A stretch of 54,071 nt of DNA from Synergistaceae bacterium. Lineage in GTDB: Bacteria > Synergistota > Synergistia > Synergistales > Acetomicrobiaceae. The stretch covers positions 1-54,071 of the forward strand of contig JAAYTM010000028.1 in NCBI GenBank assembly GCA_012518015.1, in the 5' to 3' direction. Every line of letters starts with the position of its first letter. Within the stretch, counting starts at the first letter, position 1. Of the stretch, positions 1-54,071 are shown piece by piece. Both the position numbers and the translations under genes were made by a program. Below the pieces are notes generated by a model. It saw only the letters and a program-made list of their open reading frames with translations, was not told the origin of the DNA and did not search any database.

Positions 1-819
1 GAGTGTGGAGTCCACTTCGGGCATCAGACTCGAAGATGGGATCCAAAGATGAAGCCCTATATTTTTACGGAGCGCAACGGTATTTACATAATAGATCTAC
101 AAAAGACCGTCAAGGCTATTGAGAGGGCATATGATTTCTTGAGGGAGGTTGCCAAAGGAGGAGGTTCTGTCCTCTTTGTTGGCACTAAGCGTCAGGCCCA
201 AGAGACGATTCGAGAGGAAGCGGAGCGTTGTGGCCAGTTTTATATTAATCAAAGATGGCTGGGTGGTTTGCTTACCAACTTCTCGACCATTTCAAAGAGA
301 GTTCGCCGCATGATTGAGCTCCAAGAGATGGAGGAAAAAGGAGAATTTCTGAAATATCCGAAGAAAGAAGCAATCAAGCTTCGCAAAGAAAAAGAAAGAC
401 TTGAGAAGTATTTAATCGGAATTAGAGATATGCGAGATTTGCCTGACGCCTTGTTCGTGGTAGATCCGCGCAGGGAGTACATCGCGGTTGCTGAAGCCAG
501 AAGGCTTTACATCCCTATAATCTCTATCGTTGATACCAACTGTGATCCGACGGTGGTCGATTTTCCCATACCTGGAAACGATGACGCTATCAGGGCTATC
601 AGGTTGATAACACAATTAATGGCTGATGCTATTATCGAAGGACGCCAGGGTGTCGATAGCATGGCGGCTCAAAAAGAGGTAGTATCAGTAGGCCCTGATG
701 ATGAGGAGCCATCGGAAGAGATTGAGGTAAGGGAAAAATTGCGCGAAGTTTACGGTGAATTTGAAGAAGAACTTGTCGAAGATGAACTTGAAGAGCGCAA
801 AGGCTGGAAGGAGGAATAA
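1..819 (+). CDS. rpsB: 30S ribosomal protein S2 (5' end truncated by window edge)
   Basis: Frame 1 is open from base 1 ([36 protein letters not shown]), characteristic S2 sequence; followed by tsf-pyrH-frr as in the canonical operon. Confidence 0.97.
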
Positions 820-822
820 TAA

Positions 823-1416
823 ATGGCCGTGAATACAAAGCTTGTCAAAGAGCTGCGGGAACGCACCGGTGCGGGTATACTAGACTGCAAAAAAGCCTTA
901 GAAGAATGTGGGGAAGATGTAGAAAAGGCCATAGACTACCTCAGGGAAAAAGGCATTGCTAAGGCCGCTAAAAAAGCCGGGAGGGCTGCAACCGAGGGAT
1001 TAGTATTCAGTTATATACACATGACTGGTAAGATTGGCACGCTTCTTGAACTAAACTGCGAGACGGATTTTGTGGCCAGGACCGACGAATTTCAAACGCT
1101 GGGCAAGGAGATAGCGATGCATATTGCCGCTGCCTCTCCATACTATATATCCCCTGAGGATGTACCTGCTGAGGATTTAGAACGAGAGAAGGAAATATAT
1201 CGCAAGCAGGCCCTAGAAGAAGGCAAGCCTGAACATATAGTGGATAAGATAGCCGAAGGACGTCTTAAAAAGTTCTATGAAAATACATGCTTGCTTGAAC
1301 AGGCGTGGATAAGGGATCCCGATAAAAAGATCAAGGATCTAATAACCGAAGCGATAGCAAAACTGGGCGAAAACATAGTTATCGGAAGATTTGCCAGGTT
1401 TGCAATAGGGGAATAA
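823..1416 (+). CDS. tsf: Elongation factor Ts
   Basis: [52 protein letters not shown] is the EF-Ts N-terminal signature. Confidence 0.97.
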
Positions 1417-1429
1417 TTAGAAATATGTT

Positions 1430-1465
1430 GAGGGGTTGGGCTTTCCTGACCCCTCTTTAATTTAA
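1430..1465 (+). terminator. Hairpin terminator/attenuator between tsf and pyrH
   Basis: GAGGGGT ... ACCCCTC followed by a T-rich stretch (TTTAATTTAA). Confidence 0.6.
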
Positions 1466-1495
1466 TAAACATACAACATTGGAGGTTGACGCGCT

Positions 1496-2251
1496 TTGGG
1501 GTGCGATAATTTCAGGTATAAGCGTATACTGCTGAAGTTATCCGGTGAAGTTTTGGCCGGCGATAAATCGTTTGGCATTGACTTTGATGCTGTTGCCAAA
1601 ATCTCAAAGGAAATAGTTGAGGTGGCCCAGCATGGGATTCAAATAGCGATGGTAGTAGGAGGCGGCAACATTTTTCGGGGCTCTCAAGCTGCGGCCGTTG
1701 GGATGGACAGACCACAGGCAGATTACATGGGCATGCTCGCAACCGTTATAAACGCACTGGCTTTACAGGATAATTTGGAGCGTTTGGGTTTGCCCACAAG
1801 GGTTCAGACAGCTGTGAACATGCAGGAAATTGCTGAGCCTTTTATTAGGAGGCGCGCCTTGAGACACTTGGAAAAAGGGCGCGTGGTTATTTTTGCGGCT
1901 GGAACGGGATCTCCTTACTTTTCAACTGATACGGCAGCTTCGCTTCGTGCAGCAGAGGTTGGAGCGGATTGTTTGCTTAAAGCCACAAAAGTAGAAGGCA
2001 TTTACGACAAAGATCCGATGAAGTATGAAGATGCAAAAAAACTGTCATTTGTGACGTACCTGGAGGCATTAAGCAAACAGCTTAAGATCATGGATGCTAC
2101 GGCCTTTTCGCTTTGCATGGAAAATTCAATTCCCATCATAGTTTTTGATATACTTCAAGAGGGAAACCTTAAAAGGTTATTGATAGATGGCGAACCAATA
2201 GGCACGTTAGTTTCTGCGAGAGGGGGGAGTGGTGGTTATGGCTGTGGATAG
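1496..2251 (+). CDS. pyrH: UMP kinase
   Basis: [22 protein letters not shown]...[10 protein letters not shown]...[18 protein letters not shown] start; canonical position. Confidence 0.95.
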
Positions 2252-2801
2252 GAAAATTTTAAAGGATATGCGAGAATCGATGAAAAAAGCCGTTGAGCAT
2301 TTTAAGTCAGAGATGGTTGGCATACGTGCTGGGCGAGCCCATCCCGCTTTGGTTGAAAACATTAAGGCGGATTATTATGGAGTACCAACGCCTATCAAAC
2401 AGATGGGGACCATATCTATACCTGAACCGCGACAAATCCTGATATCCCTTTGGGATAAGACGGCAATAAAAGCCGTTGAAAAGGCCATACAAGCATCGCA
2501 GCTTGGTGTAATGCCTCAAGTAGATGGGGAAAACATTAGAATCACACTGCCGGAACTGACGAAGGAAAGAAGGGTAGAGCTATCGCGATTAGTGAAAAAA
2601 TTTGCCGAGGAAGCCAGAATTGCTATAAGGAACATAAGGCGCGAAGTCCTAGATGAATTGAGGCGGCAGGAAAAAGAAGGGGAAATCAGCGAGGACGAAC
2701 TTAAGCGCCTTCAACAGGAAGTGCAAGATATAACGGATGAATATATCGAAATGGTGAACAAAATATTGGAAGAAAAAGAAAAGGAAATCTTGGAAGGTTA
2801 G
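2238..2801 (+). CDS. frr: Ribosome recycling factor
   Basis: [34 protein letters not shown]; start chosen at ATG 2238, overlapping pyrH by 14 bp. Confidence 0.96.
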
Positions 2802-2862
2802 CACAACCAACTCCCGTCGAATATTTTATAAAATAAAAGCCCTTGGCAATGGAGGGTTCAAA

Positions 2863-3831
2863 GTGACAGAAAAGGTGGTAGTCGCCTTAGGAGGCAACGC
2901 AATACTTCAAAGTGGACAAGAGGGAACCTTTGAGGAACAGATGGAAAATGTTAAGTCCACTGCTATGCAAATAGTGAGGATGCTTGAAGCAGGTTATGAG
3001 GTGGTAGTCACTCATGGCAACGGACCACAAGTAGGCGCGATCTTGATTCAAAACGAAGCGGGAAGCAACTTGGTGCCGCCAATGCCTATGGACGTATGTG
3101 GGGCCGAGAGTCAAGGCATGATAGGTTATATGTTGTGCCAGGCTTTAAAAAACTGCATGCTTGGTAAAAAGTTAAAAGGGTGGGAACCTTGTTGTGTCGT
3201 GACGCAGGTCGAAGTTGACCCCGATGACCCTGCCTTTGTCAATCCTACCAAGCCGGTAGGGCCTTTCTATACCGCCGAGGAAGCTGAAAAGAGGATGATC
3301 GAGAAGGGCGAAGTATGGATCGAAGATTCGGGGAGGGGATGGCGCCGTGTTGTTCCTTCGCCAGATCCGAAACATATCGTCGAAATAGAAGGGATCAGGC
3401 ACTTATTTGACGAGAGGTTTTTAGTCATAGCCTGTGGCGGAGGCGGGATTCCCGTCATTAAGAAAAAAGATGGCACTTACCAAGGTGTAGAGGCTGTAAT
3501 TGATAAAGACCTTGCAGGTGAAAGGTTGGCCCAAGAAGTTGGAGCCGATATATTCATGATTCTAACGGATGTTCCCAAAGTTGCCATCAATTTCAAAAAA
3601 CCCAACGAAAAATGGCTCGACGTAGTGACTCCCGAAGAACTAAGAGCTTACGAGGCTGAAGGTCACTTTAAAACCGGGAGCATGGAACCCAAAGTCAAAG
3701 CTGTCATTAGGTTCATAGAAAATGGAGGCAAAAGAGCAATAATCGCTAAGTTGGACTCCGCTTTGGAAGCTTTAAAAGGCGAGACGGGGACTCAGATAGT
3801 TTCTGTTAAAGAAAAAAGTTCCATATTGTAA
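2863..3831 (+). CDS. arcC: Carbamate kinase
   Basis: [26 protein letters not shown]...[11 protein letters not shown]; amino acid kinase fold with carbamate kinase signature. Confidence 0.93.
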
Positions 3832-3876
3832 TAAATTTGTAATAAATTGTATTGTAATGATAAGAAGTTTAAAATT

Positions 3877-3935
3877 AAAAACCGCGAGGAGGTTGTTTTT
3901 TAACGGCGACAAACCTAATGCCTCGCGGTTTTTTG
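3877..3935. terminator. Bidirectional terminator between convergent arcC and aminotransferase
   Basis: AAAACCGCGAGG ... CCTCGCGGTTTTTT, flanked by A-run and T-run. Confidence 0.75.
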
Positions 3936-3958
3936 CGTCAAGTAAGTCTTTACTTGCG

Positions 3959-5152
3959 TTATCTTATAGTCGCTACCATCTCCTTGAAGCGCCTTATTCC
4001 CTCTTCTATTTCTTCCATTGAATTGGCGTAAGAGAACCTTACGAACCCAGGAACCAGGAAGGCGCTACCTGGAACTATGGCTATATATTTACTCTCCAGG
4101 GCCATCTCGCAAAATTTGACGTCATCGTCAATAGTTTTACCTTCGTACGTCTTTCCTAAGCAGTTTCTGATATCTACAAACACGTAAAAGGCCCCTTTCG
4201 GTTCCACAAGTGTTATGTTAGGTATTTCACGGAGCAAGGAGACCATCTTTTTTCGCCTTTCATCGAATGCCTTGTGCATCTTCTTTACGTCTTCCTCGGC
4301 TCCTCTTAGGGCTCCAAGCGCGGCCCATTGGGCGATGGAACAAGGATTCGAAGTAAGATGGCCCTGAAAGTCGCCGATCTTTGACATGGCCTCCTGTGGG
4401 CCAAGTGCATAACCAATTCTCCAACCGGTCATTGCGTAAGCTTTACTGGCTCCATTGATTAATATTGTGCGATCGCGCAATCTGGAATCCAGCGAAACGA
4501 TGTTTATGTGTTCTAGTTCGTCGTAGACCAGCCTTTCGTATATTTCGTCGTAAATGATCCACAAGTCGTGTTTGACGACTAAGTCAGCTATAGCTTGTAA
4601 AGTTTCTTCGGGATACACGACGCCTACCGGATTAGAAGGCGTGTTGATTATCATGCCTCGTGTGTTGGGGGTCAGCGAAGCCTCAATACTTGAAGGAGAG
4701 GGCAAAAAATTCGATTGGGTGGTATCAATAATTACGGGTTTTCCGCCACATAGCTTAATCTGTTCGACGTAGCTCACCCACGCCGGAGCAAATATCAAAA
4801 CTTCATCGCCAGGATCCACAAAACATCCAAGCGACTCAAAAATGAGGGGTTTTGCGCCGGAACCAATGATCACTTCCTTGCTTGGGTTATATTTAAGGCC
4901 AAAGCGCCTTTCGTAGTACTTGGCCACTTCTTCTTTCAGTTCCGGTATTCCGGTTGCGGGTGTATAGTGAGTTTCTCCCTTATCTATAGCTTCTTTTGCT
5001 GCGTCAAGCGCAGCCTTTGGAGAGGTGAAATCCGGTTCGCCCGCACCAAAGGATATTACTGGTTTTCCTTCGCGCTTCATGGCCTTGGCTTTTCCGCTGA
5101 TGGCCAAAGTCGCGGATGGCTCCATGTTTTTTGCCCTTGTCGAAAACTTCAT
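3959..5152 (-). CDS. Pyridoxal-phosphate class I/II aminotransferase (aspartate aminotransferase-like)
   Basis: VISFGAGEPDFTSPKAALDAAKEAI, SGAKPLIFESL, NTPSNPVG, GASKAYAMTGWRIGYA (PLP lysine). Confidence 0.92.
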   Translation of the reverse strand: MKFSTRAKNMEPSATLAISGKAKAMKREGKPVISFGAGEPDFTSPKAALDAAKEAIDKGETHYTPATGIPELKEEVAKYYERRFGLKYNPSKEVIIGSGAKPLIFESLGCFVDPGDEVLIFAPAWVSYVEQIKLCGGKPVIIDTTQSNFLPSPSSIEASLTPNTRGMIINTPSNPVGVVYPEETLQAIADLVVKHDLWIIYDEIYERLVYDELEHINIVSLDSRLRDRTILINGASKAYAMTGWRIGYALGPQEAMSKIGDFQGHLTSNPCSIAQWAALGALRGAEEDVKKMHKAFDERRKKMVSLLREIPNITLVEPKGAFYVFVDIRNCLGKTYEGKTIDDDVKFCEMALESKYIAIVPGSAFLVPGFVRFSYANSMEEIEEGIRRFKEMVATIR

Positions 5153-5413
5153 CGAAACATCCCTCCTGAAATTGCATGCTATTATTATGTATTATAAAGC
5201 ATTTACTCATCTTGAGCTATTTTGTTAAAAAGCCCGATTAAGTAAAAAATCGCCTATTATGATATTATCTGGTTAAAATAAAGGATATTGTTTAATCTAA
5301 GGCAAGTTGCTTGTAACCGGTTAAATGTGAATTTAGGCCCTATCCGCTCGAGGAAAACGATCATACGTGGTAAAATAAGCTTACCATTGCACCGGAAATG
5401 ACTGGAGGCGATA

Positions 5414-5950
5414 TTGATGGATATAAGGTTTGTCACGCGCAATGTTAATATTTCGGACACATCTAAGGCCTATATGGAGTCGAAACTATCCAAGCTTGAG
5501 AAATTCTTTGATCGTATTTTGGACACCCAAGTTGTTGTCAGTTACACCCGCGGAATGCATGTAGTTGAGATAACTTCAGATGTCAATGGTGTCATAATGA
5601 GGGGTGAGGATTATGCTCCCGATATCCGCAAAGCCTTTGACAAAGCGTTAAAAAATATCGAGAGGCAAATCAAGCGTCACAAATCCTATCTCCAAGACAG
5701 AGTTCAACTAAAAACTCACGATATTTCCTTCGGATTAGAACCTGCTGATACTCGTCCCGTAGAGGAGGAAGCTATATTTTTTGAAAGAAGAAAACGAGTA
5801 CCCATTAAGGCTATGACACCAGAAGAGGCAACATTGCAGATGAACCTGCTTGGTCATGACTTCTTCGTCTTCAGAAATGCCGACACGGGATTGATAAACG
5901 TGGTTTACAGAAGAAAAAGTGGAGGCTATGGTTTGATCGAACCCGAATAG
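5414..5950 (+). CDS. hpf: Long-form ribosome hibernation promoting factor
   Basis: IRFVTRNVNISDTSKAYMESKLSKLEKFFDRI...; C-terminal KAMTPEEATLQMNLLGHDFFVFRNADTGLINVVYRRKSGGYGLIEP. Confidence 0.93.
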   Translation: MMDIRFVTRNVNISDTSKAYMESKLSKLEKFFDRILDTQVVVSYTRGMHVVEITSDVNGVIMRGEDYAPDIRKAFDKALKNIERQIKRHKSYLQDRVQLKTHDISFGLEPADTRPVEEEAIFFERRKRVPIKAMTPEEATLQMNLLGHDFFVFRNADTGLINVVYRRKSGGYGLIEPE

Positions 5951-5987
5951 TAAATGTGGACTTTAGAGCCGACAATTTAAAATTCAC

Positions 5988-6018
5988 CTAAGGGGGCGAT
6001 CAGCCCCCCTTAATTTTG
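5988..6018 (+). terminator. Rho-independent terminator after hpf
   Basis: AAGGGGGCGATCAGCCCCCCTTAATTTT. Confidence 0.7.
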
Positions 6019-6048
6019 GTATAAAATCGAACTGGTAGGTGCAGTCAT

Positions 6049-6417
6049 ATGCATGAAATGTCTATTGTAGAGGCGTTGATGGAACAAATAACTAAAATGG
6101 CTCAAGAACAAAATTGGGAAGCTGTTACTCGTGTGCGACTAAAGGTAGGAGCTATGCGTCAAATTGTGCCTGATATACTTGTGTTCTGTTTTAACGTAGC
6201 TTCAAAGGGCACCATAATGGAAGGTGCAATACTTGAGATGGAAGAAGTTCCTTTGCGCGTTAAGTGTGAAGGTTGTGGCCATATATGGAATGACAAGGAG
6301 TTTTTAGGTTTGTGTCCTGAGTGTGGTTCTATCGATGTAAACGTCTTAGGTGGAATGGAACTTGAGTTGACTAACTTGGAGGTGGAAGTAAAACATGCCA
6401 AAGCTCGTGAACATTAA
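6049..6417 (+). CDS. hypA: Hydrogenase nickel incorporation protein HypA
   Basis: MHEMSIVEALMEQI N-terminus and zinc site CEGCGHIW...CPECGS. Confidence 0.95.
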   Translation: MHEMSIVEALMEQITKMAQEQNWEAVTRVRLKVGAMRQIVPDILVFCFNVASKGTIMEGAILEMEEVPLRVKCEGCGHIWNDKEFLGLCPECGSIDVNVLGGMELELTNLEVEVKHAKAREH

Positions 6418-7054
6418 AAAGTCCGTGATGGCGGCGGACGAAGAACACGCTTCTTTTATTAGGAACATAATGCGTGAAAAGGGAATATTGATGATAAACA
6501 TGATAGGTTCTCCCGGATCGGGCAAGACTACAGTGCTGGAGAAGTTATTGCCAGCATTGGATTTGAGATGCGCAGTTATAGAGGGGGACGTTGCAACATC
6601 TAAGGATGCTGAACGCATTGCCGCTACAGGAACGCCGGTAGTTCAGATAAATACCCAGGGAGGATGTCACCTGGAGGCCCATTTAGTGAGGAAAGCCTTG
6701 CAGGATATACCGATTGATGATATAGATGTCCTTTTCGTCGAAAATGTCGGAAATTTGGTATGCCCAGCGGAGTTTGACCTGGGTGAATCCTTTAAAATGG
6801 CCATTTCAAGCGTTCCCGAAGGTGACGACAAGCCCCTCAAATATCCCTCATTATTTCACAAGGCGAGGGCTGTGCTGCTTACAAAGGTGGACCTACTGCC
6901 CTTTATAAAGTTTGATAAATCAACTTTCTGGAATGACGTAAAAAAGCTAAATCCGAAGGCGTCGAGGTTTGAACTCGCAGCGCTGGAAGACAAAGGTGTG
7001 GATGAATTAGTTAATTCCATAAAGGATTGGTTAAACGAGGTAAGGGGAAATTAA
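6395..7054 (+). CDS. hypB: Hydrogenase nickel incorporation GTPase HypB
   Basis: MINMIGSPGSGKTTVLEKLLP P-loop; VIEGDVATSKDAERI; QINTQGGCHLEAHLV; no His-rich N-terminus. Confidence 0.95.
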   Translation: MPKLVNIKKSVMAADEEHASFIRNIMREKGILMINMIGSPGSGKTTVLEKLLPALDLRCAVIEGDVATSKDAERIAATGTPVVQINTQGGCHLEAHLVRKALQDIPIDDIDVLFVENVGNLVCPAEFDLGESFKMAISSVPEGDDKPLKYPSLFHKARAVLLTKVDLLPFIKFDKSTFWNDVKKLNPKASRFELAALEDKGVDELVNSIKDWLNEVRGN

Positions 7055-7055
7055 G

Positions 7056-9041
7056 TTGCAAGTTGAAGAGCTTCTTTCTCATTTGAACCCAAAACAAAGG
7101 GAAGCAGTTTTATACGACAAGGGCCCTCTTTTGGTTTTAGCTGGTGCCGGAAGCGGGAAGACGAGGGTGTTGACCTACAAGTTCGCCTACCTGGTTGCCT
7201 CCGGCCTTGCCTCGCCATGGCAGATTTTAGCGGTTACCTTTACCAATAAGGCTGCCAAAGAGATGAAAGACAGGGTTCAAAGCCTTTTGGGATCAAGTTT
7301 TAAAAATTTACATATTTCGACTTTTCATTCCTATGGCGTGGAACTTCTTTATCGCTATTCGAAGGAGACCCAAGATGTTGGGATAAAGGTTCCTTTTACA
7401 GTTTTCGATAAAGGCGATTCTAAAAAGGTAGTGGAAAAGCTAATGAGGGATTTCAATATTGACAAAAAGCGGTTTGACGCGATATTTATCCTGGATATGA
7501 TCTCAAGGGCTAAGGCAAATGCCGATCCGAAATCGCTTTTATCGGATGTTACGCTTGAGACAAGGTGGCGAGAATTTTACGATGCCTACAACGAGGAACT
7601 TCGAAGGCAGGGGGCAGTTGACTTCGATGATTTGCTTCTTTTGCCCCTACACTTGTTCAGCGTGAATGAAAGAGTGCTTGCAAAGGAGCGAGCACGTTTC
7701 AAGTGGGTACTCGTTGACGAATATCAAGACGTAAATCCGCCTCAGTATAAGCTTATCAAGATGCTGGCCAAATCTGGCAACATTATGGTTGTAGGCGATC
7801 CCGATCAGTCCATTTACGGATGGCGTGGGGCTAATATGTCCATAATAATGAACTTCGAGCACGATTTTCCCGGAGCTAAGGTGATCACCCTTGATCAAAA
7901 TTATAGGTCCACTGGCATGATCCTTGATGCTGCAAACGCAGTGATCAAGCATAATGCTGAAAGAAGACCTAAAGATCTGTGGACTGCAAATCAAAGAGGC
8001 ACCCCTGTCATGGTATATTTGGCAGGAAGCGACCGCCTCGAAGCGCAATTTATAGCTGACGAAATCAGAAAGCTGTGTCATTCGGGATATTCTTACGATG
8101 ATATAGCTGTACTTTATAGGATCAATGCCATGAGCCGAAGCTACGAACAGAACCTCATAAGTAGTGGCATTCCCTACAGGATCGTAAGAGGCGTTTCCTT
8201 CTATGAAAGAAGGGAAGTAAAAGACGTCTTATCTTACATGAGGCTGGCAGTTAATCCGGCCGATGGTGCCGCATTGCATAGGATAGGAAACGTGCCTGCC
8301 AGGGGTCTTGGTATAAAGAGTTTGGCGGCGCTGGAAAATTTCATCGCGAGCACGTCCTTGCAATATGCGAATCCCTTAGATCTATGGAAGGAACTTTCTT
8401 TAGCCAAAGATTTGCCGCTCAAGGGTAGAGCAAAAGCAGGTGCCAAAGAGATAGCAGATTATATGGTTCAAATATTGTTGCGCTCAAGCGAAATTAAAGA
8501 AGTCATATATTTCATAATGGACGAAATGGGATATGGTTTATATCTGAGGGAGAAATATCCCGACGACTGGGAGTCCAGGGTCGAAAACGTGCACGAGCTT
8601 CTTTCGGTAAGCGTGGAAGGTGGCGATTTGGCCAAGTTTTTATCGATGATCGCTCTTTATTCTGATGCGGATGTCGAAGAAATCGAGGGTAGCAGGGTAA
8701 ACCTGCTTACACTTCACGCCGCTAAGGGACTCGAGTTTCCCATCGTTTTTCTGGTTGGGTTGGAAGAAAACATTTTCCCCCACGCGAGGGCAAAAATGGA
8801 TGACTCGGAGCTGGAAGAAGAAAGAAGATTATGTTATGTGGGGATGACTCGTGCCATGGAAAGGTTGTATTTAACAGGCGCTCAAAGAAGAATGCTGTTT
8901 GGCAACTTGCAGTATAATGCCTTTTCGAGGTTTTTAGAGGAAATCCCCGAGTGCTATAAGAGAGTTTACGATATGGCTTTAGATGAAGAGGTGTTGACTG
9001 ATGTTGGTCATAGGGCTAACTGGAGATATTGGAGCAGGTAA
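7056..9041 (+). CDS. UvrD/PcrA/Rep-family SF1 DNA helicase
   Basis: LNPKQREAVLYDKGPLLVLAGAGSGKTRVLTYK; VDEYQDVNPPQYKLIKML; GDPDQSIYGWRGA; YVGMTRAMERLYLT. Confidence 0.95.
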   Translation: MQVEELLSHLNPKQREAVLYDKGPLLVLAGAGSGKTRVLTYKFAYLVASGLASPWQILAVTFTNKAAKEMKDRVQSLLGSSFKNLHISTFHSYGVELLYRYSKETQDVGIKVPFTVFDKGDSKKVVEKLMRDFNIDKKRFDAIFILDMISRAKANADPKSLLSDVTLETRWREFYDAYNEELRRQGAVDFDDLLLLPLHLFSVNERVLAKERARFKWVLVDEYQDVNPPQYKLIKMLAKSGNIMVVGDPDQSIYGWRGANMSIIMNFEHDFPGAKVITLDQNYRSTGMILDAANAVIKHNAERRPKDLWTANQRGTPVMVYLAGSDRLEAQFIADEIRKLCHSGYSYDDIAVLYRINAMSRSYEQNLISSGIPYRIVRGVSFYERREVKDVLSYMRLAVNPADGAALHRIGNVPARGLGIKSLAALENFIASTSLQYANPLDLWKELSLAKDLPLKGRAKAGAKEIADYMVQILLRSSEIKEVIYFIMDEMGYGLYLREKYPDDWESRVENVHELLSVSVEGGDLAKFLSMIALYSDADVEEIEGSRVNLLTLHAAKGLEFPIVFLVGLEENIFPHARAKMDDSELEEERRLCYVGMTRAMERLYLTGAQRRMLFGNLQYNAFSRFLEEIPECYKRVYDMALDEEVLTDVGHRANWRYWSR

Positions 9042-9891
9042 AAGCACCGTCAGTAGCTTGCTTGAAAGGATGGGAGCCGTTGTTGTAGATGCTGACAAGA
9101 TAGTAAGGCAAATATGGACAAGGCCCGAAATAATAGAGGCGGCAAGCAAACGCTGGGGGAAGGATATATTGGATGAAAATGATCGCATACTACCACATGT
9201 CGTGGCCTCTAAGGCTTTTTATGACGAGACGGAGTATAAATGGTTGTGCGAACTGATTCATCCTTCGGTCATGGTGGAGATGGAAAAGGCGTTATCGGGC
9301 GATAATGGCCTAAAAGTTTTTGAGATACCTTTACTTTTTGAGGTTGGCAAACCTGAGTGGGTAGACTTTGTGGTTTACGTGACCGCTTCTAAAGAAGTAA
9401 GATCAAAAAGAAACCTTATAAGAGGTTTAGACGAAAAGGCCATAGCCTTGAGGGAAAGGTGGCTTTTGCCGGCCGAGGAAAAAAAGAAAATGTCAGATTG
9501 GGTTATAGAAAACGACGGTGACCTGCAATCTTTGAGGGAAAAGGTAGATGCCTTGGGAGATCTTCTTTTAAAGCTTGCCTATCCAATAATGGTTTCAGTA
9601 ACCTGTGGAGGAGAAGAAGAAGCCGTTAATATTGCAAGAGAATGCATTGAAAAAAAGCTAGCCGCGTGTGCCAACATCCATCCCGCAAGAAGCATCTATC
9701 TATGGCAAGAAAATGTTGAAGATGAAGAGGAATGGGAGGTCAGTCTTAAATCTCTTCAATGCAGATTATATCCCTTAAGAAAAACTATCTTGGAAAAGCA
9801 CAGCTATGACACACCTGTTATTCTGGTTCATCCCTTGAAATGGGTGAACCCCAAAGCTTTGCTGTGGCTTAAGGGGGTTTTGGGTATTTGA
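9001..9891 (+). CDS. coaE: Fusion protein: dephospho-CoA kinase (CoaE) + CutA1-like domain
   Basis: N-terminal MLVIGLTGDIGAGKSTVSSLLERMGAVVVDADKI (CoaE); C-terminal IMVSVTCGGEEEAVNIARECIEKKLAACANIHPARSIYLWQENVEDEEEW...KHSYDTPVILVHPLKWVNPKALLWL (CutA). Confidence 0.88.
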   Translation: MLVIGLTGDIGAGKSTVSSLLERMGAVVVDADKIVRQIWTRPEIIEAASKRWGKDILDENDRILPHVVASKAFYDETEYKWLCELIHPSVMVEMEKALSGDNGLKVFEIPLLFEVGKPEWVDFVVYVTASKEVRSKRNLIRGLDEKAIALRERWLLPAEEKKKMSDWVIENDGDLQSLREKVDALGDLLLKLAYPIMVSVTCGGEEEAVNIARECIEKKLAACANIHPARSIYLWQENVEDEEEWEVSLKSLQCRLYPLRKTILEKHSYDTPVILVHPLKWVNPKALLWLKGVLGI

Positions 9892-12518
9892 AGGTAATCA
9901 CTACTCACATCGGAGCGGATTTTGATTCGCTCGCGAGCATGATAGCTGCTGCAAAGTTATATCCGGGAGCGGTTCCCTGCTTTTCGGGCTCGGCATCGAG
10001 AAACGTCAGGGACTACTTAAAACGCTATCAGAGCAGATATAAAGTTCTAACCCCCCGCAAGGTAAAGATGGACGAGGTTACGACCTTGATAGTCGTAGAT
10101 ACCCGTTCTGCGTCGCGCATAGGACCCTTCGCGGCACTTGTTGGAAAAAAAGACGTGACGATTCATGTATATGATCACCATCCCGGCGACGTATTAGATG
10201 AGTTGCCAGCTTCTTATAGCAGGGTGGAAGTCCTAGGGGCATGTACGACTTTGCTCGTTGAGGTCATTCTGGAAAGAGGGATAGCAATCTCCCCTCACGA
10301 GGCTACTCTTTTTGCCATGGGTATATATGAAGATTCGGGAGCTTTGACCTTTGGAAGTACTTGCAGGAAAGATTACGAAATTATCGCCACATTAAGGGAA
10401 TTAGGAGCCGATATGACCCAAATTCCCATTTTCGTTGAGCAATCCCTCACGTCGGCCGAGAAGCAGTTATTAAACGAACTTATAGACAATTCATGGGAAA
10501 GGTACATAAATGGGGCTAAAGTTGTCCTATCTGCCTTAAACGCAACTCGATACGTTGAGGGCTTATCTTTATTTGCGCATCGCTTGCGCGACTACTTTGA
10601 CGCAGATGTTGCTGTATGCGTCGTTTCCATGGGGCAAAGAACCTATATAGTTGCAAGAAGCAAAGAGGAAATCTTAAATGTGTCCGACTTTTTGGCGCAG
10701 TGGGGAGGGGGAGGACATCCTCAGGCCGCATCAGTGACACTTGAACGTACCAATCCTTATATTTTAATAAAGGAAGTCGAAGATAAGTTAGCCCGAGATA
10801 TCAAGCCCCTTTTAACGGTGGCCAGCGTTATGACAAGCCCCGTAATGGCCATAGATCCTGATCTTCAGGTGGATGAGGCTTATAAGCTCATGATTCGCTA
10901 CGGTCATTCGGGATTGCCCATTGTTCAAGATGGCAATCTCATAGGCATCATAACCCGTAAAGACCTGGATAAGGCACATCTTCATGGCTTTGGCAGTGCC
11001 AAAGTGCGGGAATTTATGACCGAAGGAGTCATCACCGTTCATCCTGAAGCGTCTGTTTCAGAGGCCCATAGGCTGATGGTATTTCACAACATAGGTCGCC
11101 TGCCCGTTAAAGAAAACGGCTTGCTTGTGGGCATTATAACCAGGACTGACTTACTTCGGGCACTTTATCCCATTTCTGTGCCCCCTGAGGAAAGGTCTCT
11201 GGGGTCCGTTCTTCCTTGGACAGAAGATGTTTCAGAGCTCATGGCGCAAAGACTATCGCCGTGGATTACTCAAACTCTCAGGCGCTTGGGCAAGCGCGCA
11301 GAAGAAATGTCACTTAAGGCCTACGTTGTGGGTGGTTTTGTGAGGGACTTATTATTGGGCAAGGAAAACCAAGACCTGGACATCGTAATTGAGGGCGACG
11401 CGATCTCTTTTATCAAATCGTGGGAAACCGATGGCTGCACGGTCGCTGTGCATGAGCGCTATAGGACAGGAACAATAGTTTTTCCTGGGAATAAGAAAGT
11501 TGATGTCGCCACAGCTCGCAGAGAATTTTACGAATATCCCGTTGCACTGCCCAAGGTTGTAGGCGATAGCCTGAAACATGATCTTTACAGGAGGGATTTT
11601 ACGGTCAATTCCATGGCCATATCTATTAACGAAACTTCATGGGGCACATTGATCGATTATTTTGGTGGACGGCGAGACCTTCAAGAAAGACAGTTGCGCG
11701 TTTTGCATAATTTAAGTTTCGTTGAAGATCCCACTCGAGTTTTGAGAGGTCTTAGGTTAAAACACAGGCTTGGTTTTGAATTCGAGGATAACACCTACAG
11801 GTTAATAATGAGTGCTGTCAAAGGTGGATTGCTAGGGCTACTTTCTGGTACCAGAGTTAAAAATGAGCTCAAACTGATCTTTCTTGAGGAGAAGGTTTAT
11901 CCAATCGTGCTTGAAATGGTACGACTTGGGATCTTTGAAGCTTTGTTCCCTGGGATTAAGATAGATCGCAATTGCCTTCGAATTGTCCGCAGATTGTCTT
12001 TCTTTATGCGCCGCCTTCGCTACGATTTGCCCCATATGGAAGAAAAGGTTTGGTTGGCCTTTCTGGCGGCGATAATTTTTTCATCGGTAGAATGGGTGCA
12101 AAACGCGACGCTTGATAAACTTCATTTGTCCAAATTGGACAGAGAGATTATAGAAAAGGCTTTAGATGATCTTGGAACCGCGGAAAACGCCATTGGAGGA
12201 CGGGGCATGAGAAGCCACGATGAGATTTATCTTTTCTTGGCAGATGTACCTTATGTGACTGCACTTTTCTGGGCTGCAGCTACGGAACAATGGCGCGTTA
12301 GGAGGAGAATTTTGCTGTTTCTGACGCGGCTTCACAGAGTACATCCTATACTTATGGGAAGAGATTTGGTAGAGTTAGGCTATCCCAGAGGTCCCATAAT
12401 TGGAAAGATACTAGACGAGCTTTTACGGGCTCGACTTAGAGGGGAAGTTGAAACTAGGGAGGACGAAATCAAATGGGTGAAAAAGCGCTATCCGTTGTAT
12501 GCTTTAAAGAAAGGGTAA
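9888..12518 (+). CDS. Multidomain DHH/DHHA1 - CBS pair - class II poly(A) polymerase/tRNA nucleotidyltransferase
   Basis: N-terminal IGADFDSLASMIAA...VYDHHPGD (DHH), QWGGGGHPQAASV (DHHA1), two CBS repeats (VMTSPVMAIDPDLQVDEAYKLM; EFMTEGVITVHPEASVSEAHRLM), C-terminal YVVGGFVRDLLLGKENQDLDIVIEGD nucleotidyltransferase motif. Confidence 0.92.
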   Translation: MKVITTHIGADFDSLASMIAAAKLYPGAVPCFSGSASRNVRDYLKRYQSRYKVLTPRKVKMDEVTTLIVVDTRSASRIGPFAALVGKKDVTIHVYDHHPGDVLDELPASYSRVEVLGACTTLLVEVILERGIAISPHEATLFAMGIYEDSGALTFGSTCRKDYEIIATLRELGADMTQIPIFVEQSLTSAEKQLLNELIDNSWERYINGAKVVLSALNATRYVEGLSLFAHRLRDYFDADVAVCVVSMGQRTYIVARSKEEILNVSDFLAQWGGGGHPQAASVTLERTNPYILIKEVEDKLARDIKPLLTVASVMTSPVMAIDPDLQVDEAYKLMIRYGHSGLPIVQDGNLIGIITRKDLDKAHLHGFGSAKVREFMTEGVITVHPEASVSEAHRLMVFHNIGRLPVKENGLLVGIITRTDLLRALYPISVPPEERSLGSVLPWTEDVSELMAQRLSPWITQTLRRLGKRAEEMSLKAYVVGGFVRDLLLGKENQDLDIVIEGDAISFIKSWETDGCTVAVHERYRTGTIVFPGNKKVDVATARREFYEYPVALPKVVGDSLKHDLYRRDFTVNSMAISINETSWGTLIDYFGGRRDLQERQLRVLHNLSFVEDPTRVLRGLRLKHRLGFEFEDNTYRLIMSAVKGGLLGLLSGTRVKNELKLIFLEEKVYPIVLEMVRLGIFEALFPGIKIDRNCLRIVRRLSFFMRRLRYDLPHMEEKVWLAFLAAIIFSSVEWVQNATLDKLHLSKLDREIIEKALDDLGTAENAIGGRGMRSHDEIYLFLADVPYVTALFWAAATEQWRVRRRILLFLTRLHRVHPILMGRDLVELGYPRGPIIGKILDELLRARLRGEVETREDEIKWVKKRYPLYALKKG

Positions 12519-12522
12519 AGAT

Positions 12523-13128
12523 ATGATGGGATTTCCAAACTGGGTAGATCTTCTGTTGAGCTTGCCGGCCGTATTGTGGGCCATCACTTTTCACGAATAT
12601 TGCCACGGTTATGTGGCCTATAAATTGGGCGATGATACCCCCTTGAAATCGGGGCGTCTCACTTTGAACCCTTTAGCGCACTTAGACCCCATCGGAGCGC
12701 TCATGCTTCTCATATTTCGATTTGGTTGGGCAAAGCCCGTACCCATCAGCACTAGGAACTTTAAAAACCCAAGAAGAGATCTTGCCCTTGTCTCGCTTGC
12801 CGGTGCTGCTGGCAACTTAATCACGGCTATCGTTTGTGCCTTGATCGTCAGGTTGTTTCCCGCCATATTTTTTAGGAATTTTGCCCTTTCAAGATTTATA
12901 TTACTCATGATCATGATCAACGTAGGGCTAGCGGTATTTAATTTGCTTCCCATACCACCCCTTGATGGCTCAAGGATCCTTTACGTCTTTTTGCCCCCTA
13001 AGGCAATGAAGGTTTATCTTTATCTTGAACGGTACGGCGTTTTGATAATACTGGTTTTAGTTATGCTGGGCGTTATTCAAGCGATTATGACGCCCGTGAT
13101 CATGGCTATATTTCGGATCATGTTATAA
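12523..13128 (+). CDS. M50-family site-2 protease (YwhC-like)
   Basis: HEYCHGYVAYKLGDDTPLKSGRLTLNPLAHLDPIG; NLLPIPPLDGSRIL. Confidence 0.92.
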   Translation: MMGFPNWVDLLLSLPAVLWAITFHEYCHGYVAYKLGDDTPLKSGRLTLNPLAHLDPIGALMLLIFRFGWAKPVPISTRNFKNPRRDLALVSLAGAAGNLITAIVCALIVRLFPAIFFRNFALSRFILLMIMINVGLAVFNLLPIPPLDGSRILYVFLPPKAMKVYLYLERYGVLIILVLVMLGVIQAIMTPVIMAIFRIML

Positions 13129-13161
13129 TAAATTGAAACTTATTTTTATAAGAGGTTTAAT

Positions 13162-13941
13162 ATGAGAATATTAGTCACCAATGATGATGGTGTTCTCTCC
13201 CGTGGGATAATAGTTTTAGCCACCTTTTTGCAAAGTGGAGGGCATGAGGTCATCGTCGTAGCTCCCGAGAGACAGCATAGCAGCGGAGGGCACGCCCTAA
13301 CCTTGCATCGTCCCTTGAGATTGTGGCAAGTGAGCAATGGTCCCTATCCGTCAGGAATTGTTGTTTACGCTTGCAATGGGACGCCTGCTGACAGCGTAGT
13401 GCTCGGACTCGAAGAGTTAGATCCTTCCGTAGAACTTGTATGTTCGGGAATAAACATTGGTCCAAATTTGGGCGATGATCTAACATATTCCGGGACTGTT
13501 GCAGCTGCTATGGAAGGGGTAGTGCTCGGACGCCCTTCTATAGCCTTTTCTCTGGACTGTGAAGACGAAGAAAGCGCTAATTTCAGTACCGCTGGTATGG
13601 TTTCGCTGAAATTAATCCAGTGGCTTCAAAGTCATCCCTTGGGTAAAGGGTTGCTTTTAAACGTCAATATTCCGAATAAAGATGCAAAAGCCATTTCTGG
13701 GCTTAAGGTCACTAAAAAAGGCCTTAGAATATACGAGGGAAAGGTCAGTAAATTACGAGACCCGCATGGCAGAGTCTATTATTGGATAGCAGGCAAACCG
13801 GCAGATCAACTCATTGAGGGTACCGACGTTTGGGCAGTGGCAAATGGCTATGTTTCGATTACGCCGGTGCATTTGGACATGACTCATTACCCTTCTTTGC
13901 AAAAATTGAAGAATGAAGGACTGGAGGAAGTGATGTTATAA
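13162..13941 (+). CDS. surE: 5'/3'-nucleotidase SurE
   Basis: MRILVTNDDGVLSRGIIVLA...VVAPERQHSSGGHALTLHRPL; SGINIGPNLGDDLTYSGTVAAAMEG. Confidence 0.96.
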   Translation: MRILVTNDDGVLSRGIIVLATFLQSGGHEVIVVAPERQHSSGGHALTLHRPLRLWQVSNGPYPSGIVVYACNGTPADSVVLGLEELDPSVELVCSGINIGPNLGDDLTYSGTVAAAMEGVVLGRPSIAFSLDCEDEESANFSTAGMVSLKLIQWLQSHPLGKGLLLNVNIPNKDAKAISGLKVTKKGLRIYEGKVSKLRDPHGRVYYWIAGKPADQLIEGTDVWAVANGYVSITPVHLDMTHYPSLQKLKNEGLEEVML

Positions 13942-14355
13942 ATGCCGTGGGTGGAGTTGCCTCATACTGCGGATGCCGGCTTAGAAATAAAAGCTTCAGA
14001 CGCCGAGAGTCTGATAACGGAATCGGCCAAGGCGCTGTATTCTTTTATATTCGGCGAATTTTTGGAAACTTCAAAGTCACAGTCTGGCGAAGAATACGTT
14101 GTAGAACTTGATTGCATCGATCTACTCGAGCTTTTCGTGTCTTGGCTGAATGAACTTCTTTTTATATATGAGGTTAAAGGGAAGATATTTTTGCCCGAGA
14201 ATGTAGAAATTGACTTGCAGGGTGTTAAGCTTCTTGCGAGGGGAACACTGCAAGATGCGCCTCGCCCCGTAAGGGCAGTTAAGGCCGTGACTTACGGAGG
14301 TGCCGAGATCAAGAGTGAACCAATATGGAAATTTAGAGTGTATCTCGACCTGTAA
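13942..14355 (+). CDS. Archease
   Basis: MPWVELPHTADAGLEIKASDAESLITESAKALYSFI; immediately upstream of rtcB. Confidence 0.9.
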   Translation: MPWVELPHTADAGLEIKASDAESLITESAKALYSFIFGEFLETSKSQSGEEYVVELDCIDLLELFVSWLNELLFIYEVKGKIFLPENVEIDLQGVKLLARGTLQDAPRPVRAVKAVTYGGAEIKSEPIWKFRVYLDL

Positions 14356-14373
14356 AAAGGAGGTGTTTCCACT

Positions 14374-15801
14374 ATGGCGTTAAAGAGATTGGATCACGTC
14401 AGGTGGATGTTGGAAAAGGATTTCAAGGCCGGGATGAGAGTCACAGGGCTCATATACGGAGACTCCTACATAATCCAGGGTTTGGAAGAGGAAGGAGCTT
14501 TGGAGCAAGTTGCAAACGTGGCATGCTTGCCCGGAATTTTAAAGCACAGCTACGCTATGCCAGACATTCACTGGGGATACGGGTTTCCTATAGGTGGAGT
14601 TGCAGCCTTTTCTATGGAAGAGGGAATCATTTCCCCTGGAGGGGTTGGTTACGACATATCCTGCGGCGTTAGGGTGATGTTGACTTTTTTAGATGAGGAT
14701 GAAGTGGCATCCCGCATAGACGAGTTAGCGGCTGCGATATTTTCCAAGGTGCCCTGCGGTGTAGGTTCCAAGGGAGCCTTGAAAATAAGCGAGGCCGAGC
14801 TGTTAGAAGTGCTAAAGCATGGGGCTGCATGGGCCGTTAAAAAAGGATACGGCGAACGGGAGGACCTTGAATGCATAGAAGATGGAGGCAAGCTTCCTCA
14901 CGCTGATCCAAGTGCCGTCTCAAGGAAGGCACTGGAAAGAGGCAAGCCTCAACTAGGTACTTTGGGTAGCGGTAACCACTTCCTTGAGATCCAGGTTATA
15001 GATGAAGTTTATGATGAAAATGTAGCAAGGCAACTCGGCTTAAATTTGGGACAAGTCACGGTGATGATTCACTGTGGCAGCCGAGGGCTGGGACACCAGG
15101 TATGCGATGATTACATAAAGGTCATGCTTAGGGCAATGAACAAGTACGGCATAAGCGTTCCCGATCGACAATTATGCTGTGCACCTTTAAAATCAGAAGA
15201 GGCGAAAAGCTACTTAGGTGCCATGCAGGCTGCAGCAAATTATGGCTTGGCCAATAGAGAGGTAATAGGCCAACTTGTAAGGGATGTATTTAGCAGGTTT
15301 TTCCCAAAAACTGACTTGAAGCTTCTTTACGATGTTAGTCACAATATAGCCCATATCGAAAAACATGAAGTTGACGGCAAGCTCATGGACGTGTGTGTTC
15401 ACAGAAAGGGCGCAACCAGAGCATTCCCTCCTGGACATCCGTCTTTACCTGAAAAGTTTCGTCAAGTTGGACAACCGGTGATAATACCGGGCAGTATGGG
15501 CACGGAAAGCTATATCCTGGTTGGAACAAAGAGGGGAATGGAAGAGTGTTTTGCTTCAACATGCCATGGCGCAGGAAGGGTGATGAGCAGAAGGTCCGCC
15601 ATGAAAGACGAACAAGCGGATACTGTTTTAAAAAGGCTTGAAGAAAAGGGCATAAAAGTTATGGCCGAACAAATAAGGACTGTAAGAGAAGAAATTCCAG
15701 AGGCTTATAAGGACGTATCGCGCGTTGTAGATGTCGTTGAAAAAGCGGGAATAAGCAGAAAAATTGCCCGAGTACGTCCTCTAGCGGTCATCAAAGGTTA
15801 A
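14374..15801 (+). CDS. rtcB: RNA-splicing ligase RtcB
   Basis: MPDIHWGYGFPIGGVAAFSMEEGIISPGGVGYDISCGVRVM; GSGNHFLEIQVID; HCGSRGLGHQV; CHGAGRVMSRRSA. Confidence 0.96.
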   Translation: MALKRLDHVRWMLEKDFKAGMRVTGLIYGDSYIIQGLEEEGALEQVANVACLPGILKHSYAMPDIHWGYGFPIGGVAAFSMEEGIISPGGVGYDISCGVRVMLTFLDEDEVASRIDELAAAIFSKVPCGVGSKGALKISEAELLEVLKHGAAWAVKKGYGEREDLECIEDGGKLPHADPSAVSRKALERGKPQLGTLGSGNHFLEIQVIDEVYDENVARQLGLNLGQVTVMIHCGSRGLGHQVCDDYIKVMLRAMNKYGISVPDRQLCCAPLKSEEAKSYLGAMQAAANYGLANREVIGQLVRDVFSRFFPKTDLKLLYDVSHNIAHIEKHEVDGKLMDVCVHRKGATRAFPPGHPSLPEKFRQVGQPVIIPGSMGTESYILVGTKRGMEECFASTCHGAGRVMSRRSAMKDEQADTVLKRLEEKGIKVMAEQIRTVREEIPEAYKDVSRVVDVVEKAGISRKIARVRPLAVIKG

Positions 15802-15841
15802 AGTGCGTAAAATCATTGAATAATCGCATTTAAGAAATACA

Positions 15842-15884
15842 GAGACGAGGCCAAAGAATGGCTTTCATTGGCCTCGTCTTTTAA
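15842..15884. terminator. Terminator between convergent rtcB and FMN-binding protein gene
   Basis: AGACGAGGCCA ... TGGCCTCGTCTTTT perfect hairpin. Confidence 0.75.
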
Positions 15885-15914
15885 ATTCATATTTCTAGCC
15901 CTTACTTAAGGAAC

Positions 15915-16370
15915 TTAAGGATTTTTCTTTCCTGTTAGCTCGTCGACCTTAATTTTCCAGACCAATACGCGATCCAACATGGCCTTGGAAAATTCAAATC
16001 GCTCGGAAGTGTAGTGTCCCATGAAGGTTTCAAGAGCCTTTGTTTTTTCGGCTACATCTTCGACGAATTCCACGACACCCGATCCCATAACGCTGCGATA
16101 ATGAGTTGTCCAATCACATGATCTCGATCCCTCTATTATTTCCCATTGTGGAACTATGCAAAATGAAACCTGAGGGTTTTGTTTGGCAAATTCCACCTTT
16201 TTCCCCTCTCGAGCAGAATGAAGATAAAGATATCCGCTTTGCCATGCGTAATGCATGGGCACCACATAGGGTTCGTTTTCTTTGCAAAGAGCCAAATAGC
16301 AAACTTTCCCCTCTTTTAAGATTTCTTCAATTTGTTTTGCATCGGTTATTTCGCGATCTTTCCTTCTCAA
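15915..16370 (-). CDS. Pyridoxamine 5'-phosphate oxidase-related FMN-binding protein
   Basis: RKDREITDAKQIEEILKEGKVCYLALCKENEPYVVPMHYAWQSGYLYLHSAREGKKVEF. Confidence 0.88.
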   Translation of the reverse strand: MRRKDREITDAKQIEEILKEGKVCYLALCKENEPYVVPMHYAWQSGYLYLHSAREGKKVEFAKQNPQVSFCIVPQWEIIEGSRSCDWTTHYRSVMGSGVVEFVEDVAEKTKALETFMGHYTSERFEFSKAMLDRVLVWKIKVDELTGKKNP

Positions 16371-16404
16371 AGCAGTCCCTCCTTCTTGTACCTGAAAGGT
16401 TTAG

Positions 16405-18021
16405 TTACCAAACGGCAATGTGTCCGTCAGTTCGAGGTTCTGTAGCACAGCAATAAGTCCCGTGCTCTGTCTTCCATATTATTTGACCTCTACCGAAGGA
16501 GTGGTGCTCCAACTCCACTTTCACGTCGTGTCCTATTCTGGACAAAGCCGCCGGAATGTTTTCGGGTGTTCCGTATTCTATCGATACCACGTTGTCTTTG
16601 ATCCACTGCCAGCGCGGTGCATCCAATGCCTCTTGAGGGTTAAGATGGAAATCCAGTAAATTTGCCAGAACTTGCACATGAGCTTGAGGTTGCATGTATC
16701 CTCCCATGATTCCAAAGGGCCCGATGGGCGATCCGTTTTTTGTTAAAAATCCCGGAATGATCGTATGATAAGGGCGCTTTCGGGGGGCAAGGGCGTTAGG
16801 GTGTTTAGGGTCTAAAACGAAGCAATGCCCTCTATTGTGTAATGCAATTCCGGTGCCCGGCACTACAAGACCAGACCCAAATCCCATGTAGTTGCTTTGA
16901 ATGTAAGAAACCATGTTGCCTTCCTCGTCGGCTGTAGCGAGGTACACTGTATTGCTTTCTGGGACGATACCTGGACCATAAATCTTAGCTTTTTCGCTTA
17001 TTTCAGTTCTCCTTTTTTGGCCGTAGTCTTCGGATAATAGCTTAGTTATAGGTATATGAGAATAACTGGGGTCTCCTATTAGTGACAAACCATCGGCAAA
17101 GGCCAGCTTAATGGCCTCTATTTGAAGGTGATAAGATCTGGGATCCTCTTTGTAGATCATTTCGTATCCTTTTAGTATGTTGAGGGCAATTAAGGCTACA
17201 AGTCCCTGTCCGTTAGGAGGAAGTTCCCATACATCTATCCCCCTGTAGTTAATGTGCAGTGGCTCTACCCATTCGGGCTCGAAGGATTCAAAGTCGCTTA
17301 AATCAAAATAACCGCCGGTTTGGCGAGAGAAACGCACGATTTTTTCCGCCAGCAAACCCTTATAAAATGAATCCGCCCAAGTATCTCCTATTTCTTGTAG
17401 GGTATTTGCCATTGCTTCACATCTCCAAATCTCTCCGGGAAGGGGAGCTCGTCCAAGGGGCGCAAAGGTCTCAAACCAGTGCTGAAATACATCATCTTTT
17501 GCGACCTCTTGATACCACTCAAAACGTCTTTTCCAGTTTTTCGTCAATTCCGGGGAAAGGGGATAACCTTCCCTAGCATATTGAATGGCTGGTTTTAAAA
17601 CTTCGTTTAAAGGCAATTTGCCGAAGCGCTTTACTAGGGTGGCCCAGGCTGCTGGAACACCGGGGACGGTAACGGCGGGCCAACCGATGGGAGGGATTTC
17701 ATCATATCCCTCGCTTTTTAGTTTTTCGATAGAAATGTTCTTTGACGCAGGGCCGCTGGAATTTAGGCCGTATAATTTATTGTCAATGCAAACTATACAA
17801 AAAGCATCCCCGCCTATGCCATTAGAAGCCGGTTCTACGACGGTCAGACATGCGGCTGTAGCTACTGCAGCGTCTACGGCATTCCCGCCTTTCTTTAAGA
17901 TCTCAAGTCCAGCCTCAGCTGCTAAAGGCTGTCCAGTTGCGACCGCCCCTTTTTTGGCGAATACGAGGTTTCGCCGTGACGGATATTTATGTGAATAAGG
18001 ATCAAACCACATAAAAATCAC
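16405..18021 (-). CDS. Gamma-glutamyltranspeptidase family protein
   Basis: KGAVATGQPLAAEAGLEILKKGGNAVDAAVATAACLTVVEPASNGIGGDAF; GNMVSYIQSNYMGFGSG; IMGGYMQPQAHVQVL. Confidence 0.93.
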   Translation of the reverse strand: MIFMWFDPYSHKYPSRRNLVFAKKGAVATGQPLAAEAGLEILKKGGNAVDAAVATAACLTVVEPASNGIGGDAFCIVCIDNKLYGLNSSGPASKNISIEKLKSEGYDEIPPIGWPAVTVPGVPAAWATLVKRFGKLPLNEVLKPAIQYAREGYPLSPELTKNWKRRFEWYQEVAKDDVFQHWFETFAPLGRAPLPGEIWRCEAMANTLQEIGDTWADSFYKGLLAEKIVRFSRQTGGYFDLSDFESFEPEWVEPLHINYRGIDVWELPPNGQGLVALIALNILKGYEMIYKEDPRSYHLQIEAIKLAFADGLSLIGDPSYSHIPITKLLSEDYGQKRRTEISEKAKIYGPGIVPESNTVYLATADEEGNMVSYIQSNYMGFGSGLVVPGTGIALHNRGHCFVLDPKHPNALAPRKRPYHTIIPGFLTKNGSPIGPFGIMGGYMQPQAHVQVLANLLDFHLNPQEALDAPRWQWIKDNVVSIEYGTPENIPAALSRIGHDVKVELEHHSFGRGQIIWKTEHGTYCCATEPRTDGHIAVW

Positions 18022-18079
18022 CTCGCATGGTATATTTTAATTAGTATAAACTAATATTCGAAAAGGGGGGTGATGTAAA

Positions 18080-18799
18080 TTGTCCGATATTTTTGACGTT
18101 CAAATGGCGGAAACCTATGACGATTGGTACAAGACGCCAAAAGGTAGGCTGGTAGATAAGATCGAGAAAGAGGTCATATACGAATTTTTAAAGCCCCAAC
18201 CGGGGATGAAGATCTTAGACATAGGGTGTGGAACGGGAAATCTTTCTTTGGAATTAGCCAAATTGGGAGCCAAAGTTACAGGTGTCGATATTTCGGAAGC
18301 CATGCTGGTTAAAGCGCGCGAGAAGGCTGCCAAGGAAAATCTCTGCATAAGCTTTTGCCGTGCCGATGCGAACAACCTGCCCTTCGAGGATGAGACCTTC
18401 GATGCAGTAGTTTCTCTTTCGGCCCTAGAATTCGCCTCTGATTTAAAGAAAACTCTATTAGAAATTTATCGCGTGCTAAAACCGGGCGGTCGCATGGTAA
18501 TCGGTCTTATTGGAGGAGGAAGCGCCTGGAGCATGTATTACGAGGAAAAGGCCAAGAAAGATTCTGAAAGTGTCTTTAGACATGCCCACTTTCGAACGTT
18601 AGATGAACTTATTGCTGCCATGCCTGGTGAAAACGTTCAGGGCAAGGCGGTTTTATTCGTTCCTCCGGATTTTAATTTCGAGAATGTGGAAGAGGCACTG
18701 GTACTGGAAGAAAAAGCTCAAAGGCAGGGCAGGATCGATGGTGGGTTCATTTGTGCCGTGTCTTATAAGCCTTTACCTAAAAGAAAGGAGCTTGATTGA
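18080..18799 (+). CDS. Class I SAM-dependent methyltransferase
   Basis: MKILDIGCGTGNLSLELAKLGAKVTGVDISEAML; LKPGGRMVIGLIG. Confidence 0.92.
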   Translation: MSDIFDVQMAETYDDWYKTPKGRLVDKIEKEVIYEFLKPQPGMKILDIGCGTGNLSLELAKLGAKVTGVDISEAMLVKAREKAAKENLCISFCRADANNLPFEDETFDAVVSLSALEFASDLKKTLLEIYRVLKPGGRMVIGLIGGGSAWSMYYEEKAKKDSESVFRHAHFRTLDELIAAMPGENVQGKAVLFVPPDFNFENVEEALVLEEKAQRQGRIDGGFICAVSYKPLPKRKELD

Positions 18800-18801
18800 G
18801 A

Positions 18802-19443
18802 ATGGGTCATACTGCTTTTTTAATTATCGACATGCAAAATGATTTTTGTTTGCCAGGGGCGCCCTTTGAAGTGAAAGGCGCGATGGAGGTGGCAAAAAAG
18901 ATACGTGAAGCCTTGCAAGCTTGCCGAAAACACGGGCTGTACGTTGTACACGTATTCCGCTATTATCGGCCCGACGGAAGCGACGTTGAAATCACCAGAT
19001 ACGATAAGTTCGTGCAGGTCGGTGGGGCCTTGATCGAAGGGACGAAGGGTGGAGAAATTGTCGATGAGCTTAAACCCATAGAAGGCGAATACCTAATTTG
19101 CAAGAAGCGATGGAGCGCTTTCTTTCAGACCGAACTAGACAATCTTTTAAAGCGCCTTGGCGTGGATCAGGTCGTCGTTACGGGAGTTCAAACGCCTAAT
19201 TGCATCAGGGGTACAGTCTGGGACGCTAACTCCCTGGATTACGAAGTTATCGTCCTTACCGATGGGACGGGAGCCAGCAGTCCAGAGGTTCATGAAGCAA
19301 ATCTCAATGATATGAAAAACATCGGCATTAAGCTGATGACGGTGGAGGAGTTCATCAAGAGCTTGCCCAATCCACCGAAAGACGATTTAGTAGAAAAAAT
19401 TAGAAACAACGTATTGAAAGCAAAATTAGAAAGTAGAACGTAA
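18802..19443 (+). CDS. Isochorismatase-family cysteine hydrolase
   Basis: TAFLIIDMQNDFC; ICKKRWSAFFQTELDNLLKRLGVDQVVVTGVQTPNCIRGTVWDA. Confidence 0.92.
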   Translation: MGHTAFLIIDMQNDFCLPGAPFEVKGAMEVAKKIREALQACRKHGLYVVHVFRYYRPDGSDVEITRYDKFVQVGGALIEGTKGGEIVDELKPIEGEYLICKKRWSAFFQTELDNLLKRLGVDQVVVTGVQTPNCIRGTVWDANSLDYEVIVLTDGTGASSPEVHEANLNDMKNIGIKLMTVEEFIKSLPNPPKDDLVEKIRNNVLKAKLESRT

Positions 19444-19473
19444 TAGGACATAAAGCAAATGAGTTCAATGGAT

Positions 19474-19508
19474 TGAGGGTGTTTTCCAGCACCCTCTTAT
19501 TTTTTTGA
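19474..19508 (+). terminator. Rho-independent terminator
   Basis: GAGGGTGTTTTCCAGCACCCTCTTATTTTTTTG. Confidence 0.75.
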
Positions 19509-19641
19509 TTTCCCTTTAAAACCCCCCTATATCGATATGCCAGTTGATAATCATTTTAAGAAAGCTAAATTAACGAGATATATACGATATGGTGCAAAGC
19601 GTTCTCACATGTTTATTTTATTTTAATTTCTTATTAGCTTC

Positions 19642-19670
19642 TTGACATAAGAGATCAATTGTGTTAATCA
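19642..19670 (+). promoter_or_regulatory. Candidate sigma70-type promoter upstream of permease/AAA+/OOR module
   Basis: TTGACA (19642-19647), 17-nt spacer, TAATCA (19665-19670). Confidence 0.45.
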
Positions 19671-19745
19671 TATAACTAATAGGAATGCAGTATATGGTAT
19701 TCCAATCATTGCCTTTAAAGTCCACTGAGGAGAGGGGGTTAACAG

Positions 19746-21362
19746 ATGCAAGTAAATTTTTTTATGTGGATTTGTGCGTCTCTTCCCATATTGGCCATTC
19801 TTATCTTGATGGTGGGGTTTAAATGGAGTGCTTCAAAAGCGGGACCGATAGGTTTTTTTGTTGCACTCGCGGTTGCCGTTCTGGTATTTAAGGCAAACTT
19901 TCATTTGTTGGCCAATTCAAATGCAAAAGGTTTTGTAATGGCATTTTACGTATTGTACATTGTATGGGGTGCTTTACTACTTTATAATGTTGTAGATATA
20001 ACTGGTGGAATAGAAAGCATTGGCGCCACCTTTATGGCAATGACGAAGAACAAGATATTGCAGCTTTTAATGATCGGTTTTGCCTTTGTCACCTTTTTAC
20101 AGGGAGTTGCGGGGTTTGGCGTTCCTGTAGCTGTGGGGGCGCCTTTGTTAATCGGTATGGGATTTGACCCCGTCACTGCCGTAGCTGTAGCGTTAATCGG
20201 GCATGCTTGGGCAGTTACTTTCGGTGATATGGCTGCTTCTTTCGCAAGTTTGCAGCAGGCTACGGGGTTGTCTGCAGCTGACTTGGCTCCTTGGTGCGGA
20301 TTTTTTATCGCTTTAGCAGGAATATTTTGCGGAATGTTCGCGGTGCATGCTTACGGGGGCACAAAAGCTTTGCGCCAAGGAATTGTACCTACACTCGTAG
20401 TTTCCCTATCAATGTCTATCTCGCTTTGGTTTATAGCCCAATGGGAACCAACGTTGGCCACTTTTTTGTCCGGGATCATTGGAATGGTTGTTACCGCTGT
20501 CTTATCAAGGGTTAAGGTATACAACACCGAGGCCGCGGTAGAAGCTTCGGCCTCTGCAGGTCACTTAACTTCAAATCCCGTAACTGCAAAGGGTAAGGTA
20601 GTGGAAAAAAAGATGCCCTTTAACCTCGCCTTTGCTCCGTATTATTCCCTGATCATCATTGTTTTATTTGTCAAGTTTGTGCCCGGTGTTGAGGATTGGC
20701 TAAAAAATCTATTAGTTCTCAAACTTAAATTCGGGGAATACTCCACAGGACTTGGTTGGGTTACGCCGGCTGGATCTTCTACAAGTGTCGGTATTTTTTC
20801 TCATGCAGGTGCGTTTCTTTTCTATGCATCTTTTATTGGCATACTAATATATCGTGCTAAAGGTATTTGGAAAGCAGGTATGTTGAAGAAACTTCTATCC
20901 AAAGTTGTAAAAGGAGGGGTTAACTCCAGTATTGCTACAACTTCTATGGTACTTATGGCTTTTATAATGGTCGAATCTGGTATGACTTACATGTTGGCAA
21001 AGGGTGTAGCTGATGCATTGGGTTCTATATATCCTATCTTTATTCCTTTAGTCGGGGTACTTGGAGCATTTATGACAGGAAGTAACACCAATTCCAACGT
21101 GATGTTTGGAGCCTTTCAGGTGCAAGTCGCAAATATCCTTGGCATTAGTACGTTAATTAGTGCCGCTGCCCAAACTGCAGGCGGTTCCATAGGCAGCATG
21201 TTGGCTCCATCTAAAGTTATAGTGGGCACCTCGACGGTTGGGCTAACCGGACGCGAAGGGGAAGTCATAGGTAAAACGTTAAGATATTGCGTTACCTTAG
21301 CGCTGATCCTAGGAATTGTGGGTTGGGTCATGTTGTTTATATTATGCAGGCACGTTTATTAG
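19746..21362 (+). CDS. L-lactate permease (LctP) family transporter
   Basis: VVDITGGIESIGATFMAMTKNKILQLLMIGFAFVTFLQGVAGFGVPVAVGAPLLIGMGFDPVTAVAVALIGHAWAVTFGDMAASF; GSNTNSNVMFGAFQ. Confidence 0.9.
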   Translation: MQVNFFMWICASLPILAILILMVGFKWSASKAGPIGFFVALAVAVLVFKANFHLLANSNAKGFVMAFYVLYIVWGALLLYNVVDITGGIESIGATFMAMTKNKILQLLMIGFAFVTFLQGVAGFGVPVAVGAPLLIGMGFDPVTAVAVALIGHAWAVTFGDMAASFASLQQATGLSAADLAPWCGFFIALAGIFCGMFAVHAYGGTKALRQGIVPTLVVSLSMSISLWFIAQWEPTLATFLSGIIGMVVTAVLSRVKVYNTEAAVEASASAGHLTSNPVTAKGKVVEKKMPFNLAFAPYYSLIIIVLFVKFVPGVEDWLKNLLVLKLKFGEYSTGLGWVTPAGSSTSVGIFSHAGAFLFYASFIGILIYRAKGIWKAGMLKKLLSKVVKGGVNSSIATTSMVLMAFIMVESGMTYMLAKGVADALGSIYPIFIPLVGVLGAFMTGSNTNSNVMFGAFQVQVANILGISTLISAAAQTAGGSIGSMLAPSKVIVGTSTVGLTGREGEVIGKTLRYCVTLALILGIVGWVMLFILCRHVY

Positions 21363-21386
21363 GATATAAATGGAGGGAGATTTATA

Positions 21387-21557
21387 ATGAGCGGCAAAAA
21401 GTCCAGTCCGGTGTTACTGGGATTCGCGCTTCTTGGAATGCTTATTGCACCTCCTCTTTTGCTGTATCCGGCAGTCATTAAGGAGAATGTTGCCTTAGAA
21501 GTGATTGGATATCTCGTTCTTGTCATATCAATGTTGATTCCCATTTTTAAAGGGTAA
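21387..21557 (+). CDS. Small (56 aa) predicted two-helix membrane protein
   Basis: ATG with upstream TGGAGGGAG; MSGKKSSPVLLGFALLGMLIAPPLLLYPAVIKENVALEVIGYLVLVISMLIPIFKG*; below the length cut-off of the supplied ORF track. Confidence 0.7.
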   Translation: MSGKKSSPVLLGFALLGMLIAPPLLLYPAVIKENVALEVIGYLVLVISMLIPIFKG

Positions 21558-21639
21558 TCTCAATATCCATATTGCACTTGACGCGAATGAAAAAATGAGT
21601 TATCTTTGAACAAGGATTGGCATACCGTATTCCAAATGC

Positions 21640-23751
21640 GTGAAAAGGATACAAGAAGATGCAGGAAGGGATAGAAAGGTGAATAAATACCACTTTTATG
21701 TTGCAGAGGGCTTGCCAGAAGATAAGGGAAAAGACATAGTAAGAATGGATCCCAAGGATATGAAAAACCTTGGAGTCCAAACTGGAGATTTCCTCTTGAT
21801 TAAAGGAAAATCGCAAGTAGCTTTAAAGGTTTTTCCTTGCCCGACAAATTTTCGAGGAGCCCGTTTGATTCAAGTTGACAACATAGCTCGAGAGAATTTG
21901 GGGGTCAGCATTGGAGATCCAGTTGAAGTAGAAAAAGTAGAACCCACTCCCTTGAAGACGGTTATGTTGGATAGAGGAGGGCTTGCTCCTGATGAAATAC
22001 CTTCACAAGAGGAACTTAAAAGGCACTTGTTAGGCCGGGCTGTCATTATTTCAAATAAAGTCCCGGTCGTGCTTTATGGTGGAAGTGCTATAGCCCTGAG
22101 GGTACAAGGTATGGCGCCTCCAGGGGAGATAGGACTTGTTACAAAAGACACCGCCATCATTTTGGTAGATCAGACTTTGGATTCTAAAAGAGATAGCGTG
22201 AGCTACGAAGATATAGGAGGCTTGGATGAGGAAGTTAAAAAGGTAAGAGAGCTTGTTGAACTTCCGCTTACACGTCCTGATCTTTTTAGAAAAGTTGGTA
22301 TTGAACCGCCCAAGGGTATTTTACTCTACGGGCCTCCTGGCACGGGCAAAACCTTGATAGCTCGTGCCGTTGCGTCCGATTCCAGGGCTTATTTTATAGC
22401 AATTAATGGCCCTGAAATCATGAGCAAGTATTATGGAGAAAGTGAAGCCAGGTTAAGAGAGATTTTCGAGGAGGCCAGAAAGAACTCGCCGGCGATAATC
22501 TTCATCGATGAGTTGGACGCAGTTGCACCAAAGCGCTCAGAAGTTGTCGGTGACGTCGAAAAAAGGGTTGTGGCGCAGCTACTTTCCTTGATGGATGGCC
22601 TAAAATCACGAGGTGACGTAATAGTTATAGGTGCTTCAAACATGCCCGAGTTGTTGGATCCCGCTTTACGAAGGCCGGGCCGATTTGACAGGGAAATCTT
22701 TATCGGGGTTCCCGGCACACGAGGAAGAGAAGAGATACTAAAGATCCACACAAGAGGGATGAGCCTGGCACCCGACGTCGATCTCAAAAAAATTGCGTAT
22801 CTGACACATGGGTATACAGGAGCTGATCTTGCCCAGCTTTGCAAAGAAGCAGGCATGCGCGCCCTCGGGCGTTATATGGACAGACATGAAGTTGGAGATG
22901 TTATTGTCACTAAAGAAGACTTTGAAAACGCTTTAAAGGCAATTGAACCCTCTGCCCTTAGGGAAATGGTCGTGGAAGTCCCTTCAGTCGGATTCGAAGA
23001 TATAGGCGGTTTAAACGATATCAAAAAAAATCTTTTAGAGCTTGTCAAAATACCGCTGCAACATAGCGAGGAATATGAAAGTTATGGTTTAAAAAAGGCC
23101 AGATTTATATTTTTCTTAGGTCCTTCAGGAGTTGGCAAGTCATTGATGGCAAACGCCATTGCTAAAGAAGCAGGTCTTAACCTCATACACATAACCCCTC
23201 CCATGCTAATATCCCACAAAATCGGCATTGAACAGTCCATAAGTGACGTATTTAAGCTGGCTAAAAGAGTTTCTCCTTGTGTGCTACTTTTCGATCGAAT
23301 AGATGGTACTGTTCAAACCCTTGGAGAGAGATTCACTAATCAGCTAATTATGGAACTTGATGCAAATAAAGAAGTGAATAATGTGATCATTGCGATAGCT
23401 AACTCCCTTAAAGGAATTGACCAATCTCTTATTTCTTCTAACAGATTAACCAAGATGTTTACCTTCAATATCCCTACCATTGAAGAGAGAAAAGAAATTT
23501 TAGAAATCATTCTTAAAGATCTGCCCAACCACGAGGTATCGATTGAGTATTTGGCAGAGGTTACGGAAGGCCTGACTGGCGCTGACTTAAAAGCTATCAT
23601 CGAAAAAGCTTGTCATAGGGTTCTTTCCAAAAAGATCCTAAACAGAGGAGGTGGGGTCCTGACAAATAAGGAGGTATTGGCTGTCTTGAAAGAGATTGAT
23701 TTTAGACGGGAGGTGCAATTTAATGAATCTCGATGTCAAGAAGTTGTTTGA
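21640..23751 (+). CDS. CDC48/VCP-like double AAA+ ATPase (start may be GTG 21679)
   Basis: CDC48 N-like domain (VRMDPKDMKNLGVQTGDFLLIKGKSQVALKVFP), D1 GPPGTGKT...IIFIDELDAVAPKRSE...RRPGRFDREIFIGVP, D2 LGPSGVGKS...VLLFDRIDGTV. Confidence 0.93.
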   Translation: MKRIQEDAGRDRKVNKYHFYVAEGLPEDKGKDIVRMDPKDMKNLGVQTGDFLLIKGKSQVALKVFPCPTNFRGARLIQVDNIARENLGVSIGDPVEVEKVEPTPLKTVMLDRGGLAPDEIPSQEELKRHLLGRAVIISNKVPVVLYGGSAIALRVQGMAPPGEIGLVTKDTAIILVDQTLDSKRDSVSYEDIGGLDEEVKKVRELVELPLTRPDLFRKVGIEPPKGILLYGPPGTGKTLIARAVASDSRAYFIAINGPEIMSKYYGESEARLREIFEEARKNSPAIIFIDELDAVAPKRSEVVGDVEKRVVAQLLSLMDGLKSRGDVIVIGASNMPELLDPALRRPGRFDREIFIGVPGTRGREEILKIHTRGMSLAPDVDLKKIAYLTHGYTGADLAQLCKEAGMRALGRYMDRHEVGDVIVTKEDFENALKAIEPSALREMVVEVPSVGFEDIGGLNDIKKNLLELVKIPLQHSEEYESYGLKKARFIFFLGPSGVGKSLMANAIAKEAGLNLIHITPPMLISHKIGIEQSISDVFKLAKRVSPCVLLFDRIDGTVQTLGERFTNQLIMELDANKEVNNVIIAIANSLKGIDQSLISSNRLTKMFTFNIPTIEERKEILEIILKDLPNHEVSIEYLAEVTEGLTGADLKAIIEKACHRVLSKKILNRGGGVLTNKEVLAVLKEIDFRREVQFNESRCQEVV

Positions 23752-24682
23752 GGAACCGAGCCTTATTCAAATTACAACTTGGGCTCGAGGCGTTATCGAG
23801 AATAAGGACGCAAGGGATGTCGTTTTCGCGCTTGCTAATGCTGGATCTAAAGAAGGTAAATACGTTCAAGCATGGGAAAACTACGTCGATCTTCCCGATA
23901 GAGTTGGCGTCCCTGTTCGCGCATACGCCAGGATTAGTGATGAGCCGCTGCTAAGCAAATACGTATACGAAAATGAACACCCTGATGTCGTGGTATTGAC
24001 TAATGAGGCTCTAGTAAAGGGAAACGACGTATTGCAAGGTATGAAGCCGGGTGGTGTGTTAATAGTCAACACAAAAAGAGACCCGGAATACATTTTGAAG
24101 TTTTTAAAGGACACGACCTATCTTGGAACGATCGGGTGCATCGATGCGACTGAAGTTGCCGGACACGTGCAAACACTTTCTGGAGCCGAAGGCGCAACTG
24201 ATGCGTCAGGCATAGGCGTTGGCGTTGGAGCCGTTTTGGCCGGGGCCGTTGTGAAGGCAAAATCCATCGTTAAGCCAGAGAACGTGCTTTCCTCGGTTCA
24301 AAACGAGGAAGCTTGCCGATATGGTTATGATGAAGTTCGCTTAGTGACAGTAAATACGACATTCCCAGAGTTTAAACCGGCTCCTAAGAAGCCATTGGGA
24401 CCAGAGGACCTTCCTTTTGCGGGCACTGTTCCTTCTGTTGATAAGGAAAACGAAAAGAGAATTACGGGTAATTGGAGGAGCGAACGTCCTGTATGGTCTA
24501 AAGAACGTTGTACTAACTGCTTGCTATGTTGGGTAAATTGCCCCGATTCAGTTGTGGTTTACAAGACACCTGAGGCTGCGGATTTCACTAATTTGAAATA
24601 TTGCAAGGGATGTGGCATTTGCGCGGAAGTATGTCCAACTAAGGCAATAACCATGGTCCCAGAACTGGATTTTGAGGATTAG
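23723..24682 (+). CDS. 2-oxoacid:ferredoxin oxidoreductase fused gamma-delta subunit, oxalate oxidoreductase-like
   Basis: Gamma domain (ARGVIENKDARDVVFALANAGSKEGKYVQAW) plus ferredoxin domain with two [4Fe-4S] motifs (CTNCLLCWVNCPD; CKGCGICAEVCPTKAI); ATG 23723 with GGGAGGTG ribosome-binding site. Confidence 0.88.
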   Translation: MNLDVKKLFEEPSLIQITTWARGVIENKDARDVVFALANAGSKEGKYVQAWENYVDLPDRVGVPVRAYARISDEPLLSKYVYENEHPDVVVLTNEALVKGNDVLQGMKPGGVLIVNTKRDPEYILKFLKDTTYLGTIGCIDATEVAGHVQTLSGAEGATDASGIGVGVGAVLAGAVVKAKSIVKPENVLSSVQNEEACRYGYDEVRLVTVNTTFPEFKPAPKKPLGPEDLPFAGTVPSVDKENEKRITGNWRSERPVWSKERCTNCLLCWVNCPDSVVVYKTPEAADFTNLKYCKGCGICAEVCPTKAITMVPELDFED

Positions 24683-24694
24683 GAGGTGAGATCC

Positions 24695-26832
<2,138 letters not shown>

Positions 26833-26855
26833 GGTGTAGTTAAGTTGGATTAGCA

Positions 26856-26893
26856 GAAACAGGCCCTCTTTTATATGAGGGCCTGTTTCCTTT
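26856..26893. terminator. Terminator between convergent OOR operon and MOSC-nifU-nifS
   Basis: 13-bp perfect stem GAAACAGGCCCTC...GAGGGCCTGTTTC. Confidence 0.75.
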
Positions 26894-26898
26894 CTATT

Positions 26899-27348
26899 CT
26901 ATTTATCCTTCGTTGGAAGTTTCTTAACCTTATCTCCTTTCTTTACCTTACCGCCCTTGGTGACAGCGCAAAATATGCCCTTCTTTGGCATGATGCAGTC
27001 GCCGGTTATCCTGTAGATCTCACACTTGCTGTGACATTTTTTGCCGATTTGTGTCACCTCAAGCAAAGCTTCACCTACTTGCAACTTATCTCCGACAGAT
27101 AAACTTTCCGTATTAAAGCCTTTTACCGTGATGTTTTCGGCAAAACTCCCTGCTTTAAGATCGAGGAGTTTTTCTTGCATTTCTTCTATGTCCTCAAGGG
27201 CGAGCAAGCTTACCTGCCTGTGCATGAAGCCTGCATGGGCATCACCTGCCAAGCCAAGGCCTTCGACGAGCAAGGCCTCGCCAACGTCTTCCTTGACGGT
27301 GCCCTTTTTCTTAGAAAAGCATACCGCCCACACTACGCCTTCGCACAT
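26899..27348 (-). CDS. MOSC-domain protein
   Basis: GTVKEDVGEALLVEGLGLAGDAHAGFMHRQVSLLALEDIEEM...GSFAENITVKGF...CHSKCEIYRITGDCIMPKKGIFCAV. Confidence 0.88.
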   Translation of the reverse strand: MCEGVVWAVCFSKKKGTVKEDVGEALLVEGLGLAGDAHAGFMHRQVSLLALEDIEEMQEKLLDLKAGSFAENITVKGFNTESLSVGDKLQVGEALLEVTQIGKKCHSKCEIYRITGDCIMPKKGIFCAVTKGGKVKKGDKVKKLPTKDK

Positions 27349-27746
27349 TGTTTCGCTTCGCTTTCTTCCTGCTTGGCGTTGCCCTTTTTGGCCAAATAAT
27401 CCTCTATGGCTGCCTTGATTCCTTCCTCGGCCAACAAAGAGCAGTGTAGTTTTTGAGGTGGAAGCCCATCCAGTGCCTCGGCTACGTCTTTGTTGGTGAC
27501 TTTAAGTGCTTCGTCTAGCGTCTTGCCCTTGACCATCTCGGTTACCATCGAGCTTGTTGCAATGGCAGCGGCGCAGCCGAAGGTCTCAAATTTGACGTCC
27601 ACAATGCGATCATTTTCTATTTTTAAATATATTTTCATGACATCCCCGCAGACGGGATTGCCGACTTCGCCAACTCCATCCGCATCATCTATGCGTCCGA
27701 CATTTTTAGGGTTCATAAAAAGATCTATTACTTTTTGAGAATACAC
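27333..27746 (-). CDS. NifU/IscU-like Fe-S cluster scaffold
   Basis: VIDLFMNPKNVGRIDDADGVGEVGNPVCGDVMKIYLKI...FGCAAAIATSSM...KLHCSLLAEEGIKAAI. Confidence 0.94.
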   Translation of the reverse strand: MYSQKVIDLFMNPKNVGRIDDADGVGEVGNPVCGDVMKIYLKIENDRIVDVKFETFGCAAAIATSSMVTEMVKGKTLDEALKVTNKDVAEALDGLPPQKLHCSLLAEEGIKAAIEDYLAKKGNAKQEESEAKQCAKA

Positions 27747-27751
27747 ATTTA

Positions 27752-28921
27752 CTACCCCCTTTTGCCAAGAGGAGACATGGCTCTTAAAGACTCTACCACT
27801 TTCGGTAGGTTTTCCAAAACGTAATCTATATCTTCATCACTTGTATCTTTTCCTAAAGTCAGCCTTAAGGACCCATGAGCAATCTCATGTGGCAATCCTA
27901 TGGCAAGGAGCACATGACTAGGTTCCAAGCTTCCTGACGTACAGGCAGAACCACTGCTTGCTCCTATTCCCAATGCATCAAGGCGCAAAAGCATGGATTC
28001 TCCTTCAATGTAGTGAAAGCAGAAACTTGTATGAAAGGGAAGGCGCTCAGTGCGATGACCCGTCAAGATAACATCATCGATGCGCTCAAGGATGCCGTCT
28101 ATTAAACGATCGCGAAGACGTTTTTCGTTCTCGTTTTCATTGTTCGCGAGCCTTTTTGCGGCTAAAACCGCGGCTTTGCCGAATCCGACAATTCCGGCAG
28201 TGTTTTCAGTTCCAGAACGCAACCCTCTTTCTTGTCCGCCACCGTGAATCAAGGGCGCGATTTTAACCCCCTTCTTTACATACAACGCACCTACGCCTTT
28301 AGGGCCATACATTTTATGTGCAGCCATTGTCATCAAATCTACTGGAAGTTTTTTTACGTCAATGGGAAGATGCCCCGTTGCTTGAACCGCGTCAGTGTGA
28401 AAAAGCACTCCCTGTTCGCGGCAAATACTTCCTATTTGTTCTATCGGTTCTATGGTACCTATCTCGTTGTTCGCGAATTGAATAGTGACTAAAATTGTAT
28501 TAGGTCTAATGGCTCTCTCGAGCTCATCCAATCTCACCATTCCATATTTGTCCACCGGTAAAATCGTGATATCAAAACCTTCTTTGCCCAGCCATTTGCA
28601 TGCATCTAATACTGCATGGTGTTCTATGGCAGATGTTATGATATGATGTCCCCTATCTTTTCGCGCGTAAGCTATACCTTTTATTGCAAGGTTGTCTGCT
28701 TCGCTGCCACCGCCGGTAAAAATTACTTCCGTGGGGTCGGCATTTATTAATTGAGCTACTTGATTTCTTGCTTCATCCAGGGCCTTTCGTGCCTTTCTGC
28801 CCCATGCGTGAAGGCTGTTTGGATTTCCGAAATCGGAAGTAAAATAAGGCATCATAGCCTCTAGTACATCATGGTCGACTGGCGTAGTTGCTGAATGGTC
28901 GAGATAAACAGAACGGCTCAT
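27752..28921 (-). CDS. Cysteine desulfurase (NifS/IscS family)
   Basis: VYLDHSATTPVDHDVLEAMMPYF; FTGGGSEADNLAIKG; MAAHKMYGPKGVGALYVKKG; GSACTSGSLEPSHVLLAIG. Confidence 0.95.
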   Translation of the reverse strand: MSRSVYLDHSATTPVDHDVLEAMMPYFTSDFGNPNSLHAWGRKARKALDEARNQVAQLINADPTEVIFTGGGSEADNLAIKGIAYARKDRGHHIITSAIEHHAVLDACKWLGKEGFDITILPVDKYGMVRLDELERAIRPNTILVTIQFANNEIGTIEPIEQIGSICREQGVLFHTDAVQATGHLPIDVKKLPVDLMTMAAHKMYGPKGVGALYVKKGVKIAPLIHGGGQERGLRSGTENTAGIVGFGKAAVLAAKRLANNENENEKRLRDRLIDGILERIDDVILTGHRTERLPFHTSFCFHYIEGESMLLRLDALGIGASSGSACTSGSLEPSHVLLAIGLPHEIAHGSLRLTLGKDTSDEDIDYVLENLPKVVESLRAMSPLGKRG

Positions 28922-29082
28922 TGTTTGCATCGCCTCTCTTTATTAGATTGACCTAACTTAAGTTTATTTTCTAAGAAGAGGATTGTCAAGTGAATGAAAT
29001 GGAAATGTCTAGAAATTATTTTAAGAAAAGTACATAGAAGATGACCCATCGTGACTTTTAGTTTTACTTTAAGGGCTTGTCT

Positions 29083-29111
29083 TTGACTATAGCTGGCTTT
29101 TGGTATATAAT
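29083..29111 (+). promoter_or_regulatory. Sigma70-type promoter of GntR gene
   Basis: TTGACT (29083-29088), 17-nt spacer, TATAAT (29106-29111). Confidence 0.65.
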
Positions 29112-29163
29112 GTGCCAAATGGCAATGTTATTATGCAATTTTATGGAAAATAGGAGATGAAGC

Positions 29164-29838
29164 ATGGAAAAGGCAAGCGTTATAAAACCACTAGTTGATA
29201 CTAACATAAGTGACAAGGTGTTTGCTGTGCTCAAGACCGCCATCCATCGTGGTGAGTTACAACCGGGTGATCCTCTTATTGAACGCGATCTTGCCGAAAA
29301 ACTCGCGGTATCACGCACGCCAGTGCGTGAAGCAATACAGCGCCTGAAAACGATGGGATTAGCGGTTCAAGTGTCGAGAAAAACAGTGATAGTGGCAAAA
29401 CCTACGCCAGAGGAAGTATTGGATACATTCCATGTTCGTGAGGTCCTTGAAGGGCTTGCGGCTAGTCTTGCAGCGACTAACGCGACACCCGATGATCTTG
29501 CCTACTTTGGCAGCTTGGTTGAGGATATGGAACAGTGCATCAATGTAAATGACGACGATAAGTTAGAAGAACTTCACATGCTTTTTCATGAAAGATTATA
29601 TCGAGCTTCTGGAAATAAAAAATTATGTCAACTGCTCATGGATTTAAGGGATTGTATAAAAGCCTATACTCGTATTGGATATGCATTCCCGGGCAGAAAA
29701 TCGGAGGCTGCCCTAGAACATAGAAAAATATTGGATGCATTGGTTTCCAAAAACCCCAGAAAGGCCGAAGAGTGGGCTAGAAAACACATCAAAAGATCAA
29801 AAGAAGCATATATAAAGGAATTACAAAAAAATTCGTAA
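29164..29838 (+). CDS. GntR-family transcriptional regulator (FCD type)
   Basis: AIHRGELQPGDPLIERDLAEKLAVSRTPVREAIQRLKTMGLAVQVSRKTVIVAKPT. Confidence 0.92.
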   Translation: MEKASVIKPLVDTNISDKVFAVLKTAIHRGELQPGDPLIERDLAEKLAVSRTPVREAIQRLKTMGLAVQVSRKTVIVAKPTPEEVLDTFHVREVLEGLAASLAATNATPDDLAYFGSLVEDMEQCINVNDDDKLEELHMLFHERLYRASGNKKLCQLLMDLRDCIKAYTRIGYAFPGRKSEAALEHRKILDALVSKNPRKAEEWARKHIKRSKEAYIKELQKNS

Positions 29839-30045
29839 AGGCCATAGAAAGCACCAAAGGCGGCTTATTTTCGTTTGTTGCAATTTTCTTTTTTAAGCAT
29901 TCATAACTAAAATTGCGAGCGATTACGAGGTTTTTGTATTTAGTAAGTCAAGGTGAACGAAAGCACAAACAAGCTTAATTTTGCGTGATAACATAATAAC
30001 AAATCGGCATTCAAACAGACAGCGTTCAACCCAGGCTTTTATGGG

Positions 30046-30087
30046 ATCGCTCTTCTCGTCAATTTTGAGAAGAGCGATGTTTTTTTA
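30046..30087 (+). terminator. Rho-independent terminator
   Basis: ATCGCTCTTCTC GTCAATTTT GAGAAGAGCGAT then GTTTTTTTA. Confidence 0.75.
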
Positions 30088-30179
30088 CTGCCTATGGCAG
30101 TAGATAAATTTCACGCTGACTTTATACTTCAATTATGCACTCATGTTTTGCTTCTTCTTTATCGTATAATACCTTTTTA

Positions 30180-30610
30180 TTTACGGTGTCTTTTTGTTGG
30201 GTCAAGTCCATAATTTCCGTCAAATTACCCCCTGATTAAATCTGGAGGTTAAATTCCCGCCATTACTGGAGCTACTTCACCTATTTCACAATATTGCTTA
30301 TGTTTTTGTCTCTGTTCCTGTTTTTTCCATTCTCGAAGTACTTCTTGTCTCATATCCTTTCAGGTTAATTCCCAATCATTCACTAAATAACCACAAGCTA
30401 CATACAGTTGTCGCTCGTGTTTAATATCCCCTGGCTCAGTAGCTTTCCTATCTTGGTATCTAAGTATTTAGGTATCTAAGTATTTATTTCCCCCGAATTT
30501 ATTGCCATTTAGAGGGATCATCTGCCAGTGTTTATAACCTTTAGTCGTGGTGTAGGAGACTTCTTTTTAAGTAGTTTGGACGGCTCTTGCTATCATTGTA
30601 TTTTTACGTC
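30180..30610 (-). pseudogene. Decayed coding remnant with in-frame stops (family not identified)
   Basis: Minus strand reads MIARAVQTT*KEVSYTTTKGYKHWQMIPLNGNKFGGNKYLDT*ILRYQDRKATEPGDIKHERQLYVACGYLVNDWELT*KDMRQEVLREWKKQEQRQKHKQYCEIGEVAPVMAGI*; protein-like but interrupted. Confidence 0.4.
30455..30486. repeat. 16-bp perfect tandem duplication
   Basis: GGTATCTAAGTATTTA x 2 (30455-30470, 30471-30486). Confidence 0.9.
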
Positions 30611-30652
30611 ATATTTTCACGCTGAAGATTAAAGATTATAGAGAAGAAATGC

Positions 30653-30706
30653 TTGACAAAAGATACTTAGTATGTATACTTGGATCCGGGATCCAAGTAT
30701 ACATAC
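30653..30706 (+). promoter_or_regulatory. Promoter with 37-bp perfect palindrome over the -10 element
   Basis: TTGACA (30653-30658), 16-nt spacer, TATACT (30675-30680); palindrome GTATGTATACTTGGATCC-G-GGATCCAAGTATACATAC at 30670-30706. Confidence 0.8.
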
Positions 30707-30773
30707 GCTTGAAAGTAGTCATGATTTTCAAATTTAAAAAAATGGCTAACTTTTAAGGGGGTAATAATAACAA

Positions 30774-31481
30774 ATGGAGAGCTTTAAATTCATTGAACCA
30801 ATACAATACAATGACTTCCGTCCTGTCAGAGAACTGGTTCTTGAACGTTTACGAGAAGCCATATTAAATAGGACCTTGAAACCGGGAGATCGCATAGTTG
30901 AGGCCGAACTAGCTCAAGTATTTAACGTGAGCCGCACCCCAGTAAGAGAAGCATTACGTGTGTTAGAAGCTGAGGGGCTTTTAAGGAGAATTCCAAGGAA
31001 AGGTCTCTTCGTCAGGGGCATCACGAGAGAGGATGTGGTTGAGATTTACTCCATACGAATTGCCCTTGAATCGCTGGCTGTATCTATAGCCGTTGAGCGC
31101 ATAACTCCTGTTGAAATTAGCAGGTTAGCTAAGCTGGTCGATCAGATGAAAAAATATACGGAGTCCAAGGAGTCCGACAAACTGTTTTCGGTGTGTCAGG
31201 AATTTAACGATATTTTGGTGAGGGCTTCTAGAATGCCAAGGCTCATTAAGCTTGTGAAGGTTTACATGGAATATTTAGAGCAATTCCGTGCTATTTCGAT
31301 GGCAAAACACGAAAGGCAAGTGGCAGCCTTGAGAGAACATGAAGAGATTTTGCGAGCTGTGGTCAATAGGAATCCACAAGAAGCTGAAATGGCTGTTAAA
31401 AGACACCTGCGGGGTGCTTTAGAAGCGTTCTTGAAAGAAGAGAGAATTTGCGATACTCAGAAATTAACGGATAGGCGGTGA
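30774..31481 (+). CDS. GntR-family transcriptional regulator (FCD type)
   Basis: AILNRTLKPGDRIVEAELAQVFNVSRTPVREALRVLEAEGLLRRIPRKGLFVRGIT. Confidence 0.93.
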   Translation: MESFKFIEPIQYNDFRPVRELVLERLREAILNRTLKPGDRIVEAELAQVFNVSRTPVREALRVLEAEGLLRRIPRKGLFVRGITREDVVEIYSIRIALESLAVSIAVERITPVEISRLAKLVDQMKKYTESKESDKLFSVCQEFNDILVRASRMPRLIKLVKVYMEYLEQFRAISMAKHERQVAALREHEEILRAVVNRNPQEAEMAVKRHLRGALEAFLKEERICDTQKLTDRR

Positions 31482-31491
31482 AGTGGTTATT

Positions 31492-32847
31492 ATGAGAGAG
31501 CTTCACATTCTCGCCCCAAATGGAATGTTGGGTTACGGCTTCCCTGTCAAGTGGTTTAAACGGGCTTTATCCATGAACCCTCATGCGATAGCCGTAGACT
31601 CCGGATCTACCGACAGTGGACCTCACAAGTTGGCGATGGGCGTCATGACCTGTTCTAAAGAGGCTTACACCAAAGACATATCGCTCCTCTTAGATGCCGT
31701 AAGCGAAAAGAAAATACCTCTTTTTATCAGCTCTGCAGGCGGAGCTGGTACCAACGCTCAGGTTGATATTTTTTTGGATATCATTGAGAAAATATCAAGA
31801 CAGAGGAATTATCACTTCAAGATTGCTGCGATATATAGCGAGATCGATAAAAACCTAATCAAAGAAAAGTTAAAAAATGGTCAAATTGCCCCATGCGGTC
31901 CTGTTCCCCCTCTTTCAGATGAAGAAATAGATTTAGCCACCACTGTAGTCGCTCAAATGGGAGTCGAGCCATTTCTGAAAGTATTAAAGGAAAATGATGT
32001 GGATATTATTGTTTCCGGAAGAACCTACGATCCGGTCGCTATAGCGGCAATGCCGATAAAGGAAGGATTCGATCCGGGACTTGCTTGGCATATGGGAAAA
32101 ATTATGGAGTGCGGGGCCCTTTGCGCGGAACCGGCAGGCAAAGTGATGCTTGGAGTAATACATGAAGATCATTTCATATTAGAACCGGGTAGCCTAGAAG
32201 AACGCTGCACTATATCGTCTGTTGCAGCACATACATTGTATGAAAAATCCCATCCCTATTTCTTACCTGGTCCTGGCGGTGTGCTGGATTTATCAGATGC
32301 GCGATTTGAGCAACTTGATGATCGCCGAGTTAAGGTCTCTGGTAGCAAGTTTGTGGCATCCGATAAGTACGCCGTTAAACTTGAAGGCGCCAAAAAAGTT
32401 GGTTTCCGCTCCATCTTTATCGGAGGAGTAAGGGATCCCATCTTAATAGGTCATATTGATGAAGTACTGACAAGAGTTGCTAAAGACGTGAAAGATTATT
32501 TCAAAGATATACCCCTCGATCAATATCAAATGATATATCACGTATATGGTAAAAATGGAGTTATGGCAGAACTTGAGCCAGTAAAGAATGCTACCCCCCT
32601 AGAATTGTGTATTATTCTCGAGGTTGCTGCACCGACTCAGGAATTGGCTACGGCCATATGTTCAAGGGCTAGGACGGAACTTTTGCATTGTCCCTACGAA
32701 GGGCGAATAGGTACTGCAGGAAATATAGCTTTTCCATTTACACCTCTTGAAATTTCTTTGGGAGAAGTCTGTGCTTTTAATGTGTATCACCTGATGGAAA
32801 TCGATGATCCTGTAAATCTTTTCCCGATTAGATATTTGGAGGTATAG
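31492..32847 (+). CDS. AtuA-like (DUF1446) family protein
   Basis: IAVDSGSTDSGPHKLAMG; ISSAGGAGTNAQVD; VDIIVSGRTYDPVAIAAMPIKEGFDPGLAWHMGKIMECGALCAEP. Confidence 0.8.
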   Translation: MRELHILAPNGMLGYGFPVKWFKRALSMNPHAIAVDSGSTDSGPHKLAMGVMTCSKEAYTKDISLLLDAVSEKKIPLFISSAGGAGTNAQVDIFLDIIEKISRQRNYHFKIAAIYSEIDKNLIKEKLKNGQIAPCGPVPPLSDEEIDLATTVVAQMGVEPFLKVLKENDVDIIVSGRTYDPVAIAAMPIKEGFDPGLAWHMGKIMECGALCAEPAGKVMLGVIHEDHFILEPGSLEERCTISSVAAHTLYEKSHPYFLPGPGGVLDLSDARFEQLDDRRVKVSGSKFVASDKYAVKLEGAKKVGFRSIFIGGVRDPILIGHIDEVLTRVAKDVKDYFKDIPLDQYQMIYHVYGKNGVMAELEPVKNATPLELCIILEVAAPTQELATAICSRARTELLHCPYEGRIGTAGNIAFPFTPLEISLGEVCAFNVYHLMEIDDPVNLFPIRYLEV

Positions 32848-32849
32848 AA

Positions 32850-33182
32850 ATGAATATAAAATCTGTCAAACTCAGAGACATAGCGAAGGTAATTAGAAGC
32901 AAAAATGCAGGCCCATTTGAGCTTACCTTTGATGTCATATTTAAAACCAAGGAAGACTACGAAAAGGTAAAAGCCTCCGGTGTTCTCAACAAAAGGCTTA
33001 TAGCCAGTTTATATAACCTGGATCCGCAAAATATTTTAACATTCGTCTTTTATGATGCCGCTAATGCTGTGAAGATTACCATACCTCGCATGCGACCCCA
33101 GGGATCTATAGGAGAGGTCGATATGCATGGCGCTCAACAGTATGTACCTCTTTTCGATATAGATATTCCGATAGACTTGTAA
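32850..33182 (+). CDS. DUF4387-family small protein, partner of AtuA-like protein
   Basis: VKLRDIAKVIRSKNAGPFELTFDVIFKTKEDYEKVKASGVLNKRLIASLYNL; adjacent to AtuA-like gene. Confidence 0.75.
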   Translation: MNIKSVKLRDIAKVIRSKNAGPFELTFDVIFKTKEDYEKVKASGVLNKRLIASLYNLDPQNILTFVFYDAANAVKITIPRMRPQGSIGEVDMHGAQQYVPLFDIDIPIDL

Positions 33183-33234
33183 TTTGGTCTCATAGGGCAT
33201 TGGCCCCTAATTTCAAATACTCAAGAAGGAGGTA

Positions 33235-34233
33235 ATGGCAATGAGAGGGAAAGCGGTATGGATCGTGGGGATCATGGCGTTCGTTCTTTTCATAAGCGGG
33301 ATGGCAATTGCGCAGCAGGACTATCCCAGCAAACCCTTCGAATTTATAGCACCGGCCGGTCCGGGCGGCGGATGGGATACAACTATCAGAATGGTCGCAA
33401 GGGTTCTGCAGGAGGAAAAGCTAGTGCCCGTACCAATGCCGGTCATCAATAAGCCAGGAGGGGGCGGTGGGGTGGCTCTTGCATATTTGCAACAGCGGAA
33501 GGGAGATCCCTATACTGTTGCAGTTTATTCTCCACCACTTTTGCTCATTAACTTAACTGGTCAAACTAAACTTTCCTTTAAGGATACTACTCCTATAGCC
33601 AGGCTTATCAGCGATTATGGCGCTTTTGCCGTACCGAAAAATTCTCCCTATCAATCCATTAGCGAAGTAATGGAAGCGCTGAAAAAGGATCCCAAAAGCG
33701 TTAAGGTTGGTGGCACTTCCTCACCAGGATCAATGGACCACGTTCAATTTCTTATTGCAGCAAAAGCAGCTGGAATAATCGACTTGGATAAAATTGTGTA
33801 TATCGCCTTTCAAGAGGGGCAACAATTGGCAGCCTTATTGGGAGGACACATTGATCTTTTGAGCACAGGCTTAGCAGAGACGCAAGGACCCATGATGTCA
33901 GGTGACATTAAGGTGCTTGCGATTTCAAGGCCAGAGCCATATGATGAGGGGCCTTTCGCGAATGTTCCTACCTTGCGTCAAGGCGGCGTTGATGCAGAAT
34001 TTATTAACTGGCGTGGTTTATTTGGTCCTCCTGAAATGCCGAATTATGCTGTAAAGTATCTCGAAGAAAAACTTGCTCAGCTGGAGAAAACTCAATTGTG
34101 GGATGAGATATGCAATACCAATGGTTGGGATAAGAGTTTTTTACCTGCAGAAGAGTTCAAGGCGTTCTTAGCTAAAACGAATGAAGAATACAAGGAAGTT
34201 TTGAAGGCAATTGGTTTCTATAAGGGAGAATAA
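33235..34233 (+). CDS. TTT substrate-binding protein (TctC family), copy 1
   Basis: Signal peptide then QQDYPSKPFEFIAPAGPGGGWDTTIRMVARVLQEEKLVPVPMPVINKPGGGGGVALAYL. Confidence 0.93.
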   Translation: MAMRGKAVWIVGIMAFVLFISGMAIAQQDYPSKPFEFIAPAGPGGGWDTTIRMVARVLQEEKLVPVPMPVINKPGGGGGVALAYLQQRKGDPYTVAVYSPPLLLINLTGQTKLSFKDTTPIARLISDYGAFAVPKNSPYQSISEVMEALKKDPKSVKVGGTSSPGSMDHVQFLIAAKAAGIIDLDKIVYIAFQEGQQLAALLGGHIDLLSTGLAETQGPMMSGDIKVLAISRPEPYDEGPFANVPTLRQGGVDAEFINWRGLFGPPEMPNYAVKYLEEKLAQLEKTQLWDEICNTNGWDKSFLPAEEFKAFLAKTNEEYKEVLKAIGFYKGE

Positions 34234-34245
34234 CTTTTAGGCAAC

Positions 34246-34281
34246 CAAAGAGGACAGCTTTGAACAAAGCTGTCCTCTTTG
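34246..34281 (+). promoter_or_regulatory. Strong intercistronic hairpin between tctC and tctB
   Basis: CAAAGAGGACAGCTTTG-AA-CAAAGCTGTCCTCTTTG perfect inverted repeat; no long U-tract. Confidence 0.8.
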
Positions 34282-34300
34282 CGAAAGGAGGCAATATCGC

Positions 34301-34735
34301 ATGAACTCTGATGTAATTATTGGAATTGCAGGTCTTACTTTAGGAATATCTTATTTTATTCAGAGCTTAAATCTTCCAAAGGCGTTTATAGGTAATCCGT
34401 GGGCACCCATTTACTTCCCGTTGTCTTTGGGAGTGCTTATGATTCTGTGTAGTGCAATCCTTTTAGTTGAAAGTTTACGGCGCAGGAAGAAAAGTGAAAA
34501 GTTCAGTGCTCGAGTTCCATGGTTTCTGATTATAGGGACAATGTCAATAGGATCTGTATACGCCGTTTTATTCAACAGAATAGGTTTCATCCCGTCTACA
34601 ATTATATTTATCGGAGCGATGTTATTTTTAGTTAATGGTACAAGGGGCTGGTTGCTGAACATCATACTTACGGTTTGCTTAACATTGAGCGTTTGGTATT
34701 GCTTTGAAAAAGTTTTGTACATCTCTATGCCATAA
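34301..34735 (+). CDS. TTT small membrane subunit (TctB family), copy 1
   Basis: Four-helix TctB-like protein of 144 aa between TctC and TctA. Confidence 0.85.
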   Translation: MNSDVIIGIAGLTLGISYFIQSLNLPKAFIGNPWAPIYFPLSLGVLMILCSAILLVESLRRRKKSEKFSARVPWFLIIGTMSIGSVYAVLFNRIGFIPSTIIFIGAMLFLVNGTRGWLLNIILTVCLTLSVWYCFEKVLYISMP

Positions 34736-34752
34736 CAAGGAGGTGAACTACG

Positions 34753-36264
34753 TTGGAGGCAATTAATAATTTATTATATGGATTAACGATCGTTGCCAAG
34801 CCAGTTAATATTATTTTTATGTCAGTAGGATGTATTCTTGGAACAGTGCTTGGAATGTTACCTGGAGTCGGTCCAGCAACCGGCGTAGCTTTATTGCTCC
34901 CTTTGACATTTACGATGAAGCCGGAAACCGCGTTAATTACCATGGCAGCCGTTTATTACGGGGCTATGTTTGGAGGGTCGCGCAGTTCGATATTATTAAA
35001 CGTTCCTGGCGATGGTGCCGCTATAGCCTCGTGTTTTGATGGTTATCCTATGACGTTAAAGGGAAAGGCGGAATCTGCTTTGGCCATATCTGCAGTTGCT
35101 TCTTTCATTGGAGGCTTAATCGCGGCAGTTATTTTCCTGTTTTTGGCAATGCCCGTTGCTAGATTTGCCCTGCGTTTTGGACCGCCCGAGTACTTTGTGT
35201 TGATGGTCTTTGCCTTGTCTGCTACGGCATCTTTAACTGAAGAAAGCCCCGTCAAAGGTTTTATGTCGTTGTTGTTTGGTCTCATGGTGACAACTGTAGG
35301 CATTGACCTTCAATCCGGAGTTTTGCGTTTTACTTTTGGAATTCCAGAACTTCAAACGGGAATTGATTTTGTAGTGGTAATTGTAGGAATATATGGTATT
35401 GGAGAGGTATTTAAAAACTACGAAACGATCAAAGAGACAGGCATATATGCTTTAAAAACAACTTTTGGTCGTATATGGTTCACATTGGAAGAGTGGCGCA
35501 GGTGTATATGGCCTATCTTAAGGGAGTCTATAGTTGGGTTCATTATAGGTGTATTACCTGGAGCTGGAGGCACTATTGCAGCGATGATGGCTTACAGCAA
35601 CGAAAAGCGATTGTCAAAAGAACCTGAAAGTTTTGGCACAGGCGTGCCAGAAGGGTTGGCAGCTCCTGAAGCTGCCAACAATGCAGCTTCTATCGGGGCA
35701 ATGATACCCATGTTGACATTGGGAGTTCCCGGCTCAGGAACTACTGCAGTTATGCTAGGAGCCCTCATGATTTACGGCTTACAGCCCGGGCCTCTCCTTT
35801 TTGAGCAGCGTCCGGAAATTGCATGGGGAGTAATAGCAAGTTTATTTGTAGGGAATCTGATTTGCATAATAATTAATCTTCCACTGGCAGGGCTATTGGT
35901 CAGGTTATTATCAGTGCCTGGACGTCTACTTTATCCCCTTATAGTAGTAATTGCTTTTTTTGGGGTATACACTATAAACTTTTCGGTTGTAGATTTTTAT
36001 ATGCTCCTTATTTTTGGATTTGTTGGATACTTCATGAGACGATATAAAGTCCCCATTGCTCCAATGGTGTTGTCGGTTGTTTTAGGATCTTCCATGGAAA
36101 ATTCATTCCGTCAGTCATTAATGCTTTCTGATGGAAGTTTGAAGATTTTCTTTAGATCGGGCATAAGTATAGCCCTTATCATACTAACTTTGCTTTCGGT
36201 AATGTGGCCTATATTTTCAAAAAATATAAAGATGCGACGTGTTTCGACAAAAAGCGCAAATTAA
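34753..36264 (+). CDS. TTT large membrane subunit (TctA family), copy 1
   Basis: LGMLPGVGPATGVALLLPLTFTMKPETALITMAAVYYGAMFGGSRSSILLNVPGDGAAIASCFDGYPMTLKGKAESALAISAVASFIGG. Confidence 0.95.
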   Translation: MEAINNLLYGLTIVAKPVNIIFMSVGCILGTVLGMLPGVGPATGVALLLPLTFTMKPETALITMAAVYYGAMFGGSRSSILLNVPGDGAAIASCFDGYPMTLKGKAESALAISAVASFIGGLIAAVIFLFLAMPVARFALRFGPPEYFVLMVFALSATASLTEESPVKGFMSLLFGLMVTTVGIDLQSGVLRFTFGIPELQTGIDFVVVIVGIYGIGEVFKNYETIKETGIYALKTTFGRIWFTLEEWRRCIWPILRESIVGFIIGVLPGAGGTIAAMMAYSNEKRLSKEPESFGTGVPEGLAAPEAANNAASIGAMIPMLTLGVPGSGTTAVMLGALMIYGLQPGPLLFEQRPEIAWGVIASLFVGNLICIIINLPLAGLLVRLLSVPGRLLYPLIVVIAFFGVYTINFSVVDFYMLLIFGFVGYFMRRYKVPIAPMVLSVVLGSSMENSFRQSLMLSDGSLKIFFRSGISIALIILTLLSVMWPIFSKNIKMRRVSTKSAN

Positions 36265-36300
36265 GCTAGCATTAACCTTAACAATGATACGGGGGTACTT

Positions 36301-38235
36301 ATGATGGGTTTAACTATAACTGAAAAGATAATAAAACAACATTTAATCAAAGGGGATATGACCAAGGGATCTTCTGTGGCTATTAAGATAGATCAGACAT
36401 TGATTCACGATGCCACAGGAACTATGGCCATGTTGGAGCTTGAAGCCACAGGAGTTAAACGTGTGAAAACGGAATTGTCCGTAGCTTATGTTGATCACAA
36501 CATGATTCAAGAAGATTTTAAAAACCCAGATGACCACAGGTTTTTGCAGGATATGGCTGCTAAATACGGGCTAATGTTTTCAAGGCCTGGTAATGGTATT
36601 TGTCATCATGTTCATCTTGAGCGTTTTGCAGTTCCGGGAAGGACTCTCCTTGGCAGTGACTCTCATACCCCTACAGCAGGCGGTATCGGCATGCTTGCTA
36701 TTGGTGCCGGTGGTTTGGATGTAGCTATGGCAATGGCGGGCGAGCCTTTTTCTGTTATAATGCCAAAAATTATAAGAGTTTATCTAACGGGAGAGCTTTC
36801 TCCTTTTGTATCTGCAAAGGACGTAATATTAGAGGTCTTGCGGCGTATTTCGGTTAAAGGCGGAGTGGGAAAAGCCCTCGAATATTGTGGTCCCGGTGTT
36901 AAATCCTTAAGTGTAAGTGAAAGAGCCACGATAACTAACATGGGAGCTGAAACAGGTGCTACTACATCTATATTCCAAAGTGACGAAGTGACACGAGAGT
37001 GGCTAAGAGCCCAAGGAAGAGAGCGAGACTGGGTGCCTTTGTATCCAGATGAGGATGCTATCTATGACGAAGAAATTAATTTAGACTTGTCTTCATTGGA
37101 GCCAATGGTCGCAAAACCCTTTTTGCCCGATAACGTAGTGCCAGTTAAGGAAGTTGCGGGTACTCGGGTAGATCAAGTAATGTTCGGTTCATGTACGAAC
37201 TCCTCGCTACGGGATATTTTAACCATAGCGCATATGCTCAAGGGCAAAAGAATTCATCCCAATGTCGATGCTGGGCTTTCGCCTGGGAGTAGGCAAATTC
37301 TGTTGCAGGCGAATGTGGAAGGAGCCATCGAGGACTTAATTGCAGCGGGTGTGAGGATTTTAGAGGCAAGTTGTGGAGCATGTGTAGGTATGGGATTTGC
37401 ACCTCCTACAGATGGCGTTTCCGTGAGAACGATAAATCGTAACTTTTACGGAAGGTGCGGGCATACCAGCGGAAAGGTATATCTTGCCAGCCCTGAAGTG
37501 GCCGCAGCAGCTTGTATCACAGGGGTGATTACTGACCCTAGGGAGATTGATGTAGATCCATATCATTTTGAGACGCCTTCAAATCTCGTAATCGACGAAG
37601 GAATGTTCATAGCTCCCTCGCCTGAGCCGGAGAGAATTACTGTTCGAAGAGGACCTAATATCAAACCATTGCCTGAAATGAGTCCGTTGCCCGACAAACT
37701 TGAAGGGAAGGTCTTGATAAAGGTAGGAGATGACATTACGACGGATCATATAATGCCTGCAGGAGCTAAATTCCTGCCGTTACGATCCAACATTCCCGCT
37801 ATTTCAGAGCATGTCTTTGAAGTTGTGGATCCAGATTTTGCAAAAAGGGCCAAGGAGCTTAAAGGCGGATTTATCGTAGCGGGGGTGAATTACGGTCAAG
37901 GATCAAGCAGGGAGCATGCCGCTTTAGCGCCAAGGTATTTAGGCGTTAAGGCCGTTATAGCTAAGAGCTTTGCCCGCATCCATCTTGCGAATCTGGTTAA
38001 CTTCGGTATATTGCCCTTAATTTTTGTCAATATAGAGGACTACGAGAAAATAGATCGAGATGATAAACTTTTCTTCAATGTCGGTCAACTGAATGTCGGA
38101 TCTCAAGCGGTTTTGCGGAATTTAACGAAAAATATAGAAATTCCAGTTATATGTCCATTGAGCAGCGATGATTTAGATATCGTTAAGGCAGGCGGCAAGC
38201 TCAATTGGATTAGATTAAATGCTTCTCTTGATTAG
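36301..38235 (+). CDS. Aconitate hydratase
   Basis: GSDSHTPTAGGIGMLAIGAGGLDVAMAMAG; VMFGSCTNSSLRDI; ASCGACVGMG; C-terminal swivel VAGVNYGQGSSREHAALAPRYLG. Confidence 0.92.
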   Translation: MMGLTITEKIIKQHLIKGDMTKGSSVAIKIDQTLIHDATGTMAMLELEATGVKRVKTELSVAYVDHNMIQEDFKNPDDHRFLQDMAAKYGLMFSRPGNGICHHVHLERFAVPGRTLLGSDSHTPTAGGIGMLAIGAGGLDVAMAMAGEPFSVIMPKIIRVYLTGELSPFVSAKDVILEVLRRISVKGGVGKALEYCGPGVKSLSVSERATITNMGAETGATTSIFQSDEVTREWLRAQGRERDWVPLYPDEDAIYDEEINLDLSSLEPMVAKPFLPDNVVPVKEVAGTRVDQVMFGSCTNSSLRDILTIAHMLKGKRIHPNVDAGLSPGSRQILLQANVEGAIEDLIAAGVRILEASCGACVGMGFAPPTDGVSVRTINRNFYGRCGHTSGKVYLASPEVAAAACITGVITDPREIDVDPYHFETPSNLVIDEGMFIAPSPEPERITVRRGPNIKPLPEMSPLPDKLEGKVLIKVGDDITTDHIMPAGAKFLPLRSNIPAISEHVFEVVDPDFAKRAKELKGGFIVAGVNYGQGSSREHAALAPRYLGVKAVIAKSFARIHLANLVNFGILPLIFVNIEDYEKIDRDDKLFFNVGQLNVGSQAVLRNLTKNIEIPVICPLSSDDLDIVKAGGKLNWIRLNASLD

Positions 38236-38247
38236 GAGGTAGCTTAA

Positions 38248-39510
38248 ATGACAGATTTTCCTGGGCTCAAGCTGACAAACATAGATATGCCTTCTTCTGG
38301 TTCCCCCATTACCATGAGAGATGAAGGCAAACTAATTGTACCGAACGATCCTGTTGTTCCCTTTATTGAAGGGGATGGAATCGGACCCGATATAACTCGG
38401 GCCATGAAAATGGTTACGGAAAATGCTGTTTACAAGGCATACGGAAGAAATAGAAAGATTTACTTTTGGGAGATATATGCAGGCGAGAAATGCAATAAAA
38501 TATTTGGCAACTGGCTTATTGACGATACCCTTGAAGCTATTAAGTATTTTAAAGTTGCGATAAAAGGACCTTTGACAACACCTGTAGGCGGTGGGATTCG
38601 AAGCATCAACGTCAGGCTCAGGCAAGCACTTGAGCTGTACGCCTGCATCAGGCCGGTTCGTTATTTCGACGGAGTACCATCTCCCTTAAGGGATCCCTGG
38701 AAAGTTAACATGGTCGTATTTAGGGAGAACATGGAAGACGTCTATGCTGGGATAGAATGGCCGAAGGGCAGCGTCGAATGTATGAAGATCAGAAATTTTT
38801 TGACGGAAGAAATGGGCGTTTCTTTGCGGGAAGATATCGGGCTTGGCATTAAGCCCATTTCGGCTTTCGGGTCTAAGCGAATAATGCGCAAAGCGATTAA
38901 ATATGCAATCGAACAAAATAGATCCAGCATAACAATAGTGCATAAGGGAAACATCATGAAATACACCGAAGGATTATTTAGGGCATGTTGTTACAAAGTG
39001 GCAGAAGAAGAATTTTCAGGTCAAGTCATTACCGAGGGCGAGGCTAGAGGAAAAACAGCGGAGAGCTTGCCGGATAACAAGATATTAGTAAAGGATAGAA
39101 TTGCCGATGCCATGTTCCAGCAGATTTTGCTCAGGCCGGAAGATTACGATGTCATAGTCACTCCCAACTTAAATGGAGATTACCTTTCCGATGCGATAGC
39201 TGCTACGGCAGGAGGATTAGGCATGGCTCCTGGTGCTAACGTAGGAGATGAAGCGGCTGTGTTTGAGGCTACTCACGGCACAGTGCCAAAGTATGCAGAT
39301 TTGGATAAAGTCAATCCTACTTCTTTGATCCTCTCGTCCGCCATGATGTTAGATCATATTGGTTGGAAAGAAGCAGCTGAACTTATAGTTTCGGCTGTAG
39401 AAAGGACCATACAGTCTCGTGTTGTGACCTATGATTTGGCAAGACAAATGGAGAAAGCAACGGAAGTATCGTGTTCTAAATATGCGGAAACACTATGTCA
39501 AAATATGTAG
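38248..39510 (+). CDS. icd: Isocitrate dehydrogenase (NADP-type family)
   Basis: [94 protein letters not shown]. Confidence 0.94.
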
Positions 39511-39578
39511 TATTGACTTAAGACCATCCTTGCGAAGTTATAAAAGCTAAATACCCTTATAATCTCTTTTCGTAGCAT

Positions 39579-39620
39579 GGCGTCTCGCCTTGTACGACGA
39601 GACTGCCTATTTTTTATATT
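39579..39620 (+). terminator. Terminator of the AtuA-TTT-acn-icd operon
   Basis: GGCGTCTCG CCTTGTACGA CGAGACTGCC then TATTTTTTATATTT. Confidence 0.6.
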
Positions 39621-39624
39621 TATT

Positions 39625-40090
39625 TGGCAGCGCTTTCTTTTGTAATATGTTGACGAAGCGACCCAAAGCGCTACGCGAGCTTGCAGTTATGGGGTTAGTG
39701 CTTACAGATGTATATCATCAAATCCCCTTGAGCTTCGGGAGAAATTTAAAGCGCTCCAGAAGTTTGGAAGAAGAGGCATATTTTCATTAACTAATGCTGC
39801 TAGAGCGTAAAAATGAAGCTAAAGGCGGAGAATATCACTATGGGCCTCGTGGATAAAAAGAATTCTCGGGTAAAAAGAAAAACTGCAGAAGCGCCAATGA
39901 CCATAAAAACTGGCGGTATCATATAAACGGGCTGCTTCTACAGGCACCCTAGTAGCCCTAGCAACACTTGGCGATTCCTTCCTTTATGCTGCCCTGCCTG
40001 TACACTATCGAGAAGTTGTTATCAGCTCCTCTTCCATGGCGCTGCAAAAGATCTGCATCGGGAAAATGATGCCAAGACACCTGCCTCTAG
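39625..40090 (+). pseudogene. Decayed intergenic region with possible membrane-transporter (MFS-like) fragment
   Basis: Fragment ASTGTLVALATLGDSFLYAALPVHYREV around 39945-40015 resembles the first helix of an MFS transporter; frames broken on both sides. Confidence 0.3.
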
Positions 40091-40146
40091 AAATTTTCCA
40101 CACTATTTGAAATAGAGCCGCTATCAACTTGACCGAGCAAAATATG

Positions 40147-40158
40147 TATGTTAACATA
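40147..40158. promoter_or_regulatory. Palindrome TATGTTAACATA upstream of GntR
   Basis: 12-bp perfect palindrome, 50 bp upstream of the GntR start. Confidence 0.5.
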
Positions 40159-40179
40159 ATAAAAGTGACTGGGCTACCA

Positions 40180-40189
40180 TGGTATACCA
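40180..40189. promoter_or_regulatory. GntR-type operator TGGTATACCA
   Basis: Perfect 10-bp palindrome of the form known for FadR/UxuR-type GntR operators, 18 bp upstream of the GntR start. Confidence 0.6.
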
Positions 40190-40207
40190 GATACGAGGTG
40201 TAGCTGG

Positions 40208-40963
40208 ATGACGAGAAAGGAACTGGCCATTAATATTTACAATTTGATAAAAGAAGGCAAACTCGGTCATAATGGTAAGCTGCCTAGCGAACGGAAGTTA
40301 GCTTCTATGTGTAATGTTACCCGTCCATTGATAAGAGAAGCCCTGGCGATACTCGAAGCGTTCGGTATAATCGAGGTTCGTGATCGACAGGGCATTTTTA
40401 TAAGAGAAAAGTCCTGGAGCGAAATTTCGTTACCCATTTCTTTTTTAGTAGATTGGCCGTTAGATATCCTTCCTCAAGTCTTCGAGGCAAGGCTTATCAT
40501 TGAACCAAAAGCCGCCGCTTTAGCGGCAAAAAGGCGGACTGAGTCGGATCTCGAAAAGCTACGAGAGACGCTCGCTAAAATCGAAGAGCTTTTTAAAGAA
40601 GATAAGCATGAAAAAGCATTATTAGGCGAGAAGTGGAACTCTATCTTTCATGCCCTTGTTGTCGCATCGTCACATAACGACGTTTTATGCAGAATGCACG
40701 AGGGCATTATATGTTTATACGAACGTAACGTATCATCCTTTCCTAAGGAAAATGCGCCTATGCCGTTCGAAAAGTGGCCTGGAGAGATTTGGGCTGAACA
40801 CGCAGGGATAGTTGAAGCTATATCAAGGGGAGACGAAAAAGCAGCTGAAAAGAGAGCATTTCAGCATGTTGCCATCTCCCAAGAACGTATTTATCACTTT
40901 ACTAAATCTTTAGGGCTTAAATTTTTCGTACCACTTACAAATGAACATGTAAAGGAGGATTAA
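40208..40963 (+). CDS. GntR/FadR-family transcriptional regulator
   Basis: LIKEGKLGHNGKLPSERKLASMCNVTRPLIREALAILEAFGIIEVRDRQGIFIREK; FCD-type C-terminus. Confidence 0.92.
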   Translation: MTRKELAINIYNLIKEGKLGHNGKLPSERKLASMCNVTRPLIREALAILEAFGIIEVRDRQGIFIREKSWSEISLPISFLVDWPLDILPQVFEARLIIEPKAAALAAKRRTESDLEKLRETLAKIEELFKEDKHEKALLGEKWNSIFHALVVASSHNDVLCRMHEGIICLYERNVSSFPKENAPMPFEKWPGEIWAEHAGIVEAISRGDEKAAEKRAFQHVAISQERIYHFTKSLGLKFFVPLTNEHVKED

Positions 40964-40967
40964 CCTC

Positions 40968-42224
40968 ATGCACGCGCTTGAAAAGTTGTTGGCGAAAGCT
41001 TCAGGCAAAACTAGGGTCAAACCAGGAGAAATTGTTGAAGCAGAAGTAGATCTAGCCGAAGTAAATGACCTTTACCTGCAGGTTATAAAGTCTTTCTATG
41101 AAATGGGCGGTACAAAGGTAGCACACCCCGAAAAGATTGCCTTCGTTTTTGATCACTATTCTCCTCCCCCCACTATAAAGGCCGCAGATAACCAAAGGCA
41201 GATGAGGGAATTTTGTGAGAAGATGGGCATCAAGATGCTTTTTGATGTAGGAGAAGGAGTATGCCACCAACTTTTGGCGGAAAGCGGTCTTGTGGGGCCC
41301 GGAGAGGTTGTAATAGAGACGGATTCTCACACCACAACCTTAGGCGCCCTGGGTACTTTTGCGACGGGAGTTGGTGCCACAGATCTGGCTATTATCCTTC
41401 TTACAGGTCGTCTTTGGTTTAAAGTACCTCCCATCATTAATATTTGTCTTGATGGCAAGATGTCCGATTTTATCATGGCCAAAGACATAATCCTTCATGT
41501 ATTGGGAAAGCTAAAACAAGATGCTGCTATCTATAAAGCAATTGAATTTACGGGTTCGACGGTCTCGTCTATAAAGATGGATGAACGATTCGTCCTGTGC
41601 AATATGTCAGTTGAAATGGGTGCTAAGACGGCATATATACAACCTGACGAAGTAACTTTTGAATTTCTTGGAGATCAAGGTTCAGAAATAGAAAATTTCG
41701 AAGTCTTTACTACCGATGATGATTTTAATTATTTTGAATCCTACTACGTAGACGTAAGAAATCTATCCCCTCAGGTCGCCCTTCCAGGAAGTGTTGATAA
41801 CGTGTGTGGAATTGAACAAGTAGAAGGGATCCCAATCTCTCAGGTATTTATTGGAACGTGTACAGGAGGGCGATTAAACGACATCAAAATTGCCTCCGAA
41901 ATTTTAAAGGGCAAACACGTAGCGAAAAACGTTCGCTGCATTGTAATCCCAGCATCGAAAAAGATTCTTCAGGAAGCCCTCAAACGTGGTTATGTCCAAA
42001 CCCTCCTAGAAGCCGGAGCGATCTTCGTGACGCCTGGCTGTGGTCCTTGTCTTGGTGCCCATGAAGGGGTGCTTGCCCCGGGCGATGTATGTGTATCGAC
42101 GTCAAGCAGAAATTTTCCCGGACGCATGGGAAGCACAAAAGCTTTCATATACTTAGCTTCTCCCGCTACGGCTGCAGCATCTGCTGCTAACGGCAAGCTC
42201 ACGGATCCACGTAAACTGCTTTAA
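40968..42224 (+). CDS. LeuC-like aconitase-superfamily hydro-lyase, large subunit
   Basis: FDHYSPPPTIKAADNQRQMREFC; VIETDSHTTTLGALGTFATGVGATDLA; FIGTCTGGRLNDIKIASEILKGK; PGCGPCLGAHEGVLAPGDVCVSTSSRNFPGRMGS. Confidence 0.9.
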   Translation: MHALEKLLAKASGKTRVKPGEIVEAEVDLAEVNDLYLQVIKSFYEMGGTKVAHPEKIAFVFDHYSPPPTIKAADNQRQMREFCEKMGIKMLFDVGEGVCHQLLAESGLVGPGEVVIETDSHTTTLGALGTFATGVGATDLAIILLTGRLWFKVPPIINICLDGKMSDFIMAKDIILHVLGKLKQDAAIYKAIEFTGSTVSSIKMDERFVLCNMSVEMGAKTAYIQPDEVTFEFLGDQGSEIENFEVFTTDDDFNYFESYYVDVRNLSPQVALPGSVDNVCGIEQVEGIPISQVFIGTCTGGRLNDIKIASEILKGKHVAKNVRCIVIPASKKILQEALKRGYVQTLLEAGAIFVTPGCGPCLGAHEGVLAPGDVCVSTSSRNFPGRMGSTKAFIYLASPATAAASAANGKLTDPRKLL

Positions 42225-42237
42225 GGAGGGTTAGAAG

Positions 42238-42738
42238 TTGAATCAGATAGAAGGAAAAGTTTTTATCTTCGGAGATAACATAGACACGGATCAAATTTAT
42301 CCAGGCAGATACTTGGAACTTACGGAACCTCAGGATATAGCAGCTCATGTTATGGAAGGAGCAGATGCAACTTTCCCATCCAAAGTTAGCCCTGGAGCAA
42401 TAATCGTTGCTGGTAAAAACTTCGGCTGTGGTTCAAGCCGCGAACATGCCGTTATAACCTTACTTGCAGCGGGTGTAAGAGCCGTAGTCGCTAGATCCTT
42501 TGCCCGCATTTTTTATCGTAACGCTATCAACCGGGGACTTTGCGTGGTGGAAATACCGGAGCTCGATCTTTCAAAAGTTAAAGATGGGCATGAAGCCGTA
42601 ATAGACATCGAAAATGGTGTTATGGCCTTTTCTAATGGATGCGAATTTGTCTTTGTGCCCTTTTCAGAACATATCTTGGAGATCTTAAAGGCAGGCGGCG
42701 TTATTTCCCTTTATAGGTCAAAAATGAAGGAGAGGTGA
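42238..42738 (+). CDS. LeuD-like aconitase-superfamily hydro-lyase, small subunit
   Basis: [67 protein letters not shown]. Confidence 0.9.
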
Positions 42739-42805
42739 TTTGATAGCCTGATTTTAGAAAGCATTTGTTGATATCACATTAACCAGAGAAGGGGGAAAGT
42801 GCAAA

Positions 42806-43768
42806 ATGAGGCGATTAGTTATAAGTTTAACATCTATTTTGGTCATATTGGCGATATTTGGAACGTTTAGCGGTACGGCGAAAGCAGCATATCCGGAAAG
42901 GCCGATTACTTACGTTATAGCTTTTAATCCAGGCGGAGAATCGGACATTACAGCAAGGGCACAACAACCTCACTTAGAAAAAATTCTCGGAACGCAGGTA
43001 ATTATAACCTATAAAATCGGCGGCGGCGGGGCAGTAGGATGGTCGGAAATAGTGCGCGCAAAACCTGATGGCTATACGATTTGTGGTCATAACATACCTC
43101 ACATAATACTACAGCCGCTTCAGCGGAAGGATACAGGTTATAAAACATCAGATATAAATACCGTTTGTTGGTTTGAGGCAACGCCCAACATGTTAGTCGT
43201 TCCTGTAGATAGCAAGTTTAAAACCCTTGACGATTTCGTTAAATACGCTAAAGAGCATCCTGGTCAAATAACCCTTGGCGGAAGTGGAAGTTACAGTGCA
43301 AATCACCTCGGGACGGTTGAATTTAATGAGGCGGCGGGTATCGATACCGTTTACATTCCTTTTACTGGTTCAGGCGATGCCGTTCCTGCATTTTTAGGAG
43401 GTCATGTGACTGGATTAATGACCTATACCACCATGGCTGCAAATTATAAAGATCAAATGCGACCCTTAGCTGTAGCTACAGAAGAGCGTTTATCGTTATT
43501 CCCAGATGTTCCTACGTTTAAAGAACTTGGCTACGACTTTGTAGAAGGTGCTTATAGAGGTATATGTGTGCCTCCCAAGACACCCGATGAAATAGTAAAT
43601 AAATTGGCTGATGCCTTCAAGCAGGTTAATGAGACACCTGAGTATAAAGAAATGATGGAGTCGATGGGATTTCAAATGGTTTTTTACGGACCGGAAGAGT
43701 CGAAGAAGTTTGTCGAAGAACGCACAGAGTATTACAAAAGAATATTGGACAAATTGGAAATGAAATAA
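42806..43768 (+). CDS. TTT substrate-binding protein (TctC family), copy 2
   Basis: Signal peptide; AAYPERPITYVIAFNPGGESDITARAQQPHLEKILGTQVIITYKIGGGGAVGWSEIVRAKPDGYTICGHN. Confidence 0.93.
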   Translation: MRRLVISLTSILVILAIFGTFSGTAKAAYPERPITYVIAFNPGGESDITARAQQPHLEKILGTQVIITYKIGGGGAVGWSEIVRAKPDGYTICGHNIPHIILQPLQRKDTGYKTSDINTVCWFEATPNMLVVPVDSKFKTLDDFVKYAKEHPGQITLGGSGSYSANHLGTVEFNEAAGIDTVYIPFTGSGDAVPAFLGGHVTGLMTYTTMAANYKDQMRPLAVATEERLSLFPDVPTFKELGYDFVEGAYRGICVPPKTPDEIVNKLADAFKQVNETPEYKEMMESMGFQMVFYGPEESKKFVEERTEYYKRILDKLEMK

Positions 43769-43815
43769 ATCGCAGTTAAAAGTGGCCTGTAGATCTGGGA
43801 GGGGTGATTTGAACG

Positions 43816-45336
43816 ATGGGTATATTTTTAGATGCGTTTATTAATGTTCTTGCTTTTAAGAATCTTGCTGCCATGACTTTACTCATTCCACTAGGCATGA
43901 TGGCCGGAGCCCTGCCCGGGTTTACGGCCACTATGGCAGTGGCAATATTGGTCCCATTTACCTTTGCTATGGATCCTGTAATGGGACTTATATGTGTAAG
44001 CGCCGTGTATTGTTCAGCCATATACGGCGGTGCTTTTCCTGCTATCCTGATCAACACCCCAGGGACGCCTTCCTCAATCGCTACATGCTTTGACGGATAC
44101 CCCATGACATTGCAGGGAAGGGCGCAAGAAGCTTTATTTACTATTGCATTTGCTTCGCTTGTCGGGGGTTTTATCGGCACAATTGGGCTTATAGCATTTT
44201 CATTGCCTTTGGCGAAGATTGCCCTCAAATTCGGTCCCCCTGAGTACTTCTGGGTAAGTATTTTTGGTCTTACTATTATCGCAGGACTTTCAGGCGATTC
44301 CTTATTAAAAGGTGTAGCGGGAGGGATACTTGGATTACTAATTAGCACTATTGGCATTGCTCCCGTTGGTGGTGATGTGAGATTTACCTTTGGCATATCC
44401 TCGTTTCAAGGCGGCGTAGAGCTCATTTCAGTTTTGATTGGTTTCTTTTGTATACCAGAGGTTTTTAAGATGGCACGAAATCCCGTTGGTTCCTATTTGA
44501 AAAACACTAGCGTTGGCAGTACCGTTGAGGGCTATAAAGAAGCCATATTTAAGGGATTTCGAAACGCTTTTGCTGATGTAGTTAACCTTATAAGATCTTC
44601 TATTATTGGACTTTTCGTAGGGATTTTACCAGGCGCTGGCGGTAATATTTCCAACTTAATAGCTTATAACGAAGTTAAAAGGGCTTCCAAAAACCCTGAG
44701 AGCTTCGGTAAGGGGAATCCTCAAGGGATCGTAGCTACAGAAACGGCTGATAAAGCAACAATTATGGGATCTTTCGTACCGCTTCTTACCTTAGGTGTTC
44801 CAGGATCTCCAGTAGCAGCAGTTGTTTATGGAGCTTTAATGATTCAGGGACTCAACCCCGGACCCGAACTTTTTACAAAACATGCGGAGATTACATACAC
44901 ATTTATGACGTCCTTCTTCGTGGCCACGGCTCTTACCGTATTAATTGGAATGTTTGCTGGTGTTTTGTTCTACCAAATTATAATGCGATTGCCAATCCGC
45001 GTATTAGTGCCAGGAATTTTGCTTCTGACCATCGTGGGTTCCTATGCCGTGAGGAATAATTTCATGGACGTAATATTTATGCTTGGAAGTGGATATCTCG
45101 GTTATGTACTTGGGAAGTTGGGATTTAGTCCAGGCCCGGTTGTCTTGGGGCTTGTGCTAGGTCCGATCGCTGAGAAAGGACTAGTACAGGGGTATTTGAT
45201 GGGAAACAGCATATCTCCAGGCATGCCATGGGTAATATTTTTCACAAGGCCTATATCAATCGTTTTGATTGTGATTTCTTTGATATCCGCTTTGTGGCCC
45301 TTTTATTCAGCTCGTAGAAGAAGGAGGGCTGCCTGA
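43816..45336 (+). CDS. TTT large membrane subunit (TctA family), copy 2
   Basis: GALPGFTATMAVAILVPFTFAMDPVMGLICVSAVYCSAIYGGAFPAILINTPGTPSSIATCFDGYPMTLQGRAQEAL. Confidence 0.95.
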   Translation: MGIFLDAFINVLAFKNLAAMTLLIPLGMMAGALPGFTATMAVAILVPFTFAMDPVMGLICVSAVYCSAIYGGAFPAILINTPGTPSSIATCFDGYPMTLQGRAQEALFTIAFASLVGGFIGTIGLIAFSLPLAKIALKFGPPEYFWVSIFGLTIIAGLSGDSLLKGVAGGILGLLISTIGIAPVGGDVRFTFGISSFQGGVELISVLIGFFCIPEVFKMARNPVGSYLKNTSVGSTVEGYKEAIFKGFRNAFADVVNLIRSSIIGLFVGILPGAGGNISNLIAYNEVKRASKNPESFGKGNPQGIVATETADKATIMGSFVPLLTLGVPGSPVAAVVYGALMIQGLNPGPELFTKHAEITYTFMTSFFVATALTVLIGMFAGVLFYQIIMRLPIRVLVPGILLLTIVGSYAVRNNFMDVIFMLGSGYLGYVLGKLGFSPGPVVLGLVLGPIAEKGLVQGYLMGNSISPGMPWVIFFTRPISIVLIVISLISALWPFYSARRRRRAA

Positions 45337-45776
45337 TGATGTTGAATTCAGATCTTTATGGTGGTCTTGTTATGCTTGTTTTTGCGGCTATGTTTTGGTT
45401 TCATATTGGAGATTTTACTAAATTCGGGTTGATGTTTCCAAAAGTCATTATAGTGCTTTTGGCCGTTACTGGGATCGCATTAATAGTAAAATCTAAAATC
45501 AAACCGCAGTACGTTGAGTCTTTCATAAAAGAAATTAACAAGTACATGACAGCAACTATGCTGTGGTCGCTAATATGGGTCGTTTCGGCAAATTACGTTG
45601 GGTTTTTCGTGGCTAGTACAATCTCCATGTGGGCCATCCAGTGGACACTTAGCGATGAGCGCAATCTCAAGACTACTATTCTGTCGCTGGCTGTGGCAAT
45701 TGGAAGTGTTTTTGTAATATATTATGTTTTTACTCAATATTTATATATTTTCTTCCCACAAGGCTTTCTTTTCTAA
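45336..45776 (+). CDS. TTT small membrane subunit (TctB family), copy 2
   Basis: 146-aa four-helix protein directly overlapping the tctA stop. Confidence 0.82.
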   Translation: MMLNSDLYGGLVMLVFAAMFWFHIGDFTKFGLMFPKVIIVLLAVTGIALIVKSKIKPQYVESFIKEINKYMTATMLWSLIWVVSANYVGFFVASTISMWAIQWTLSDERNLKTTILSLAVAIGSVFVIYYVFTQYLYIFFPQGFLF

Positions 45777-45793
45777 AGATGAGGTGGTTTCAC

Positions 45794-47056
45794 GTGTTGA
45801 TGAATATGAAATATGGTAAATCGGAACTTTCGTTTAATATAGATCAAGACAGAGTAACCAAAATACTTGAACCCAACGAGAGACCGGGCATTGAAGATGC
45901 CCTACGGGGTGTGCAAGAAGCGTTAAATAATCCTATAGGTGTTCCCCCTTTGAAAGAATTGGTCAATAGAAAAAATCCAAAGAGTGTCGTGATAGTCGTG
46001 AATGACATCACTCGACCCACTCCTTATGAGAGTTTACTTCCGCCTTTGCTCGAAAATCTTCATGCAAGCGGTATAAGCAAAGACCAAATCACTTTTCTTA
46101 CAGCTACAGGCATCCATGATCCTCATACCCATGAGCAGAACGTGGAAGTGTACGGCAAAAATTTAGTCGATGAGTATAAATTTGTCTCTCATTGCGCTGA
46201 TGACGTTTCTTCTTTGCTCGAGTTTGGCGAACTTTCTACGGGTTTAAATTTAACAATTAATAGATTGGCTGCAGAGGCGGATTTCCTAATCACTTTGGGT
46301 GTAATTATGCCCCACTATTTCGCTGGATTTTCCGGTGGAAGAAAAAGTATTTTGCCAGGAGTGGCAGGCAGAGTATGCATAGAAAAAAATCATTCTCGCA
46401 TGGTGTATCTCATGGATGACCTTCCTCCTTTAAGGCGAAATCCCGTGAACCTTGAAATGATAGAAGCAGCTAAACTTGTTGGAGTGGACTTCATTTTAAA
46501 CGTAGTGACAAACAGCAAAAAGGAGATAGTAAAAATCGTAGCAGGGGATTTGGAAAGCGCTTGGTACGAAGGTGCATCAGTATCATCTGATATGTACGAT
46601 GTACCCATTGAAAGTAAAGCTGATGTTGCTATTGTGAGCGCTGGAGGATACCCGAGGGATATTAACGTTTATCAAGCTCAAAAAGCACTTGATCATGCCG
46701 ATAAGGCAACTAAACTTGGTGGGACCATTATCTTGATCGCAGAATGCTCACAAGGGTATGGAGAGTGTACTTTCGAAGAGTGGATGCGCGATGCAAAACG
46801 TCCTAGCGACGTGATCGAACGTATAAAGAAGAAATTTGCCATGGGCGGACATAAGGCTTACGGCATATGCAAAGTGGCCGAAGAAAAGGAAATAATATTG
46901 ATTTCTTCTTTATCAAAAGAGCAAACGGAAGGTCTGTTCATGCGCAAGATGGATTCTGTTGAAGAAGCGATAAAATACGCAGAAAAGAAGCACGATAGGC
47001 CGAATTACATATTAATGCCTTACGGCAGCCTGACGGTTCCCGCGCTTTGTAAATAG
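45794..47056 (+). CDS. LarA-like nickel-pincer hydroxyacid racemase/epimerase family
   Basis: VVNDITRPTPYESLLPPLLENL; FLTATGIHDPHT; ITLGVIMPHYFAGFSGGRKSILPGVAG (lysine context of the pincer cofactor); exact start (GTG 45794 / ATG 45800) uncertain. Confidence 0.88.
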   Translation: MLMNMKYGKSELSFNIDQDRVTKILEPNERPGIEDALRGVQEALNNPIGVPPLKELVNRKNPKSVVIVVNDITRPTPYESLLPPLLENLHASGISKDQITFLTATGIHDPHTHEQNVEVYGKNLVDEYKFVSHCADDVSSLLEFGELSTGLNLTINRLAAEADFLITLGVIMPHYFAGFSGGRKSILPGVAGRVCIEKNHSRMVYLMDDLPPLRRNPVNLEMIEAAKLVGVDFILNVVTNSKKEIVKIVAGDLESAWYEGASVSSDMYDVPIESKADVAIVSAGGYPRDINVYQAQKALDHADKATKLGGTIILIAECSQGYGECTFEEWMRDAKRPSDVIERIKKKFAMGGHKAYGICKVAEEKEIILISSLSKEQTEGLFMRKMDSVEEAIKYAEKKHDRPNYILMPYGSLTVPALCK

Positions 47057-47099
47057 TTTTTAACGGACGTATCTATCGCAGAGATGTGAGGTGGATCTT

Positions 47100-48434
47100 A
47101 TGGATTCAACAAATGAAGAAATGCTAGAAAAAGCCAAAAAGCCTGCAGAAGAAGCAATAAAATTGCATCGTTTCTATCACGGGAAAATGCAGACAGTGCC
47201 AAAGTGCTGCATTAGGGACATATCGGACTTCGCCATATGGTACACGCCGGGCGTGGCGGAACCATGCAGGCAAATACAGAAAAATCCCGATCTAGTTTAC
47301 GAATTTACCAATAAAGCCAACGCGATAGCAGTTGTGACCGACGGGACAAGAGTGTTAGGCTTAGGTGATATAGGACCTGAAGCTGGATTGCCTGTGATGG
47401 AAGGAAAGTGTATGCTCTTTAAATACCTCGGTGGCGTTGATGCCGTAGCCATCTGCCTTGACACAAAAGATCCTGATAAATTTATAGAGACGGTTAAGAA
47501 TTTAACTCCAGCCTTTGGAGGAATTAACCTGGAGGACATCGCCCAGCCAAAATGCTTTTACATACTTGACGAACTTAGGAAGGATTGCAAGATACCTGTA
47601 TGGCATGACGATCAGCAGGGAACGGCTGCGGTTAACTTGGCAGGTTTATATAGCGGACTTAAAATCACTGGCAAAAAAATCGATGATATAAAAGTTGGCT
47701 TCTTAGGTTGCGGGGCAGCAAACGTGGCTACAATAAGGATATTAATTAGCGCAGGCGTTAACCCTAAAAACGTGCTAATTACGGATAGTAAAGGTGTTAT
47801 TTACTCGGGGAGAAGCGATCTTGATGACGTAAAGTATGACGTTAAGCGCCATCTCGCTCAAATTACAAATCCTGATGGCATAAGCGGAGGCCAAGAAAAA
47901 GTTTTCGAAGGCGCAGATGTGGTGTTTTGTTATACCAAGCCGGGGCCTGATGTGGTGAAAAAAGAATGGGTCGCAAAGATGGCCAATGACGCAATGCTCT
48001 TTGCTTGCGCCAATCCAGTACCTGAAATATGGCCCTGGGAGGCTAAAGAGGCTGGCGCTCGAATCGTGGCCACGGGTAGATCCGATTTTCCGAATCAAAT
48101 AAATAACTCTTTAATCTTCCCTGCTGTATTTAGGGGGACGTTGGACGTAAGGGCATCTGCGATCACTGATGAGATGTGCATTGCCGCAGCTAAGACGCTT
48201 TCTGATTGTGCAGAAAAAATAGGCTTGCATGAGGATTATTTGATACCGACTATGGACGAGACGTGGGTGTATCCACAAGTTGCTGCATCAGTGGGAGTAA
48301 AGGCGATTGAGCAGGGCCTGGCAAAAATTACCATGTCTCGGGACGAATTGATCCAGGTGGCGGAAGAGAAAATAAGAATTGCTCAAGAGACCACAAAGAT
48401 GCTTATGAAAGAAGGGTTGATAAAATCTGTATAA
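47100..48434 (+). CDS. Malic enzyme (oxaloacetate-decarboxylating malate dehydrogenase)
   Basis: YTPGVAEPCRQIQKNP; VTDGTRVLGLGDIGPEAGLPVMEGKCMLFKYLGGVDAVAICLDTKD; WHDDQQGTAAVNLAGL. Confidence 0.95.
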   Translation: MDSTNEEMLEKAKKPAEEAIKLHRFYHGKMQTVPKCCIRDISDFAIWYTPGVAEPCRQIQKNPDLVYEFTNKANAIAVVTDGTRVLGLGDIGPEAGLPVMEGKCMLFKYLGGVDAVAICLDTKDPDKFIETVKNLTPAFGGINLEDIAQPKCFYILDELRKDCKIPVWHDDQQGTAAVNLAGLYSGLKITGKKIDDIKVGFLGCGAANVATIRILISAGVNPKNVLITDSKGVIYSGRSDLDDVKYDVKRHLAQITNPDGISGGQEKVFEGADVVFCYTKPGPDVVKKEWVAKMANDAMLFACANPVPEIWPWEAKEAGARIVATGRSDFPNQINNSLIFPAVFRGTLDVRASAITDEMCIAAAKTLSDCAEKIGLHEDYLIPTMDETWVYPQVAASVGVKAIEQGLAKITMSRDELIQVAEEKIRIAQETTKMLMKEGLIKSV

Positions 48435-48613
48435 TTTTTAAATAAAATGGCCGATATCATATTTAGGGATTGTTAGCATTACTGAGTATCTTTAGATCCA
48501 CGATGAAATCGAGGGTTTAGCCATCTGTTTCTTTGTCCTTAAATTGTACTTTGATGGCAAATGCTTATTTTTCCAAGACTAAGTCTAATGTGAATTGCGT
48601 TTTTTGGCATAAT

Positions 48614-48670
48614 GTTATGGTGGCAAGAGCCTCCTTTACAACGAGTTTAGTTGGTTTTTGCTACCATAAC
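48614..48670 (+). promoter_or_regulatory. 13-bp inverted repeat in the malic enzyme - tctC3 intergenic region
   Basis: GTTATGGTGGCAA (48614-48626) pairs with TTGCTACCATAAC (48658-48670), one G-U, 31-nt loop. Confidence 0.6.
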
Positions 48671-48718
48671 AATTTTTATGTCAAATTTTCCATGCAAGAA
48701 TTATGTAGCTCGATCTCT

Positions 48719-48747
48719 TTGACAAGGTATAATAATAGTGATAATAT
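48719..48747 (+). promoter_or_regulatory. Sigma70-type promoter of third TTT operon
   Basis: TTGACA (48719-48724), 17-nt spacer, TAATAT (48742-48747). Confidence 0.6.
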
Positions 48748-48776
48748 TTCGCCAGAATGTAGTTAACGATGCCAAT

Positions 48777-48795
48777 AATGCTAACAATGCTAACA
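48777..48795. repeat. 9-bp direct repeat AATGCTAAC x2 just upstream of tctC3
   Basis: AATGCTAACAATGCTAACA; preceded by the imperfect copy GATGCCAAT; inverted copy TGTTAGCATT at 48471-48480. Confidence 0.7.
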
Positions 48796-48820
48796 TATAG
48801 TTAAATGGGGAGGGTATAAA

Positions 48821-49798
48821 ATGAAAAAAGTATTGTCGATTTTATTTATTGTAGCCTTAGCGTTGTCTTTGACCGCAAGTTTAGCTAAGGCAGGCGGGGC
48901 AGATGCAGCAAGCGATTATCCCAAAAGACCCGTTCAAGTCATTGTAGCTTACAAGGCAGGAGGAGGTACTGACGTTGGTGCCAGAATACTTTGCTCTGTT
49001 GCAGAAAAAATACTAGGACAACCTTTGGTGATCGTAAACAAACCTGGGGCTGATGGCGAGTTGGGATATACGGAGCTTTGCATGGCGGATCCCGATGGCT
49101 ATACCATAGGGTTTATAAATCTTCCTACATTTGTAAGCCTGCCCTTGCAAAGAAACACCAGGTATAAAAAAGAAGACGTTGAACCGATCTTGAACCATGT
49201 TTACGACCCTGGCGTGATAGTTGTGAGAGCTGATAGCCAATGGAATACCATAGAAGAATTTATACAATATGCGAAGGACCATCCCGGAGAAATAACGATT
49301 TCAAATAATGGCACGGGGGCTTCGAATCATATTGGGGCAGCCCACTTTGCCACATTGGCTGGTATCAAGGTCACGCATGTACCCTTTGGCGGCAGTGCAG
49401 ATATGTTAGCAGCTTTAAGAGGTGGGCATGTAAATGCTACCGTTGCCAAAATAAGTGAAGTTGCAAGTCTTGCAAAAAGTGGGGAGCTAAGGATATTAGC
49501 CTCATATACGGAAGAGAGATTAGATGGTTTCGAAGACGTCCCCACGCTAAAGGAAAAGGGTTATGACGTCTTGTTTGGCTCAGCGAGGGGCTTAGTTGCG
49601 CCTAAGGGTACTCCCAAGGAAATTATTGCAAAGCTTCATGATGTATTCAAAAAAGCTATTGAATCTCCGGAACACATGGAAAAGGCTAAAAATGCGAACC
49701 TTCCGATTAAATATATGGGACCCGAAGAACTTAGAGAATATATGGAAAAGGAAGAAAGATATCTAAAAGAGGTAGTCCCAACGCTTGACCTAAGTTAA
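48821..49798 (+). CDS. TTT substrate-binding protein (TctC family), copy 3
   Basis: Signal peptide; ASDYPKRPVQVIVAYKAGGGTDVGARILCSVAEKILGQPLVIVNKPGADGELGYTELCMADPDGYTIGFIN. Confidence 0.93.
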   Translation: MKKVLSILFIVALALSLTASLAKAGGADAASDYPKRPVQVIVAYKAGGGTDVGARILCSVAEKILGQPLVIVNKPGADGELGYTELCMADPDGYTIGFINLPTFVSLPLQRNTRYKKEDVEPILNHVYDPGVIVVRADSQWNTIEEFIQYAKDHPGEITISNNGTGASNHIGAAHFATLAGIKVTHVPFGGSADMLAALRGGHVNATVAKISEVASLAKSGELRILASYTEERLDGFEDVPTLKEKGYDVLFGSARGLVAPKGTPKEIIAKLHDVFKKAIESPEHMEKAKNANLPIKYMGPEELREYMEKEERYLKEVVPTLDLS

Positions 49799-49860
49799 AG
49801 CAGATATAAACTCGACTTAGAAACTCGATATAATACATTGAAATAGATATAATCTTACAA

Positions 49861-49890
49861 GGAGAGGGTGTAAATTACCCTCTCCCTTTT
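49861..49890 (+). promoter_or_regulatory. Intercistronic hairpin with short T-tract between tctC3 and tctB3
   Basis: GGAGAGGGT GTAAATT ACCCTCTCC CTTTT. Confidence 0.7.
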
Positions 49891-49936
49891 GCAAAAAGCT
49901 CATTTGCATCCTAGAAGGGAGAAAAGAGACGATAAT

Positions 49937-50368
49937 ATGAAAAAATACAGTAATATTTTAAATATTTTTCTTATCGTTTTTTGCTTTTTGTATTTTTATT
50001 TAGCAAAGCAATTGCCTCATAAAGTGGCAGTATATCCTTTCCTCATAACGGCTATATTAGGAGTATTGACTTTAGTGCATATTATTCAAACTTTCATGAA
50101 AAAGGAAGAGGGAAAAGGCGAAGGTATTTTTGAGAATTTTCAAGGAAAACAGTTTTTATTTGTTATCACGTCATGTTTTGCTTATGTATTTGTGGTAAAT
50201 GTTTTAGGTTTTTTTACGGCTACTTTCATATATCTCATGATTACTCTCGTTGGATTGAGGGTTAACAAATATATTGCGCTTATTACAACTATAGGTTTTT
50301 GCATTGGAGTCTACTTCATATTTTGTTCTTTTCTAAAAGTACCCCTTCCAAAGGGATTTATAATTTAA
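49937..50368 (+). CDS. TTT small membrane subunit (TctB family), copy 3
   Basis: MKKYSNILNIFLIVFCFLYFYLAKQLPHKVAVYPFLITAILGVLTLVHII...; between TctC and TctA. Confidence 0.8.
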   Translation: MKKYSNILNIFLIVFCFLYFYLAKQLPHKVAVYPFLITAILGVLTLVHIIQTFMKKEEGKGEGIFENFQGKQFLFVITSCFAYVFVVNVLGFFTATFIYLMITLVGLRVNKYIALITTIGFCIGVYFIFCSFLKVPLPKGFII

Positions 50369-50383
50369 ATTGGAGGCGGGAAA

Positions 50384-51865
50384 ATGAACGATGTTGTATA
50401 TGGAGTTATAAAAGCTTTAAGTATAACCAACTTATTTGCAGCATTTGCCAGCGTAGCTCTTGGAATTATAATAGGTGCATTGCCCGGTCTTACTGCAGCA
50501 ATGGGAGTGGCATTGTTGATCCCTATTACCTTTGGCATGTCACCCAGTACGGGTCTTATCACCCTTGCGGGAGTATATTGCGGTGCAATTTTCGGCGGAT
50601 CAATTTCTGCAATTTTGATAAATACCCCTGGTACCCCCGCGGCAGCAGCTACGGTCATAGAAGGATATCAACTTACTCTTAAGGGCAAGGCCGGCAAAGC
50701 CCTAGGTACGGCGGTTATCGCTTCTTTCATAGGAGGCATCCTTAGCAGTATACCTCTTTATTTGTTTTCACCTCCCCTTGCAAAATTGGCCTTGAAATTT
50801 GGGCCTGCTGAGTATTTTTGGTTGTCAATTTTTGGGCTGACCATAATAGCTGGAGTAAGCTCGAAATCTATCATAAAGGGTTTGATATCAGGTGCATTAG
50901 GTCTCATGCTTTCAACCATAGGCATGGATCCCATGTTGGGAGTGCCCAGATTTACTTTTGGTTCCCCTTATTTGATTTCAGGTTTGCCTATTACTGCTAC
51001 TTTGATTGGTTTGTTTTCAATGTCACAAGTGCTTATATTGGCTGAAGAAAAGATAGTATCAGGCAGAAAGTTTGTAGATTTTGAGGACAAAGTAATGTTA
51101 AGCAAAGATGAAATCAAAAAAATAATGCCGACATGTCTGAGATCCACAGTTATAGGCTCGATTATAGGGATACTTCCGGGAGCAGGTGCAACTATAGCAT
51201 CTTTTATAGGGTATAATGAGGCGAAGAGATTTTCTAAAAATAAAGACGAATTCGGAAAAGGTGCAATAGAGGGAGTTGCAGGTGCGGAAGCGGCCAACAA
51301 CGCTGTTACAGGAGGATCCTTGATACCAACTTTGACGTTGGGCATACCCGGAGAAAGTGTTACCGCGGTTTTGTTAGGCGGACTAATTATACAGGGATTA
51401 CAACCGGGACCTGATTTGTTTACCGTACACGGAAAAATCACATATACATTTTTTGCTGGGTTTATAGTAGTTAATATCTTCATGCTGATACTCGGTTTAT
51501 TTGGTTCCAAGATCTTTGCTCGAATATCCCTGGTTCCAGATAATGTTTTAATCCCTCTAATATTTTCGCTTTGTACTGTGGGTTCTTATGCCATTAATAA
51601 TCAATTAGCCGATGTTTGGATCATGTTTGCATTTGGCATATTTGGATATTTCGTAAGGAAATTGGATTTAAATCCTGCCGCTATAATTTTAGCCCTCATA
51701 CTTGGCCCTATAGGTGAAACGGGATTGAGAAGGGCGCTTATTCTGAGTCATGGCAGTATTGGCATATTATTTTCGAGCGTAATTAGCAAGGTACTGATAC
51801 TTTTATCGATATTTTCACTCTTCTCTCCCTTTTTAATGGAGAGGATGCAAAGATCTGGAGACTAA
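50384..51865 (+). CDS. TTT large membrane subunit (TctA family), copy 3
   Basis: GALPGLTAAMGVALLIPITFGMSPSTGLITLAGVYCGAIFGGSISAILINTPGTPAAAATVIEGYQLTLKGKAGKALG. Confidence 0.95.
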   Translation: MNDVVYGVIKALSITNLFAAFASVALGIIIGALPGLTAAMGVALLIPITFGMSPSTGLITLAGVYCGAIFGGSISAILINTPGTPAAAATVIEGYQLTLKGKAGKALGTAVIASFIGGILSSIPLYLFSPPLAKLALKFGPAEYFWLSIFGLTIIAGVSSKSIIKGLISGALGLMLSTIGMDPMLGVPRFTFGSPYLISGLPITATLIGLFSMSQVLILAEEKIVSGRKFVDFEDKVMLSKDEIKKIMPTCLRSTVIGSIIGILPGAGATIASFIGYNEAKRFSKNKDEFGKGAIEGVAGAEAANNAVTGGSLIPTLTLGIPGESVTAVLLGGLIIQGLQPGPDLFTVHGKITYTFFAGFIVVNIFMLILGLFGSKIFARISLVPDNVLIPLIFSLCTVGSYAINNQLADVWIMFAFGIFGYFVRKLDLNPAAIILALILGPIGETGLRRALILSHGSIGILFSSVISKVLILLSIFSLFSPFLMERMQRSGD

Positions 51866-51894
51866 AAAAGTAATCTCCTCTCTCGGGGAAGTGA

Positions 51895-51945
51895 AATAAC
51901 ACTTTAGTATTCTTCTTATTTGAAGAAACTAAAGTGTTATTTTCA
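51895..51945 (+). terminator. Terminator after third TTT operon
   Basis: AATAACACTTTAGT ... ACTAAAGTGTTATT with inner TTCTTC/GAAGAA pairing, followed by TTC-rich tail. Confidence 0.7.
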
Positions 51946-51985
51946 AATATATCGTAGTAATAGATCAGAGAAAAAGGCGATTTGG

Positions 51986-52678
51986 ATGATAACGCAAAAT
52001 GAAATTATAATGCGATTGGTATTGGCAGCCATAGTAGGAGGCCTAATAGGATTAGAAAGGGAAGTTAAAAACAGACCTGCAGGCCTGAGAACTCATATTT
52101 TGGTTACTGTAGGTTCTGCTTTAGTTATGCTTGTTTCAATTGATGCTTTCAAAAGTGGAGACCCTGCAAGACTTGCGGCTCAGGTAGTTAGCGGCATCGG
52201 TTTTTTGGGCGCAGGAACTATTTTAAGAGAAGGCAATGCTGTAAAGGGTCTTACAACGGCTGCTTGCATTTGGACATGCAGTTGCATAGGCTTGGGGATA
52301 GGGATAGGCTATTACTATGGAAGCATGATTACGGCAGGAATAGTTTTGTTTTCACTTGTGTCCTTAGGTTTCCTCGAGAAACAGATCGAACTTTCAAAAA
52401 CAGAAGTATTAAGATTAGTTTGTAAAGAAAGGACAGGATTAATAGGAGATATAGGAACTTTGCTCGGAAGGCATGATGTTTCAATCAAAAACATCAATAT
52501 AATAAATGAGGAAGTAAATGGCGAAGAAGAGATGATATTAGAAATATCCGTCATAATACCTAGAGAAGAACGGATTAGTTCAATTTGTGAGGAATTGAAC
52601 AGTGTTGAAGGTGTAGAAAGCGTGAGTGCAAAAGGAAGCATTAAAAAGGGGTTTAAAAATATTAGATTAGGCATGTAG
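51986..52678 (+). CDS. MgtC/SapB-family membrane protein with C-terminal ACT-like domain
   Basis: RLVLAAIVGGLIGLEREVKNRPAGLRTHILVTVGSALVMLVSIDAF; ARLAAQVVSGIGFLGAGTILREGNAVKGLTTAACIW; C-terminal RTGLIGDIGTLLGRHDVSIKNINI. Confidence 0.92.
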   Translation: MITQNEIIMRLVLAAIVGGLIGLEREVKNRPAGLRTHILVTVGSALVMLVSIDAFKSGDPARLAAQVVSGIGFLGAGTILREGNAVKGLTTAACIWTCSCIGLGIGIGYYYGSMITAGIVLFSLVSLGFLEKQIELSKTEVLRLVCKERTGLIGDIGTLLGRHDVSIKNINIINEEVNGEEEMILEISVIIPREERISSICEELNSVEGVESVSAKGSIKKGFKNIRLGM

Positions 52679-52868
52679 TTTGAAAATAACTATGAATGTA
52701 TCATGTGCGGGTAAAATTTTTTGCCCTACCCCTATTGACAAAAGTTCAAAGACCTGGTTAAATAACCTAAAGTTCAAAGAGGAGCGTATGTTAAATGGCG
52801 TTTGTATCTCTTCGAATAAGACGAGCTAGACGTATAAGACCTGATTCCACTCGTTTGTCTCATATGAA

Positions 52869-53118
52869 GGCGACGAGGGGGAGAGTAGGTTTGTGCTCGT
52901 CGACAGAGAGGGGATGCGATAGCTGAGAGCGTTCCTCGAGTGAAGCCGGATCGAAAAGAGCCCCCGAGCCAGTTCCGAAGAAAGGCTGAAGCCAAGTAGG
53001 AACTCGGGTGGCCTCCGAAAAGGGCCGGTAAGAGGGCAGGACGAAAAGGTCCTAGCCAAAAAGGGTGGCACCGCGGGCAATTAAAGGCTCGTCCCTTAAG
53101 TGGGACGGGCCTTTTTAT
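52869..53118 (+). promoter_or_regulatory. T-box riboswitch (tRNA-sensing leader) with terminator, upstream of argG
   Basis: K-turn (GA motif) and stem I base GGC-GACGA-GGGGG / CCCCC-GA-GCC, AGUA/GAA specifier loop, AGAGAGGGGATGCGATAGC apical part, T-box AGGGTGGCACCGCGGGCAA (53062-53080), terminator CGTCCCTTAAGTGGGACGGGCCTTTTT. Confidence 0.95.
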
Positions 53119-53150
53119 TTTATGAACATGTCCTAAAAGGAGGAATTGTA

Positions 53151-54071
53151 ATGTACAAAGGTAAGGTAGTTTTAGCTTATAGTGGGGGACTTGACACTTC
53201 AGTTGCCATAAAATGGCTGATGGACCAAGGCTATGACGTAGTCACCTTCACCGCTGATGTTGGGCAAGTTGTCGATTTGGAGGCATGTAAGGAGAGGGCG
53301 TTGTTAACCGGAGCTTGCAATGCTTACGTCATGGATTTAAAGGAAGAATTTGTACAGGACTATGTGTGGCCAGCTTTAAAGGCTAACGCCATGTATCAGG
53401 GAACATATCCGTTAACGTCGGCGCTTTCCAGGCCTCTAATTTCAAAGTATCTCGCTAAGATTGCGGAGATCGAAGGTGCCGTTGCCGTAGCCCATGGTTG
53501 TACCGGCAAGGGCCAAGACCAAGTGCGCATAGAGGTATGTACTAAGGCATTAAAACCCGACTTAAAGATGATGGCGCCAGTTAGGGATTGGCATTTTTCT
53601 CGCGATGAAGAAATAGATTATGCTAAAGAACACGGCATTCCGATCACAGTGACGAAGAAAAGTCCTTACAGCATTGATGATAATTTATGGGGACGGGCCA
53701 TCGAGTGCGGTCCTTTGGAGGATCCCTGGACTGAACCACCATCTGATGCCTTTACGCTTACGGTAGATCCTTGGAAGGCGCCCGATGGAGTCGAGTACAT
53801 AGAGATCACCTTCGAGGAAGGAATTCCTGTCGCACTAAATGGCGAAGAGATGGACGGCGTAAGTTTAATTGCAAAATTGAACCAAATTGCGGGGAAGTAC
53901 GGTGTAGGGCGCATTGATATGATCGAAGATAGGCTGGTTGGCTTTAAAAGCAGGGAGGTATACGAATGTCCCGCGCCGGTTGTGTTGCTGCAGGCTAAAA
54001 AGGCTCTGGAGAAAATGACGTTGTCTAAAGACGTAATAGCTGCCAAAGCTGATTTGGAGTTGAAATACGCC
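53151..54071 (+). CDS. argG: Argininosuccinate synthase (3' end beyond window)
   Basis: GKVVLAYSGGLDTSVAIKWLMDQGYDVVTFTADVGQ; AHGCTGKGQDQVRIEV; APVRDWHFSRDEEIDYAKEHGIP; AAGGAGGAATTGTA RBS. Absent from ORF track because it runs off the edge. Confidence 0.97.
   Translation, partial: MYKGKVVLAYSGGLDTSVAIKWLMDQGYDVVTFTADVGQVVDLEACKERALLTGACNAYVMDLKEEFVQDYVWPALKANAMYQGTYPLTSALSRPLISKYLAKIAEIEGAVAVAHGCTGKGQDQVRIEVCTKALKPDLKMMAPVRDWHFSRDEEIDYAKEHGIPITVTKKSPYSIDDNLWGRAIECGPLEDPWTEPPSDAFTLTVDPWKAPDGVEYIEITFEEGIPVALNGEEMDGVSLIAKLNQIAGKYGVGRIDMIEDRLVGFKSREVYECPAPVVLLQAKKALEKMTLSKDVIAAKADLELKYA

Follow-up and report, generated by a model that had tools for sequence, protein, structure and literature searches.

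A tricarboxylate transporter operon preceded by a perfect palindrome

The window analysed here (i.e., the whole stretch of 54,071 nucleotides) contains an operon for a tripartite tricarboxylate transporter (TTT) that is headed by a regulator of the GntR family (Table 1). The regulator matches both PF00392 (68.1 bits) and PF07729 (91.6 bits) above the respective cut-offs, which places it in the FadR/FCD subfamily, and its HTH match begins at residue 22, leaving about 21 residues ahead of the HTH. A second FCD-type GntR is encoded at 29164-29838, 1 kb upstream, and the minus strand at 30122-30566, also upstream of the operon, contains short open stretches that look protein-like, change frame from one to the next and resemble a decayed gene. 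Within the operon, tctC and tctB are separated by a perfect stem-loop (34246-34281) with 17-bp arms and a 2-nt loop, and the equivalent tctC/tctB site in L100 and L009 has a stem-loop of partly altered sequence: the element is possibly one of mRNA processing or stability that allows an excess of the binding protein.

Table 1. Positions of the regulatory features and operon genes in the window.
Feature	Coordinates	Strand	Basis
-35 hexamer TTGACA	30653..30658	+	Sequence; TTGACA similarly placed before the array in orthologues L009/L013-L017
Palindrome, perfect, 18-bp arms, 1-nt centre	30670..30706	.	Sequence and inverted-repeat search
Box 1 GTATAC (GNATNC)	30674..30679	.	Sequence and box-array survey
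-10 hexamer TATACT, overlaps box 1	30675..30680	+	TATCCT at the equivalent place in same-genus and L016/L017 relatives
Box 2 GGATCC	30682..30687	.	Sequence and box-array survey
Box 3 GGATCC	30689..30694	.	Sequence and box-array survey
Box 4 GTATAC	30697..30702	.	Sequence and box-array survey
GntR regulator, FadR/FCD subfamily, predicted array binder (likely)	30774..31481	+	PF00392 and PF07729; clade in tree
AtuA-family protein; the controlled operon probably has its first structural gene here	31483..32847	+	PF07287
DUF4387 protein	32850..33182	+	PF14330
TctC substrate-binding protein, TTT transporter	33235..34233	+	PF03401
TctB membrane protein	34301..34735	+	PF07331
TctA membrane protein	34753..36264	+	PF01970
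Aconitase-family enzyme	36301..38235	+	PF00330, PF00694
Isocitrate/isopropylmalate dehydrogenase family enzyme	38248..39510	+	PF00180

The palindrome reads GTATGTATACTTGGATCC-G-GGATCCAAGTATACATAC, with all 18 arm pairs matching around the single central nucleotide, and it ends 67 nt before the ATG of the regulator gene at 30774; position, arm length and distance are as described in the first-pass annotation, which had also placed a -35 and a -10 hexamer where we find them, the latter inside the left arm. No other inverted repeat of the window with perfect arms lying within 80 nt is as long, and the number of such perfect dyads (18-bp arms, loop of 0-10 nt) expected by chance is 1e-5 for the window and 4e-4 for the 1.75-Mb genome. 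The two hexamers are separated by a 16-nt spacer, agree with the consensus at 11 of 12 positions and form the only sigma-70-type promoter found between 30500 and 30800, although this call is weak taken alone because shuffled sequences yield 1.2 such promoters on average. Transcription is presumed to start near 30687.

Because the assembly consists of 190 contigs, and fold-back errors can create perfect palindromes, we considered whether the repeat might be an assembly artefact or the end of a mobile element. However, its flanks differ from each other and run on into the expected promoter and gene, and the genome contains neither a second copy of the palindrome nor a mobile-element end; a whole-genome search with the 14-nt half-site returned no exact second copy apart from its mirror. 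The remaining half-site matches had one or two mismatches and were about as numerous as those of a control pattern, and the best of them (on contig C130) proved on inspection not to be an array. Since the same box architecture, described below, recurs in independently assembled genomes, an artefact is very unlikely, and we regard it as the least probable of the explanations weighed here.

The folding energy of its single-stranded DNA (-16 kcal/mol, z -9.2) speaks for a structural role of the palindrome, whether as a cruciform or, in the mRNA, as a hairpin, attenuator or terminator. Yet transcripts from the overlapping promoter would begin near the centre of the palindrome and lack its left arm, making an RNA hairpin unlikely, and the site shows no T-run, no terminator call and no match to an Rfam family. 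The corresponding sites of relatives are, moreover, far less symmetric but still conserved as arrays of boxes, and a structural role thus appears highly improbable.

Four conserved boxes rather than one long dyad

The palindrome resolves into four G-N-A-T-N-C boxes, GTATAC-tt-GGATCC-g-GGATCC-aa-GTATAC, at a spacing of 8-7-8, in which TT, G and AA link four hexamers, each its own perfect complement (GTATAC or GGATCC). The closest named orthologue of the regulator, from Acetomicrobium hydrogeniformans, is 75% identical, and promoters of the genus carry related sites at the equivalent place over the -10 hexamer: GTATCC-TT-GTATTC-A-GGATGC-AA-GTATCC in L009/L013, and GTATCC-TT-GTATCC-A-GGATCC-TG-GAATAC in L014. 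These promoters share a set of four GNATNC hexamers spaced 8-7-8, an array present with zero box mismatches at the regulator's promoter in all four genus genomes that encode this GntR. When six genomes of the genus were scanned with up to two mismatches, the only match beyond the GntR promoter was a poor, two-mismatch one in G001; G001 and G003, in which no close match to the GntR was found, have no 8-7-8 array at zero or one mismatch. A stricter two-box pattern recovered only those same sites in the genus genomes, and within the genome of the window the 8-7-8 form is unique. In the window, box 1 lies over TATACT, which puts the array on the core promoter of the operon that the regulator itself heads; it has the same placement in the genus and in L016/L017.

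Symmetry fared differently from the boxes. About the array centre, 14 of 14 dyad pairs match in the window. The genus promoters reach 10, 9 and 10 of 14, and L016/L017 reach 8-9 of 15, 8 of which follow from the boxes alone. Conservation in orthologous promoters, set beforehand as a test, therefore held for the box array and failed for perfect symmetry, even within the same genus (9-10 of 14 pairs). Over 86 boxes, the consensus positions are occupied by G in 85, A in 85, T in 85 and C in 76 cases, and linkers measure 1 or 2 nt: because the box is rigid while the linker varies by 1 nt, a box is probably the core site of one dimer.

These comparisons also bear on another reading, in which the long dyad itself is what the adjacent GntR recognises, as one dimer or two (with either a subunit or a dimer on each 18-bp arm), and the periodicity of the boxes is incidental. 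Dimeric binding to palindromes is the usual mode among GntR proteins (PMC4494728), and symmetry that is perfect across 37 bp has a negligible probability of arising by chance. Against this, relatives retain the boxes and their spacing but not the symmetry, and in several of them three boxes follow one another in direct order (e.g., GTATCCatGTATCCatGTATCC), leaving the long-dyad reading unlikely. Because relatives conserve the array but not the dyad, the recognised unit is probably the GNATNC box, repeated at 7-8 bp, rather than a single 37-bp dyad. Of the operator proposed in the first-pass annotation, the idea of an autoregulatory site for several dimers is thus well supported by comparative genomics, while the single long dyad as its recognised unit is not.

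Distribution of the array among related regulators

We surveyed the 250 bp upstream of 41 related GntR genes from one phylum, which we take to be Synergistota from the genus of its Acetomicrobium member, and derived expectations from dinucleotide shuffles. Four-box arrays with at most two mismatches occur in 30 of the 41 promoters (0.03 expected), three boxes with at most one mismatch in 31 (0.09 expected) and three exact boxes in 16 (0.00 expected). Two further relatives, L018 and L019, carry three exact boxes farther out, at about 390 nt upstream and hence outside the 250 bp scanned, and approximately 8 of the 41 show no clear array in the examined stretch. No array is present in the upstream stretches of L010 and L011. 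Distances between exact boxes are 7 bp in 34 cases and 8 bp in 19 (53 pairs, against about 0.2 expected). Harmonics appear at 14-16 and 21-24, the distances in between are almost empty, and base shuffles give about 0.1 per distance. In other genera, spacings are 8-8-8 (L016 and L017), 7-7-7 (e.g., L020-L022, L025, L026, L047, L052, L055, L058, L063 and L064) or 8-8 (L046, L053, L056 and L062).

The GNATNC box was defined post hoc, after inspection of the relatives, and the array counts are not independent events because the promoters are related. However, the spacing peak, the shuffles and the paralogue controls argue against a selection artefact: among 40 promoters belonging to other FCD GntR genes, many of them in the same genomes, there was a single array (L073). 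Across 21 regions (about 0.3 Mb) every exact three-box array adjoins the GntR gene with one exception (L090, 7360). In a maximum-likelihood tree, 32 of the 33 array-bearing proteins fall into one 38-row clade (support 99/93), with L073 outside it.

That second FCD GntR gene, 1 kb upstream (29164-29838), raises the question of whether the site belongs to another regulator. The array is absent from the promoters of this gene and of its relatives L067 and L069, so that we rejected the site as its operator; across genomes, the array instead stays with the 30774-type GntR and tracks that clade. Ownership by another regulator therefore has little to recommend it, and we rate it as remote as a structural role. 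The gene order GntR-TctCBA, or a divergent layout with the array in between, recurs among relatives. L016 and L017 keep GntR-TctCBA-aconitase-IDH without the AtuA-family and DUF4387 genes, and most other relatives examined have the GntR with TctCBA only; with TctCBA as the common part, the carboxylate being transported is the most likely ligand.

Three variants were seen beside these arrays. The array of L073 (GTATACtGTATACaGTATAC, at L096 9154-9173), which precedes a GntR outside the clade and has a LarA-like gene a few kb away, may be of independent origin. Upstream of the GntR in L023 and L024, there is no array but a wide-gap inverted repeat, GGATACAAT...ATTGTATCC, a possible alternative layout of the GNATNC box. 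Lastly, a GntR of another clade (L035) is preceded by GTATACgtgGTATACtacGTATACtGTATCC, with boxes at 9, 9 and 7 bp.

Origin of the perfect symmetry

Because relatives keep only partial symmetry, the long perfect dyad is a property of the window's genome rather than of the family, and strict perfection is unnecessary for function, as relatives do without it. Box positions 2 and 5 show no covariation across the 86 boxes, so strict symmetry of the box does not look selected. A plausible, if not quite probable, source of the excess symmetry (i.e., the self-symmetric boxes and the outer GTAT/ATAC) is quasipalindrome correction, in which a template switch copied one arm of an earlier, imperfect array onto the other; mutations of this template-switch type are known from imperfect inverted repeats (PMC7202029, PMC3820800). 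In addition to the lack of covariation, this origin is favoured by the imperfect palindromes that relatives have at the equivalent place, and by the extension of the symmetry 4 bp beyond the boxes on each side. However, the perfect form is known from one genome, making the event undatable, and symmetric boxes could also come from selection for tighter binding. Quasipalindrome correction accounts for the perfection and is compatible with operator function.

Proposed operator and its relation to known systems

Cumulatively, comparison of promoter sequences makes it quite probable that the palindrome is an autoregulatory multi-dimer operator, in which the adjacent FCD-type GntR would bind four GNATNC boxes spaced 8-7-8. 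Each box would be the core site of one dimer, and adjacent dimers, situated on different faces of the helix, would bind side by side and cooperate. Four dimers would cover the -10 hexamer and the presumed start, excluding RNA polymerase from the gntR-TTT operon, and this repression would be released by a carboxylate imported through the TTT system, with gene content pointing to citrate, isocitrate or aconitate. The net circuit would be negative autoregulation combined with induction by substrate. More tentatively, and with slightly less than even confidence, we suggest that as many as four dimers assemble cooperatively into one continuous filament on three to five near-self-complementary GNATNC boxes with a 7- or 8-bp pitch, which would constitute a previously undescribed operator class of a Synergistota FCD GntR clade. 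As the box is self-complementary, order and orientation would be nearly equivalent, and lineages could move freely between spacings of 7 and 8 bp.

The closest precedent is E. coli NanR, another FCD-subfamily GntR, several dimers of which bind closely spaced hexamers in a (GGTATA)3 operator, with cooperativity that comes from a 32-residue N-terminal extension (PMC8012715). Both are FCD-subfamily GntR regulators (NanR a repressor) acting, here by prediction, at the promoter region of an uptake or catabolism operon, and both sites have at least three hexamers at less than a helical turn, with room for one dimer per hexamer. The present array shares the short fixed spacing of three or more hexamers (four boxes at 7-8, conserved in relatives) but not the direct order of GGTATA, its consensus over the 86 boxes being GNATNC. 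Unlike NanR's hexamer, GNATNC is nearly self-complementary, and the array can therefore read as a palindrome. The regulator also belongs to a different clade, heads a TTT operon and has a short N-terminus: the roughly 21 residues before its HTH, versus the 32-residue extension of NanR, are a possible counterpoint to the array model.

Classic operators of the FadR subfamily have GT-N2-AC or GT-N3-AC cores (TKGT-N2/3-ACMA), with one palindromic core per site (PMC4494728). The outer boxes, GTATAC, fit GT-N2-AC, and a symmetric core and autoregulation (proposed here) are likewise shared, but the site has four cores in a row at 8-7-8 rather than one, and the two inner GGATCC boxes lack GT/AC ends, so that it departs from the classic single palindrome. 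Additional boxes 7-12 nt from GntR-family palindromes have been reported and proposed to recruit further subunits (PMC4494728). Those boxes lie at similar distances but are weaker half-sites beside a main palindrome, whereas the present site consists entirely of full boxes, several in number and similar in strength; the phylum of the present array is missing from the taxonomy table of that study. Within the VanR group, ATTGGATCCAAT is a putative VanR site; the literature search turned up no VanR regulation paper confirming it, and the array model does not rest on it. AlkR of Pseudomonas aeruginosa, of the same group, is an FCD dimer whose palindromic site covers -10 regions, and additional weak sites are hinted at (PMC12042122); it resembles the present case in combining an FCD regulator with a palindrome over the -10 hexamer, but has one main 13-bp site.

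Searches of the literature for TTT/GntR operators and Acetomicrobium regulators returned nothing matching. FCD GntR proteins on clustered sites are known, but we found no description of the functional-looking GNATNC box, its pitch, its clade or its phylum-wide distribution in the literature searched. One odd palindrome thus becomes a predicted operator code for a phylum without such a GntR motif in that literature, a regulator clade is tied to TTT carboxylate uptake, and the natural 7-7-7, 8-8-8 and 8-7-8 arrays provide material on the packing of GntR dimers below one helical turn. Elsewhere in the window, a palindrome at 40169-40190 with a GGTATACC core lies immediately ahead of another GntR gene (40208) and is likely an ordinary single-site FCD operator.
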